A stretch of 40,314 nucleotides of DNA from an uncultured Alistipes sp. (lineage in GTDB: Bacteria > Bacteroidota > Bacteroidia > Bacteroidales > Rikenellaceae), in the NCBI GenBank assembly GCA_944321955.1, contig CALUNG010000017.1:1-40314 (forward strand). The letters run 5' to 3'. A model generated the notes under the pieces. That model did no database searches and was not told the DNA's origin. It worked only from the letters and a program-made list of their open reading frames with translations. Made by a program: the position numbers and the translations under genes. Shown piece after piece: positions 1 through 40,314 of this stretch; the first letter of the stretch is position 1, and the number at the start of each line of letters is the position of its first letter.

Positions 1-495
1 GGCGGGCACCTGCTGGATCTCGGTGGTGGCCAGAATGAAGATGACATGGGCGGGCGGCTCCTCCAGCGTCTTGAGGAAGGCATTGAAGGCCTGCTGCGAC
101 AGCATGTGCACCTCGTCGATGATGAAGACCGAGTAGCGCCCCACCTGCGGAATGATGCGCACCTGATCGATCAGGTTGCGGATGTCGTCCACCGAGTTGT
201 TCGAGGCGGCATCGAGTTCGTGGATGTTGAGCGAGCGGTTCTCGTTGAACATGCGGCACGACTCGCACTCGTTGCAGGCCTCGGCCCCGACAGGATGAAG
301 GCAGTTTATCGCCTTGGCGAAAATACGGGCGCAGGTGGTCTTTCCCACGCCGCGGGGGCCGCAGAAAAGGTAGGCATGCGCCAACTGTCCGCGCTCGATG
401 GCGTTCTTCAACGTCGAGGTGATATGGTCCTGACCTACGACCGAAGCGAACGTTGCGGGACGGTATTTACGTGCACTGACGACAAAATTCTCCAT
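1..495 (-). CDS. dnaX: DNA polymerase III subunit gamma/tau, N-terminal part (partial)
   Basis: This is the clamp-loader ATPase of the replicative polymerase. Reading the minus strand from the ATG at 495 gives 165 codons, open to the left edge, so the C-terminal part lies outside the window. Visible landmarks are the start MENFVVSARKYRP, the Walker A motif CGPRGVGKTT near residue 45, a zinc-module cysteine set (C, then CNECESC) near residues 65-80, the Walker B/DEXX-like IIDEVHML near residue 125, and a LEEPP segment followed by ATTE (sensor 1 region). These are diagnostic for DnaX. The start is fixed by the conserved N-terminus and by the promoter seven bases upstream. Whether a shorter gamma product is made cannot be judged, because the 3' part is absent. 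Confidence 0.96.
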   Translation of the reverse strand, partial: MENFVVSARKYRPATFASVVGQDHITSTLKNAIERGQLAHAYLFCGPRGVGKTTCARIFAKAINCLHPVGAEACNECESCRMFNENRSLNIHELDAASNNSVDDIRNLIDQVRIIPQVGRYSVFIIDEVHMLSQQAFNAFLKTLEEPPAHVIFILATTEIQQVPA

Positions 496-502
496 AGCAG
501 GA

Positions 503-510
503 CAAAAGTA
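503..510 (-). promoter_or_regulatory. Bacteroidetes-type -7 element of dnaX
   Basis: On the minus strand this reads TACTTTTG, a perfect TAnnTTTG match. Only seven bases (496-502) separate it from the dnaX ATG, so transcription should start at or just before the start codon. No clear TTG -33 element is visible. Confidence 0.6.
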
Positions 511-677
511 GTGAAAAAAAAGGAAACATCGCCACATATTCCGCCAAAAAGGAGAGCCCGTTCGACATGCCGCCGTCCGACATGCGCGCCACTGCCCCGC
601 GGAGGGGCCTGCAGGCCGTCCGCAGCGAAAAAATCGAAAAAATTGCCGGCCGATGGTTGCATGTTACGAAATTTTAT

Positions 678-685
678 TACCTTTG
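678..685 (+). promoter_or_regulatory. Promoter of tRNA-Leu (-7 TACCTTTG)
   Basis: TACCTTTG matches TAnnTTTG perfectly, and a TTG at 657-659 lies 18 bp upstream as a possible -33 element. The 14-base string TACCTTTGCACCAC starting here recurs exactly in the tRNA-Glu promoter at the other end of the window. Confidence 0.7.
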
Positions 686-706
686 CACCACATTTGCACC
701 GCAAAG

Positions 707-787
707 GCCCAGGTGGCGAAATGGTAGACGCGCTCGTTTCAGGTGCGAGTGTTGAGAGACGTGTAGGTTCGACTCCTATCCTGGGCA
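707..787 (+). tRNA. tRNA-Leu, anticodon CAG
   Basis: The acceptor arms GCCCAGG (707-713) and CCTGGGC (780-786) pair perfectly and the discriminator is A787. The anticodon stem CTCGT/GCGAG closes the loop TTCAGGT, giving anticodon CAG at 740-742, which reads CUG leucine codons. A long variable arm follows, as expected for a class II tRNA, then a T-arm with GGTTCGACTCC. The 3' CCA is not encoded (CCT follows). A rho-independent terminator directly downstream suggests a single-gene transcript. Confidence 0.95.
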
Positions 788-792
788 CCTGA

Positions 793-826
793 AAAACCGT
801 TGGACATCCTGTCCGACGGTTTTTTT
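793..826 (+). terminator. Rho-independent terminator of tRNA-Leu
   Basis: AAACCGT and GGACA on the 5' side face TGTCC and ACGGTTT on the 3' side, followed by a run of T. It starts five bases after the mature tRNA end. Confidence 0.85.
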
Positions 827-954
827 CGTATATGCACATATCCCCCCACTGCCACACGAACTCTCTGTCGGCAAGGTACAAATGCGTCCCCGCGTGTGCT
901 TTTCTCCGGAATTTTTCCTATTTTTACATCATCATGAACCTAAAAACCGAGCAC

Positions 955-1764
955 ATGTACAAATTCATTCTGACCATACTCTCCTGCTGCATTATGCCGT
1001 TGGCGGCCGTAGCGCAGAGTTACCGCACGGCGGAGAACATCCCGTACAGGGACGGAGACGACAGCTACATCACGGAGCGTTGCCGGCTGGACGTCTATTA
1101 CCAACCCGATAAAAGCGACACGCCCGTCGTGGTATGGTTTCACGGCGGAGGCCTTACCGGCGGAAACAAATTCATCCCCGAAGAGCTGAAAGACTCTGGG
1201 CTGACCGTCGTGGCCGTCAATTACCGTCTGATGCCCCGGGCGGAGCTGTCGGAGTGCATCGACGACGCTGCCGCCGCCGTGGCATGGACGTTCCGCCATA
1301 TAGCCGAATACGGCGGCGACCCGCACCGGATATACGTATGCGGGCACTCGGCGGGCGGATATCTCACCAACATGATAGGCCTCGACAAAAAATGGCTCCG
1401 CAAATACGGCATCGACGCCGATTCGATCGCCGCGCTGGTTCCCTTCAGCGGCCACGCCATCAGCCATTTCGCCTATCGCGAAGCCAAGGGGATGAAACCC
1501 ACGCAACCGAGCATCGACGAGTTTGCTCCGCTCTACTACGTACGTGCCGATGCCCCGCCGCTCATTATCGTCTCGGGCGACCGCGAGCTGGAGATGCTGG
1601 GCCGCTACGAGGAGACCGCCTACTTCTGGCGGATGATGAAGGTGAACGGACACAAGCATACGTATCTCTACGAACTCGACGGCTTCGACCACGGTTCGAT
1701 GGCCTCGCCGGCATTCCACATACTGAAGACGTACATCAAAAAATACGCCGACGCAAAGGACTGA
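955..1764 (+). CDS. Secreted alpha/beta-hydrolase (esterase/lipase-like)
   Basis: This is a predicted exported carboxylesterase of the alpha/beta-hydrolase superfamily, 269 aa from the chosen start. From ATG 955 the N-terminus MYKFILTILSCCIMPLAAVAQS is a clear signal peptide. The mature part shows the oxyanion-hole motif WFHGGG, the nucleophile elbow GHSAGG, an acid region VSGDRE and the catalytic His in DGFDHGS, so the Ser-Asp-His triad appears intact. An in-frame ATG at 934 would add seven residues before the signal peptide and is less likely. The HGGG type places it near acetyl-xylan/feruloyl esterases and the hormone-sensitive-lipase-like group. The substrate is not predictable. No operon partner is visible, since the next gene starts about 440 bp away. 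Confidence 0.85.
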   Translation: MYKFILTILSCCIMPLAAVAQSYRTAENIPYRDGDDSYITERCRLDVYYQPDKSDTPVVVWFHGGGLTGGNKFIPEELKDSGLTVVAVNYRLMPRAELSECIDDAAAAVAWTFRHIAEYGGDPHRIYVCGHSAGGYLTNMIGLDKKWLRKYGIDADSIAALVPFSGHAISHFAYREAKGMKPTQPSIDEFAPLYYVRADAPPLIIVSGDRELEMLGRYEETAYFWRMMKVNGHKHTYLYELDGFDHGSMASPAFHILKTYIKKYADAKD

Positions 1765-2202
1765 TTTTCACGCAGCTGCGCGCCGTATCGACATCGAAAG
1801 AGAGCCGGCATGGCGGCAGGTTCATAATTATACCTATATTTGTACGGAGATTCGATCTTCCGTTACGGAGATCGGAGGGTTTTGAGCACGGGCTCTAAAG
1901 GAGTCATCCGATACTCCCCGCCGCACCGTAATGTTTCGCTGCATTCCGCCAACGAAGACCTCTGCCCCTTCCGTCAGGAAGGTATAGGAATGGAGCGGAA
2001 CGACACCCGACCGTTCGGGCGACATCGGCAGCCGTGCGTAAATGACGCTCCGGCATCGCCCGACTGCAGAGACAAATGGAATCGGGACCGGCCATGCCTG
2101 CACCGCCGCGCGCGGAGAAGAGGCATCGCCGTTCCGCAAACCTGCAGCTTCAGACCACGAAGAGAATTTCACCGTGGCTGCGCTGCACAAAAGAGAAAGC
2201 CT
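1765..2202. other. 438-bp intergenic region with promoter and structured leader
   Basis: There is no convincing gene. It contains a promoter at 1835-1842 and, if transcribed from there, a leader of about 355 nt before the gene at 2203. Inverted repeats visible in the leader are GGAGCG (1992-1997) with CGCTCC (2046-2051), CCCGA (2006-2010) with TCGGG (2015-2019), and TCGGGCGA (2015-2022) with TCGCCCGA (2056-2063). The last two compete for the same bases. I do not recognise a known riboswitch class. Confidence 0.5.
1835..1842 (+). promoter_or_regulatory. Promoter -7 element upstream of the 119-aa gene
   Basis: TATATTTG is a perfect TAnnTTTG match in an AT-rich pocket. It implies an unusually long leader (about 355 nt) for the gene at 2203, or a separate short transcript. 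Confidence 0.55.
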
Positions 2203-2562
2203 ATGAACATAGTAATGTATGGAATTCCCGAGGAGCAGGCCCGTCTGACGGCCGAACGTTACGGTCTGTCGCTGTGCCGCTCGTTCGACGATATCGCCGA
2301 CGAGAACTACCTGATGCTCCAGCAGGAGCTGGTGACCGAAGAGGAACAGCTCGATTTCTTTACGCGCATGATGGAGCATGAACCGACGATCGACGCCGTC
2401 ATCGTCGCACATGCCGACGCACTCAGCACGGTTCACTACAGCTCGCAGCCCGGAAAATTCTTCCCCGTCAACGGCGACGCCGAAGAAGAGAAGCTCGACG
2501 AGGAGATATCGGGCATAATCGAGACTTGCCTGGGGCGCCTCTGCGCCCACGAGGGAATCTGA
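2203..2562 (+). CDS. Small adenylate-kinase-like protein lacking the P-loop (putative pseudoenzyme)
   Basis: The product is a 119-aa acidic protein of unassigned function. The start is the ATG at 2203, preceded by the A-rich AAAAGAGAAAG. Residues 1-35 follow the pattern of a Bacteroidetes adenylate kinase N-terminus: MNIVMYGIPEEQ where the enzyme has xNIVIFGAPGSGKGTQ, then AERYGL where it has AEKYGI, then a segment like the HISTGD region. Residues 77-110 (HYSSQPGKFFPVNGDAEEE followed by a helix) resemble the kinase C-terminus (YYKNEGKYAHINGLGTMEG). The glycine-lysine phosphate loop is replaced by GIPEEQ, and the LID and nucleotide-binding middle (about 70-80 residues in a 190-aa kinase) is missing, so kinase activity is not expected. 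The resemblance is judged by eye. The reading frame itself looks genuine (codon use like its neighbours). It appears monocistronic. Confidence 0.7.
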   Translation: MNIVMYGIPEEQARLTAERYGLSLCRSFDDIADENYLMLQQELVTEEEQLDFFTRMMEHEPTIDAVIVAHADALSTVHYSSQPGKFFPVNGDAEEEKLDEEISGIIETCLGRLCAHEGI

Positions 2563-2739
2563 CAACAGAGCCTCGCATGAGAGGCTTCCGGTTCCCGCAA
2601 TAACGTTTCAGCCGCGGCGGTCGTATCGTACGGACCGTCGCGGTTCTCTTTTGCGAAACGGCAAAGCGCACGTCTGCACGACAGACCCGAACAGACGTAT
2701 GGAATTTACCGCATCGGTCAGCGAGTCACCACAGGGCAC

Positions 2740-2772
2740 AAAAAAAGCGGCGGTTCCGTCGGGAACCGCCGC
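2740..2772 (-). terminator. Rho-independent terminator of pckA
   Basis: GCGGCGGTTCC (2747-2757) pairs perfectly with GGAACCGCCGC (2762-2772) around a four-base loop. Reading on the minus strand, a run of seven T follows. Confidence 0.9.
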
Positions 2773-2801
2773 TCGTGCCTTCAGTTGGCTGCGATCGTAA
2801 A

Positions 2802-4406
2802 CTACAACTTCGGTCCAGCCTCAACAAGAGCCTTGCCGGCCTCGTTGGTGGTGTACTTGTTGAAGTTCTTGATGAAGCGGCCGGCCAGATCTTCTGCCTT
2901 CCTGGTCCACTCTGCGGAATCTGCATAGGTGTCGCGAGGATCGAGGATCTTGGGATCTACGCCCGGAAGCTCGGTCGGAACCTCGAAGTTGAAGATAGGA
3001 ATGTGCTTGGTCGGAGCCTTCTCGATCGAACCGTCGAGGATGGCGTCGATGATACCACGCGTATCCTTGATCGAAATACGCTTGCCGGTACCGTTCCAAC
3101 CGGTGTTTACAAGGTATGCCTTGGCACCGCTCTTCTCCATGCGCTTAACCAGCTCTTCGGCATACTTGGTCGGGTGGAGTTCGAGGAACGCCTGTCCGAA
3201 GCAAGCCGAGAAGGTCGGCGTAGGCTCGGTGATACCGCGCTCGGTACCAGCGAGTTTTGCGGTGAAGCCCGAAAGGAAGTAGTACTTCGTCTGCTCCGGA
3301 GTCAGAATCGATACCGGGGGCAGTACGCCGAATGCATCGGCCGACAGGAAGATTACGTTCTTGGCTGCGGGTGCTGCCGATACGGGCTTAACGATGTTCT
3401 TGATGTGGTAGATCGGGTAAGATACACGGGTGTTCTCCGTTACCGACTTGTCGTCGAAGTCGATCTTGCCGGTCTTCTCGTCTACGGTTACGTTCTCCAG
3501 AAGGGCGTCACGCTTGATGGCGTTGTAGATATCGGGCTCCGACTCCTTGTCGAGCTTGATAACCTTGGCGTAGCAGCCACCCTCGAAGTTGAAGATACCG
3601 TTGTCGTCCCATCCGTGCTCGTCGTCGCCGATAAGCTCACGCTTCGGGTCGGTCGAAAGGGTCGTCTTGCCGGTTCCGGACAGTCCGAAGAAGATGGCCG
3701 TCTCACCCTTGCTGTTGGTGTTGGCCGAGCAGTGCATCGATGCGATGCCCTTCAACGGCAGATAGTAGTTCATCATCGAGAACATACCCTTCTTCATCTC
3801 ACCGCCGTACCAGGTGTTGATGATAACCTGCTCGCGCGAAGTGATGTTGAAGACTACGGCCGTCTCCGAATTGAGACCCAGCTCCTTGTAGTTCTCAACC
3901 TTGGCCTTCGATGCGTTGTATACAACGAAATCCGGCTCGAAGTCCTTCAGCTCCTCCTCGGTCGGACGGATGAACATGTTCTTTACGAAGTGTGCCTGCC
4001 ATGCTACCTCCATGATGAAGCGTACGGCCATGCGGGTATCCTTGTTGGCTCCGCAGAATCCGTCGACAACGAACAGACGCTTGTTCGAGAGCTCCTTCTG
4101 TGCGATGGCCTTTACAGCCTCCCACGTCTTCTCCGATACGGGTTTGTTGTCGTTCTTGTACTCCTCGGAAGTCCACCAGATGGTATCCTTCGAGTTCTCG
4201 TCCATGACGATGAACTTGTCCTTGGGCGAACGGCCGGTATATACGCCGGTCATGACGTTAACGGCGCCAAGCTCCGTTACAACACCCTTCTCATAGCCCG
4301 TAAGGCCCTCTTTCGTCTCCTCCTTGAACAGCTGCTCGTAGGAAGGATTGTACACCACCTCGGTCGTGCCCGTGATGCCGTACTTCGTTAAATCAATCTT
4401 TGACAT
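2802..4406 (-). CDS. pckA: Phosphoenolpyruvate carboxykinase (ATP)
   Basis: This enzyme interconverts oxaloacetate plus ATP with PEP, CO2 and ADP. In gut Bacteroidetes it usually runs in the CO2-fixing direction toward succinate fermentation (family knowledge). The 534-aa length is typical of the ATP-dependent class. Visible motifs are [10 protein letters not shown] near residue 55, the kinase P-loop [13 protein letters not shown] with Lys247, the metal-binding IGDDEHGW just after it, and ENTRVSYP near residue 330. It is encoded alone, with its own promoter and a strong terminator. Its codon use is noticeably restricted, as expected for a highly expressed gene. Confidence 0.98.
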
Positions 4407-4504
4407 AATTAAATATGTTTTTAATTAACCTCTGCCTTTCATTTGTCGGCCGGCTGCATTTTTCGCGCCAACCGTCGAGACTTCAGTCTCTCTTTTTCAC
4501 GCTG

Positions 4505-4512
4505 CAAAGATA
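4505..4512 (-). promoter_or_regulatory. Promoter -7 element of pckA
   Basis: On the minus strand this reads TATCTTTG, a perfect match to TAnnTTTG. The resulting leader is about 90-95 nt and ends in an AT-rich stretch before the ATG. Confidence 0.65.
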
Positions 4513-4728
4513 TGTCTTTATTTTGGTTTGTGAAAAAAATAACAATGAATTTTAATATTTTTTACTATCGTTTTTTTCGGCTGCAATGCTGCACACTGAT
4601 ATTCAACGGCCGGCCGTCGTTTTTATTGTGCGGCGGCGACCGAACCACGACGGATGCCCGAAACGGCAGACAACTACCGCCCGAGAGCCGCAAAAGCGGC
4701 TTTTCGACCGACGCAGGCCTCACAAAAA

Positions 4729-4760
4729 TTTGACTATGCGATCGGTTTGCACTATCTTTG
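4729..4760 (+). promoter_or_regulatory. Promoter of the nadB-prfC operon
   Basis: TTTG at 4729-4732 and TATCTTTG at 4753-4760 are 20 bp apart, an ideal Bacteroidetes promoter. The leader would be about 20 nt. Confidence 0.75.
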
Positions 4761-4786
4761 TGGCGCAAAACAATACTTTGTCTGAT

Positions 4787-6361
4787 ATGAAAACCGATTT
4801 TCTTGTCATCGGCTCCGGCGCTGCGGGTCTGGGTTTCGCCCTCAAGGCCGCCCGTTACGGTCATGTCACCCTCATCACCAAGGGCGAGCTGGCCGAATGC
4901 AATACCGACTACGCACAGGGTGGAATCTGCTCGGTTACATACCCGCCCGACACCTTCGAGAAACATATCGAGGATACGCTCGTATGCGGTGCCGGCAAGT
5001 GCGACCGCAAAGCCGTTGAGCTCGTGGTAAGACGTGCCCCCGAGGCCGCACGCGACCTGATCGAGTGGGGAGTAAACTTCGACAAGACGCCCGACGGACG
5101 TTTCGACCTCCACCGCGAGGGCGGCCACTCCGAACACCGCATCCTGCACCACAGCGACCTCACCGGCGCCGAAATCGAACGAGCCCTCATCGAACGGGCA
5201 CGCAACGACAAGAACATAACGATACTCGAGCACCACTTCGCCATAGACCTGCTCACGCAGCACCACCTGGGCGAGATCGTAACGCGCCACACGCGCGGTG
5301 TGGCCTGCTTCGGCGCATACGTGCTCAACACCGGCACCAACGACATCATGACAATCCTGGCCAAGTTCACCATCGTGGCGGCCGGAGGTTGCGGAAACAT
5401 CTACGCCACGACGACCAACCCCGTGGTGGCAACGGGCGACGGCATAGCCATGTGCCACCGCGCCAAGGCGTTCACCCGCAACATGCAGTTCATACAGTTC
5501 CACCCCACGTCGCTCTACCATCCGGGCGAACGTCCCTCGTTCCTCATAACCGAGGCGATGCGCGGGTACGGCGGCATACTGCGACTGCAGAACGGTCAGG
5601 AGTTCATGGACAAATACCACCCGATGCGTTCGCTCGCCCCGCGCGACGTCGTGGCCCGTTCGATCGACCACGAGCTGAAGATCCGCGGCGAGGAGTTCGT
5701 CTATCTCGACGTCACGCACATGCCCGCAGACGAGACCCGGCACCACTTCCCCAACATCTACGAGAAGTGCAAGTCGATCGGCATCGACATCACGCGCGAC
5801 ATGATCCCCGTATGTCCGGCTGCGCACTACTGCTGCGGCGGCGTCACGGTGGACTACAACGGCGAAAGCTCGGTTAAGCGTCTCTACGTTCTGGGCGAAA
5901 GTTCGTGCACGGGACTGCACGGAGCAAACCGTCTGGCTTCGAACTCGCTCTCCGAGGCATTCGTCTACGCCGATCAGGCCGCACGCCACGCCTCGCAGTT
6001 CCTCGACAAGGTAGACTTCCAGGAGGGAATACCCGACTGGGACTTCGAAGGTACGGCCGCAGCCGAGGAGATGGTACTCGTCATGCAGGACCGCAAGGAG
6101 CTGCAGAACATCATGTCGAACTATGTGGGCATCGTACGTTCGAACCTGCGTCTCGACCGCGCATTCAAGCGTCTGGCAGTCATCTGGCAGGAGACCGAGG
6201 AGCTCTACAACCGCACGAAGCCCTGCCGCGAGCTCTGCGAGCTGCGCAACATGATCACGGTGGCATACCTTACAATAAAACAGGCACGCGAATGCAAGGA
6301 GTCCGTCGGCCTGCACTATACGATAGACTATCCGCCCGTTAAGAAACAAAACGACAGATGA
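4787..6361 (+). CDS. nadB: L-aspartate oxidase
   Basis: This FAD enzyme oxidises L-aspartate to iminoaspartate, the first step of de novo NAD synthesis (with quinolinate synthase NadA, not in the window). The 524-aa protein begins with the FAD-binding motif [12 protein letters not shown] (residues 5-16). It then shows [23 protein letters not shown], a second FAD segment [22 protein letters not shown], and the catalytic-arginine segment [12 protein letters not shown] near residue 285. The [11 protein letters not shown] and [18 protein letters not shown] motifs follow. All are standard for NadB. The ATG at 4787 puts the Rossmann motif at the usual distance, and upstream in-frame codons lie before the promoter. 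The stop overlaps the prfC start (ATGA), so the two are co-transcribed. Confidence 0.96.
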
Positions 6362-7941
6362 CCCTCAAGGAAGAGATTGCACGCAGGCGAACGTTCGCCA
6401 TCATTTCACACCCGGATGCCGGTAAAACCACGCTGACCGAAAAGCTGCTGCTCTTCGGCGGTGCGATACACGTCGCCGGAGCCGTAAAAAGCAACAAGAT
6501 ACGCAAGAGCGCAACGTCGGACTTCATGGAGATCGAACGGCAGCGCGGAATTTCGGTAGCCACGTCGGTCATGGGATTCGACTACGAAGGCGTCAAGATC
6601 AACATTCTCGACACGCCGGGCCACGAGGATTTCGCCGAAGACACGTACCGTACCCTTACTGCCGTCGATTCGGTCATAATCGTCATCGACGGCGCCAAGG
6701 GTGTCGAGACGCAGACACGCAAGCTGATGAACGTATGCCGCATGCGCAATACACCGGTGATGGTCTTCATCAACAAGCTCGACCGTCCGTGCAAGGATCC
6801 GTTCGACCTGCTGGACGAGGTGGAGCGCGAACTGCAGATCAGGGTACGCCCGCTGGCGTTCCCCATATCGAGCGGATCGACCTTCAAGGGCGTCTACAAC
6901 CTCTACGAGCACAACCTGTCGCTCTTCACCAGCGACGAACGGCAGGTGGCTACGGCCTCGACCGTCGAGATCGACGACATAGCCTCGTCCGAACTCGACG
7001 CTCACGTCGGCGAACGCTATGCCGCACAGTTGCGCAACGACGTGGAGCTTGTCGAGGGCGTTTACGACCCGTTCGACCGCGACGCCTATCTGCGCGGTGA
7101 ACTCGCTCCGGTCTTCTTCGGATCGGCCGTGAACAACTTCGGCGTGCGCGAGCTGCTCGAGTGCTTCATACGCATAGCTCCATCGCCGCGTCCGACGGCT
7201 ACCGAAACCCGCATGGTCGAACCCGACGAGCCCAAGATGACGGGATTCATATTCAAGATACACGCCAACATGGATCCCAACCACCGCGACCGCATCGCCT
7301 TCATGAAGGTCTGCTCCGGTGTCTTCGAGCGCAACCACAACTATCTGCACGTCCGCAGCGGCAAACAGCTGAAGTTCTCGTCGCCCACGGCATTCATGGC
7401 CGAGAAGAAGTCGGTGATAGACTTCGCGTATCCGGGCGACATCGTCGGCCTGCACGACACCGGCACCTTCAAGATAGGCGACACCTTCACCGAAGGCGAA
7501 AAACTCAAGTTCACGGGCATACCGTCGTTCTCGCCGGAGCTGTTCCGATACATCGAGAATGCCGACCCGATGAAGTTCAAGCAGCTGGCCAAGGGCATCG
7601 ACCAGCTGATGGACGAGGGCGTGGCACAGCTCTTCACCTCGTGTCTCAACGGCCGGCGCATCATCGGCACGGTCGGAGCCCTGCAGTTCGAGGTCATCGA
7701 GTACCGTCTCGAGCACGAATACGGAGCCAAGTGCCGCTGGGAACCAATATCTATATACAAGGCGTGCTGGATCGAGAGCGACAATGCCGAACAGCTGGCC
7801 GACTTCAAGAAGCGAAAGCATACGAACATGGCCGTGGACAAACACGGTCGCGACGTATTCCTCGCCGACACGAGCTATGCGCTCACGCTGGCCCAGGAGA
7901 ACTTCAAGGATATACGGTTCAAGTTCACGTCGGAATTTTAA
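6358..7941 (+). CDS. prfC: Peptide chain release factor 3
   Basis: RF3 is the GTPase that removes RF1/RF2 from the ribosome after termination. The 527-aa length is typical. G motifs are readable: SHPDAGKT (residues 17-24), the switch region [18 protein letters not shown] and NKLDRP. After the G domain come the domain II segment [17 protein letters not shown] and a C-terminal domain with [16 protein letters not shown], characteristic of RF3 rather than EF-G. The ATG overlaps the nadB stop by four bases, implying translational coupling. A strong hairpin terminator follows. Confidence 0.97.
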
Positions 7942-7962
7942 CGTCCGACTGTCAGACAAGCG

Positions 7963-8005
7963 AAGCGGCTGCAATCCGAGTGATTGCAGCCGCTTGCTTT
8001 TATTT
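7963..8005 (+). terminator. Rho-independent terminator of nadB-prfC
   Basis: A perfect 14-bp stem (AAGCGGCTGCAATC at 7963-7976 with GATTGCAGCCGCTT at 7982-7995) is followed by GCTTTTATTTT. It sits between convergent genes and its tail overlaps the stop codon of the DUF721 gene on the other strand. Confidence 0.9.
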
Positions 8006-8290
8006 TATTACGAGACGTTCGACGATCGGTACGCGCGATCGGTTGTTCAGCGCCATGCGCAACGCCTCGCGCTGCAGCATCAGCTCGGAACGCACGACGC
8101 TCGACTGTACGTGCACGTAGAGCGTGCCGCGCTGAAGCCTTATCTGTGTGGTCATCTCGGCCACCCTGTCGCCGACCACCTCGCGCCACGTATCGGGCAG
8201 GTAACCCTCGGCTATCCTTGCCGCTATGTTGGGACTGCGGAAGAGTTCGTCGAACATCTCGCCGACAAGTTTCGGATCGGTACGTTTCAT
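8000..8290 (-). CDS. DUF721 (DciA-like) protein
   Basis: This 96-aa protein has the pattern of the DUF721 family: an N-terminal helix with GEMFDELF, the conserved W in LPDTWREVVGDRVAEMT, and a strand-helix-strand LYVHVQSSVVRSELMLQREALRMALN. DciA, the characterised member of this family, helps load the replicative helicase DnaB. Some Bacteroidetes members are short, like this one. Its start codon overlaps the recF stop (ATGA on the minus strand), so it is co-transcribed and probably translationally coupled with recF. That fits a role in replication or repair, but its actual function here is inference. Confidence 0.85.
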   Translation of the reverse strand: MKRTDPKLVGEMFDELFRSPNIAARIAEGYLPDTWREVVGDRVAEMTTQIRLQRGTLYVHVQSSVVRSELMLQREALRMALNNRSRVPIVERLVIK

Positions 8291-9375
8291 TCTCTTATGC
8301 TGCCGTTTTCAACGCAAAACAACCTGTATGAACAACCCGCACGGTCCAGCAACGACCGCAGACGGTGCTCGTTGCAGTCGGTGATGACAATCTGACCGAA
8401 GGCATCACCCGCAACCAGACGGATGAGCTGTTCGACACGCTGCTCGTCGAGCTTGTCGCAGACATCGTCCAGAAGAAGTATGGGGTTGTCGTGCCGGTTT
8501 TCGGCTATGATGGAATACTGCGCCAGCTTGAGGGCTATGAGGAACGACTTCTGCTGACCCTGCGAACCGTATTTGCGCAGCGGCATTCCGCCGATGGTGA
8601 AGACCAGGTCGTCGCGGTGTATGCCCGAGGTGGTAAACTGGTTGATGATGTCGCGCTGGCGGTTCGCCGCAAGCAGCTCCGACAGAGGCTTCTCGTTAAG
8701 CTCCGAACGGTAACGCAGGCTCACCGTCTCGCGGTCGAGCGACAGACGGGCGTAGAAGTCGGCAACCACGGGCTGCAAACGTTCGACGATGGCCGCACGA
8801 CGTTCGTGTATCTTCGTGCCGTGGGCGGCAAGCTGGGCATCGTATACCTCGAGCATCGACTCGTCGCTCGATACCTTCAGGAAGCGGTTGCGCTCGGCCA
8901 GCACGGCATTGTAGCGCATCAGTGCATCGAGGTAGTCATGGTCGAGCTGCGAGATGAAGCCGTTGACATAGCGGCGCCGTTCATCGGCCGCATCGCTTAT
9001 GAGCATCGTATCCGACGGCGCCACGATGACAACCGGAATGAGTCCCACGTGGTCCGCCAGACGGTCGTAGGCCTTGCCGTTGCGTTTGAGCACCTTGCCG
9101 TTGCCGCGCGCAAAGGTGCATACGATACGTTCGTGCCGCCCTTCGCCCGTCACGTAGTCGCCGTCAAGCGTAAAGAAGTTCTCGCCCATGCGGACGCACT
9201 GGCCGTCGGTCATGCCGAAGGCCGACTTGCCCACAGACAGGTAATAGAAGGCATCGATGAAGTTGGTCTTGCCCGCGCCGTTGTCCCCCACGAAACAGTT
9301 GATCCCCTCGCCCGGCGAGAGCTCCTCCCGGGCGATATTCTTGAAGTTTATGAGCGACAGTCGGTTGAGATACAT
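8287..9375 (-). CDS. recF: DNA replication/repair protein RecF
   Basis: RecF is an SMC-like ATPase that, with RecO and RecR, helps load RecA at single-strand gaps. The 362-aa length is normal. Visible features are the N-terminal MYLNRLSLINFKN, Walker A GDNGAGKTNFIDA (about residues 30-42), the ABC signature-like GSQGQQKSFLIALKLAQ (about residue 267) and Walker B ILLLDDVCDKLDEQR (about residue 297). It is the first gene of a two-gene minus-strand operon with the DUF721 gene and is divergent from the TPR/ribH-like pair. Confidence 0.97.
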   Translation of the reverse strand: MYLNRLSLINFKNIAREELSPGEGINCFVGDNGAGKTNFIDAFYYLSVGKSAFGMTDGQCVRMGENFFTLDGDYVTGEGRHERIVCTFARGNGKVLKRNGKAYDRLADHVGLIPVVIVAPSDTMLISDAADERRRYVNGFISQLDHDYLDALMRYNAVLAERNRFLKVSSDESMLEVYDAQLAAHGTKIHERRAAIVERLQPVVADFYARLSLDRETVSLRYRSELNEKPLSELLAANRQRDIINQFTTSGIHRDDLVFTIGGMPLRKYGSQGQQKSFLIALKLAQYSIIAENRHDNPILLLDDVCDKLDEQRVEQLIRLVAGDAFGQIVITDCNEHRLRSLLDRAGCSYRLFCVENGSIRE

Positions 9376-9463
9376 GATTGTAACGCATTATGGTACGCGA
9401 CACAGTGCCGCAAGTCTCCCCCGAAAACGGGCCGGACAGGCATCGGCCACCGCGTTCCAACCA

Positions 9464-9471
9464 CAAAGATA
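9464..9471 (-). promoter_or_regulatory. Promoter -7 element of recF-DUF721
   Basis: On the minus strand this reads TATCTTTG (perfect TAnnTTTG). The predicted leader is about 80 nt. No clear -33 TTG is visible. Confidence 0.6.
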
Positions 9472-9519
9472 CGAAATTCCGGTCAACCCGGCCACCTTTC
9501 GAAAAAAAAGAACCTGCTA

Positions 9520-9551
9520 TTGTGTATATTGTGTAAAAAATTGTACTTTTG
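9520..9551 (+). promoter_or_regulatory. Promoter of the TPR - ribH-like operon
   Basis: TTG at 9520-9522 and TACTTTTG at 9544-9551 are 21 bp apart. The leader is about 38-40 nt and A-rich before the ATG at 9595. Confidence 0.7.
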
Positions 9552-9594
9552 CAATTCGGAATATTGCAATCAATTAAAAAAGAGATACAATTTT

Positions 9595-10284
9595 ATGGCA
9601 AAAAAAGATGTTACGCCGCAGGACGCCGCTATCGGCGAGGCTATCAACAAGACCGAATCGTTTTTCGAGAAAAACAGCAAGGGTGTAATCTGGGCCCTCG
9701 TAGTGATTATCGTAATAGCAGCCGCCATTTTCGGATACCGTAAGCTGGTTGCCGAGCCGCGCGTCGAGAAGGCCGCAGACATGATCGCCGAAGCGCAATA
9801 CCGCTTCGAGCAGGCCGATCCCGACTACGAACTCGCCCTCAACGGCGACGAGAACGGCGCCGGATTCCTCGATGTAATCGAGAAGTACGGTTCGACCCCC
9901 TCGGGCAACCTTGCAAAACACTATGCTGGCGTCTGCTACCTGCACCTGGGCGACCTCGATGCCGCCGCAAAATATCTGGCCAAATACTCGCCCGTAAAGG
10001 GTCTGCCCGGAGAGATCGTCAACGCCCAGAACCTCGGACTGCAGGGCGACATAGCCGTCGAGCAGGACAAACTCGATGAGGCCGTGAAGTTCTACCACAA
10101 GGCCGTAAAGGCTTCGGACAACCTCTACACCGCTCCGCTCTACCTACGCAAGGCCGGACTGGCTCTGCAGGCTCAGGGCAAGAACGATGAGGCCGTAGTC
10201 CTCTTCGAGAAGATCCTGGCTCTCTATCCCTCGTCGATCGAGGCCCGCGAGGCCGAGAAACTCATCGGCGCCGAGAACCGTTAA
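9595..10284 (+). CDS. Membrane-anchored tetratricopeptide repeat protein
   Basis: The product is 229 aa. After about 32 polar residues there is one membrane segment, VIWALVVIIVIAAAIFGYRK (about residues 33-52), followed by TPR-type helical pairs. Readable repeats include GNLAKHYAGVCYLHLGDLDAAAKYL and APLYLRKAGLALQAQGKNDEAVVLFEKIL, each split across helices with the usual small and aromatic positions. The arrangement resembles YfgM-like ancillary proteins that sit at the inner membrane with TPRs outside, but a specific role is not assigned. It is the first gene of a two-gene unit with the ribH-like gene 26 bp downstream. The same adjacency with ribH is familiar in Bacteroidetes. Confidence 0.85.
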   Translation: MAKKDVTPQDAAIGEAINKTESFFEKNSKGVIWALVVIIVIAAAIFGYRKLVAEPRVEKAADMIAEAQYRFEQADPDYELALNGDENGAGFLDVIEKYGSTPSGNLAKHYAGVCYLHLGDLDAAAKYLAKYSPVKGLPGEIVNAQNLGLQGDIAVEQDKLDEAVKFYHKAVKASDNLYTAPLYLRKAGLALQAQGKNDEAVVLFEKILALYPSSIEAREAEKLIGAENR

Positions 10285-10310
10285 CAGATACGTACAGCAG
10301 TCAAGCCAAA

Positions 10311-10769
10311 ATGGAAAAACGCCGCAGGCCGTCGACCTCGGATTTCGACGACAACTCCGTTACGGACAAGATGTTCGGCATACTGTCGGCCGGCAGCGAC
10401 GACAACGACATGGAGATCGTATCGTCGGTGGTGGGCAACCTCATGGCCGAAGGGTGTCTCGAACAGAACCTGCGGATACGAAACGTCCCGAGCGATGCTG
10501 ACATTCCAATGGGGGTGCAGTTCTTCGCCGAATACACCGACGTCGACGCCGTGATCGTGATAACCTTCGGAGGGAAGGAGTTGCCCGAATATATCCTCGA
10601 GGCCGTCATGAGGCTGCAGCTGCACTGGAACATGCCGGTGGTATTCGCCGGGAACATGGCCGACTACTGGAAAGTGCACAAGCAGGCCATCGAGATGGTT
10701 CTGCTCCAGTACGAGATGGAGGCCGATTCGGCCGACTCGGACAATCCCGACCGCCGCTCGATAAACTGA
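10311..10769 (+). CDS. Lumazine-synthase-fold protein lacking catalytic residues (RibH-like pseudoenzyme)
   Basis: The product is 152 aa and matches the RibH (6,7-dimethyl-8-ribityllumazine synthase) fold in order: MFGILSAGSDDND for the first strand and loop, the helix EIVSSVVGNLMAEGC, NLRIRNVPSDADIP, VDAVIVITFGG, and the helix plus strand LHWNMPVVFAGN. A C-terminal helix KQAIEMVLLQYE resembles the AIEMANLL end of RibH. The true enzyme has VPGxFE where this has VPSDAD, and GxTxHFDYV with the catalytic His where this has KELPEY, with about six residues deleted. The GTKAGNKG phosphate segment is also gone. A charged 20-residue N-terminal extension (MEKRRRPSTS...) is added. Its position after a TPR gene beside recF is the usual ribH locus, so this is probably the resident ribH that lost catalysis. 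Whether it still forms the RibH pentamer or shell is unknown. Confidence 0.72.
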   Translation: MEKRRRPSTSDFDDNSVTDKMFGILSAGSDDNDMEIVSSVVGNLMAEGCLEQNLRIRNVPSDADIPMGVQFFAEYTDVDAVIVITFGGKELPEYILEAVMRLQLHWNMPVVFAGNMADYWKVHKQAIEMVLLQYEMEADSADSDNPDRRSIN

Positions 10770-10931
10770 TCCCGCATGCCGGCTGATGACACAAATTAAA
10801 GCGACTGCAAAGCAAAAAGAGGCAGAGACAACAAACGGCTGCATGCACAATCAAGATTAGCGTTCAGCCAAACTTGTCGGACGGCAACTCACAGTAGCGA
10901 CGGGCAGCAATAAAAAACGACGGGCAGCAAA

Positions 10932-10965
10932 AAAGAGAGAGAGGACTTGTATCCTCTCTCTTTTT
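10932..10965. terminator. Bidirectional terminator between ribH-like and tdh
   Basis: GAGAGAGGA (10937-10945) pairs with TCCTCTCTC (10952-10960), extended by A/T pairs. T runs follow on both strands, so it can serve the convergent ribH-like (plus) and tdh (minus) transcripts. Just upstream is a 13-base direct repeat, CGACGGGCAGCAA, at 10898-10910 and 10918-10930. Confidence 0.85.
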
Positions 10966-10990
10966 GTTATTGTTACAAACACGTCACCGA

Positions 10991-11947
10991 TCACGCATGT
11001 TCTGCCATGAGTCGCGGCGTAAGAACCTTGAGCATGTCCTCGGTCATGCGCGGCAGATCCCACTGCGGAGCCCAGCCCCACTCCTCGCGTGCACACGTGT
11101 CGTCGAGCGAATCGGGCCAGCTGCGGGCTATCTCCTCCTTGACGGGATCGATGTCGTAATCCATAACGAAATCCGGTATGTGCCGCTTGATCTCGGCCGC
11201 AATGATCTCGGGAGTAAAACTCATCGATGCTATGTTGAAACTGTTGCGGTGAACGAGCTTCGTGGGGTCGGCCTCCATCAGCTCTACACATGCGCGCAGA
11301 ACGTCGGGCATGTATATCATGTCCATGTAGACGTCTTTGGGCACGGCACACGTATAACGGTGATTCTTGATCGCCTCGTAGTAGATCTCGACGGCATAGT
11401 CGGTTGTTCCGCCGCCGGGATGTGTCAGATTGGAGATGATTCCCGGAAAACGGATGGAGCGCGTATCCATGCCGTACTTGTGTGCGTAGTAGTTGCCGAG
11501 CAGCTCGCCCGTAACCTTGCAGACGCCATAGATGGTGGTCGGCTGCATGATGGTGTCCTGCGGGGTCTTGACCTTGGGAGAGTTGGGACCGAACGCTCCG
11601 ATAGAACTCGGCGTGAAGACGGCGCAGTGATGCTGACGCGCCACCTCGAGCGAATTCATCAAAGCCCCGATATTGATGCTCCAGGCCATCTGAGGATTGC
11701 GCTCACCGACGGCCGACAGCAGCGCCACAAGATTAAAAATGGTGTCGACATGATGCCGCGCCACCACCGATGCCATCGCCGTAGCGTTCAGCGCATCGAG
11801 AACCTCGAACGGACCGTCCGCCGCAAGAGCCTTGCATTCCCGGACATCGGTCGCCACGACGTTCGAACCTCCGTAAATTCCACGCAAATAGGTTGTCAAT
11901 TCGGAACCTATCTGGCCACCTGCGCCTACAATCAGTATTCTTTTCAT
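10991..11947 (-). CDS. L-threonine 3-dehydrogenase (SDR/UDP-galactose-epimerase-like type)
   Basis: This NAD-dependent enzyme of the extended SDR superfamily oxidises L-threonine to 2-amino-3-ketobutyrate. The 318-aa protein starts MKRILIVGAGGQIGSEL (Rossmann GxxGxxG, residues 8-13) and contains SSIGAFGP, the catalytic YGVCK (YxxxK), and RFPGIISN followed by GGGTTDYAVEIY, typical of the bacterial epimerase-like threonine dehydrogenases. A further in-frame Met 23 codons upstream (12016) lies beyond the putative promoter and would disrupt the Rossmann start, so 11947 is chosen. The usual partner gene kbl (2-amino-3-ketobutyrate CoA ligase) is not adjacent. The same family also contains nucleotide-sugar epimerases, but the HPGGGTTDYA pattern favours threonine. 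Confidence 0.85.
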   Translation of the reverse strand: MKRILIVGAGGQIGSELTTYLRGIYGGSNVVATDVRECKALAADGPFEVLDALNATAMASVVARHHVDTIFNLVALLSAVGERNPQMAWSINIGALMNSLEVARQHHCAVFTPSSIGAFGPNSPKVKTPQDTIMQPTTIYGVCKVTGELLGNYYAHKYGMDTRSIRFPGIISNLTHPGGGTTDYAVEIYYEAIKNHRYTCAVPKDVYMDMIYMPDVLRACVELMEADPTKLVHRNSFNIASMSFTPEIIAAEIKRHIPDFVMDYDIDPVKEEIARSWPDSLDDTCAREEWGWAPQWDLPRMTEDMLKVLTPRLMAEHA

Positions 11948-11970
11948 GGTTGTGAGTAGTAATTTGAAAG

Positions 11971-11978
11971 TAAAGGTA
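11971..11978 (-). promoter_or_regulatory. Possible -7 element of the threonine dehydrogenase gene
   Basis: On the minus strand this reads TACCTTTA, one base off TAnnTTTG, with a leader of about 20 nt. This is a weak match. Confidence 0.35.
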
Positions 11979-12007
11979 CAAAATAATTTATAAAAACACC
12001 CATTTTT

Positions 12008-12039
12008 TTTGGTCAATTCATTTTTGTTGTCTATTTTTG
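12008..12039 (+). promoter_or_regulatory. Promoter of tRNA-Thr
   Basis: TTTG at 12008-12011 and TATTTTTG at 12032-12039 are separated by 20 bp. The mature tRNA starts 21 bases after the -7 element. Confidence 0.7.
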
Positions 12040-12059
12040 CAGACGCTTTTAAGGGAAAT

Positions 12060-12131
<72 letters not shown>

Positions 12132-12140
12132 CTCGAAATC

Positions 12141-12173
12141 AGGAGGTTGTAACTTAAGCAACCTCCTTTTTTT
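12141..12173 (+). terminator. Rho-independent terminator of tRNA-Thr
   Basis: AGGAGGTTG (12141-12149) pairs with CAACCTCCT (12159-12167) and is followed by seven T. Confidence 0.88.
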
Positions 12174-12443
12174 GTGGCTATACAGGCCAAAAACGGCTCT
12201 AAAACACGTCTTAGAGGTAAAATGTTGGACCTTTTGTTGGACCAGCAAACCGCATCCGGACCATCTCCATATGCCAATAGCCCGTCCGGACGACGTCGCA
12301 AAGCACGGACAACTCACAACGGCTGAAATCAAATCAAATCAACTCCTCACATACCTCCGGGCGGGATTGAGCCTTGCAACGTCCATAAATGAAAATCGAT
12401 TAACGGCATCCGGTTTTACGGATAATTTTATATATTTGTAAGG
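12174..12443. other. Non-coding tract between tRNA-Thr and hemW
   Basis: No credible gene is present. It has a tandem GTTGGACC (12224-12231 and 12236-12243) and a lower GC content than its surroundings. The 3' flank of a tRNA is a common landing site for integrating elements, but I see no copy of the tRNA 3' end and no integrase here, so any remnant status is speculative. The hemW promoter closes the tract. Confidence 0.4.
12431..12438 (+). promoter_or_regulatory. Promoter -7 element of hemW, implying a leaderless mRNA
   Basis: TATATTTG is a perfect TAnnTTTG and ends five bases before the hemW ATG (12444). Transcription should start at or within a base or two of the start codon. Confidence 0.65.
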
Positions 12444-13556
12444 ATGTCCGGACTCTACATACATATTCCGTTCTGCAAGCGCATCTGCGCCTACTGCGAC
12501 TTCTTCAAGAGCGCCGACCTGCGGTCGATGCCCGCAGCAATCGAAGCCATGCATCGCGAAATGGACGAAGAGAACCGCTTTATCGGCGACCGCCGTCTGC
12601 AAAGCATCTATTTCGGCGGCGGAACCCCGTCGCTGCTGCATCCCGACGAGCTGCAGCGTTTCATCGATCAGGCGGCAGAAATTTTCGACACCTCGCAGCT
12701 CAGGGAGATAACCGTAGAGGTAAATCCCGACGACATCGACGAAAAATACGTATCGGCGCTTCGCAATACATCCATCAACAGAATAAGTATGGGCATTCAG
12801 TCGTTTGACGATCGGGCACTGCGGCTGATGAACCGCCGACATACGGGTGCGCAGGCCGACAGGGCACTGCGGCTGATGCGGGATGCCGGTTTCGGCAACA
12901 TCACCGCCGACCTAATATTCGGTATCGACGGATTCGGCGACGAACGTATCGAATCCGATATCGACCGTCTGCTCGGGATCGGAATACAACACCTGTCGGC
13001 ATACCATTTGACGATAGAACCCGGCACACGGTTCGGACGGATGGCTGCACGCGGCGAGTTCCGTGCCATAGACGAAGAGCAGAGCGAACACGAATTCAGG
13101 CTCGTCCACCGCATGATGACCGAAGCCGGGTTCGAGCACTACGAAGTATCGAACTACGCCCGCGAGGGATACCGTTCGCTGCACAACTCGTCGTACTGGA
13201 CCGGAGCCGAATATCTCGGCATAGGTCCCGGCGCCCACTCCTACAACGGAACGGTACGTCGCTGGTGCGAGCAGAAGGTGGATCAGTATGCAACCGCACG
13301 CAGCTATACGGAAGAGCATCTCGACGATATCGACCGCTACAACGAGTTCGTAATGACGTCGCTGCGGCGTATCGAGGGAATCGATCTCGATACGCTGTCC
13401 GAAAGGTTCGGCCCGGAACGTGCAGAGAGATTTACGGCTCAGGCCAAAGGACTCGAAGGCTACGGCGTAGTGGTCGAAAACGGCCGCGTCCGCATTCCGC
13501 CGGAGAGGATGCTGGTTTCGGATGCCGTGATCGAAGAGCTGTTTGAAACTAAATAA
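12444..13556 (+). CDS. hemW: Radical SAM protein HemW (coproporphyrinogen III oxidase-like)
   Basis: HemW is a radical-SAM haem chaperone related to HemN, and many genomes annotate it as an oxygen-independent coproporphyrinogen oxidase. The 370-aa protein begins MSGLYIHIPFCKRICAYCDF, with the [4Fe-4S] CxxxCxxC at residues 11-18. It then shows SIYFGGGTPSLL, EVNPDD, INRISMGIQSFDD, and a C-terminal HemN-type region with YEVSNYAREG, HNSSYW and LGIGPGAHSY. The extra N-terminal cysteine of true HemN is absent, which favours HemW. The start is fixed because the next Met lies after the cluster-binding cysteines. Confidence 0.92.
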   Translation: MSGLYIHIPFCKRICAYCDFFKSADLRSMPAAIEAMHREMDEENRFIGDRRLQSIYFGGGTPSLLHPDELQRFIDQAAEIFDTSQLREITVEVNPDDIDEKYVSALRNTSINRISMGIQSFDDRALRLMNRRHTGAQADRALRLMRDAGFGNITADLIFGIDGFGDERIESDIDRLLGIGIQHLSAYHLTIEPGTRFGRMAARGEFRAIDEEQSEHEFRLVHRMMTEAGFEHYEVSNYAREGYRSLHNSSYWTGAEYLGIGPGAHSYNGTVRRWCEQKVDQYATARSYTEEHLDDIDRYNEFVMTSLRRIEGIDLDTLSERFGPERAERFTAQAKGLEGYGVVVENGRVRIPPERMLVSDAVIEELFETK

Positions 13557-13611
13557 TGTTAATTTATTATTAAATTTTTTTATTATATTAGGATAAAAGG
13601 CCTCTTAAAAA

Positions 13612-13642
13612 TTGCGCAATCAATACAAAAACAGTAATTTTG
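13612..13642 (+). promoter_or_regulatory. Promoter of the glycogen synthase-phosphorylase gene
   Basis: TTG at 13612-13614 and TAATTTTG at 13635-13642 are 20 bp apart. The leader is about 40 nt, A-rich and without a Shine-Dalgarno sequence. The upstream tract 13557-13600 is extremely AT-rich. Confidence 0.75.
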
Positions 13643-13688
13643 CGGCCGGAATCCAATAACTGAACAACAACATAAAAAGCAAGGTTAT

Positions 13689-16600
13689 ATGAACAACACC
13701 AAATTTACGCCCGATTACCTCTTTGAGGTGAGCTGGGAGGTCTGCAACAAGGTCGGCGGAATACACACCGTCATAGCTTCGAAAGCTAAAACGACATGCA
13801 AGAAATTCGGTGACCACTATATAGTCATCGGCCCCGATTTCGCCGGCGAAGCCGCCAGTTCGGAATTCGAGGAAGATGCCAACATGCTCAAACAATGGCG
13901 TCAGGCCCTCTACGACGACGGTGTGAGGGTACGTATCGGACGCTGGAAGATCGAAGGTTCGCCCATTGCCATTCTGGCCGACTTCACGTCGCTCTTCTCG
14001 CAGAAGGACGAGATTCTCAAGCGTCTGTGGGAAAGCTACCACGTGGACTCGATATCGGGTCAGTGGGACTACGTCGAGCCGGTGCTCTTCGGCCGTATCG
14101 CCGGCATAATCATCGAGTCGTTCGCGGAGACATTCTGCTCGTCGACCGACAAGGTTGCGGCACACTTCCACGAATGGATGACCGCATCGGGAGGTCTCTA
14201 TCTGCGTGAGAACGCCCCCTACATCGCCACGATATTCACCACGCATGCGACGGTCATCGGACGCTGCATCGCCGGTAACCGTCTGCCGCTCTACAACAAC
14301 CTCACGAAGTTCAACGCCGACGAGCTGGCACACCAGTTCAACGTCACGGCAAAGCACTCGATCGAGAAGACCGCGGCCAACTATCACGACGCATTCCTGA
14401 CCGTCAGCGACATTACGGCCAACGAGTGCAAATACCTGCTCGGACACGAAGTCGACGGCATCACACCCAACGGTTTCGAAAACGACTTCGTATGGAAGGG
14501 CAAGGAATACGACGACAAGCGCAATGAGGCCCGCCGCACGCTCATCGACGTGGCTGAAGCCTGCCTGGGCTGCAAGTTCGGGAAGGAACCGCTGATAATC
14601 GGCACCAGCGGCCGCTATGAGTTCCGCAACAAGGGTATCGACATCTTCCTCGAGGCCCTCAAGCAGCTCGAGTCGTCGGGCAACCTCGACCGTGAGATTC
14701 TGGTCTACCTGATGATACCGGCAGGAATAACCGGAGCGCGGCTCGACCTGCAGGCGCATCTTGCCGACAACTCGAAGCCCATCGACCCGGCACAATACAA
14801 ATACACGACCCACACGCTCGAGAACGCTACGTGGGACCAGATATCACAGACCATCAACGGCAGCGTGCTGGACAACCCCGCATCGAAGGTCAAGGTCGTA
14901 TTCGTTCCCACATACCTCAACGGCAACGACGGCATCTTCAACAAGAGCTACTACGAGCTGCTGGTAGGCATGGATCTTACCGTATTCGCATCGTACTACG
15001 AACCGTGGGGATATACCCCGCTCGAGTCGATCGCATTCTCGATACCGACAGTCACCTCGTCGCTGGCCGGATTCGGCGTCTGGATCAAGAAATTCGGTTA
15101 CAACAAGGGCATCACGGTCATCGACCGCAACGACTTCAACGACAAGGATGCCATAGCCGCCATCGCAGACAAGATACTCGATTTCTCGCGTCTGACCGAG
15201 GAAGAGGTCAAGAAGGCACGCAAGGAGGCGCTCGAGGCATCGAAACACGCCTTGTGGTCGAATCTCTTCGAGAACTACGAAAACGCCTACTCGCAGGCCG
15301 TCGAGAATTCGATCACACGTACCAACCGTGCAATTCTCGAGGACGGAGGCTCGTCGAACGAACAGATAAACTTCGTGCGCCAGCAGCTCATATCGGAGCA
15401 GCCCACATGGCAGCGCATGATGGTCGAGAAGAGCCTGCCGGCATGCCTGCATCCGCTCGAGGAGCTCTCGCGCAACCTGTGGTGGAGCTGGAACCCCGGC
15501 GGACGCGACCTCTTCGAATATGCCGACAAGGATCTGTGGGTAGAGGTAGACCGCAACCCAATCGTTCTGCTCGACAAGCTGTCGGTTGACCGAATAAAGG
15601 AGCTCGAGCAGGATGCTACGTTCCTCAACATGCTCGATTCGGTATACAACAACTACAAGGCCTACATGTCCGAAAAGCCCGACCCCAAGAGCGCAAGGAT
15701 AGCCTACTTCTCGATGGAGTACGGTCTGCACTCGTCGCTGAAGATCTACTCGGGCGGTCTGGGCATTCTTGCCGGCGACTACCTCAAGGAAGCCTCCGAC
15801 AAGAACATACCGATGGTGGCCGTGGGTCTGCTCTACCGTTACGGATACTTCACGCAGCGTCTCTCCGCCCAGGGTGCACAGGAGGTCGAGTACGAAGCAC
15901 AGAACTTCTTCAAGCTTCCGATATCGCCCGTACGTGACAACGACGGCAACTGGGTAACCGTGCAGGTGGCATTCCCGGGTCGTACGCTTTCTGCCCGCGT
16001 ATGGAAGTGCCAGGTAGGCCGTACGGATCTGTTCCTGCTCGACGCCGACTACGAGGCCAACCTCGCCGAAGACCGTCAGGTTACCCACCACCTCTACGGA
16101 GGCGACTGGGAAAACCGACTCAAGCAGGAGCTGCTGCTGGGTATCGGCGGTATCCGCGCCCTCGTGAAGATGGGTATCGAACAGGACGTATACCACTGCA
16201 ACGAGGGTCATGCCGCATTCATCGGACTGGAGCGCATCGCCAACCTTATCGAGCGTCAGAATCTCTCGTTCTCCGAGGCTCTCGAGGTGGTACGTTCGTC
16301 GTCGCTCTTCACGACGCACACGCCCGTGCCGGCCGGTCACGACGCATTCCCCGAGTCGATGATCCGTCAGTACATGTCGCACTTCCCCGACGTGCTCAAG
16401 ATCACATGGGAACAGTTCATCAACCTGGGCAAGACGAACCCCAACGACCCCAACCAGAAGTTCTCGATGTCGGTGCTGGCCTGCAACCTTTCGCAGGAGG
16501 TCAACGGCGTATCGTGGCTCCACGGCGAGGTGTCGAAGGAGATCCTCGGAAACATCTGGCCCGGATACTTCAAGAACGAACTCCACATAAGCTACGTCAC

Positions 16601-17939
16601 CAACGGCGTGCACTTCCCGACATGGACCGCCTCGAACCTGAGACGCCTCTACGCGAAGTACTTCCCCGAAGGATTCGACGGCCACGTATACAACATACCC
16701 GAGTGGCAGAAGGTATACAACATCTCCGACGACGAACTGTGGCTCGAGCGCATGTTCCTCAAGAACAAGCTCATAAAGATGATCCGCAGGCGTTACAGCG
16801 ACCCCACGCAGGTACAGCTCGAATCGCCGCGCCAGATGGTGCAGATCTCCGAAGGCATCAAGCCCGACGTGCTGACCATCGGTTTCGCCCGCCGGTTCGC
16901 GACCTACAAGCGTGCTTATCTGCTCTTCACCAATCTCGAGCGCCTCTCGGCCATCGTCAACAACAAGGAGCACCCCGTACAGTTCATCTTCGCCGGAAAG
17001 GCGCACCCCAACGACAAACCGGGTCAGGATCTGATCAAGCGCATAGTCGAGGTGGCTGCCAAACCGGAGTTCGTCGGCAAGATCATCTTCCTGCAGAACT
17101 ACGACATGGAGCTTGCCCGCCGCATGGTTCAGGGCGTAGACGTATGGCTCAACACGCCTACCCGTCCGCTCGAGGCTTCGGGTACGTCGGGCGAAAAGTG
17201 CGTGATGAACGGCGTACTGCAGTTCTCGGTACTCGACGGCTGGTGGGTCGAGGGATACAAGGAGGGTGCCGGCTGGGCACTGCCCATGAAGCGCACCTTC
17301 ACGGACCAGAGCTATCAGGACGAACTCGACGCCGAGATGATCTACAACACCATCGAGGAGGAGATCGTTCCCAAGTACTACAACCGCGGTTCGGACGGCA
17401 TACCCCACGAGTGGGTGGCATCCATCAAGAAGTGTATCGCCGACATAGCATCGCACTTTACGACCAACCGCATGCTCATCGACTACGAAGACCGTTTCTA
17501 CAACAAACTGACGGCACGCAAGAAGGAACTCGTGGCCGACAACTACATGCAGGCCCGCGAGATCGCCGCTTGGAAACGCAAGGTTTCGGCCGCATGGAAC
17601 AACGTGAAACTCGTGGACGTCAAACGTGCCTGCATCGATACCGAGGCCATCATGGTCGGCGAGCCGTACCACTTCGAGGTTACGCTCGACATAGCCAACC
17701 TCCAGCCCAAGGACATAGGCGTGGAGCTCGTCGTGGCAAAACAGCTCGAATACGGCCAAAGCACCCATGTGGACACTTCGGTCGAACTGCAGGTCAGCAA
17801 GGCCGTCGGCAGTCTGGTAACATACACGCTCGACTATGTGCCGGAACGTACGGGAATGTTCGACGTGGCACTGCGAATCTTCCCCAAGAATCCGAAGCTG
17901 CCGCACAGAATGGACTTCGCTCTGGTAAAATGGGCATAA
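13689..17939 (+). CDS. Glycogen synthase (GT3 type) fused to alpha-glucan phosphorylase
   Basis: One 1416-aa frame carries two enzymes with opposite roles. Residues 1 to about 550 resemble the GT3 (eukaryotic-type, UDP-glucose) glycogen synthase: LFEVSWEVCNKVGGIHTVI, HFHEWM, TTHATVIGR, TPNGF, and the C-terminal sugar-nucleotide segment YYEPWGYTPLES. After a linker rich in polar residues, residues from about 585 form an alpha-glucan phosphorylase of the short DUF3417-GT35 type: LEELSRNLWWSWNP, AYFSMEYGLH, YSGGLGILAGDYLKEASD, NEGHAAF, and FATYKRAYLLF. The PLP-lysine segment EASGTSGEKCVMNGV contains Lys1170. Both active sites look intact, and no stop or frameshift is visible at the junction. A terminator follows, so it forms its own transcript ahead of the debranching/GT4/GH57 genes. 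Confidence 0.92.
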   Translation: MNNTKFTPDYLFEVSWEVCNKVGGIHTVIASKAKTTCKKFGDHYIVIGPDFAGEAASSEFEEDANMLKQWRQALYDDGVRVRIGRWKIEGSPIAILADFTSLFSQKDEILKRLWESYHVDSISGQWDYVEPVLFGRIAGIIIESFAETFCSSTDKVAAHFHEWMTASGGLYLRENAPYIATIFTTHATVIGRCIAGNRLPLYNNLTKFNADELAHQFNVTAKHSIEKTAANYHDAFLTVSDITANECKYLLGHEVDGITPNGFENDFVWKGKEYDDKRNEARRTLIDVAEACLGCKFGKEPLIIGTSGRYEFRNKGIDIFLEALKQLESSGNLDREILVYLMIPAGITGARLDLQAHLADNSKPIDPAQYKYTTHTLENATWDQISQTINGSVLDNPASKVKVVFVPTYLNGNDGIFNKSYYELLVGMDLTVFASYYEPWGYTPLESIAFSIPTVTSSLAGFGVWIKKFGYNKGITVIDRNDFNDKDAIAAIADKILDFSRLTEEEVKKARKEALEASKHALWSNLFENYENAYSQAVENSITRTNRAILEDGGSSNEQINFVRQQLISEQPTWQRMMVEKSLPACLHPLEELSRNLWWSWNPGGRDLFEYADKDLWVEVDRNPIVLLDKLSVDRIKELEQDATFLNMLDSVYNNYKAYMSEKPDPKSARIAYFSMEYGLHSSLKIYSGGLGILAGDYLKEASDKNIPMVAVGLLYRYGYFTQRLSAQGAQEVEYEAQNFFKLPISPVRDNDGNWVTVQVAFPGRTLSARVWKCQVGRTDLFLLDADYEANLAEDRQVTHHLYGGDWENRLKQELLLGIGGIRALVKMGIEQDVYHCNEGHAAFIGLERIANLIERQNLSFSEALEVVRSSSLFTTHTPVPAGHDAFPESMIRQYMSHFPDVLKITWEQFINLGKTNPNDPNQKFSMSVLACNLSQEVNGVSWLHGEVSKEILGNIWPGYFKNELHISYVTNGVHFPTWTASNLRRLYAKYFPEGFDGHVYNIPEWQKVYNISDDELWLERMFLKNKLIKMIRRRYSDPTQVQLESPRQMVQISEGIKPDVLTIGFARRFATYKRAYLLFTNLERLSAIVNNKEHPVQFIFAGKAHPNDKPGQDLIKRIVEVAAKPEFVGKIIFLQNYDMELARRMVQGVDVWLNTPTRPLEASGTSGEKCVMNGVLQFSVLDGWWVEGYKEGAGWALPMKRTFTDQSYQDELDAEMIYNTIEEEIVPKYYNRGSDGIPHEWVASIKKCIADIASHFTTNRMLIDYEDRFYNKLTARKKELVADNYMQAREIAAWKRKVSAAWNNVKLVDVKRACIDTEAIMVGEPYHFEVTLDIANLQPKDIGVELVVAKQLEYGQSTHVDTSVELQVSKAVGSLVTYTLDYVPERTGMFDVALRIFPKNPKLPHRMDFALVKWA

Positions 17940-17950
17940 CCGGATAAAAA

Positions 17951-17987
17951 AAATCGGCATCGCATGTTGGAGCATGCCGATTTTTTT
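17951..17987 (+). terminator. Terminator between the synthase-phosphorylase and debranching genes
   Basis: AAATCGGCAT (17951-17960) pairs with ATGCCGATTT (17974-17983), followed by seven T. It lies only about 40 bp before the next start codon. No good promoter is visible in between, so read-through could feed the downstream genes. Confidence 0.8.
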
Positions 17988-18027
17988 ATTAATTTCACAA
18001 ACGGACAACACTAAAATTCAATATCAT

Positions 18028-20277
18028 ATGTCAGCATTAACATTCGACAAAGGCGAGCTCGGCAACCTCGAATATTCGCTTCAGCGCGAAATGTTGGCGA
18101 CAGACCGCCGTGGCGGGTACATGAGCACCACAATCGTCTGTTGCAATACGCGGAAATACCACGGTTTGATGGTAGCGCCGATAGACGACAGCGACAGGAC
18201 ATACGTTCTGCTGTCTTCGCTCGATGAGACGATCGTGCAGCACGACCAGTCGTTCAATCTGGCGCTGCACCGCTACAGGGGGATATACGAACCGCGCGGG
18301 CACAAGTATATCACCGACTTCAGCTACACGCCATGCCCCACGATAACCTATCGTGTCGGCGGCGTGATACTTCGCAAGGAACTGCTGTGGATACACAAGC
18401 GCACACAGCTGATGATACGCTACACGCTTGTCGACGCACATTCCGACACCACGATCAGACTGCGTCCTTTCTTCGCGTTCCGCGACAAGCATGCCCTGAC
18501 CCATGCAAACATGGAGGCCGACGGACGTTCGTATCCGGTGCCCCACGGAGTAAAGTGCAGACTCTACGACGGATTTCCGTGGCTCTACCTGCAGACCGAC
18601 CGCGAAGATGCCGAGTTCATACCGGCACCCGACTGGTACTACGACTTCGAATACCAGCAGGAGCTCAAACGCGGCTATGAAGGCCATGAAGACCTGCTTA
18701 CCACGGGCTACTTCGAACTCAAGATCAGGAAGGGCGAAAGCGTCATCTTCTCGGCCTCGACGCAGGAGATGCCCTCGTGCGAGAGCATACGCGAATTCTA
18801 CGCCACATCTATAGCACGCCGTACACACAAGATCGACTTCATCAGCTGCCTGCAGCACTCTGCCCGTCAGTTCGTGGTACGCCGTGCCGACGGCCGCACC
18901 GAGATGATCGCCGGTTATCCGTGGCTCGGCGTCGACGGCCGCACCACATTCATCGCCCTGCCGGGCATCACGCTCGAACAGGGCTACAAGGAGGATTGCA
19001 TGGACATTCTCGACTCGATGGTACGCACGATGCGCAACGGCGATTTCGCCGGTTCGGCATCGGCCTACAACGAAGCCGACGCTCCGCTGTGGTTCTTCTG
19101 GACGCTGCAGAACCTCGAAAAGCATATCGGCGCCGCAGAGTTATGGAAACGTTACGGCGAGGCCATGAAATCGATTCTCGAGGCCTACAAACGCGGCATA
19201 GGCGGACGCGTATGCCTGCATGAGAACGGTCTGGTATGGGCCGCCGCCGAAAACGAAGCCCTCACCTGGATGGATACGAAGGTCGACGGCAAGCCCGTTA
19301 CTCCGCGTTCGGGATATGCGGTCGAGATCAACGCACTGTGGTACAATGCCGTTTGCTACACGCTGGCACTGGCCGCAAAGTGCGGCGACAAGAAGTTCGT
19401 AAAGGAGTGGAAGGAGATGCCCGACAAGACCAGGACCGCATTCCTCGAGAAGTTCTGGTACGCCGAAGAGGGATACCTCGCCGACTGCGTGGACTACGAA
19501 AAGACCGACCACTCGATACGTCCAAACATGATGATCGCCTGCGGCCTCGACTACACGATGCTCAACGACGAGCAGATGGTCGACGTGGTGATGACCGTGC
19601 GCCAGCACCTGCTCACACCGCGAGGATTGCGTACGCTCTCTCCCCGCAATCCGCTCTACGACTCGACGGCCGACGACAGCCAGCGCTCGCAGGATCTTGC
19701 ACGCATGAACGGCGCCGTATGGGTATGGCCCCTGATCTTCTACGTAAGCAACGGTTTCCACATGCTCGGCAAGGAGTTCACGGCACAGGCTCGCGAGATC
19801 GCAGACGCCTTCAACGAGGATATTCAGACCTGCTGCATAGGCTCGCTTTCGGAGTACTATGATGCCGATCCTCCGTACGGACCGCGCGGAGCCACGTCGT
19901 CGGCACTGAGCGTCGGCGCCCTGCTCCAGATCATCGACATGATCGACGCGCACACCGACGGCAAAGGGACGAAGAAGGCGGTCAAGAAGGCCGCAGCAAC
20001 CGCCAAGAGTGCCGTAAAGGCCGTTGAAGCGACAACCGGAAAGGCTGTGAAGAAGGTCGAAACGACGGCCAAAAAAGCAGTCAAAAAGGTCGAAACCGCA
20101 GCGGAAAAGAGCGTAAAGAAGGCTGAAGCAACAGCCGAAAAGGTCGTAGAAAAGGCCGGAGCGATTGCCAAAAGCACCGCAGGCAAGGCAGCAGCAAAGA
20201 GTACGGCCAAAGCCGCTGCCCAAAAGACGTCGTCCAAAGCGACCGCAACCAAGAAGAACAACAATAAAAAACAATAA
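18028..20277 (+). CDS. Glycogen debranching enzyme with histone-H1-like Lys/Ala C-terminal tail
   Basis: The product is 749 aa. Residues 1 to about 250 match the bacterial GDE N-terminal domain (EMLATDRRGGYMSTTIVCCNTRKYHGLM). Residues from about 290 to 645 match the amylo-alpha-1,6-glucosidase domain (six-hairpin fold), with PWLGVDGRTTFIALPG, NEADAPLWFFW, TWMDTKVDGKPVTPRSGYAVEINALWYN (metal/active-site region) and RMNGAVWVWP. The enzyme should remove alpha-1,6 branches from glycogen. Residues 646-749 are an unrelated low-complexity tail made almost only of Lys, Ala, Thr, Val, Glu and Ser, with repeated KKAVKKVE-like units, and end KKNNNKKQ. The ATG at 18028 is chosen; an upstream in-frame Met at 17974 lies inside the preceding terminator. 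The gene is followed after five bases by the GT4 gene. Confidence 0.92.
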   Translation: MSALTFDKGELGNLEYSLQREMLATDRRGGYMSTTIVCCNTRKYHGLMVAPIDDSDRTYVLLSSLDETIVQHDQSFNLALHRYRGIYEPRGHKYITDFSYTPCPTITYRVGGVILRKELLWIHKRTQLMIRYTLVDAHSDTTIRLRPFFAFRDKHALTHANMEADGRSYPVPHGVKCRLYDGFPWLYLQTDREDAEFIPAPDWYYDFEYQQELKRGYEGHEDLLTTGYFELKIRKGESVIFSASTQEMPSCESIREFYATSIARRTHKIDFISCLQHSARQFVVRRADGRTEMIAGYPWLGVDGRTTFIALPGITLEQGYKEDCMDILDSMVRTMRNGDFAGSASAYNEADAPLWFFWTLQNLEKHIGAAELWKRYGEAMKSILEAYKRGIGGRVCLHENGLVWAAAENEALTWMDTKVDGKPVTPRSGYAVEINALWYNAVCYTLALAAKCGDKKFVKEWKEMPDKTRTAFLEKFWYAEEGYLADCVDYEKTDHSIRPNMMIACGLDYTMLNDEQMVDVVMTVRQHLLTPRGLRTLSPRNPLYDSTADDSQRSQDLARMNGAVWVWPLIFYVSNGFHMLGKEFTAQAREIADAFNEDIQTCCIGSLSEYYDADPPYGPRGATSSALSVGALLQIIDMIDAHTDGKGTKKAVKKAAATAKSAVKAVEATTGKAVKKVETTAKKAVKKVETAAEKSVKKAEATAEKVVEKAGAIAKSTAGKAAAKSTAKAAAQKTSSKATATKKNNNKKQ
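19963..20274 (+). repeat. Lys/Ala-rich H1-like repeat tail within the debranching enzyme
   Basis: This is about 104 codons of degenerate repeats with K-K-A-V-K-K-V-E-x-x-A units, like bacterial histone-H1-like and AlgP-type tails. It is strongly basic with a net alternation of Lys and Glu. Confidence 0.85.
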
Positions 20278-20282
20278 GAGTC

Positions 20283-21599
20283 ATGAGAGTTTTAATGTTC
20301 GGCTGGGAATTTCCTCCGCACATAGCCGGAGGTCTCGGAACAGCATGCTACGGCATGACGCGCGGACTGGCCCGCAACGGAGTCGACGTAACGTTCGTTA
20401 TGCCGCACGCTTCGGGCGACGAGGACCAGCGTTTCGTGCATGTGGTCAATGCCAGCGACATAGAGGCCGTCTACGGCAAGGTGGACGGCGGCATGGACGA
20501 TATCATGGACAAGATATCGTTCATCCACATCGACTCCAACATGGTACCCTATATCTCACCCGAAGAGTACCGCGAATATCACGACGAGTTCGTGAAGAGC
20601 GGCAAGAAGGTCTGGGAGACGAAGGATATATGGAGCCAGCGATACACCTTCTCGGGCAAATACGGCGCCAACCTCATGGAGGAGGTAGCCCGTTATGCCA
20701 TCGTGGCGGCACAGGTCGCCAGAGAACTCGAGGGTCAGTTCGACGTGATACACGCCCACGACTGGCTCACCTACTTTGCCGGCATAGCCGCAAAGCGGGT
20801 GTCGGGCAAACCTCTGGTCGTACACATGCACGCCACGGAGTACGACCGCAGCGGCGAGAACATCAACACGCAGACCTACGCCATCGAACGTGCGGGCATG
20901 CAGGCCGCCGACAAGGTCATAGCCGTATCGAACCTCACGCGCCGCACCATCATCGAGAAATACGGCATTCCGGCCGACAAGGTGGTCACGGTACACAACG
21001 CCGTGCGCTTCGCCGAAGGCGACGACTCGGCACCCGAAGAGCGCGGCGTGAAGGACAAGATCGTGACGTTCCTGGGCCGAATAACCTATCAGAAGGGCCC
21101 CGACTACTTCGTCGAGGCCGCCGCAAAGGTGCTCAAACGCGTTCCCAACGTACGTTTCGTAATGGCCGGTTCGGGCGACATGATGAATCATGTCATCCGT
21201 CGCGTGGCCCGTCTGGGCATCGCCGACCGTTTCCACTTCACGGGATTCCTGCGCGGTGAGGACGTACACAAGATGTTCCGCCTGTCGGACGTCTACATCA
21301 TGCCGTCGGTATCCGAGCCGTTCGGAATATCGCCCCTCGAGGCGATGCGTTCGAACGTGCCGGTGATCATATCGAAACAGAGCGGCGTGGCCGAAGTGCT
21401 CGACTATGCCATCAAGGTAGACTACTGGGATGTCGACGCAATGGCCGACGCAATATATGGACTGATAACATATCCAGCACTGTCGCACATGTTCGCGAAG
21501 AAGGGTCTCGAAGAGGTAACGGGACTCAAGTGGAACAACGCGGCCGCCAAGATCAAGGCGATATATCAGGAGGTTATCGACAAAAATCAGAACAACTAA
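20283..21599 (+). CDS. GT4-family glycosyltransferase, glycogen/starch-synthase-like
   Basis: This is a 438-aa GT-B fold transferase. The N-terminus MRVLMFGWEFPPHIAGGLGTACYGM carries the KxGGL-like acceptor loop (here AGGLG). Further motifs are VIHAHDWLT, HMHATEYDRSGENIN, the donor-domain start VTFLGRITYQKGPDYFVEA, and the EX7E-type SEPFGISPLEAM (about residues 343-354). GT4 members of this kind include alpha-glucan synthases and sucrose-synthase-like enzymes. The glycogen neighbourhood suggests glucan elongation, but donor and acceptor are inference. The start codon lies five bases after the debranching enzyme stop and the GH57 gene follows 14 bases later, so the three form an operon. Confidence 0.88.
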   Translation: MRVLMFGWEFPPHIAGGLGTACYGMTRGLARNGVDVTFVMPHASGDEDQRFVHVVNASDIEAVYGKVDGGMDDIMDKISFIHIDSNMVPYISPEEYREYHDEFVKSGKKVWETKDIWSQRYTFSGKYGANLMEEVARYAIVAAQVARELEGQFDVIHAHDWLTYFAGIAAKRVSGKPLVVHMHATEYDRSGENINTQTYAIERAGMQAADKVIAVSNLTRRTIIEKYGIPADKVVTVHNAVRFAEGDDSAPEERGVKDKIVTFLGRITYQKGPDYFVEAAAKVLKRVPNVRFVMAGSGDMMNHVIRRVARLGIADRFHFTGFLRGEDVHKMFRLSDVYIMPSVSEPFGISPLEAMRSNVPVIISKQSGVAEVLDYAIKVDYWDVDAMADAIYGLITYPALSHMFAKKGLEEVTGLKWNNAAAKIKAIYQEVIDKNQNN

Positions 21600-21613
21600 A
21601 ACGCTCACCGAAT

Positions 21614-22831
21614 ATGAAGACAATTTGTTTATATTTTCAGGTACATCAACCATGGAGACTGAAGACCTACAGGTTCTTCAACATGGGTAAAGACCACAAC
21701 TACCTCGACGACCTGACCAATCGCGCCATCATGCAGAAGGTAGCTCGTCAGTGCTATCTGCCGATGAACGCACTGCTGCTCAAGCTGATAAAGGAGAACA
21801 AGGGCAAGTTCCGCTGCTCGTTCTCGCTGACGGGCACCGTCGTCGAGCAGTTCAAGGCATACGCTCCCGAGGTTCTCAACTCGTTCAAGGCTCTGGCCGA
21901 CACGGGTTGCGTCGAGTTCCTCGCCGAGACCTATTCGCACTCGCTGGCTTCGCTGGCATCGAAGGACGACTTCGTGGAGCAGGTAAAACTCCACACCGCA
22001 ATGATAAAGAAGGAGTTCGGACAGAAGCCTACGGCTTTCCGCAACACCGAGCTCATCTACTCGGACGATATCGGCGCAATGGTTGCCGACATGGGATTCA
22101 AGGTGATGCTCGCCGAGGGCGCCAAGCACGTGCTGGGATGGAAATCGCCCGACTTCGTCTACACCAACGCCATCGACCAGAAGCTGCGCCTGCTGCTGCG
22201 CAACTACAAGCTCTCGGACGACATAGCCTTCCGTTTCTCGAACCAGAGCTGGAACGAATACCCGCTTACGGCCGACAAGTACGCTTCATGGCTCGAGGGT
22301 GAAACCGGCGAGGTCATAAACCTCTTCATGGATTACGAGACATTCGGCGAACACCAGAAGGCCAGCACCGGCATTCTCGACTTCATGAAGGCGCTGCCGA
22401 AAGCCATCCTCAAGAGCGGAGACATGGAGTTCGCAACCGTATCGGAGACAGCCGAGAAGCACCAGCCCATCGCCGTCCTCCACTGTCCGCACGTGATGTC
22501 GTGGGCCGACGAGGAGCGCGACATTACCGCATGGCTGGGCAACGAGCTGCAGAACGAAGCCTTCACGAAGCTCTATGCTCTCAAGGACAAGATCAAGGCT
22601 TTGAAGAACAAGGATTTCGACTACGTATGGAACTTCATGCAGACGTCGGACCACTTCTACTACATGGCCACGAAATGGCTCTCCGACGGAGACGTGCACT
22701 CCTACTTCAACCCCTACGGCTCGTCGTACGAGGCATTCATCAACTACATGAATGTACTTTCAGACTTCGAGATCGAGGTTGACAAGGCGCTCGCGGCCAA
22801 GAAGAGCCGCAAGAAGGTCAAGACAGCCTGA
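21614..22831 (+). CDS. Glycoside hydrolase family 57 alpha-glucan enzyme
   Basis: This 405-aa protein is a GH57 (alpha-amylase / 4-alpha-glucanotransferase / branching-enzyme group). The family's conserved regions are readable: YFQVHQPWRL near the N-terminus (His of region 1), the nucleophile segment AFRNTELIYSDD with Glu near residue 146, and the acid/base segment LFMDYETFGEH with Asp near residue 240. Others are CPHVMSWADEERD and QTSDHFYYM. It has no signal peptide, so it acts in the cytoplasm on glycogen. No separate GH13 branching enzyme is seen in this block, so it might supply branching or amylase activity, but the sequence alone does not decide. It ends with a Lys-rich KKSRKKVKTA. Confidence 0.9.
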   Translation: MKTICLYFQVHQPWRLKTYRFFNMGKDHNYLDDLTNRAIMQKVARQCYLPMNALLLKLIKENKGKFRCSFSLTGTVVEQFKAYAPEVLNSFKALADTGCVEFLAETYSHSLASLASKDDFVEQVKLHTAMIKKEFGQKPTAFRNTELIYSDDIGAMVADMGFKVMLAEGAKHVLGWKSPDFVYTNAIDQKLRLLLRNYKLSDDIAFRFSNQSWNEYPLTADKYASWLEGETGEVINLFMDYETFGEHQKASTGILDFMKALPKAILKSGDMEFATVSETAEKHQPIAVLHCPHVMSWADEERDITAWLGNELQNEAFTKLYALKDKIKALKNKDFDYVWNFMQTSDHFYYMATKWLSDGDVHSYFNPYGSSYEAFINYMNVLSDFEIEVDKALAAKKSRKKVKTA

Positions 22832-23119
22832 CATATCGACATTGCCGCAAGACGGCAGGTCTGTAGCAGCCGGTTGACTTCTGAGGGGGGGGGAAAACGA
22901 CCCGAACCGGAAGGAGCCAATCAAAAGGGAAGACCCGACAAAGAGTCGAACCGATTGCTGCAAAGATCCGGTCGACCGGCATACGAAAAAGCGATACCGC
23001 AAATGGTGTCGCTTTTTTTTGCAACAGCCGCATGGCATTGCCACCACATGATTTTCGAGCCTGAACCGCCCAGAATCGAGCGACAACAGTTCCGGGAAAC
23101 AATATCATGACAAACAAGA
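22832..23119. other. Intergenic region after the GH57 gene
   Basis: There is no gene. It holds a small hairpin TGCCG-CAAGA-CGGCA (22843-22857), a run of nine G (22885-22893), and the GH57 operon terminator (22986-23020). The remaining sequence to 23119 shows nothing recognisable. Confidence 0.5.
22986..23020 (+). terminator. Terminator of the debranching-GT4-GH57 operon
   Basis: AAAAAGCGATACC pairs with GGTGTCGCTTTTT (one G-T pair), followed by a run of T. Confidence 0.88.
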
Positions 23120-23159
23120 AGCAGCCCGTCATTGACAAGTAAATCAATGACGGGCTGCT
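23120..23159 (-). terminator. Hairpin terminator of the pyrH-tlpA-frr-DUF3575 operon
   Basis: A perfect 16-bp stem (AGCAGCCCGTCATTGA with TCAATGACGGGCTGCT) lies just beyond the DUF3575 stop. On the minus strand it is followed by TCTTGTTTGT. Confidence 0.8.
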
Positions 23160-23181
23160 GTTGATTGATGATGGGTTCTCG

Positions 23182-23820
23182 CTATTTACCGGCAGTTTTC
23201 GGCTTGAATATAAGGTAGCCGATCGATAGTCCCACCTTGTTGGGATACCACTCCGACGAGCCGTTGAAGGGATCGGGCGACGGCGGCTGCTTCCAGTCGG
23301 GACGATGCGGGTACATTTCAATGACGCCGTCGAGCGAATAGCCGTTGTACATGCTCGTCATGTACGAATAGCCGAAAAAGGCGTCGAGCACCCACCGCTC
23401 CTTGAAGATGTACTCATATCCCACACACAAGCCGAACATGAAGCCGTATCCCTTGCTGTAACGGTTCTCGAGTATGATGCGTCCTTTACTGAGTTCGGGT
23501 TTCGACATCCTGAAGGCCATCATGCCGACATTGCCGCCGAAGTAGAAACCGCGGTTATGCTGCTTGATATAGTAGCGGTACTCGTTCATGAAGATACCGA
23601 AGTGCATGGGATGCCCGTTCGCTATCGACTGCCACGGCGAGTAGACGAACTCGGTCTGGAAGGTCGAATGGTTCGACAGACGGAACTCCACCTGAGGGTT
23701 TATCACACCGACGCAGGCATATAGCGCATTGATCTTGGCATAGATCTGCGCATCTACGTGTCCTGTGGTGCAAAACGCCATGACACAGGCCGCCACGGCC
23801 ACCGTCACAAACCTTTTCAT
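23182..23820 (-). CDS. DUF3575 outer-membrane beta-barrel-like protein
   Basis: The product is 212 aa with a signal peptide (MKRFVTVAVAACVMAFCTTGHVDA, cleavage expected after VDA). The mature part has alternating aromatic/polar strands typical of DUF3575 proteins: AKINALYACVGVINPQVEFRLS, QTEFVYSPW, FGIFMNEYRYYIKQHNRGFYFGGNVG, YEYIFKERWVLDAFFGYSY, and a terminal VGLSIGYLIFK. Family members are predicted small outer-membrane barrels of unknown function, common in Bacteroidetes. It is the last gene of the pyrH operon, 21 bp after frr. Confidence 0.82.
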   Translation of the reverse strand: MKRFVTVAVAACVMAFCTTGHVDAQIYAKINALYACVGVINPQVEFRLSNHSTFQTEFVYSPWQSIANGHPMHFGIFMNEYRYYIKQHNRGFYFGGNVGMMAFRMSKPELSKGRIILENRYSKGYGFMFGLCVGYEYIFKERWVLDAFFGYSYMTSMYNGYSLDGVIEMYPHRPDWKQPPSPDPFNGSSEWYPNKVGLSIGYLIFKPKTAGK

Positions 23821-23841
23821 CAGTCTTCCGGGATCGAGAAC

Positions 23842-24399
23842 CTATACGGTCATTATCTCCTTCTCCTTGCGTTCGATGACGCCGTCGAGCTGTTTGGAGA
23901 ACTTCTCGAGCAGCTTCTGCGACTGCGTTTCACCGTCCTTCGATTCGTCTTCGGGCATACCCTCCTTCATTGCCTTCTTGAAGGCGTCGACAGCATCGCG
24001 ACGGGCATTGCGCATGCTCACGCGTGCGGTCTCGGCCTCGGCGCGCACCTGCTTTACAAGCTCCTTGCGGCGCTCTTCGGTTACGGGAGGCATCGTCAGA
24101 CGGATCTGCTCGCCGTTGTTCGACGGAGTAAGGCCTATGTTCGAATCGAGAATGGCCTTTTCGATCGTGCGGATCATCTTCTTGTCCCAGGGCTGGATGA
24201 GCACGGTCTTGGCATCGGGAACCAGAACGCTCGCAACGCCCGAAATCGGAGTCTGCGATCCGTAGTAGTCGACGAATACACCGTTCAGTACGGTAGGCGA
24301 CGCCTTGCCGGCGCGAATGTTCAAAAGGGTCTCCTCGAGATAGTCGATGGCTTTCTGCATGCGTGCCGAAGCCTCGTTGAGAATAGTTTTGGAATCCAT
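23842..24399 (-). CDS. frr: Ribosome recycling factor
   Basis: RRF splits post-termination ribosomes together with EF-G. The 185-aa length is standard. Motifs seen: the N-terminal helix ASARMQKAIDYLEETLLNIRAGKASPTVLNGVFVDYYGS split over two helices, LIQPWDKKMIRTIEKAILDSNIGLTPSNNGEQIRLTMPPVTEERRKELVK in its segments, and the C-terminal helix ending KEKEIMTV. It starts two bases after the tlpA-like stop, so it is translated from the same operon as pyrH. Confidence 0.97.
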   Translation of the reverse strand: MDSKTILNEASARMQKAIDYLEETLLNIRAGKASPTVLNGVFVDYYGSQTPISGVASVLVPDAKTVLIQPWDKKMIRTIEKAILDSNIGLTPSNNGEQIRLTMPPVTEERRKELVKQVRAEAETARVSMRNARRDAVDAFKKAMKEGMPEDESKDGETQSQKLLEKFSKQLDGVIERKEKEIMTV

Positions 24400-24401
24400 G
24401 G

Positions 24402-25001
24402 TTATTTGTCGTTTAATGTCTTTTCAATATGTTCCACGAGTTTCGAGAACTCCTTGTCGTCATACCCCACTCCGATAAATGCAATACGGCCGTCGCGGTC
24501 GATCAGGAAGTTGCGCGGTATGGACTGCGTGGCGAAGAGTTTGAATATCGACTCGTCGGGATCGATACCTGCCGGAAAGACGTATCCCTTCTCCGAAAGG
24601 AACTTCTCGACTGTCGCACGCTGTTCGCCGCGCGATATGGCGATGAATGCGAAGTCGCGGTCGGCGAAGCGGTCGACGATCTCCTTCTGCACGCGCTTGA
24701 GTTCGGCGCGGCACGGAGGGCACCACGTGGCCCAGAAGTTGACGAGTACGACCTTGCCGCGCAGCGACGAGAGCTGCACCTGCGAGCCGTCCATCATCTC
24801 GACCGTAAAGTCGGGGGCCTCGTCGCCCGTACGCACGAGCGTCGTGGCTGCGAATTCGGCCGGCACTCCGTCTTCGGCCGTATCGCCGCCGGATGTCGGG
24901 ATGCCCGGCAGCATGTAGATTATCAACAATACGATGGCAAGCAACGCCACCAGAACCAGCAGCCGTTTGTTGCCTCTCTTGGCAGTTCTTCTTATAACCA
25001 T
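24402..25001 (-). CDS. TlpA/ResA-like membrane-anchored thioredoxin
   Basis: The product is 199 aa. An N-terminal basic stretch precedes a membrane anchor LLVLVALLAIVLLIIYMLPG (about residues 14-33). It continues with a TlpA-type thioredoxin domain beginning PDFTVEMMDGSQVQLSSLRGKVVLVNFWATWCPPC in segments, with the active-site pair CPPC. The domain ends with the cis-proline region SIPRNFLIDRDGRIAFIGVG. It should act as an extracytoplasmic reductase or cytochrome-maturation-type thiol protein. It lies between pyrH (one-base gap) and frr (two-base gap), an unusual place for such a gene. Confidence 0.9.
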   Translation of the reverse strand: MVIRRTAKRGNKRLLVLVALLAIVLLIIYMLPGIPTSGGDTAEDGVPAEFAATTLVRTGDEAPDFTVEMMDGSQVQLSSLRGKVVLVNFWATWCPPCRAELKRVQKEIVDRFADRDFAFIAISRGEQRATVEKFLSEKGYVFPAGIDPDESIFKLFATQSIPRNFLIDRDGRIAFIGVGYDDKEFSKLVEHIEKTLNDK

Positions 25002-25002
25002 A

Positions 25003-25716
25003 TCAGTTCGTTTTTACGAGTGTTCCTATCTGTTCGCCCGAGAGCAGGCGTCCGAGATTGCCGGGCGTATCCATGTCGAAAACGATGATGCCCAAGCCGT
25101 TCTCGCGGCAGAGCGTAAAGGCCGTCATGTCCATAATGTGAAGGTTGCGTTCGTACACCTCGTCGAATGTGATGGTGTCGAACCGCGTAGCCGTGGGGTC
25201 CTTTTCGGGATCGGCCGTATAGATGCCGTCCACGCGCGTACCCTTCAGCAGCACGTCGGCCTCGATCTCCACCCCGCGCAACGCCGCCGCCGAATCTGTC
25301 GAGAAGTAGGGGTTCGACGTTCCGCCGCCGAAGATCACTACATATCCAGCCTCCATGTATTCGAGAGCCCTGTCCTTGGAGTAGTATTCGCCGATGGGCT
25401 CGGTGCGTATCGATGTCAGCACCCTGGCCTTCACGCCATTGTCCTCGAGGGCCGACTGCAGCGCTATGGAGTTGATGATGGTTGCGAGCATGCCCATCTG
25501 GTCGCCCTTCACGCGGTCGAAACCGCGTTTGGCCCCCTGCAGGCCGCGGAATATGTTGCCGCCGCCGATGACGATGCCTATCTGCACGCCTCCTGCGGCT
25601 ACGGCCTTGATCTGTTCCGCATAGGATTGCAGCACTTCGGTCGATATGCCGTACTTCTGCGAGCCCTGCAACGACTCGCCGCTCAATTTGAGAAGAATTC
25701 TTTTGTATTTCATCAT
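25003..25716 (-). CDS. pyrH: UMP kinase
   Basis: PyrH phosphorylates UMP to UDP and belongs to the amino-acid kinase fold. From ATG 25716 the protein is 237 aa and starts MMKYKRILLKLSGESL; the ATG at 25713 is equally possible. Visible motifs are GVQIGIVIGGGNIFRG, FDRVKGDQMGMLATIINSIAL in parts, SKDRALEYMEAGYVVIFGGGTSNPYFSTDSAAALR in parts, LLKGTRVDGIYTADPEKDP in parts and the C-terminal IIVFDMDTPGN. It is the first gene of a four-gene minus-strand operon. The closest -7 match (CAAATATC at 25727-25734, read GATATTTG on the minus strand) is one base off consensus. Confidence 0.96.
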   Translation of the reverse strand: MMKYKRILLKLSGESLQGSQKYGISTEVLQSYAEQIKAVAAGGVQIGIVIGGGNIFRGLQGAKRGFDRVKGDQMGMLATIINSIALQSALEDNGVKARVLTSIRTEPIGEYYSKDRALEYMEAGYVVIFGGGTSNPYFSTDSAAALRGVEIEADVLLKGTRVDGIYTADPEKDPTATRFDTITFDEVYERNLHIMDMTAFTLCRENGLGIIVFDMDTPGNLGRLLSGEQIGTLVKTN

Positions 25717-25934
25717 AGGTGTATAACAAATATCACACATCCGGCACAGGGTCGACTTGTCGGCCCGGGCCGCAGTATTTCACATTGCGAATATACGAAA
25801 ATATATTCCAAATTCAAGAGCCGCAGCCCTATTTTTCGGGTTGTGCGGCGCTCCGTTCAGCCGGTTTTGCCGCAAAAAAAAGCTTCGACACGGCCAAGAC
25901 GCAACGAACACGTAGAACATAAAGGTATTATTAG

Positions 25935-25942
25935 TATCTTTG
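25935..25942 (+). promoter_or_regulatory. Promoter -7 element of dxs
   Basis: TATCTTTG is a perfect TAnnTTTG. It ends seven bases before the dxs ATG at 25950, so the transcript should be leaderless or carry at most a few bases. Confidence 0.65.
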
Positions 25943-25949
25943 TCCGACA

Positions 25950-27824
25950 ATGGCCGAAAAGGAATACATACTGCTGAACAGGGTAAACTCACCGGCCGAC
26001 CTCAAGAAACTGAAGGTCGACGAGTTGCCCGCATACTGCGACGAGCTGCGCCGCTACATCATCGAATGCTGCGCCGTAAACCCGGGACACCTTGCCTCGA
26101 GTCTGGGAGCCGTGGAGTTGGCCGTAGCCATACATTATGTATACGATACCCCGTACGACAAGCTCGTATGGGATGTCGGCCATCAGGCCTATGCCCACAA
26201 AATCATAACGGGACGTCGCGAAGCCTTCGTCACCAATCGCAAGCTCGACGGCATCAGCGGATTTCCGCGCATGTGCGAGAGCGAATACGATGCTTTCGGC
26301 GGCGGGCACGCCTCGGTATCGATATCGGCGGCATTCGGCATGGCCAAGGCTGCCGAGCTGCAGGGCGAACGCCGCAAGGTGGTTGCCGTCATAGGCGACG
26401 GCGCCATGACCGGAGGACTTGCATTCGAGGGGCTGAACAACGCCGGCGACGACAAGAACTGCGACCTGCTGGTCATCCTCAACGACAACAACATGGCCAT
26501 CGACGAGCCCACCGGTGCTCTCGGCCACTATCTGGTGAGGGTCGCGACATCGAAGTTCTACAACCGCGTAAAGAACTCGCTGTGGCACTTCCTTCGTCAC
26601 ACGCCCGCCATCCTGCGCATGTGCCGCAAGGCCGGAAATGCCGTAAAGCAGGGCCTGCTGCAGAACAGCAACCTCTTCGAGAGCCTCAATTTCAGATATT
26701 TCGGGCGCATCGACGGTCACGATGTCAGGGAACTCGTACGGGTGCTGACCGACCTCAGGGAGATCGGCGGACCCAAACTGCTGCACGTCATGACGGTCAA
26801 GGGCAAGGGCTACGCTCCGGCCGAACACCATCAGGCCGAGTGGCACGCTCCGGGACGTTTCGACCCCTCGACGGGCGTACGGCTCGCCGGCAAGGCCGCC
26901 GACCGCTATCAGGATGTCTTCGGGCAGACGCTGCTCGATCTGGCACGCCTCGACAGCCGCGTGGTCGGCATAACGCCAGCAATGCCTTCGGGATGCTCGA
27001 TGTGCATACTCATGGAGAAGATGCCCGAACGCTGCTTCGACGTGGGTATAGCCGAAGGTCACGCCGTAACATTCTCGGCAGGCCTCGCCGCCGCAGGGAT
27101 GGTCCCCTTCTGCAACATCTACTCGTCGTTCATGCAGCGCGCGTACGACAACATCATACACGACGTGGCAATACAGAACCTCCATGTGGTTCTCTGCCTC
27201 GACCGCGGCGGACTTGTGGGCGAGGACGGCGCCACACACCACGGAGTCTTCGACCTGGCTTATCTCTGCTGCATACCCAACCTCGTCGTGGCTGCCCCGA
27301 TGAACGAACTCGAACTGCGCAACATGATGTACACGGCCCTGCAGGGCGACATGCCGTTTGCGATACGCTATCCGCGCGGCGCAGGTGCCGGCGTCAAATG
27401 GCGCAGCGAGCCGTTCGAGCTCCTGCCCGCGGGCAAGGGACGCAAGCTGCGCGACGGCAGCGAGACGGCCGTGGTAACCATCGGCACCGTCGGCAACTTT
27501 GCGGCCGAAGCCATAGCGCGCGCCGCAGCCGAAGGCAAGGCCGATGCCGCACACTATGACCTGCGCTTCGCCAAACCGCTCGACGAACAGCTGCTCCACG
27601 AAATAGGCCGCAACTTCAGGCGTGTCATCACGGTCGAGGACGGGATCCTGCGCGGAGGCGTCGGCGAGGCCGTCACGGCATTCTTCAACGCCCACGGATA
27701 CGACGTGGCCGTAAGGTCGCTCGGCATAGACGACCGTTTCGTCGAGCACGGCACTCCCGCCCAGCTCTACGCCCTCTGCGGATACGACGCCGAAGGCATC
27801 TATCGCGAATTGGCAAGGCACTGA
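25950..27824 (+). CDS. dxs: 1-deoxy-D-xylulose-5-phosphate synthase
   Basis: DXS condenses pyruvate and glyceraldehyde-3-phosphate, the first step of the MEP isoprenoid pathway, and also supplies thiamine and pyridoxal precursors. The 624-aa length is normal. Seen are [45 protein letters not shown], the TPP-binding GDGAMTGG ... NN (from about residue 150), the central KGKGYAPAE, and the transketolase pyrimidine domain with [16 protein letters not shown] and [17 protein letters not shown]. The C-terminal domain has [14 protein letters not shown]. The start is fixed by the promoter immediately upstream. Confidence 0.97.
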
Positions 27825-27871
27825 ACGCGTTTTCGGTACGATATGTGCTGTCGAAGCACGAAAACCGAAAC

Positions 27872-28393
27872 ATGAAAAAAGTGCTGATTCTGTCAATCCT
27901 AATGCTTGCAATCATGGGAATAGCCTATGGAGTCGGGCGCAAGACGCCCGAACATACTCCCGCCATGGAGTTCGATCTCGACCGCTACATGGGTACGTGG
28001 TACGAGATAGCCCGTTTCGACCACTCGTTCGAACGCAACATGGAGCAGGTGACCGCCACCTACGAACGTATCTCCGACGACCGTATCCGCGTCGTCAACC
28101 GCGGTTACGACAGCCGCACCGGCCGCTGGCGCGAGGCCGAAGGGAAGGCCAAGCCGACGGATCGTCCCGGACGGCTGCGCGTGTCGTTCTTCTGGATCTT
28201 CTACTCCGACTACGACATTCTCGAACTCGGTCCCGGCTATTCGTGGGCTCTGGTGGGCAGCAGCTCGCCGCGCTATTTGTGGATTCTCTCGCGCACACCG
28301 TCGCTTCCGAAACAGACGATGGACGAAATTCTCGCCACGGCACGAAGCTACGGTTACGACACCGAAAAACTGATCTTCGTCGCACAGGAGTAA
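27872..28393 (+). CDS. Bacterial lipocalin (Blc-like)
   Basis: The product is 173 aa with an N-terminal hydrophobic export signal (KKVLILSILMLAIMGIAYGV). It has the lipocalin signature YMGTWYEIARFDHSFER followed by NMEQVTATY, then GYDSRTGRWREAEGKAK, RLRVSFFW, YDILELGPGYSWALVGSSSPRYLWILSRTP in parts, and a final helix. Unlike Escherichia coli Blc there is no lipobox cysteine, so it is probably soluble in the periplasm or held by its uncleaved N-terminus. Blc-type proteins bind lysophospholipids or other small hydrophobic ligands. The gene starts 47 bp after dxs on the same strand and could be transcribed with it. Confidence 0.9.
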   Translation: MKKVLILSILMLAIMGIAYGVGRKTPEHTPAMEFDLDRYMGTWYEIARFDHSFERNMEQVTATYERISDDRIRVVNRGYDSRTGRWREAEGKAKPTDRPGRLRVSFFWIFYSDYDILELGPGYSWALVGSSSPRYLWILSRTPSLPKQTMDEILATARSYGYDTEKLIFVAQE

Positions 28394-28427
28394 CATCGTC
28401 GCAACACACTTACACTCTGACCATATT

Positions 28428-28471
28428 GTACGAAGCGTCCGGTACGCATGTCGGTACCGGGCGCTTCGTAC
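28428..28471. repeat. Near-perfect 18-bp inverted repeat after the lipocalin gene
   Basis: GTACGAAGCG-T-CCGGTAC (28428-28445) pairs with GTACCGG-G-CGCTTCGTAC (28454-28471) around an eight-base loop, with one T-G pair. There is no T run on either side, so it is not a classical intrinsic terminator. Confidence 0.7.
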
Positions 28472-28494
28472 GTCTACATGACGGCATGCAACCG

Positions 28495-28525
28495 TTGCCT
28501 TTCACAATAAGAAAAGCTAACTTTG
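28495..28525 (+). promoter_or_regulatory. Promoter of the EEP-family gene
   Basis: TTG at 28495-28497 and TAACTTTG at 28518-28525 are 20 bp apart. The leader is about 25 nt. Confidence 0.7.
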
Positions 28526-28555
28526 CATACTCGTACGAAACCGAAAAAACCGAAC

Positions 28556-29416
28556 ATGATGAAGAAAATCGTTCTACTGTCGCTCGCTGCCATGCTGTGC
28601 ACGATCGACATATGTGCAGCGCGGAAATTCCGCTACGCCATGCCCGACGGGCAGATAAACCTCATATCGTACAACGTCCGCCAGAGCGGAGCCGCCAAGG
28701 CCGACGGCGACAACGCCTGGGAGTTCCGCCGCCACGCCACCATCGAGATGATGCGGCGCGAGGCGCCCTCGGTCATCGGCCTGCAGGAGGCCAAAATAGA
28801 CCAGGTGCAGTACATCGAGCGCAACATGCCGCAGTATGTACGCATAGGCGTCGGCCGCGACGACGGCAAGGATGCCGGCGAGATGACGGCCATATTCTAT
28901 TTGAAGAGCCGTTTCGATCTGCTCGGCAGCGGCACCTTCTGGTTGAGCGAGACGCCGGACAAGGTCTCGCGCGGCTGGGACGCGAAGTACAACCGCACGG
29001 TAACGTGGGTACACCTGCGCGAGAAGTCCACGGGCAGCGAGTTCTACTACTTCAACGGACACCTCGACCACAAGGGCGTACTCGCCCGCGAGGAGTCGAT
29101 GAAACTCATCGCCCGAAAGGCCCTCGAGATAGCCGGCAAGGATGCTGCAGTGATCATCGGCGGAGACTTCAACGCCACGGCCGACAATCCGATCTACGCC
29201 CCGCTGCTCGAGATATCGTTCCTCACGCGCACGGCGGCGCCCGTTACCGACAACCGACCCACGTCGAACGCATGGGGACGGCATCCGGGAACGGTCATCG
29301 ACCACCTCTTCGCCCGCAACATCGAGTGTCTGGAATACCACACGCTCGACGGCGACTACGGAGCCCCCTACATCTCGGACCACTACCCGGTACAGATCAT
29401 CTTCCGCACGAAATAA
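28556..29416 (+). CDS. Exported endonuclease/exonuclease/phosphatase (EEP) family protein
   Basis: The product is 286 aa. MMKKIVLLSLAAMLCTIDICA is a signal peptide, so it acts outside the cytoplasm. The EEP (DNase I / sphingomyelinase / inositol-phosphatase) fold shows its motifs in order: INLISYNVRQ, VIGLQEAKIDQVQ with the metal-binding Glu, YFNGHLDHKG, IIGGDFNATADNP and the catalytic SDHYPV near the C-terminus. The substrate may be a phosphodiester in nucleic acid, lipid or phosphorylated sugar and cannot be chosen from sequence. The gene has its own promoter and a GC-rich hairpin downstream. Confidence 0.9.
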   Translation: MMKKIVLLSLAAMLCTIDICAARKFRYAMPDGQINLISYNVRQSGAAKADGDNAWEFRRHATIEMMRREAPSVIGLQEAKIDQVQYIERNMPQYVRIGVGRDDGKDAGEMTAIFYLKSRFDLLGSGTFWLSETPDKVSRGWDAKYNRTVTWVHLREKSTGSEFYYFNGHLDHKGVLAREESMKLIARKALEIAGKDAAVIIGGDFNATADNPIYAPLLEISFLTRTAAPVTDNRPTSNAWGRHPGTVIDHLFARNIECLEYHTLDGDYGAPYISDHYPVQIIFRTK

Positions 29417-29441
29417 CCGTCATGGCGTAGAGCCATGCTAC

Positions 29442-29471
29442 GGGTCCCGGCACAGGTGCGTGTCGGGACCC
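29442..29471 (+). terminator. GC-rich hairpin downstream of the EEP gene
   Basis: GGGTCCCG (29442-29449) pairs with CGGGACCC (29464-29471), with further pairs inside. No strong T run follows, so it is only a possible terminator. Confidence 0.45.
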
Positions 29472-29635
29472 ATATTGTATATGTATGGACGGATCGGACA
29501 TTTTTTCCGCCCTTTTGTCGCCTTGTGGCAGGCTCTGTCACCCGAAAACGGACATTATGGCGTGCCGCGCACGCTGGCAAACATTTTGCTCGTATCGGTA
29601 ATCGAAAACGCAAACAATTAAAAACAACATAGACC

Positions 29636-32239
29636 ATGAACATCAACTCATTGACAATTAAAGCGCAGGAGGCGTTGCAAAGTGCATACGCCCTTGCAGG
29701 ACGGAACGGCCAGCAGGCGGTCGAACCGTTGCACATGCTGAGTGTGCTCATTGCCGAAGACGATTCGCTGTCGTCGTTTCTGCTCGGTCGTGTCGGCGTG
29801 AACGTGCGTTCGCTGCGCAACCAGACCGACGAGGCCCTTCAGGCGCTGCCCAAGGTTTCGGGCGGCAACGGCGAACAGTACTTCTCGAACGATGCTTCGA
29901 AGGTCATACAGCGTGCCGTCGACTTTACCAAAAACTTCAACGACAAGTATGCTTCGGTCGAGCATCTGTTGCTGGGTCTTGTCGCCGAGCGCGGCAGCGT
30001 GTCGGACCTGCTCAAGCGTAACGGTGCAACCGAAAAGGAGCTGATCGAGGCCATACGTACATTCCGTAAGGGTGCCACGGTCGACTCGCAGACCTCGTCG
30101 CAGGAGTTCAACGCCCTGGGCAAGTACGCCATCAACCTCAACGAGATGGCCCGCAGCGGCAAACTCGATCCGGTCATCGGCCGTGACGAGGAGATCCGCC
30201 GTGTACTGCAGATACTTTCGCGCCGTACCAAGAACAACCCCATATTGGTAGGTGAGGCCGGTGTCGGCAAGACCGCCATAGCCGAAGGCATTGCACACCG
30301 TATAGTCGACGGCGATGTCCCCGAGAACCTGAAGTCGAAGGTGATCTTCTCGCTCGACATGGGTGCGCTGATCGCGGGAGCCAAGTATCAGGGCGAATTC
30401 GAGGAGCGTCTGAAGGCCGTCGTACAGGAGGTAACCGCCAGCGAAGGCGAGATTCTGCTCTTCATCGATGAGATCCACACGCTGGTAGGCGCCGGCAAGT
30501 CGAGCGGAGCAATGGATGCCGCCAACATCCTCAAACCGGCTCTGGCCCGTGGCGAGCTGCGTACAATCGGTGCCACTACCCTCGACGAGTACCAGAAGTA
30601 CTTCGAACAGGACAAGGCGCTCGAACGTCGTTTCCAGAAGGTGATGGTCGACGAGCCTTCGACCGAGGATGCCATATCGATACTGCGTGGCCTGAAGGAG
30701 CGTTACGAGACGCACCACAAGGTACGTATCAAGGATGAGGCGATCATCGCGGCCGTCGAGCTGTCGCACCGTTACATCACGTCGCGTTTCCTGCCGGACA
30801 AGGCCATCGACCTGGTGGACGAGGCCGCATCGAAACTGCGTCTCGAGATGAACTCGGTGCCCGACGAGATCGATGACCTCGACCGCAAGATGCGTCAGCT
30901 GGAGATCGAACGCGAGGCCATCCGCCGCGAGAACGACACGCAGCGTGTCGAGGCACTGACCAAGGAGATCGAAGACCTCAAGGCCAAGGATTCGCAGCTG
31001 CGTGCAAAGTGGCAGGGCGAGCGCGATCTTCTGCGCAAGATTCAGGACGACAAGGCCCTGATCGAACGACTGAAGGTCGAGGCACAGCAGGCCGAACGCC
31101 AGGGCGACTACGGACGTGTCGCCGAGATCCGTTACGGCAAGATCGTCGAGGCGCAGAAACGCATCGACGCCCTGCAGGACGAGCTGAAGATAGCATCGGC
31201 CAACGGAGCCATGATCAAGGAGGAGGTCGACGCTCAGGATATCGCCGAAGTGGTATCGCGCTGGACCGGAATACCGGTTACGCGAATGCTCGCCTCGGAG
31301 CGCGAGAAGCTGTTGCACATGGAGGAGGAGCTGCACAAGCGTGTGGTAGGACAGGACGAAGCCATAGCCGCCATATCCGATGCCGTACGCCGTTCGCGTG
31401 CAGGACTTAACGATGCCCGCAAGCCTATCGGTTCGTTCATCTTCCTCGGCACCACCGGTGTCGGCAAAACCGAACTTGCAAAGGCGCTGGCCGAGTTCCT
31501 CTTCAACGACGACAACATGATTACCCGTATCGACATGAGCGAGTATCAGGAGCGTCACAGCGTCTCCCGTCTGGTCGGAGCACCTCCGGGATACGTCGGT
31601 TACGACGAAGGCGGCCAGCTGACCGAAGCCGTAAGGCGCAAGCCTTACTCGGTAGTGCTGCTCGACGAGATCGAGAAGGCTCACCCCGATGTCTTCAACA
31701 TCCTGCTGCAGGTACTCGACGACGGTCGTCTTACCGACAACAAGGGACGTACGGTCGACTTCCGCAACACGATCATCATCATGACCTCGAACATGGGATC
31801 GAACATCATCCAGGAGAACTTCGCTTCGGCGTTCGACGGCAACAAGATCGATCGCGACGTGGTTGAGAAGACCCGTCAGGAGGTGATCGAACTGCTCAAG
31901 CAGCAGCTCAAGCCCGAGTTCCTGAACCGTATCGACGAGATCGTGATGTTCGAGCCGCTTACGCGCAAGGAGATCGAACGCATCGTCGACATACAGATGG
32001 GTATCATCGGCCACATGCTCTCGGAGAACGGCATAAAGCTCGAATACAGCGACGCCGCCCGCAAGTGGATAGCCGATGCCGGTTACGACCCGATGTTCGG
32101 TGCTCGTCCCGTAAAGAGGACCATACAGCGTTGCGTCGTAAACGAACTCTCGAAAGAGATTCTGGCCGGACACATCGACCGCGAGCACCCTATTCGCATC
32201 GATGTGGTGAACAACCGGCTCACCTTCGAGAACAAGTGA
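29636..32239 (+). CDS. clpB: ATP-dependent chaperone ClpB
   Basis: ClpB is the AAA+ disaggregase that works with DnaK. The 867-aa protein has an N-terminal Clp-N double repeat (residues 1-150), the first AAA+ domain with Walker A GEAGVGKT near residue 206, and Walker [15 protein letters not shown]. The long coiled-coil middle domain (about residues 400-540, with [16 protein letters not shown]) separates ClpB from ClpA/C. The second AAA+ domain has [15 protein letters not shown] near residue 604, [14 protein letters not shown] and a sensor-2 GARPVKR. No promoter of the housekeeping type is obvious upstream and no CIRCE element is seen, so its heat-shock control is not visible. A strong terminator follows. 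Confidence 0.98.
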
Positions 32240-32288
32240 TGCCCGACGGTCGTTCCCAAGACAAACCCCCACGGCTGTTAGGCAGCCG

Positions 32289-32325
32289 ATCCCGGACGGA
32301 TACAAATCCGCCCGGGATTTTTTTT
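32289..32325 (+). terminator. Rho-independent terminator of clpB
   Basis: ATCCCGGACGGAT (32289-32301) pairs with ATCCGCCCGGGAT (32306-32318, one mismatch), followed by a run of T. Confidence 0.9.
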
Positions 32326-32523
32326 GCATGTGGCCGCGGTCCCACCTTCGAACCGCAGAAGAGTCCTGCTCATAAACAAAAAACAGGCGGGAATCTCACG
32401 ATTGCCGCCTGCCCTCGGGGCTTGCACCCCTAAAACTACTAACCCAAACTTAAATAAATGAAGAAACCTCACTGCATCGTGCAGTTTTTCGATGCAGTTA
32501 CTTGTCGTAGAACAAATCTAATA
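32326..32523. other. Structured non-coding region between the clpB and purB terminators
   Basis: There is no established gene. Three inverted repeats lie in a row: GGCGG...CCGCC (around 32388-32411), GGGG-CTTGCA-CCCC (around 32417-32430) and ACTGCATCG (32471-32479) with CGATGCAGT (32490-32498). Between the last two is an A-rich stretch leading to an ATG at 32458 that opens a 37-codon frame, but the second half of that frame is the purB terminator. Confidence 0.4.
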
Positions 32524-32561
32524 CCAAAAACGGATACGACGCATGGCGCCGTATCCGTTTT
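32524..32561 (-). terminator. Rho-independent terminator of purB
   Basis: AAAACGGATACG (32527-32538) pairs with CGTATCCGTTTT (32550-32561). On the minus strand TTTTTGGTATT follows. Confidence 0.85.
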
Positions 32562-32598
32562 GCTACTTTAAGGACCGAATTTGCTATCGGTCAGGCAA

Positions 32599-33945
32599 CT
32601 AACCGAAAATTCCGGTATATGTATGCGGGGTCAGGGCCATCAGTTCGGCCTTGACCTCGGGCTTCACGTCGAGCGACTGTATGAACTCATGAATAGCCTC
32701 CTCGGTGATGTGCCGGTTGGTACGCGTCAGCGCCTTCAGCGCCTCGTAAGGCTTGGGATAGCCTTCGCGGCGCAGGATGGTCTGTATGCCCTCGGCCACC
32801 ACGGCCCAGTTGGCATCCAGGTCGCGGTCGATGGCCTCACGGTTGAGCAGCAACTTGTTGAGCCCCTTCATCAGCGATGTGATGGCGATGAGCGAATGGG
32901 CAACCGGAACGCCCGTGTTGCGCATTACGGTCGAATCGGTCAGGTCGCGCTGCAGACGCGAAACGGGAAGCTTGGCCGACAGATGCATGAAGACGGCATT
33001 GGCCATGCCCAGATTGCCCTCGGCATTCTCGAAGTCGATGGGGTTGACCTTGTGCGGCATGGCACTCGAACCGACCTCGTCCTTCTTGATCTGCTGGCGG
33101 AAATACTCCATCGATATGTATGTCCACATGTCGCGGCACAGGTCTATCAGAATGGTGTTGATACGCTTCATGGCGTCGAATACGGCCGCAAGGTTGTCGT
33201 AGTGGTCTATCTGCGTGGTGTACTGCGAACGGTGCAGCCCGAGGCGCTCGCCGACGAAACGGTTGGCAAACTCGGCCCAGTCGATGTCGGGATATGCCGC
33301 ATGGTGGGCGTTGAAGTTGCCGGTGGCGCCGCCGAACTTGGCCGTAACGGGAATGTCGAGCAGCTGTCCGTACTGTTCGTCCAGACGCTCGACGAAGACC
33401 ATGATCTCCTTGCCGAGGGTCGTGGGCGAGGCGGGCTGCCCGTGCGTGTGCGCCAGCATCGGTATGCCGTGCCACTCGTCGGCCAGCGACGAGAGACGCT
33501 CCATGAGCTCCTCGAGCGCCGGAATGTAGATGTCGGCCAGCGCCTCCTTGAGCATCAGCGGCATGGCCGTATTGTTTATGTCCTGCGACGTGAGGCCGAA
33601 GTGCACGAACTCGGAGTGCGACTGCAGGCCCAGCGAGGCGAACTTCTCCTTGAGAAGATACTCCACGGCCTTGACATCGTGATTGGTCGTACGCTCGATC
33701 TCCTTGACACGCTCGGCGTCGGCAAGCGTGAAGTTTTCGTAGATGGCACGCAGTTCATCGAAACGTGCATGATCCACATCCTTGAGTTCGGGCAGCGGAA
33801 GCTCGCAAAGGGCGATGAAGTACTCTACCTCCACACGTACGCGGTAACGGATGAGGGCATACTCCGAAAAATAGTTGGCCAACGGCTCCGCAACTTTGCG
33901 GTAACGGCCGTCGACGGGTGAAATAGCCGATAAGAGATTTAACAT
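32599..33945 (-). CDS. purB: Adenylosuccinate lyase
   Basis: PurB cleaves adenylosuccinate and SAICAR in purine synthesis. The 448-aa protein shows the fumarase/aspartase superfamily regions: TNHDVKAVEYLL, HFGLTSQDINNTAMP, the catalytic-His segment MLAHTHGQPASPT, ATGNFNAH, and the signature loop GSSAMPHKVNPIDFENAEGN in parts. The C-terminus has RREGYPKPYEALKALTR. The opening residues MLNLLSAISPVDGRYR are typical of PurB, confirming the start. It is monocistronic, divergent from the DUF4834-mla operon. Confidence 0.97.
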   Translation of the reverse strand: MLNLLSAISPVDGRYRKVAEPLANYFSEYALIRYRVRVEVEYFIALCELPLPELKDVDHARFDELRAIYENFTLADAERVKEIERTTNHDVKAVEYLLKEKFASLGLQSHSEFVHFGLTSQDINNTAMPLMLKEALADIYIPALEELMERLSSLADEWHGIPMLAHTHGQPASPTTLGKEIMVFVERLDEQYGQLLDIPVTAKFGGATGNFNAHHAAYPDIDWAEFANRFVGERLGLHRSQYTTQIDHYDNLAAVFDAMKRINTILIDLCRDMWTYISMEYFRQQIKKDEVGSSAMPHKVNPIDFENAEGNLGMANAVFMHLSAKLPVSRLQRDLTDSTVMRNTGVPVAHSLIAITSLMKGLNKLLLNREAIDRDLDANWAVVAEGIQTILRREGYPKPYEALKALTRTNRHITEEAIHEFIQSLDVKPEVKAELMALTPHTYTGIFG

Positions 33946-33964
33946 AAAGAGTCTGATTTGGCTC

Positions 33965-33972
33965 CAAAATTA
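33965..33972 (-). promoter_or_regulatory. Promoter -7 element of purB
   Basis: On the minus strand this reads TAATTTTG (perfect TAnnTTTG), with a leader of about 15 nt. Confidence 0.6.
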
Positions 33973-34004
33973 GTAATTTATACTGAAACCTCCCACTTTT
34001 TCGT

Positions 34005-34012
34005 TATCTTTG
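34005..34012 (+). promoter_or_regulatory. Promoter -7 element of the DUF4834-mlaE-mlaF operon
   Basis: TATCTTTG is a perfect TAnnTTTG, about 33 bases before the DUF4834 ATG. It faces away from the purB promoter 32 bp to the left. Confidence 0.65.
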
Positions 34013-34045
34013 CAAAGAATTTGCAAGGAAAAGATTCACGACATT

Positions 34046-34435
34046 ATGAATTTCATATCGGCATTCATCGACGGCATCGTAGCCTTCGTAAGGCGCAACC
34101 CGCTGACGTGCGTGACACTGCTGCTGATAGCGGTTGTGGCACCCTCGCTCTTCGGGTTCATGCTCTACGTAATCCTGGGTCTGGTGCTGGTCTCGATCAT
34201 ATCGGCTCTGATCTTCGCATGGCGCCTGCGCCGGATACAGCGACAGATGGAGGAGCAGTTCCGCGGACAGGCGGGACAATATACGCAATACGACAGCCGC
34301 TCCGACAGCGGCAGGGAGGGCGAGGTGAGAGTGCACGCCACAACGGCCATGCCCGAGAAGCGCGTGAGCGACGACGTGGGCGAATACGTCGACTTCAAGG
34401 AGGAGAAGGCCCCCGCTCCCGAACCCGAACAATAA
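34046..34435 (+). CDS. DUF4834 family membrane protein
   Basis: The product is 129 aa. An amphipathic start (MNFISAFIDGIVAFVRRNPL) is followed by one long or two short membrane segments (CVTLLLIAVVAPSLFGFMLY and VILGLVLVSIISALIFAW). A charged cytoplasmic tail follows, with a conserved-looking RRIQRQMEEQFRG and an end DDVGEYVDFKEEK. This matches DUF4834, a Bacteroidetes family of unknown function that often lies before the MlaE-type permease gene. The mlaE start is 13 bases downstream, so the two are co-transcribed. A role in envelope lipid transport is a guess from position. Confidence 0.8.
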   Translation: MNFISAFIDGIVAFVRRNPLTCVTLLLIAVVAPSLFGFMLYVILGLVLVSIISALIFAWRLRRIQRQMEEQFRGQAGQYTQYDSRSDSGREGEVRVHATTAMPEKRVSDDVGEYVDFKEEKAPAPEPEQ

Positions 34436-34448
34436 CACACAGGCAACC

Positions 34449-35192
34449 GTGCTGAAGATATTCGAACAGATAGGCCGCTATTTCATGCTGATGGGCAAGG
34501 TCTTTTCGCGTCCCGAAAAGATCTCGATCTACCGCAGCCGCGTAATCTACGAGATGGAGGCTCTGGGCATGAACTCGATAGGCCTCACGGCCATAATATC
34601 GGTCTTCATCGGAGCAGCCATCACGCTGCAGATGTCCATAAGCCTCGAGTCGCCGTTCATTCCCAAGTACCTGATCGGCTACGCCACGCGCGAGACGATG
34701 ACCCTCGAGTTCTCGTCGACGGTCGTGGCGCTGATCCTCGCCGGAAAGGTCGGCTCGAGCATCGCCTCCGAAATCGGCACCATGCGCATCACCGAACAGA
34801 TCGACGCCCTCGAGATCATGGGCGTCAACTCGGCGTCGTACCTCATACTGCCCAAGATCGTGGCTACGGTAATCTTCTTCCCGTTCCTGACGCTGCTGAG
34901 CATCATGATCGGTTCGATCGGCGGCTACGCCATTGCCTTCCTCACGGGGATAATGATCCCGGACGACTACGTCGAGGGTCTGCTCTACGACTTCAAGGTC
35001 TATTCGGTGGTATATTCGCTCATCAAGATCGCCGTGTTCGCCTACATCATCACCTCGATCTCGGCATTCTACGGCTACTACGCCAAGGGCAATTCGCTCG
35101 AAGTGGGACGCGCCTCGACGCGCGCCGTGGTCGTAAGCTCGATCGTGATCATGATATTCAACCTCATACTGACGCAACTGCTGCTGACATGA
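34449..35192 (+). CDS. mlaE: MlaE-family ABC transporter permease
   Basis: The product is 247 aa with about five membrane helices. It belongs to the MlaE/YrbE permease family that moves phospholipids between inner and outer membrane. Landmarks are EMEALGMNSIGLTAIISVFIGAAITLQ in parts, GRATRETMT-like YATRETMTLEFSSTVVALILAGKVGSSIASEIGTMR in parts, and EQIDALEIMGVN. The start is a GTG at 34449; the first ATG would cut conserved N-terminal residues (LKIFEQIGRYF). Its stop overlaps the mlaF start (ATGA), the standard pairing. Confidence 0.94.
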   Translation: MLKIFEQIGRYFMLMGKVFSRPEKISIYRSRVIYEMEALGMNSIGLTAIISVFIGAAITLQMSISLESPFIPKYLIGYATRETMTLEFSSTVVALILAGKVGSSIASEIGTMRITEQIDALEIMGVNSASYLILPKIVATVIFFPFLTLLSIMIGSIGGYAIAFLTGIMIPDDYVEGLLYDFKVYSVVYSLIKIAVFAYIITSISAFYGYYAKGNSLEVGRASTRAVVVSSIVIMIFNLILTQLLLT

Positions 35193-35974
35193 TACGCTGC
35201 GAACACATATTCAAGTCGTTCGACGGCCGCACGGTCCTCGACGACATCTCGGTGGAGTTCGAGACCGGCAAGACCAACCTGATCATCGGCCGCAGCGGCT
35301 CGGGCAAGACCGTCCTGCTCAAGACGATGGTGGGGCTGCATACGCCCGACTCCGGCGAGATATACTACGACGACATCTGCTACACGTCGCTGGGCTTCAC
35401 CCAGCGCAAGGAGATACGCAAGGAGATAGGCATGATCTTCCAGGGCGGGGCGCTGCTCGATTCGTCGACCGTGGTCGAGAACGTCAAGCTGCCGCTCGAC
35501 CTCTTCACCGAAAAGAGCGAGGCCGAGAAGCGCGAACGCGTGGACTTCTGCCTGCGGCGCGTACGCCTCGAGGGTGCCGACGACCTCTACCCTTCGGAGC
35601 TCAGCGGCGGCATGATCAAGCGCGTGGCCATAGCCCGCGCCATCGTGATGAATCCCAAGTACCTCTTCTGCGACGAGCCGAACTCGGGTCTCGACCCGCA
35701 GACGTCGGTGGTCATCGACAACCTCATACACGACATCACCCGCGAGTACAACATGACCACCATCATCAATACCCACGACATGAACTCCGTGATGGAGATC
35801 GGCGAAAAGATCGTCTACATCCACGAGGGCCGCAAGTGGTGGGAAGGTACCAAAGAAGAGATACTGCAGGCCGACAACCGCGAACTCAACGATTTCGTCT
35901 TCGCCTCGGCCATGGCCAAGCGCGCCAAACGCCAAAGCGACACCGATGCGGCGTCTCACGATTACAATCCGTAA
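35189..35974 (+). CDS. mlaF: MlaF-family ABC transporter ATPase
   Basis: The product is a 261-aa ATPase partner of MlaE. Walker A is GRSGSGKT (residues 34-41), the Q-loop segment IGMIFQGGALLDS follows, then the ABC signature LSGGMIKRVAIARAI and Walker B YLFCDEPNSGLDP. The H-loop is NTHDMNSV. The FQGGALLDS motif is characteristic of the Mla/Ttg2 group. No mlaD (MCE substrate-binding) gene follows, so that subunit must be encoded elsewhere. A 9-bp inverted repeat spans the stop codon (35962-35985). Confidence 0.95.
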   Translation: MIRCEHIFKSFDGRTVLDDISVEFETGKTNLIIGRSGSGKTVLLKTMVGLHTPDSGEIYYDDICYTSLGFTQRKEIRKEIGMIFQGGALLDSSTVVENVKLPLDLFTEKSEAEKRERVDFCLRRVRLEGADDLYPSELSGGMIKRVAIARAIVMNPKYLFCDEPNSGLDPQTSVVIDNLIHDITREYNMTTIINTHDMNSVMEIGEKIVYIHEGRKWWEGTKEEILQADNRELNDFVFASAMAKRAKRQSDTDAASHDYNP

Positions 35975-36013
35975 CGGGATTGTAACGGCATATTAAGAAA
36001 TTTAAATTTTTAC

Positions 36014-36044
36014 TTGCGTAAATTATATAAAGTATGTACTTTTG
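36014..36044 (+). promoter_or_regulatory. Promoter of gapA
   Basis: TTG at 36014-36016 and TACTTTTG at 36037-36044 are exactly 20 bp apart in an AT-rich stretch. The leader is about 45-50 nt. Confidence 0.8.
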
Positions 36045-36077
36045 CGCTGTGAAAATTATAACGGAAGTTTTTACTAA

Positions 36078-37112
<1,035 letters not shown>

Positions 37113-37132
37113 CAGTACAGGCCATTGAATCC

Positions 37133-37169
37133 AATCGGGATTTCCCTTTGAGGAAGTCCCGATTTTTTT
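37133..37169 (+). terminator. Rho-independent terminator of gapA
   Basis: AATCGGGATTTCC pairs with GGAAGTCCCGATT (one bulged base), followed by a run of seven T. Confidence 0.9.
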
Positions 37170-37203
37170 GTGCGTCCGGCAAAGAGCTCACAAAAAAGTC
37201 AGC

Positions 37204-37225
37204 CGTCGGAAAAAAGATTCCGACG
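37204..37225 (-). terminator. Possible terminator of the orphan minus-strand gene
   Basis: CGTCGGAA (37204-37211) pairs with TTCCGACG (37218-37225). On the minus strand TTTTTT follows after six bases. Confidence 0.45.
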
Positions 37226-37284
37226 ACAGGCAACACCTGTATGATAATGTTTGGAACGGGGCTGCGACGCCGTTGCGCCGTGAC

Positions 37285-37689
37285 CTACTCCCCTCCTGCG
37301 GAGAGTTCGATAGAGGCGCCCGACCAGCTGTTGACCGAATATGTTTTGGTGAGCACGTTACGTCCGTCGCGCGTCACGCGTACGGTCATGTCGAAAGGCT
37401 TGTATTCGGCCACGTCACGCCCTTCGGGCAACGTGTGCGGGATGACGTAGATGTACATGAGCAGTCGCTCGCACGGCTCGGTGGAGAAGGTGACCGTACG
37501 AGGCAGGACAAAACCTTTCGGCGCCGTCTTCATGCCGGCACCCACGTCGGCCAGGTGGTCGTCGGCCGAAGCAAAGCCCACACGATTGCCGCCGCCGTCG
37601 AAGCAGCCGCACGTAACGGCCACATTATAACGCCAGAAATATTCGTACGAACTCGAAATCTCTACCTTGAACCCTTCCACGATCTCCAT
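37285..37689 (-). CDS. Uncharacterised 134-aa beta-rich protein
   Basis: I do not recognise the family. The protein has no signal peptide or membrane segment. It reads as a likely beta-sandwich: alternating strands such as FKVEISSSYEYFWRYNVAVTC, TVTFSTEPCERLLMYIYVIP, and KPFDMTVRVTRDGRNVLTKTYSV separated by gly/asp-rich turns, ending SWSGASIELSAG. Support for it being real is a perfect TAnnTTTG element 20 bases upstream, codon use like its neighbours, and a possible terminator. It stands alone between gapA and DUF177. Confidence 0.75.
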   Translation of the reverse strand: MEIVEGFKVEISSSYEYFWRYNVAVTCGCFDGGGNRVGFASADDHLADVGAGMKTAPKGFVLPRTVTFSTEPCERLLMYIYVIPHTLPEGRDVAEYKPFDMTVRVTRDGRNVLTKTYSVNSWSGASIELSAGGE

Positions 37690-37708
37690 ACTCCGGTATT
37701 TGCAAAGA

Positions 37709-37716
37709 CAAAAATA
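37709..37716 (-). promoter_or_regulatory. Promoter -7 element of the orphan 134-aa gene
   Basis: On the minus strand this reads TATTTTTG (perfect TAnnTTTG), with a leader of about 15 nt. It lies back to back with the DUF177 promoter. Confidence 0.6.
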
Positions 37717-37757
37717 CTAAATTGGAAGAAAACTTTGCACAATTTATGAAATTATCG

Positions 37758-37765
37758 TACATTTG
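37758..37765 (+). promoter_or_regulatory. Promoter -7 element of DUF177-rpmF
   Basis: TACATTTG is a perfect TAnnTTTG, with a leader of only about 10-12 nt before the ATG at 37783. Confidence 0.6.
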
Positions 37766-37782
37766 CGGACTAATTGCGTAGA

Positions 37783-38259
37783 ATGGATATCGCAAAAAAA
37801 TACTCGATCGCCTTCAAGGGGCTAAAAAACGGCCGGCATGAATTCGATTTCAAGGTCGACGGCGAGCTCTTCGCCGCCGAGGAGAACAGCGAAATCAAGG
37901 GCGGCGACTGCGATGTGCACGTGACCCTCGACAAGTCGGAATCGATGCTCGAGATCGGTGTTGCGATAAAAGGATACGTAATTACGGAGTGCGACCGCTG
38001 CCTGGAGGACTGCAAGGTGCCCGTCGAGTATGAAGGCACGCTGCTTGTGAAGTTCTCGGACGAGATACGCGACTACGACGGCGAGGTGATGTGGATCTCC
38101 CCGGCCGACGGCGAGGTGAGCCTGGCCCAATACATATATGAAAGTATCGTGCTCGCCCTGCCATACCGCCGCGTACATCCCGACGGAGAGTGCAACCCCG
38201 ACATGCTGGCACGCTTCACGCTGGCCGACGACGCGCCGGAACAGGAAGACGAAGAATAG
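37783..38259 (+). CDS. DUF177 (YceD-like) protein
   Basis: The product is 158 aa. The DUF177/YceD family is defined by a CxxC pair, seen here as ITECDRCLEDCKVP, followed by YEGTLLVKFSDE and a region with AQYIYESIVLALPYRRVHPDGEC. Family members nearly always precede rpmF, as here (45 bp), and have been linked to ribosome/23S rRNA metabolism in plants and bacteria; the exact role is not settled. The acidic end DDAPEQEDEE is typical. ATG 37783 is preferred over a TTG nine bases upstream. Confidence 0.88.
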   Translation: MDIAKKYSIAFKGLKNGRHEFDFKVDGELFAAEENSEIKGGDCDVHVTLDKSESMLEIGVAIKGYVITECDRCLEDCKVPVEYEGTLLVKFSDEIRDYDGEVMWISPADGEVSLAQYIYESIVLALPYRRVHPDGECNPDMLARFTLADDAPEQEDEE

Positions 38260-38304
38260 AACCGGATAAGGAAACGAATATAAATTTCATAAAGTTTTTG
38301 CAAC

Positions 38305-38490
38305 ATGGCACATCCTAAACACAAGATCTCCTCTACGAGAAGGGACAAGAGAAGAACCCACTACAAGGCAGAGGTTCCGACCGTAGTAGTATGCTCGAAC
38401 TGTGGTGCATCGGTGCTCTATCACCGTGTATGCCCCGAATGCGGTTACTATCGCGGCAAGTTGGCTATCGAGAAGAAAGCTGCCGAATAG
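38305..38490 (+). CDS. rpmF: 50S ribosomal protein L32
   Basis: The product is 61 aa. [20 protein letters not shown] is the standard L32 start. Two cysteine pairs, CSNC and CPEC, form the zinc ribbon ([20 protein letters not shown] in outline), so this is the zinc-binding form of L32. It is co-transcribed with the DUF177 gene and is followed by a strong terminator. Confidence 0.97.
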
Positions 38491-38866
38491 TTTTCACACG
38501 GCCCGACGCATTCGGCTGAGGACATCGGCGACGACCGTCCGAAAGCCGCTGAAAGGCTGCGACAGCCAAAAAGGCGCTGTTCCGACAAACGGAACGGCGC
38601 CTTTTTTGTGCATGGCTACCTCACGGTGAGGTGACCGGTGTGCCGGACACAACGTCGCCTATTGACAGGCTATCCTTGACGTCTTTCCTGCCGTCGGCCT
38701 GTTTTTTGCACCGGCATCCGCGTACGAAACAGTCAACGCATGGCGGCCGGTCCATTAGGGCAGGCAGGTGTTCTATTTCGCGGCTATCGTTCAATAAGTT
38801 ACCGCGGATATATGCAATTAGCGAAAAAAATCGTACATTTACGGCGTAAAACAAACGAAAGACAGA
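38491..38866. other. 376-bp gap between rpmF and plsX
   Basis: It contains the rpmF terminator (38568-38607), a small hairpin CCTCAC-G-GTGAGG (around 38620-38632) and a weak -7 element for plsX, TACATTTA (38834-38841, one base off consensus). No gene is supported. Confidence 0.45.
38568..38607 (+). terminator. Rho-independent terminator of DUF177-rpmF
   Basis: AAAAAGGCGCTGTTCCG pairs with CGGAACGGCGCCTTTTTT (one mismatch), ending in six T. Confidence 0.9.
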
Positions 38867-39823
38867 ATGTTGAAGATAGGTTTAGATGCCATGGGAGGCG
38901 ACTTCGCCCCCGAAGCAGCGGTCAAGGGCGCTGTAATGGCAGCAAATGAACTCGGCAGCGACAGCCGCATAGTGCTCTTCGGCGACGAGGGACGCATACG
39001 CGAATTGCTGGCCGCCGAAAACTGCAATACGGACAAACTCGACATAGTAGCGACAACCGAGGTCATCGAAATGGGCGACCATCCGGCCAAGGCTTTCCAG
39101 CAGAAATCCAACTCGAGTATCACCGTAGGATTCGGATATCTGGCCAAAGGAGCAATCGACGGCTTCGCCAGTGCAGGCAGCACCGGCGCCATGATGGTCG
39201 GTTCGATGTACGCCGTCAAGCCGATCGAAGGCGTAATCCGTCCGACGATATCGACCGTGGTTCCGACGGTTGTCGGCACACCCGTCGTTCTGCTGGACGT
39301 GGGTCTCAACGTGGACTGCAAGCCCGAGGTTCTGTGCCAGTACGGACTTATCGGTTCGATCTATGCCGAATCGGTTCTGGGCATCGAGCACCCGAGAGTC
39401 GCCCTTCTCAACATCGGTGAGGAGGAGACCAAGGGCAATGCCCAGGCAAAGGCAACATACGAACTGATGAAGGCCGAAGGCGAGAAGGGCAGGTTCAACT
39501 TCGTGGGCAACGTCGAAGCTTCGTACGTATTCACCGGAAAGATAGCCGACGTGGTCGTATGCGACGGTTTCGTGGGCAATACCATACTGAAGATGGTCGA
39601 GGGACTCTACCAGATCAATGTCCGTACGGGCGTCGAGAGCCGCTTCTGGTCGGCCATGAACTACGAGAATGTGGGCGGCACCCCGGTATTGGGAGTCAAC
39701 GCACCGGTGACGATCGGTCACGGCAAATCGACGCCGCTGGCCATCAAGAACATGGTGCTCTCCACCGAGCGTGCCATCAAGGCCCGGCTTACCCAAAGGC
39801 TTCAGGAGGCATTCAAGGCCTGA
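38867..39823 (+). CDS. plsX: Phosphate acyltransferase PlsX
   Basis: PlsX converts acyl-ACP to acyl-phosphate for phosphatidic acid synthesis. The 318-aa protein has the signature start LKIGLDAMGGDFAPEAAV, then FASAGSTGAMM, IEGVIRPTISTVVPT, LLDVGLNVDCKPEVL, LLNIGEEETKGN, and the C-terminal VVCDGFVGNTILK with GVNAPVTIGHGKS. DUF177-rpmF-plsX is a conserved order, but here a terminator separates rpmF from plsX, and fabH, usually next, is absent. A perfect 18-bp hairpin follows. Confidence 0.97.
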   Translation: MLKIGLDAMGGDFAPEAAVKGAVMAANELGSDSRIVLFGDEGRIRELLAAENCNTDKLDIVATTEVIEMGDHPAKAFQQKSNSSITVGFGYLAKGAIDGFASAGSTGAMMVGSMYAVKPIEGVIRPTISTVVPTVVGTPVVLLDVGLNVDCKPEVLCQYGLIGSIYAESVLGIEHPRVALLNIGEEETKGNAQAKATYELMKAEGEKGRFNFVGNVEASYVFTGKIADVVVCDGFVGNTILKMVEGLYQINVRTGVESRFWSAMNYENVGGTPVLGVNAPVTIGHGKSTPLAIKNMVLSTERAIKARLTQRLQEAFKA

Positions 39824-39841
39824 CAATCATAACGGCAAAAT

Positions 39842-39885
39842 AACAAGCGGGGCTATCCAAATGTGGATAGCCCCGCTTGTTTATC
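39842..39885 (+). terminator. Terminator of plsX
   Basis: A perfect 18-bp stem (39842-39859 with 39864-39881) closes on the four-base loop AATG, followed by TTTATC. Confidence 0.85.
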
Positions 39886-40022
39886 ATGAGATGCCGGCAT
39901 CCGCGAAAAGCCTCGGCAAAAGAGATATCCGGACCGGTCACAGAATAAGAACCATCTATCGGGCAAAACGACATCAGGCGGAAAGCCACCTCACAACCAC
40001 AAGGGAGATCGCCACCATGCAC

Positions 40023-40053
40023 AAAAAAAATCGGCTCTCCTGCGAGAACCGAT
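40023..40053 (-). terminator. Rho-independent terminator of tRNA-Glu
   Basis: On the minus strand ATCGGTTCTC pairs with GAGAGCCGAT (one G-T pair), followed by a run of T. Confidence 0.85.
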
Positions 40054-40060
40054 CTTCTTG

Positions 40061-40132
40061 TAGTGGATAGGGGATTCGAACCCCTATGTCGTGCGTGAGA
40101 GGCACGTATCCTAGCCCTTAGATGAATCCACC
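40061..40132 (-). tRNA. tRNA-Glu, anticodon CTC
   Basis: On the minus strand the acceptor arms GGTGGAT and ATCCACT pair (first pair G-T) with discriminator A. The anticodon stem CGTGC/GCACG closes loop CTCTCAC, giving anticodon CTC, which reads GAG. The T-loop GGTTCGAATCC is canonical. CCA is not encoded. Promoter and terminator flank it closely, so it is a single-gene unit. Confidence 0.95.
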
Positions 40133-40147
40133 ATCATTTCAGTGGTG

Positions 40148-40155
40148 CAAAGGTA
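40148..40155 (-). promoter_or_regulatory. Promoter of tRNA-Glu (-7 TACCTTTG)
   Basis: On the minus strand TACCTTTG is a perfect TAnnTTTG. The extended string TACCTTTGCACCAC is identical to that of tRNA-Leu at 678-691. Confidence 0.7.
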
Positions 40156-40238
40156 TATAAAAAATTCAAATTACAAAACCTTCGGCACAAAAAAACTCAT
40201 TTTTTTACCCGGACCTCCGAAAATGGGCAAAAAAAAAC

Positions 40239-40314
40239 GAGGTCTCGGCGGTATTCGACCCCAAGCGAGCACCGCTTGCGAGTCTTAGCAACCATTGCGG
40301 TTGCAACCAGCCGT
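40239..40314. repeat. Cluster of short inverted repeats at the right edge
   Basis: CAAGCG (40262-40267) pairs with CGCTTG (40273-40278), GCAACC (40288-40293) pairs with GGTTGC (40299-40304), and GGTTGCAACC (40299-40308) is a 10-base palindrome. It could be a repeat element or the 3' end of something beyond the window; it is cut by the edge and not identified. Confidence 0.4.

Follow-up and report, generated by a model that had tools for sequence, protein, structure and literature searches.

The gene at 10311..10769 (plus strand) of the window, by which we mean the whole 40,314-nucleotide stretch of DNA from an uncultured Alistipes sp. analysed here, encodes a 152 aa protein of the lumazine synthase (RibH) lineage that appears from its sequence to be catalytically dead. 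We consider it fairly probable that this protein is a lumazine synthase pseudoenzyme, derived from a RibH ancestor with a second, non-catalytic role that would be the only role left after loss of the riboflavin pathway. The observations are homology to lumazine synthase, loss of the active site, absence of the pathway genes, recurrence of the degenerate state on a tree, purifying selection and a split between two sets of loops.

Lineage, locus and active site

The ORF is present and intact. Its product has a sole Pfam match, to PF00885 (DMRL_synthase), with an E value of 8.4e-6 and 26.2 bits against a cut-off of 26.7, and is below the curated cut-off of TIGR00114 (21.1 bits vs 84.6). Searched alone against the PDB, it gave weak matches (best E 0.016), of which 26 of the 28 listed were named lumazine synthase. 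A profile of 49 degenerate proteins found lumazine synthases with a best E of 2.8e-12, and the sole other names at E <0.8 in that search were the designed cage components I53_dn5A and I53-50B, which we take to be derived from lumazine synthase. PF00885 itself matched 42 of the 49 proteins at E <= 0.1. When four proteins of the window clade were compared using hhalign with the canonical RibH of the family (Rikenellaceae), the probability was 99.9 %, and the other degenerate groups reached 99.7-100 % in profile-profile comparison with the same canonical proteins. An Alistipes MAG protein (Rikenellaceae) is 49 % identical to the window protein and a Bacteroidales MAG protein is 38 % identical. 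Judged from these comparisons, the homology of the window protein to lumazine synthase is well above chance, and profile similarity and the orthologous locus together point to common descent. The first-pass annotation, made from the letters of the window, had assigned the gene to the lumazine synthase lineage at the native ribH locus, and the PF00885 match, the PDB profile search, the hhalign result and the synteny all agree with that assignment.

The degenerate ribH starts 26 bp after the stop codon of a gene for a TPR protein (9595..10284, plus strand), which has a TPR_21 match and, by eye, a hydrophobic stretch near its N-terminus. On the other strand, recF (8287..9375, minus strand), a conserved neighbour on which the tree described below is based, and dciA adjoin this pair. 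The order of a TPR gene then ribH near recF, which had been recognized at first reading, is present here, and most loci, whether canonical or degenerate, have TPR-ribH next to recF and dciA. Further along the window, an ORF of 1416 aa at 13689-17939 (plus strand) carries Glycogen_syn at its N-terminus, followed by DUF3417 and Phosphorylase, and is a synthase-phosphorylase fusion.

The active site was compared in a 96-row alignment of 58 degenerate and 38 canonical sequences, from which the duplicates L001, L034, L003, L062, L081 and L082 were left out, together with L045, later found to be intact. The long frame of L055 was trimmed to its RibH start, and loci L064 and L084 gave no match when the RibH frames were read (L084 was found in the later tail check). 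According to the alignment and a column tally, VPSDAD (10485..10502, plus strand) replaces the substrate-binding VPGTFE in the window protein, and KELPEY (10575..10592, plus strand) stands where the catalytic-His loop GETRHFDY should be, with the His absent. Residues are given in lumazine synthase numbering, in which His88 is catalytic and Arg127 and Lys135 are phosphate-binding. The catalytic His, Arg127 and Lys135 are each found in 0/58 degenerates vs 38/38 canonical rows; the window protein also lacks the His, and one degenerate aligns an Arg at the position of Lys135. Neither the GNKG segment nor VPGx(F/W)E is present in any of the 58 degenerates. The changes to the VPGxFE and catalytic-His segments and the loss of the GNKG segment, all described in the first-pass annotation, are seen in the alignment.

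Active-site decay is not uniform among the degenerates. The Gly and Glu of VPGxxE, a pair not kept by the window group, are present in 12/58 rows, which are the degenerates of a second genus, g20 (L085-L096), and one further row keeps the Gly. Some His lies within four columns of the catalytic position in 7/58. The parent fold is that of an enzyme, and the retained Gly and Glu, with three polar residues (T76, D79 and Q133) that are invariant in 49 sequences, could be taken to indicate that the fold has been re-used with a rebuilt active site. However, none of the invariant residues falls within the former active-site loops, and these loops are the least conserved part of the domain. T, D and Q at the invariant positions are, moreover, already common in canonical RibH. 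A new enzyme is accordingly given only a very slim chance here.

The N-terminal arm (residues 1-20; 10311..10370, plus strand) had been described as an added basic extension. It is not new, because the canonical RibH proteins of the family carry an N-terminal arm of about 20 residues, of which the window arm is a diverged form in the alignment. The degenerates have a degraded form of this arm and lack, by deletion, the segment between strand 4 and helix 5. As these parts are degraded or missing, a 60-subunit shell is less likely for degenerate RibH, to judge from the alignment; a pentamer is possible.

Riboflavin genes and recurrence in the Rikenellaceae

In the window genome (G000; 92.17 % complete), a search of the whole genome found no second ribH, 10311-10769 being the only match. 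There were also no matches to ribBA (PF00926), to ribE, encoding riboflavin synthase (PF00677), or to the reductase domain of RibD (PF01872), and no FMN riboswitch was found. The genome keeps the FAD synthetase domain of RibF. TIGR00326 (RibD) gave three matches (best 4.1e-13), none of those listed being over the cut-off. However, this model matches all 150 genomes of the survey described below, above its cut-off in only 26, and is therefore uninformative. PF01872 was used instead on 16 genomes; it was over its cut-off in 6/6 genomes with a canonical ribH and in 2/10 without one (G089 and G108; frames of 229-234 aa), and gave one match below it, in G038. As ribBA, ribE and the RibD reductase domain were not found, the window genome should depend on imported riboflavin, and the organism is a predicted riboflavin auxotroph. 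An incomplete assembly could hide single genes, yet the pattern repeats in many genomes. Of the two options named at first reading, riboflavin from elsewhere or a second ribH, the searches agree with the former. The window of this predicted riboflavin auxotroph also holds a flavoprotein ORF (4586-6361, plus strand) with FAD_binding_2 and a fumarate reductase C-terminal domain.

Recurrence was surveyed within the family in an even sample of 150 genomes from a larger group, including 62 of the window's genus and 23 of g20. A canonical ribH was found in 30 genomes of the window's genus and in seven of g20, and these are the same 30 and seven genomes that have ribBA. The same 37 have ribE, which also gave one marginal match in G121. 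Both the canonical ribH and ribBA are missing from the other 48 genomes of the two genera, and a degenerate ribH is found in 42 of these 48, 34 detected with the Pfam model and 8 more with a profile of degenerates. The six without a counted degenerate copy are G104, G108, G121, G090, G109 and G111. G109 (77 % complete) was counted as lacking a copy, its one weak match (E 1.8e-4) being in a 408-aa frame that contains a stop, as was G111 (59 % complete), where the match has an E value of 0.46 in a 563-aa frame. In G104, G108 and G121 (L172, L171 and L170, respectively), predicted auxotrophs that together make a natural knock-out set, the TPR gene is kept, ribH is gone and other genes follow directly, and the role of the degenerate protein would therefore be dispensable in some species. 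G107 has two degenerate ribH matches, on contigs 188 and 292; this genome is 81 % complete with 5 % contamination, and the pair is either a duplicate or a mixed assembly.

Copies in the other genera of the family are canonical, and many of them show the same synteny; the canonical form is for this reason likely to be the ancestral state. In a set of 295 genomes from the order, nearly all of them outside the family, 240 had a match above the cut-off, one (the window's own genome) was below it and 54 had no match. The degenerate-RibH profile had no match in the 20 listed of these 54. The TPR gene was looked for in 11 of these 20 ribH-less genomes of other families and found in 10 (L174-L183), and in 9/10 the next gene after it is, by eye, one for methionyl-tRNA formyltransferase, with no ribH between. 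Hence the place of ribH showed no remnant of the gene in these genomes of other families, whereas in the window's genus and g20 a remnant usually persists.

The degenerate state was mapped on a RecF tree of 42 rows (44 loci with a complete RecF and a ribH, minus two duplicates). It needs three changes (bootstrap range 3-4), none of 500 label shuffles gave a number as low, and well supported branches force two changes. The first group contains the window, L002 and five others; the second and third are ten rows of the window's genus and six rows of g20, both with moderate support. A fourth separate group may be represented by G102. The edges of the deletions in the alignment differ between the degenerate groups, which fits separate decay.

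The native copy of G102 is still beside its TPR gene and lacks the catalytic residues, but the opposite face (described below) and a tail, DRRNLN, are kept. On contig 3 (L081, about 2797-6385), the same genome has a ribD-ribE-ribBA-ribH group, whose ribH is of a motif-bearing, tail-less type. This group is near two ORFs that by eye resemble tyrosine recombinases, two FMN riboswitch matches below the gathering score are upstream of it, and it is possible that G102 regained riboflavin synthesis by transfer. That the dead native copy is retained beside a fully motif-bearing RibH is in keeping with a role outside riboflavin synthesis; this natural control is a single genome.

G102 is also relevant to the proposal that the degenerate protein binds flavin or lumazine and acts in storage or sensing, aiding an auxotroph with imported flavin. 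Such a function would suit predicted riboflavin auxotrophs, in which the protein is found, and lumazine synthases bind ligands of this type. However, the copy kept in G102 coexists with a separate rib operon, and most of the ligand-binding motifs of lumazine synthase (W/F22-N, the HFD loop, Arg127 and Lys135) are among the parts lost. We regard this proposal as decidedly unlikely. RF00050 matches were found in 12 genomes, 10 of which are predicted auxotrophs of the window's genus and g20, and the riboswitch may therefore mark flavin uptake. In L064 (G145), a strong FMN riboswitch (118.5 bits) at approximately 1501-1626 is just upstream of a long minus-strand ORF that resembles, by eye, a TonB-linked outer membrane receptor.

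Selection and the parts retained

Pairwise dN/dS was calculated by the Nei-Gojobori method, uncorrected for codon bias, from 50 degenerate and 58 canonical sequences obtained with a stricter threshold, using pairs of 55 %-99.5 % identity. The window gene and its nearest relative, at 86 % identity, give a dN of 0.084, a dS of 0.96 and a ratio of 0.088; the TPR gene of the same genome pair gave 0.128. In the 25 pairs of lowest synonymous difference, the ratio is 0.024-0.311 for degenerates (25 of 147 pairs) and 0.008-0.238 for canonical genes (25 of 1463 pairs). The gene is kept as a protein and tends to be under less constraint than that of the active enzyme. A check of dN/dS in relatives had been suggested in the first-pass annotation, on the grounds that a new role would be supported if the riboflavin pathway were missing and the gene strongly conserved. 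What was found is an absence of the pathway genes with an intact ORF, an orthologous locus and purifying selection.

These values also argue against a decaying pseudogene, a gene whose purpose was lost with the pathway and which merely awaits deletion. Such a fate would account for the three auxotrophs of the genus that lost the gene cleanly, and no remnant was detected, at the sensitivity used, in 20 genomes of other families without a ribH match. However, in addition to the low dN/dS, there are no internal stops in the degenerate matches of the 150-genome Pfam survey, the one listed match of a further search to report a stop (G176, L045) has it upstream of the start of an intact frame, and retention recurs across deep divergence. 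Simple decay is therefore rated as extremely improbable.

In an alpha/beta fold of the RibH kind, the active site is built from the loops that follow the strands, and the opposite side holds the loops that precede them. The window protein retains two of the latter, AEYTDVD before strand 3 (10527..10547) and WNMP before strand 4 (10626..10637), both on the plus strand and both placed opposite the active site from fold topology. The two loop sets would, on the same basis, form two faces. Conservation of the faces was compared in 17 degenerates sharing <60 % identity by counting the cells that match the canonical majority residue. The share of matching cells is 8 % for the catalytic-face loops, 61 % for the opposite-face loops and 35 % for the remainder of the domain. 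The split is found in each group (catalytic vs opposite face: g20, 11 %/47 %; window clade, 6 %/61 %; G102, 20 %/71 %; other members of the window's genus, 6 %/63 %), rows absent from the RecF tree having been put into groups by sequence likeness. Motif-bearing RibH proteins from other families of the order show the reverse split, with 61 % for the catalytic face and 32 % for the opposite face in 30 rows, which are not a random sample but 29 proteins from the 30 best-scoring loci plus the operon RibH of G102. Six of the other-family proteins look by eye like the native type, and for these the values are 77 % and 38 %. Because RibH elsewhere does without the opposite-face residues, folding alone seems not to demand them, though folding, and not binding, might account for part of their retention. 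Of the 15 sequences in a later check, 11 have the AExTxVD pattern.

Two further retained elements are close to the C-terminus. LQYEM (10704..10718, plus strand) ends the last helix, and its Gln and Met are nearly invariant. The tail, DRRSIN (10749..10766, plus strand), has a hydrophobic-Asn/Ser end that is shared by 34/38 canonical RibH proteins of the family and 56/58 degenerates. As the last two residues were misaligned in the column scores, the tail was counted from the C-terminal end instead; among the final 15 positions of the 17 diverged degenerates, the last one varies least. No such ending was found in the TPR protein of the same loci, and, judged by the last residues, the tail extension is not in the 29 proteins from the best-scoring loci of other families. 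The tail was checked in 15 sequences, 13 of them new as two had been seen before, and 9/13 carry it, two of the four exceptions ending like L100. With four exceptions in 13, the tail is lost in places, which weakens it as a universal mark.

Some TPR domains bind C-terminal peptides, and the tail might dock on the TPR neighbour, so that RibH would tether or multimerize the TPR protein. The genes are adjacent in most loci and here are separated by only the 26 bp noted above. However, in L087 and L089 they are 2-3 kb apart, and no TPR gene was found within the stretch fetched for L091, L095 and L096. The TPR protein also persists without ribH. In a comparison of 98 ribH-bearing loci (46 degenerate and 52 canonical, a set to which the window's TPR frame does not belong) with four ribH-less genomes, the TPR protein of the latter is unchanged in 97 % of the cells at 28 conserved positions. 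Coupling of the TPR neighbour to RibH was rejected as a finding on the basis that conserved TPR positions are not lost in ribH-less loci, and a TPR partner is for the same reason not claimed. The adjacent TPR protein is retained as a candidate partner of the degenerate RibH, and docking of the tail on it is considered unlikely.

A proposed second role for RibH

The reading we prefer, a pseudoenzyme that preserves a second role of RibH, can be set out as follows. The ancestor would have been a normal RibH, encoded at its native locus, with a second role of a non-catalytic kind that resided in the face opposite the active site and in the C-terminal tail specific to the family. In a lineage that lost the riboflavin pathway and became dependent on imported flavin, the catalytic face would have been released from selection and the catalytic loops would have been deleted. 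Selection on the opposite face and the tail would have continued, leaving a smaller binding or scaffold protein. The second role would then predate the loss of catalysis, and the retained face and tail would bind a putative partner. Whether this applies to the whole family, such that its RibH is bifunctional, with a vitamin-independent interaction surface and a docking tail, and several losses of the pathway gave rise to convergent pseudoenzymes with one conserved putative partner, is in our estimation evenly balanced.

The earlier suggestion that catalysis was lost and the gene was kept, possibly as a scaffold, shell or binding protein, is upheld as regards loss and retention by the missing motifs, the intact ORF and the purifying selection. 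Among the functions it named, a scaffold or binding protein is favoured, while the shell is disfavoured by the degraded arm and deleted segment.

Relative to RibH as defined by PF00885 and TIGR00114, the window gene shares the sequence lineage, the locus, the family-specific residues of the opposite face and the tail. It differs in having no catalytic His, VPGxFE, Arg127, Lys135 or GNKG, in a genome where the riboflavin pathway was not found. Metabolic enzymes are known to have given rise to a general class of pseudoenzymes that are retained for binding or regulation, and the window gene resembles these in that lineage and locus are kept, the catalytic residues are gone and purifying selection is seen. 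The difference is that here the pathway itself has also been lost, and that the loss recurred.

In PMC11748540, riboflavin genes, ribH among them, are reported to be a hallmark of one Alistipes group, which already hints at a patchy presence of the riboflavin genes. In part of PMC4403557, all the Bacteroidetes in the set examined are predicted to make riboflavin. In the open-licence PMC papers, judged by their listings, we found nothing on a dead RibH, and nothing was found there that combines lumazine synthase, Bacteroid and tetratricopeptide. As far as checked, this is a pseudoenzyme lineage of a known family that is new as a variant.

The enzymes of a lost pathway are expected to go too, but here a dead form outlives the pathway, apparently more than once. 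Some degenerate ribH genes score above the Pfam cut-off, and these could therefore be counted as ribH in vitamin surveys. The surviving residues point to where a hidden second function may lie. A moonlighting role for RibH is testable, as the family offers natural controls in which the protein is active, dead, dead beside a motif-bearing copy, or absent.
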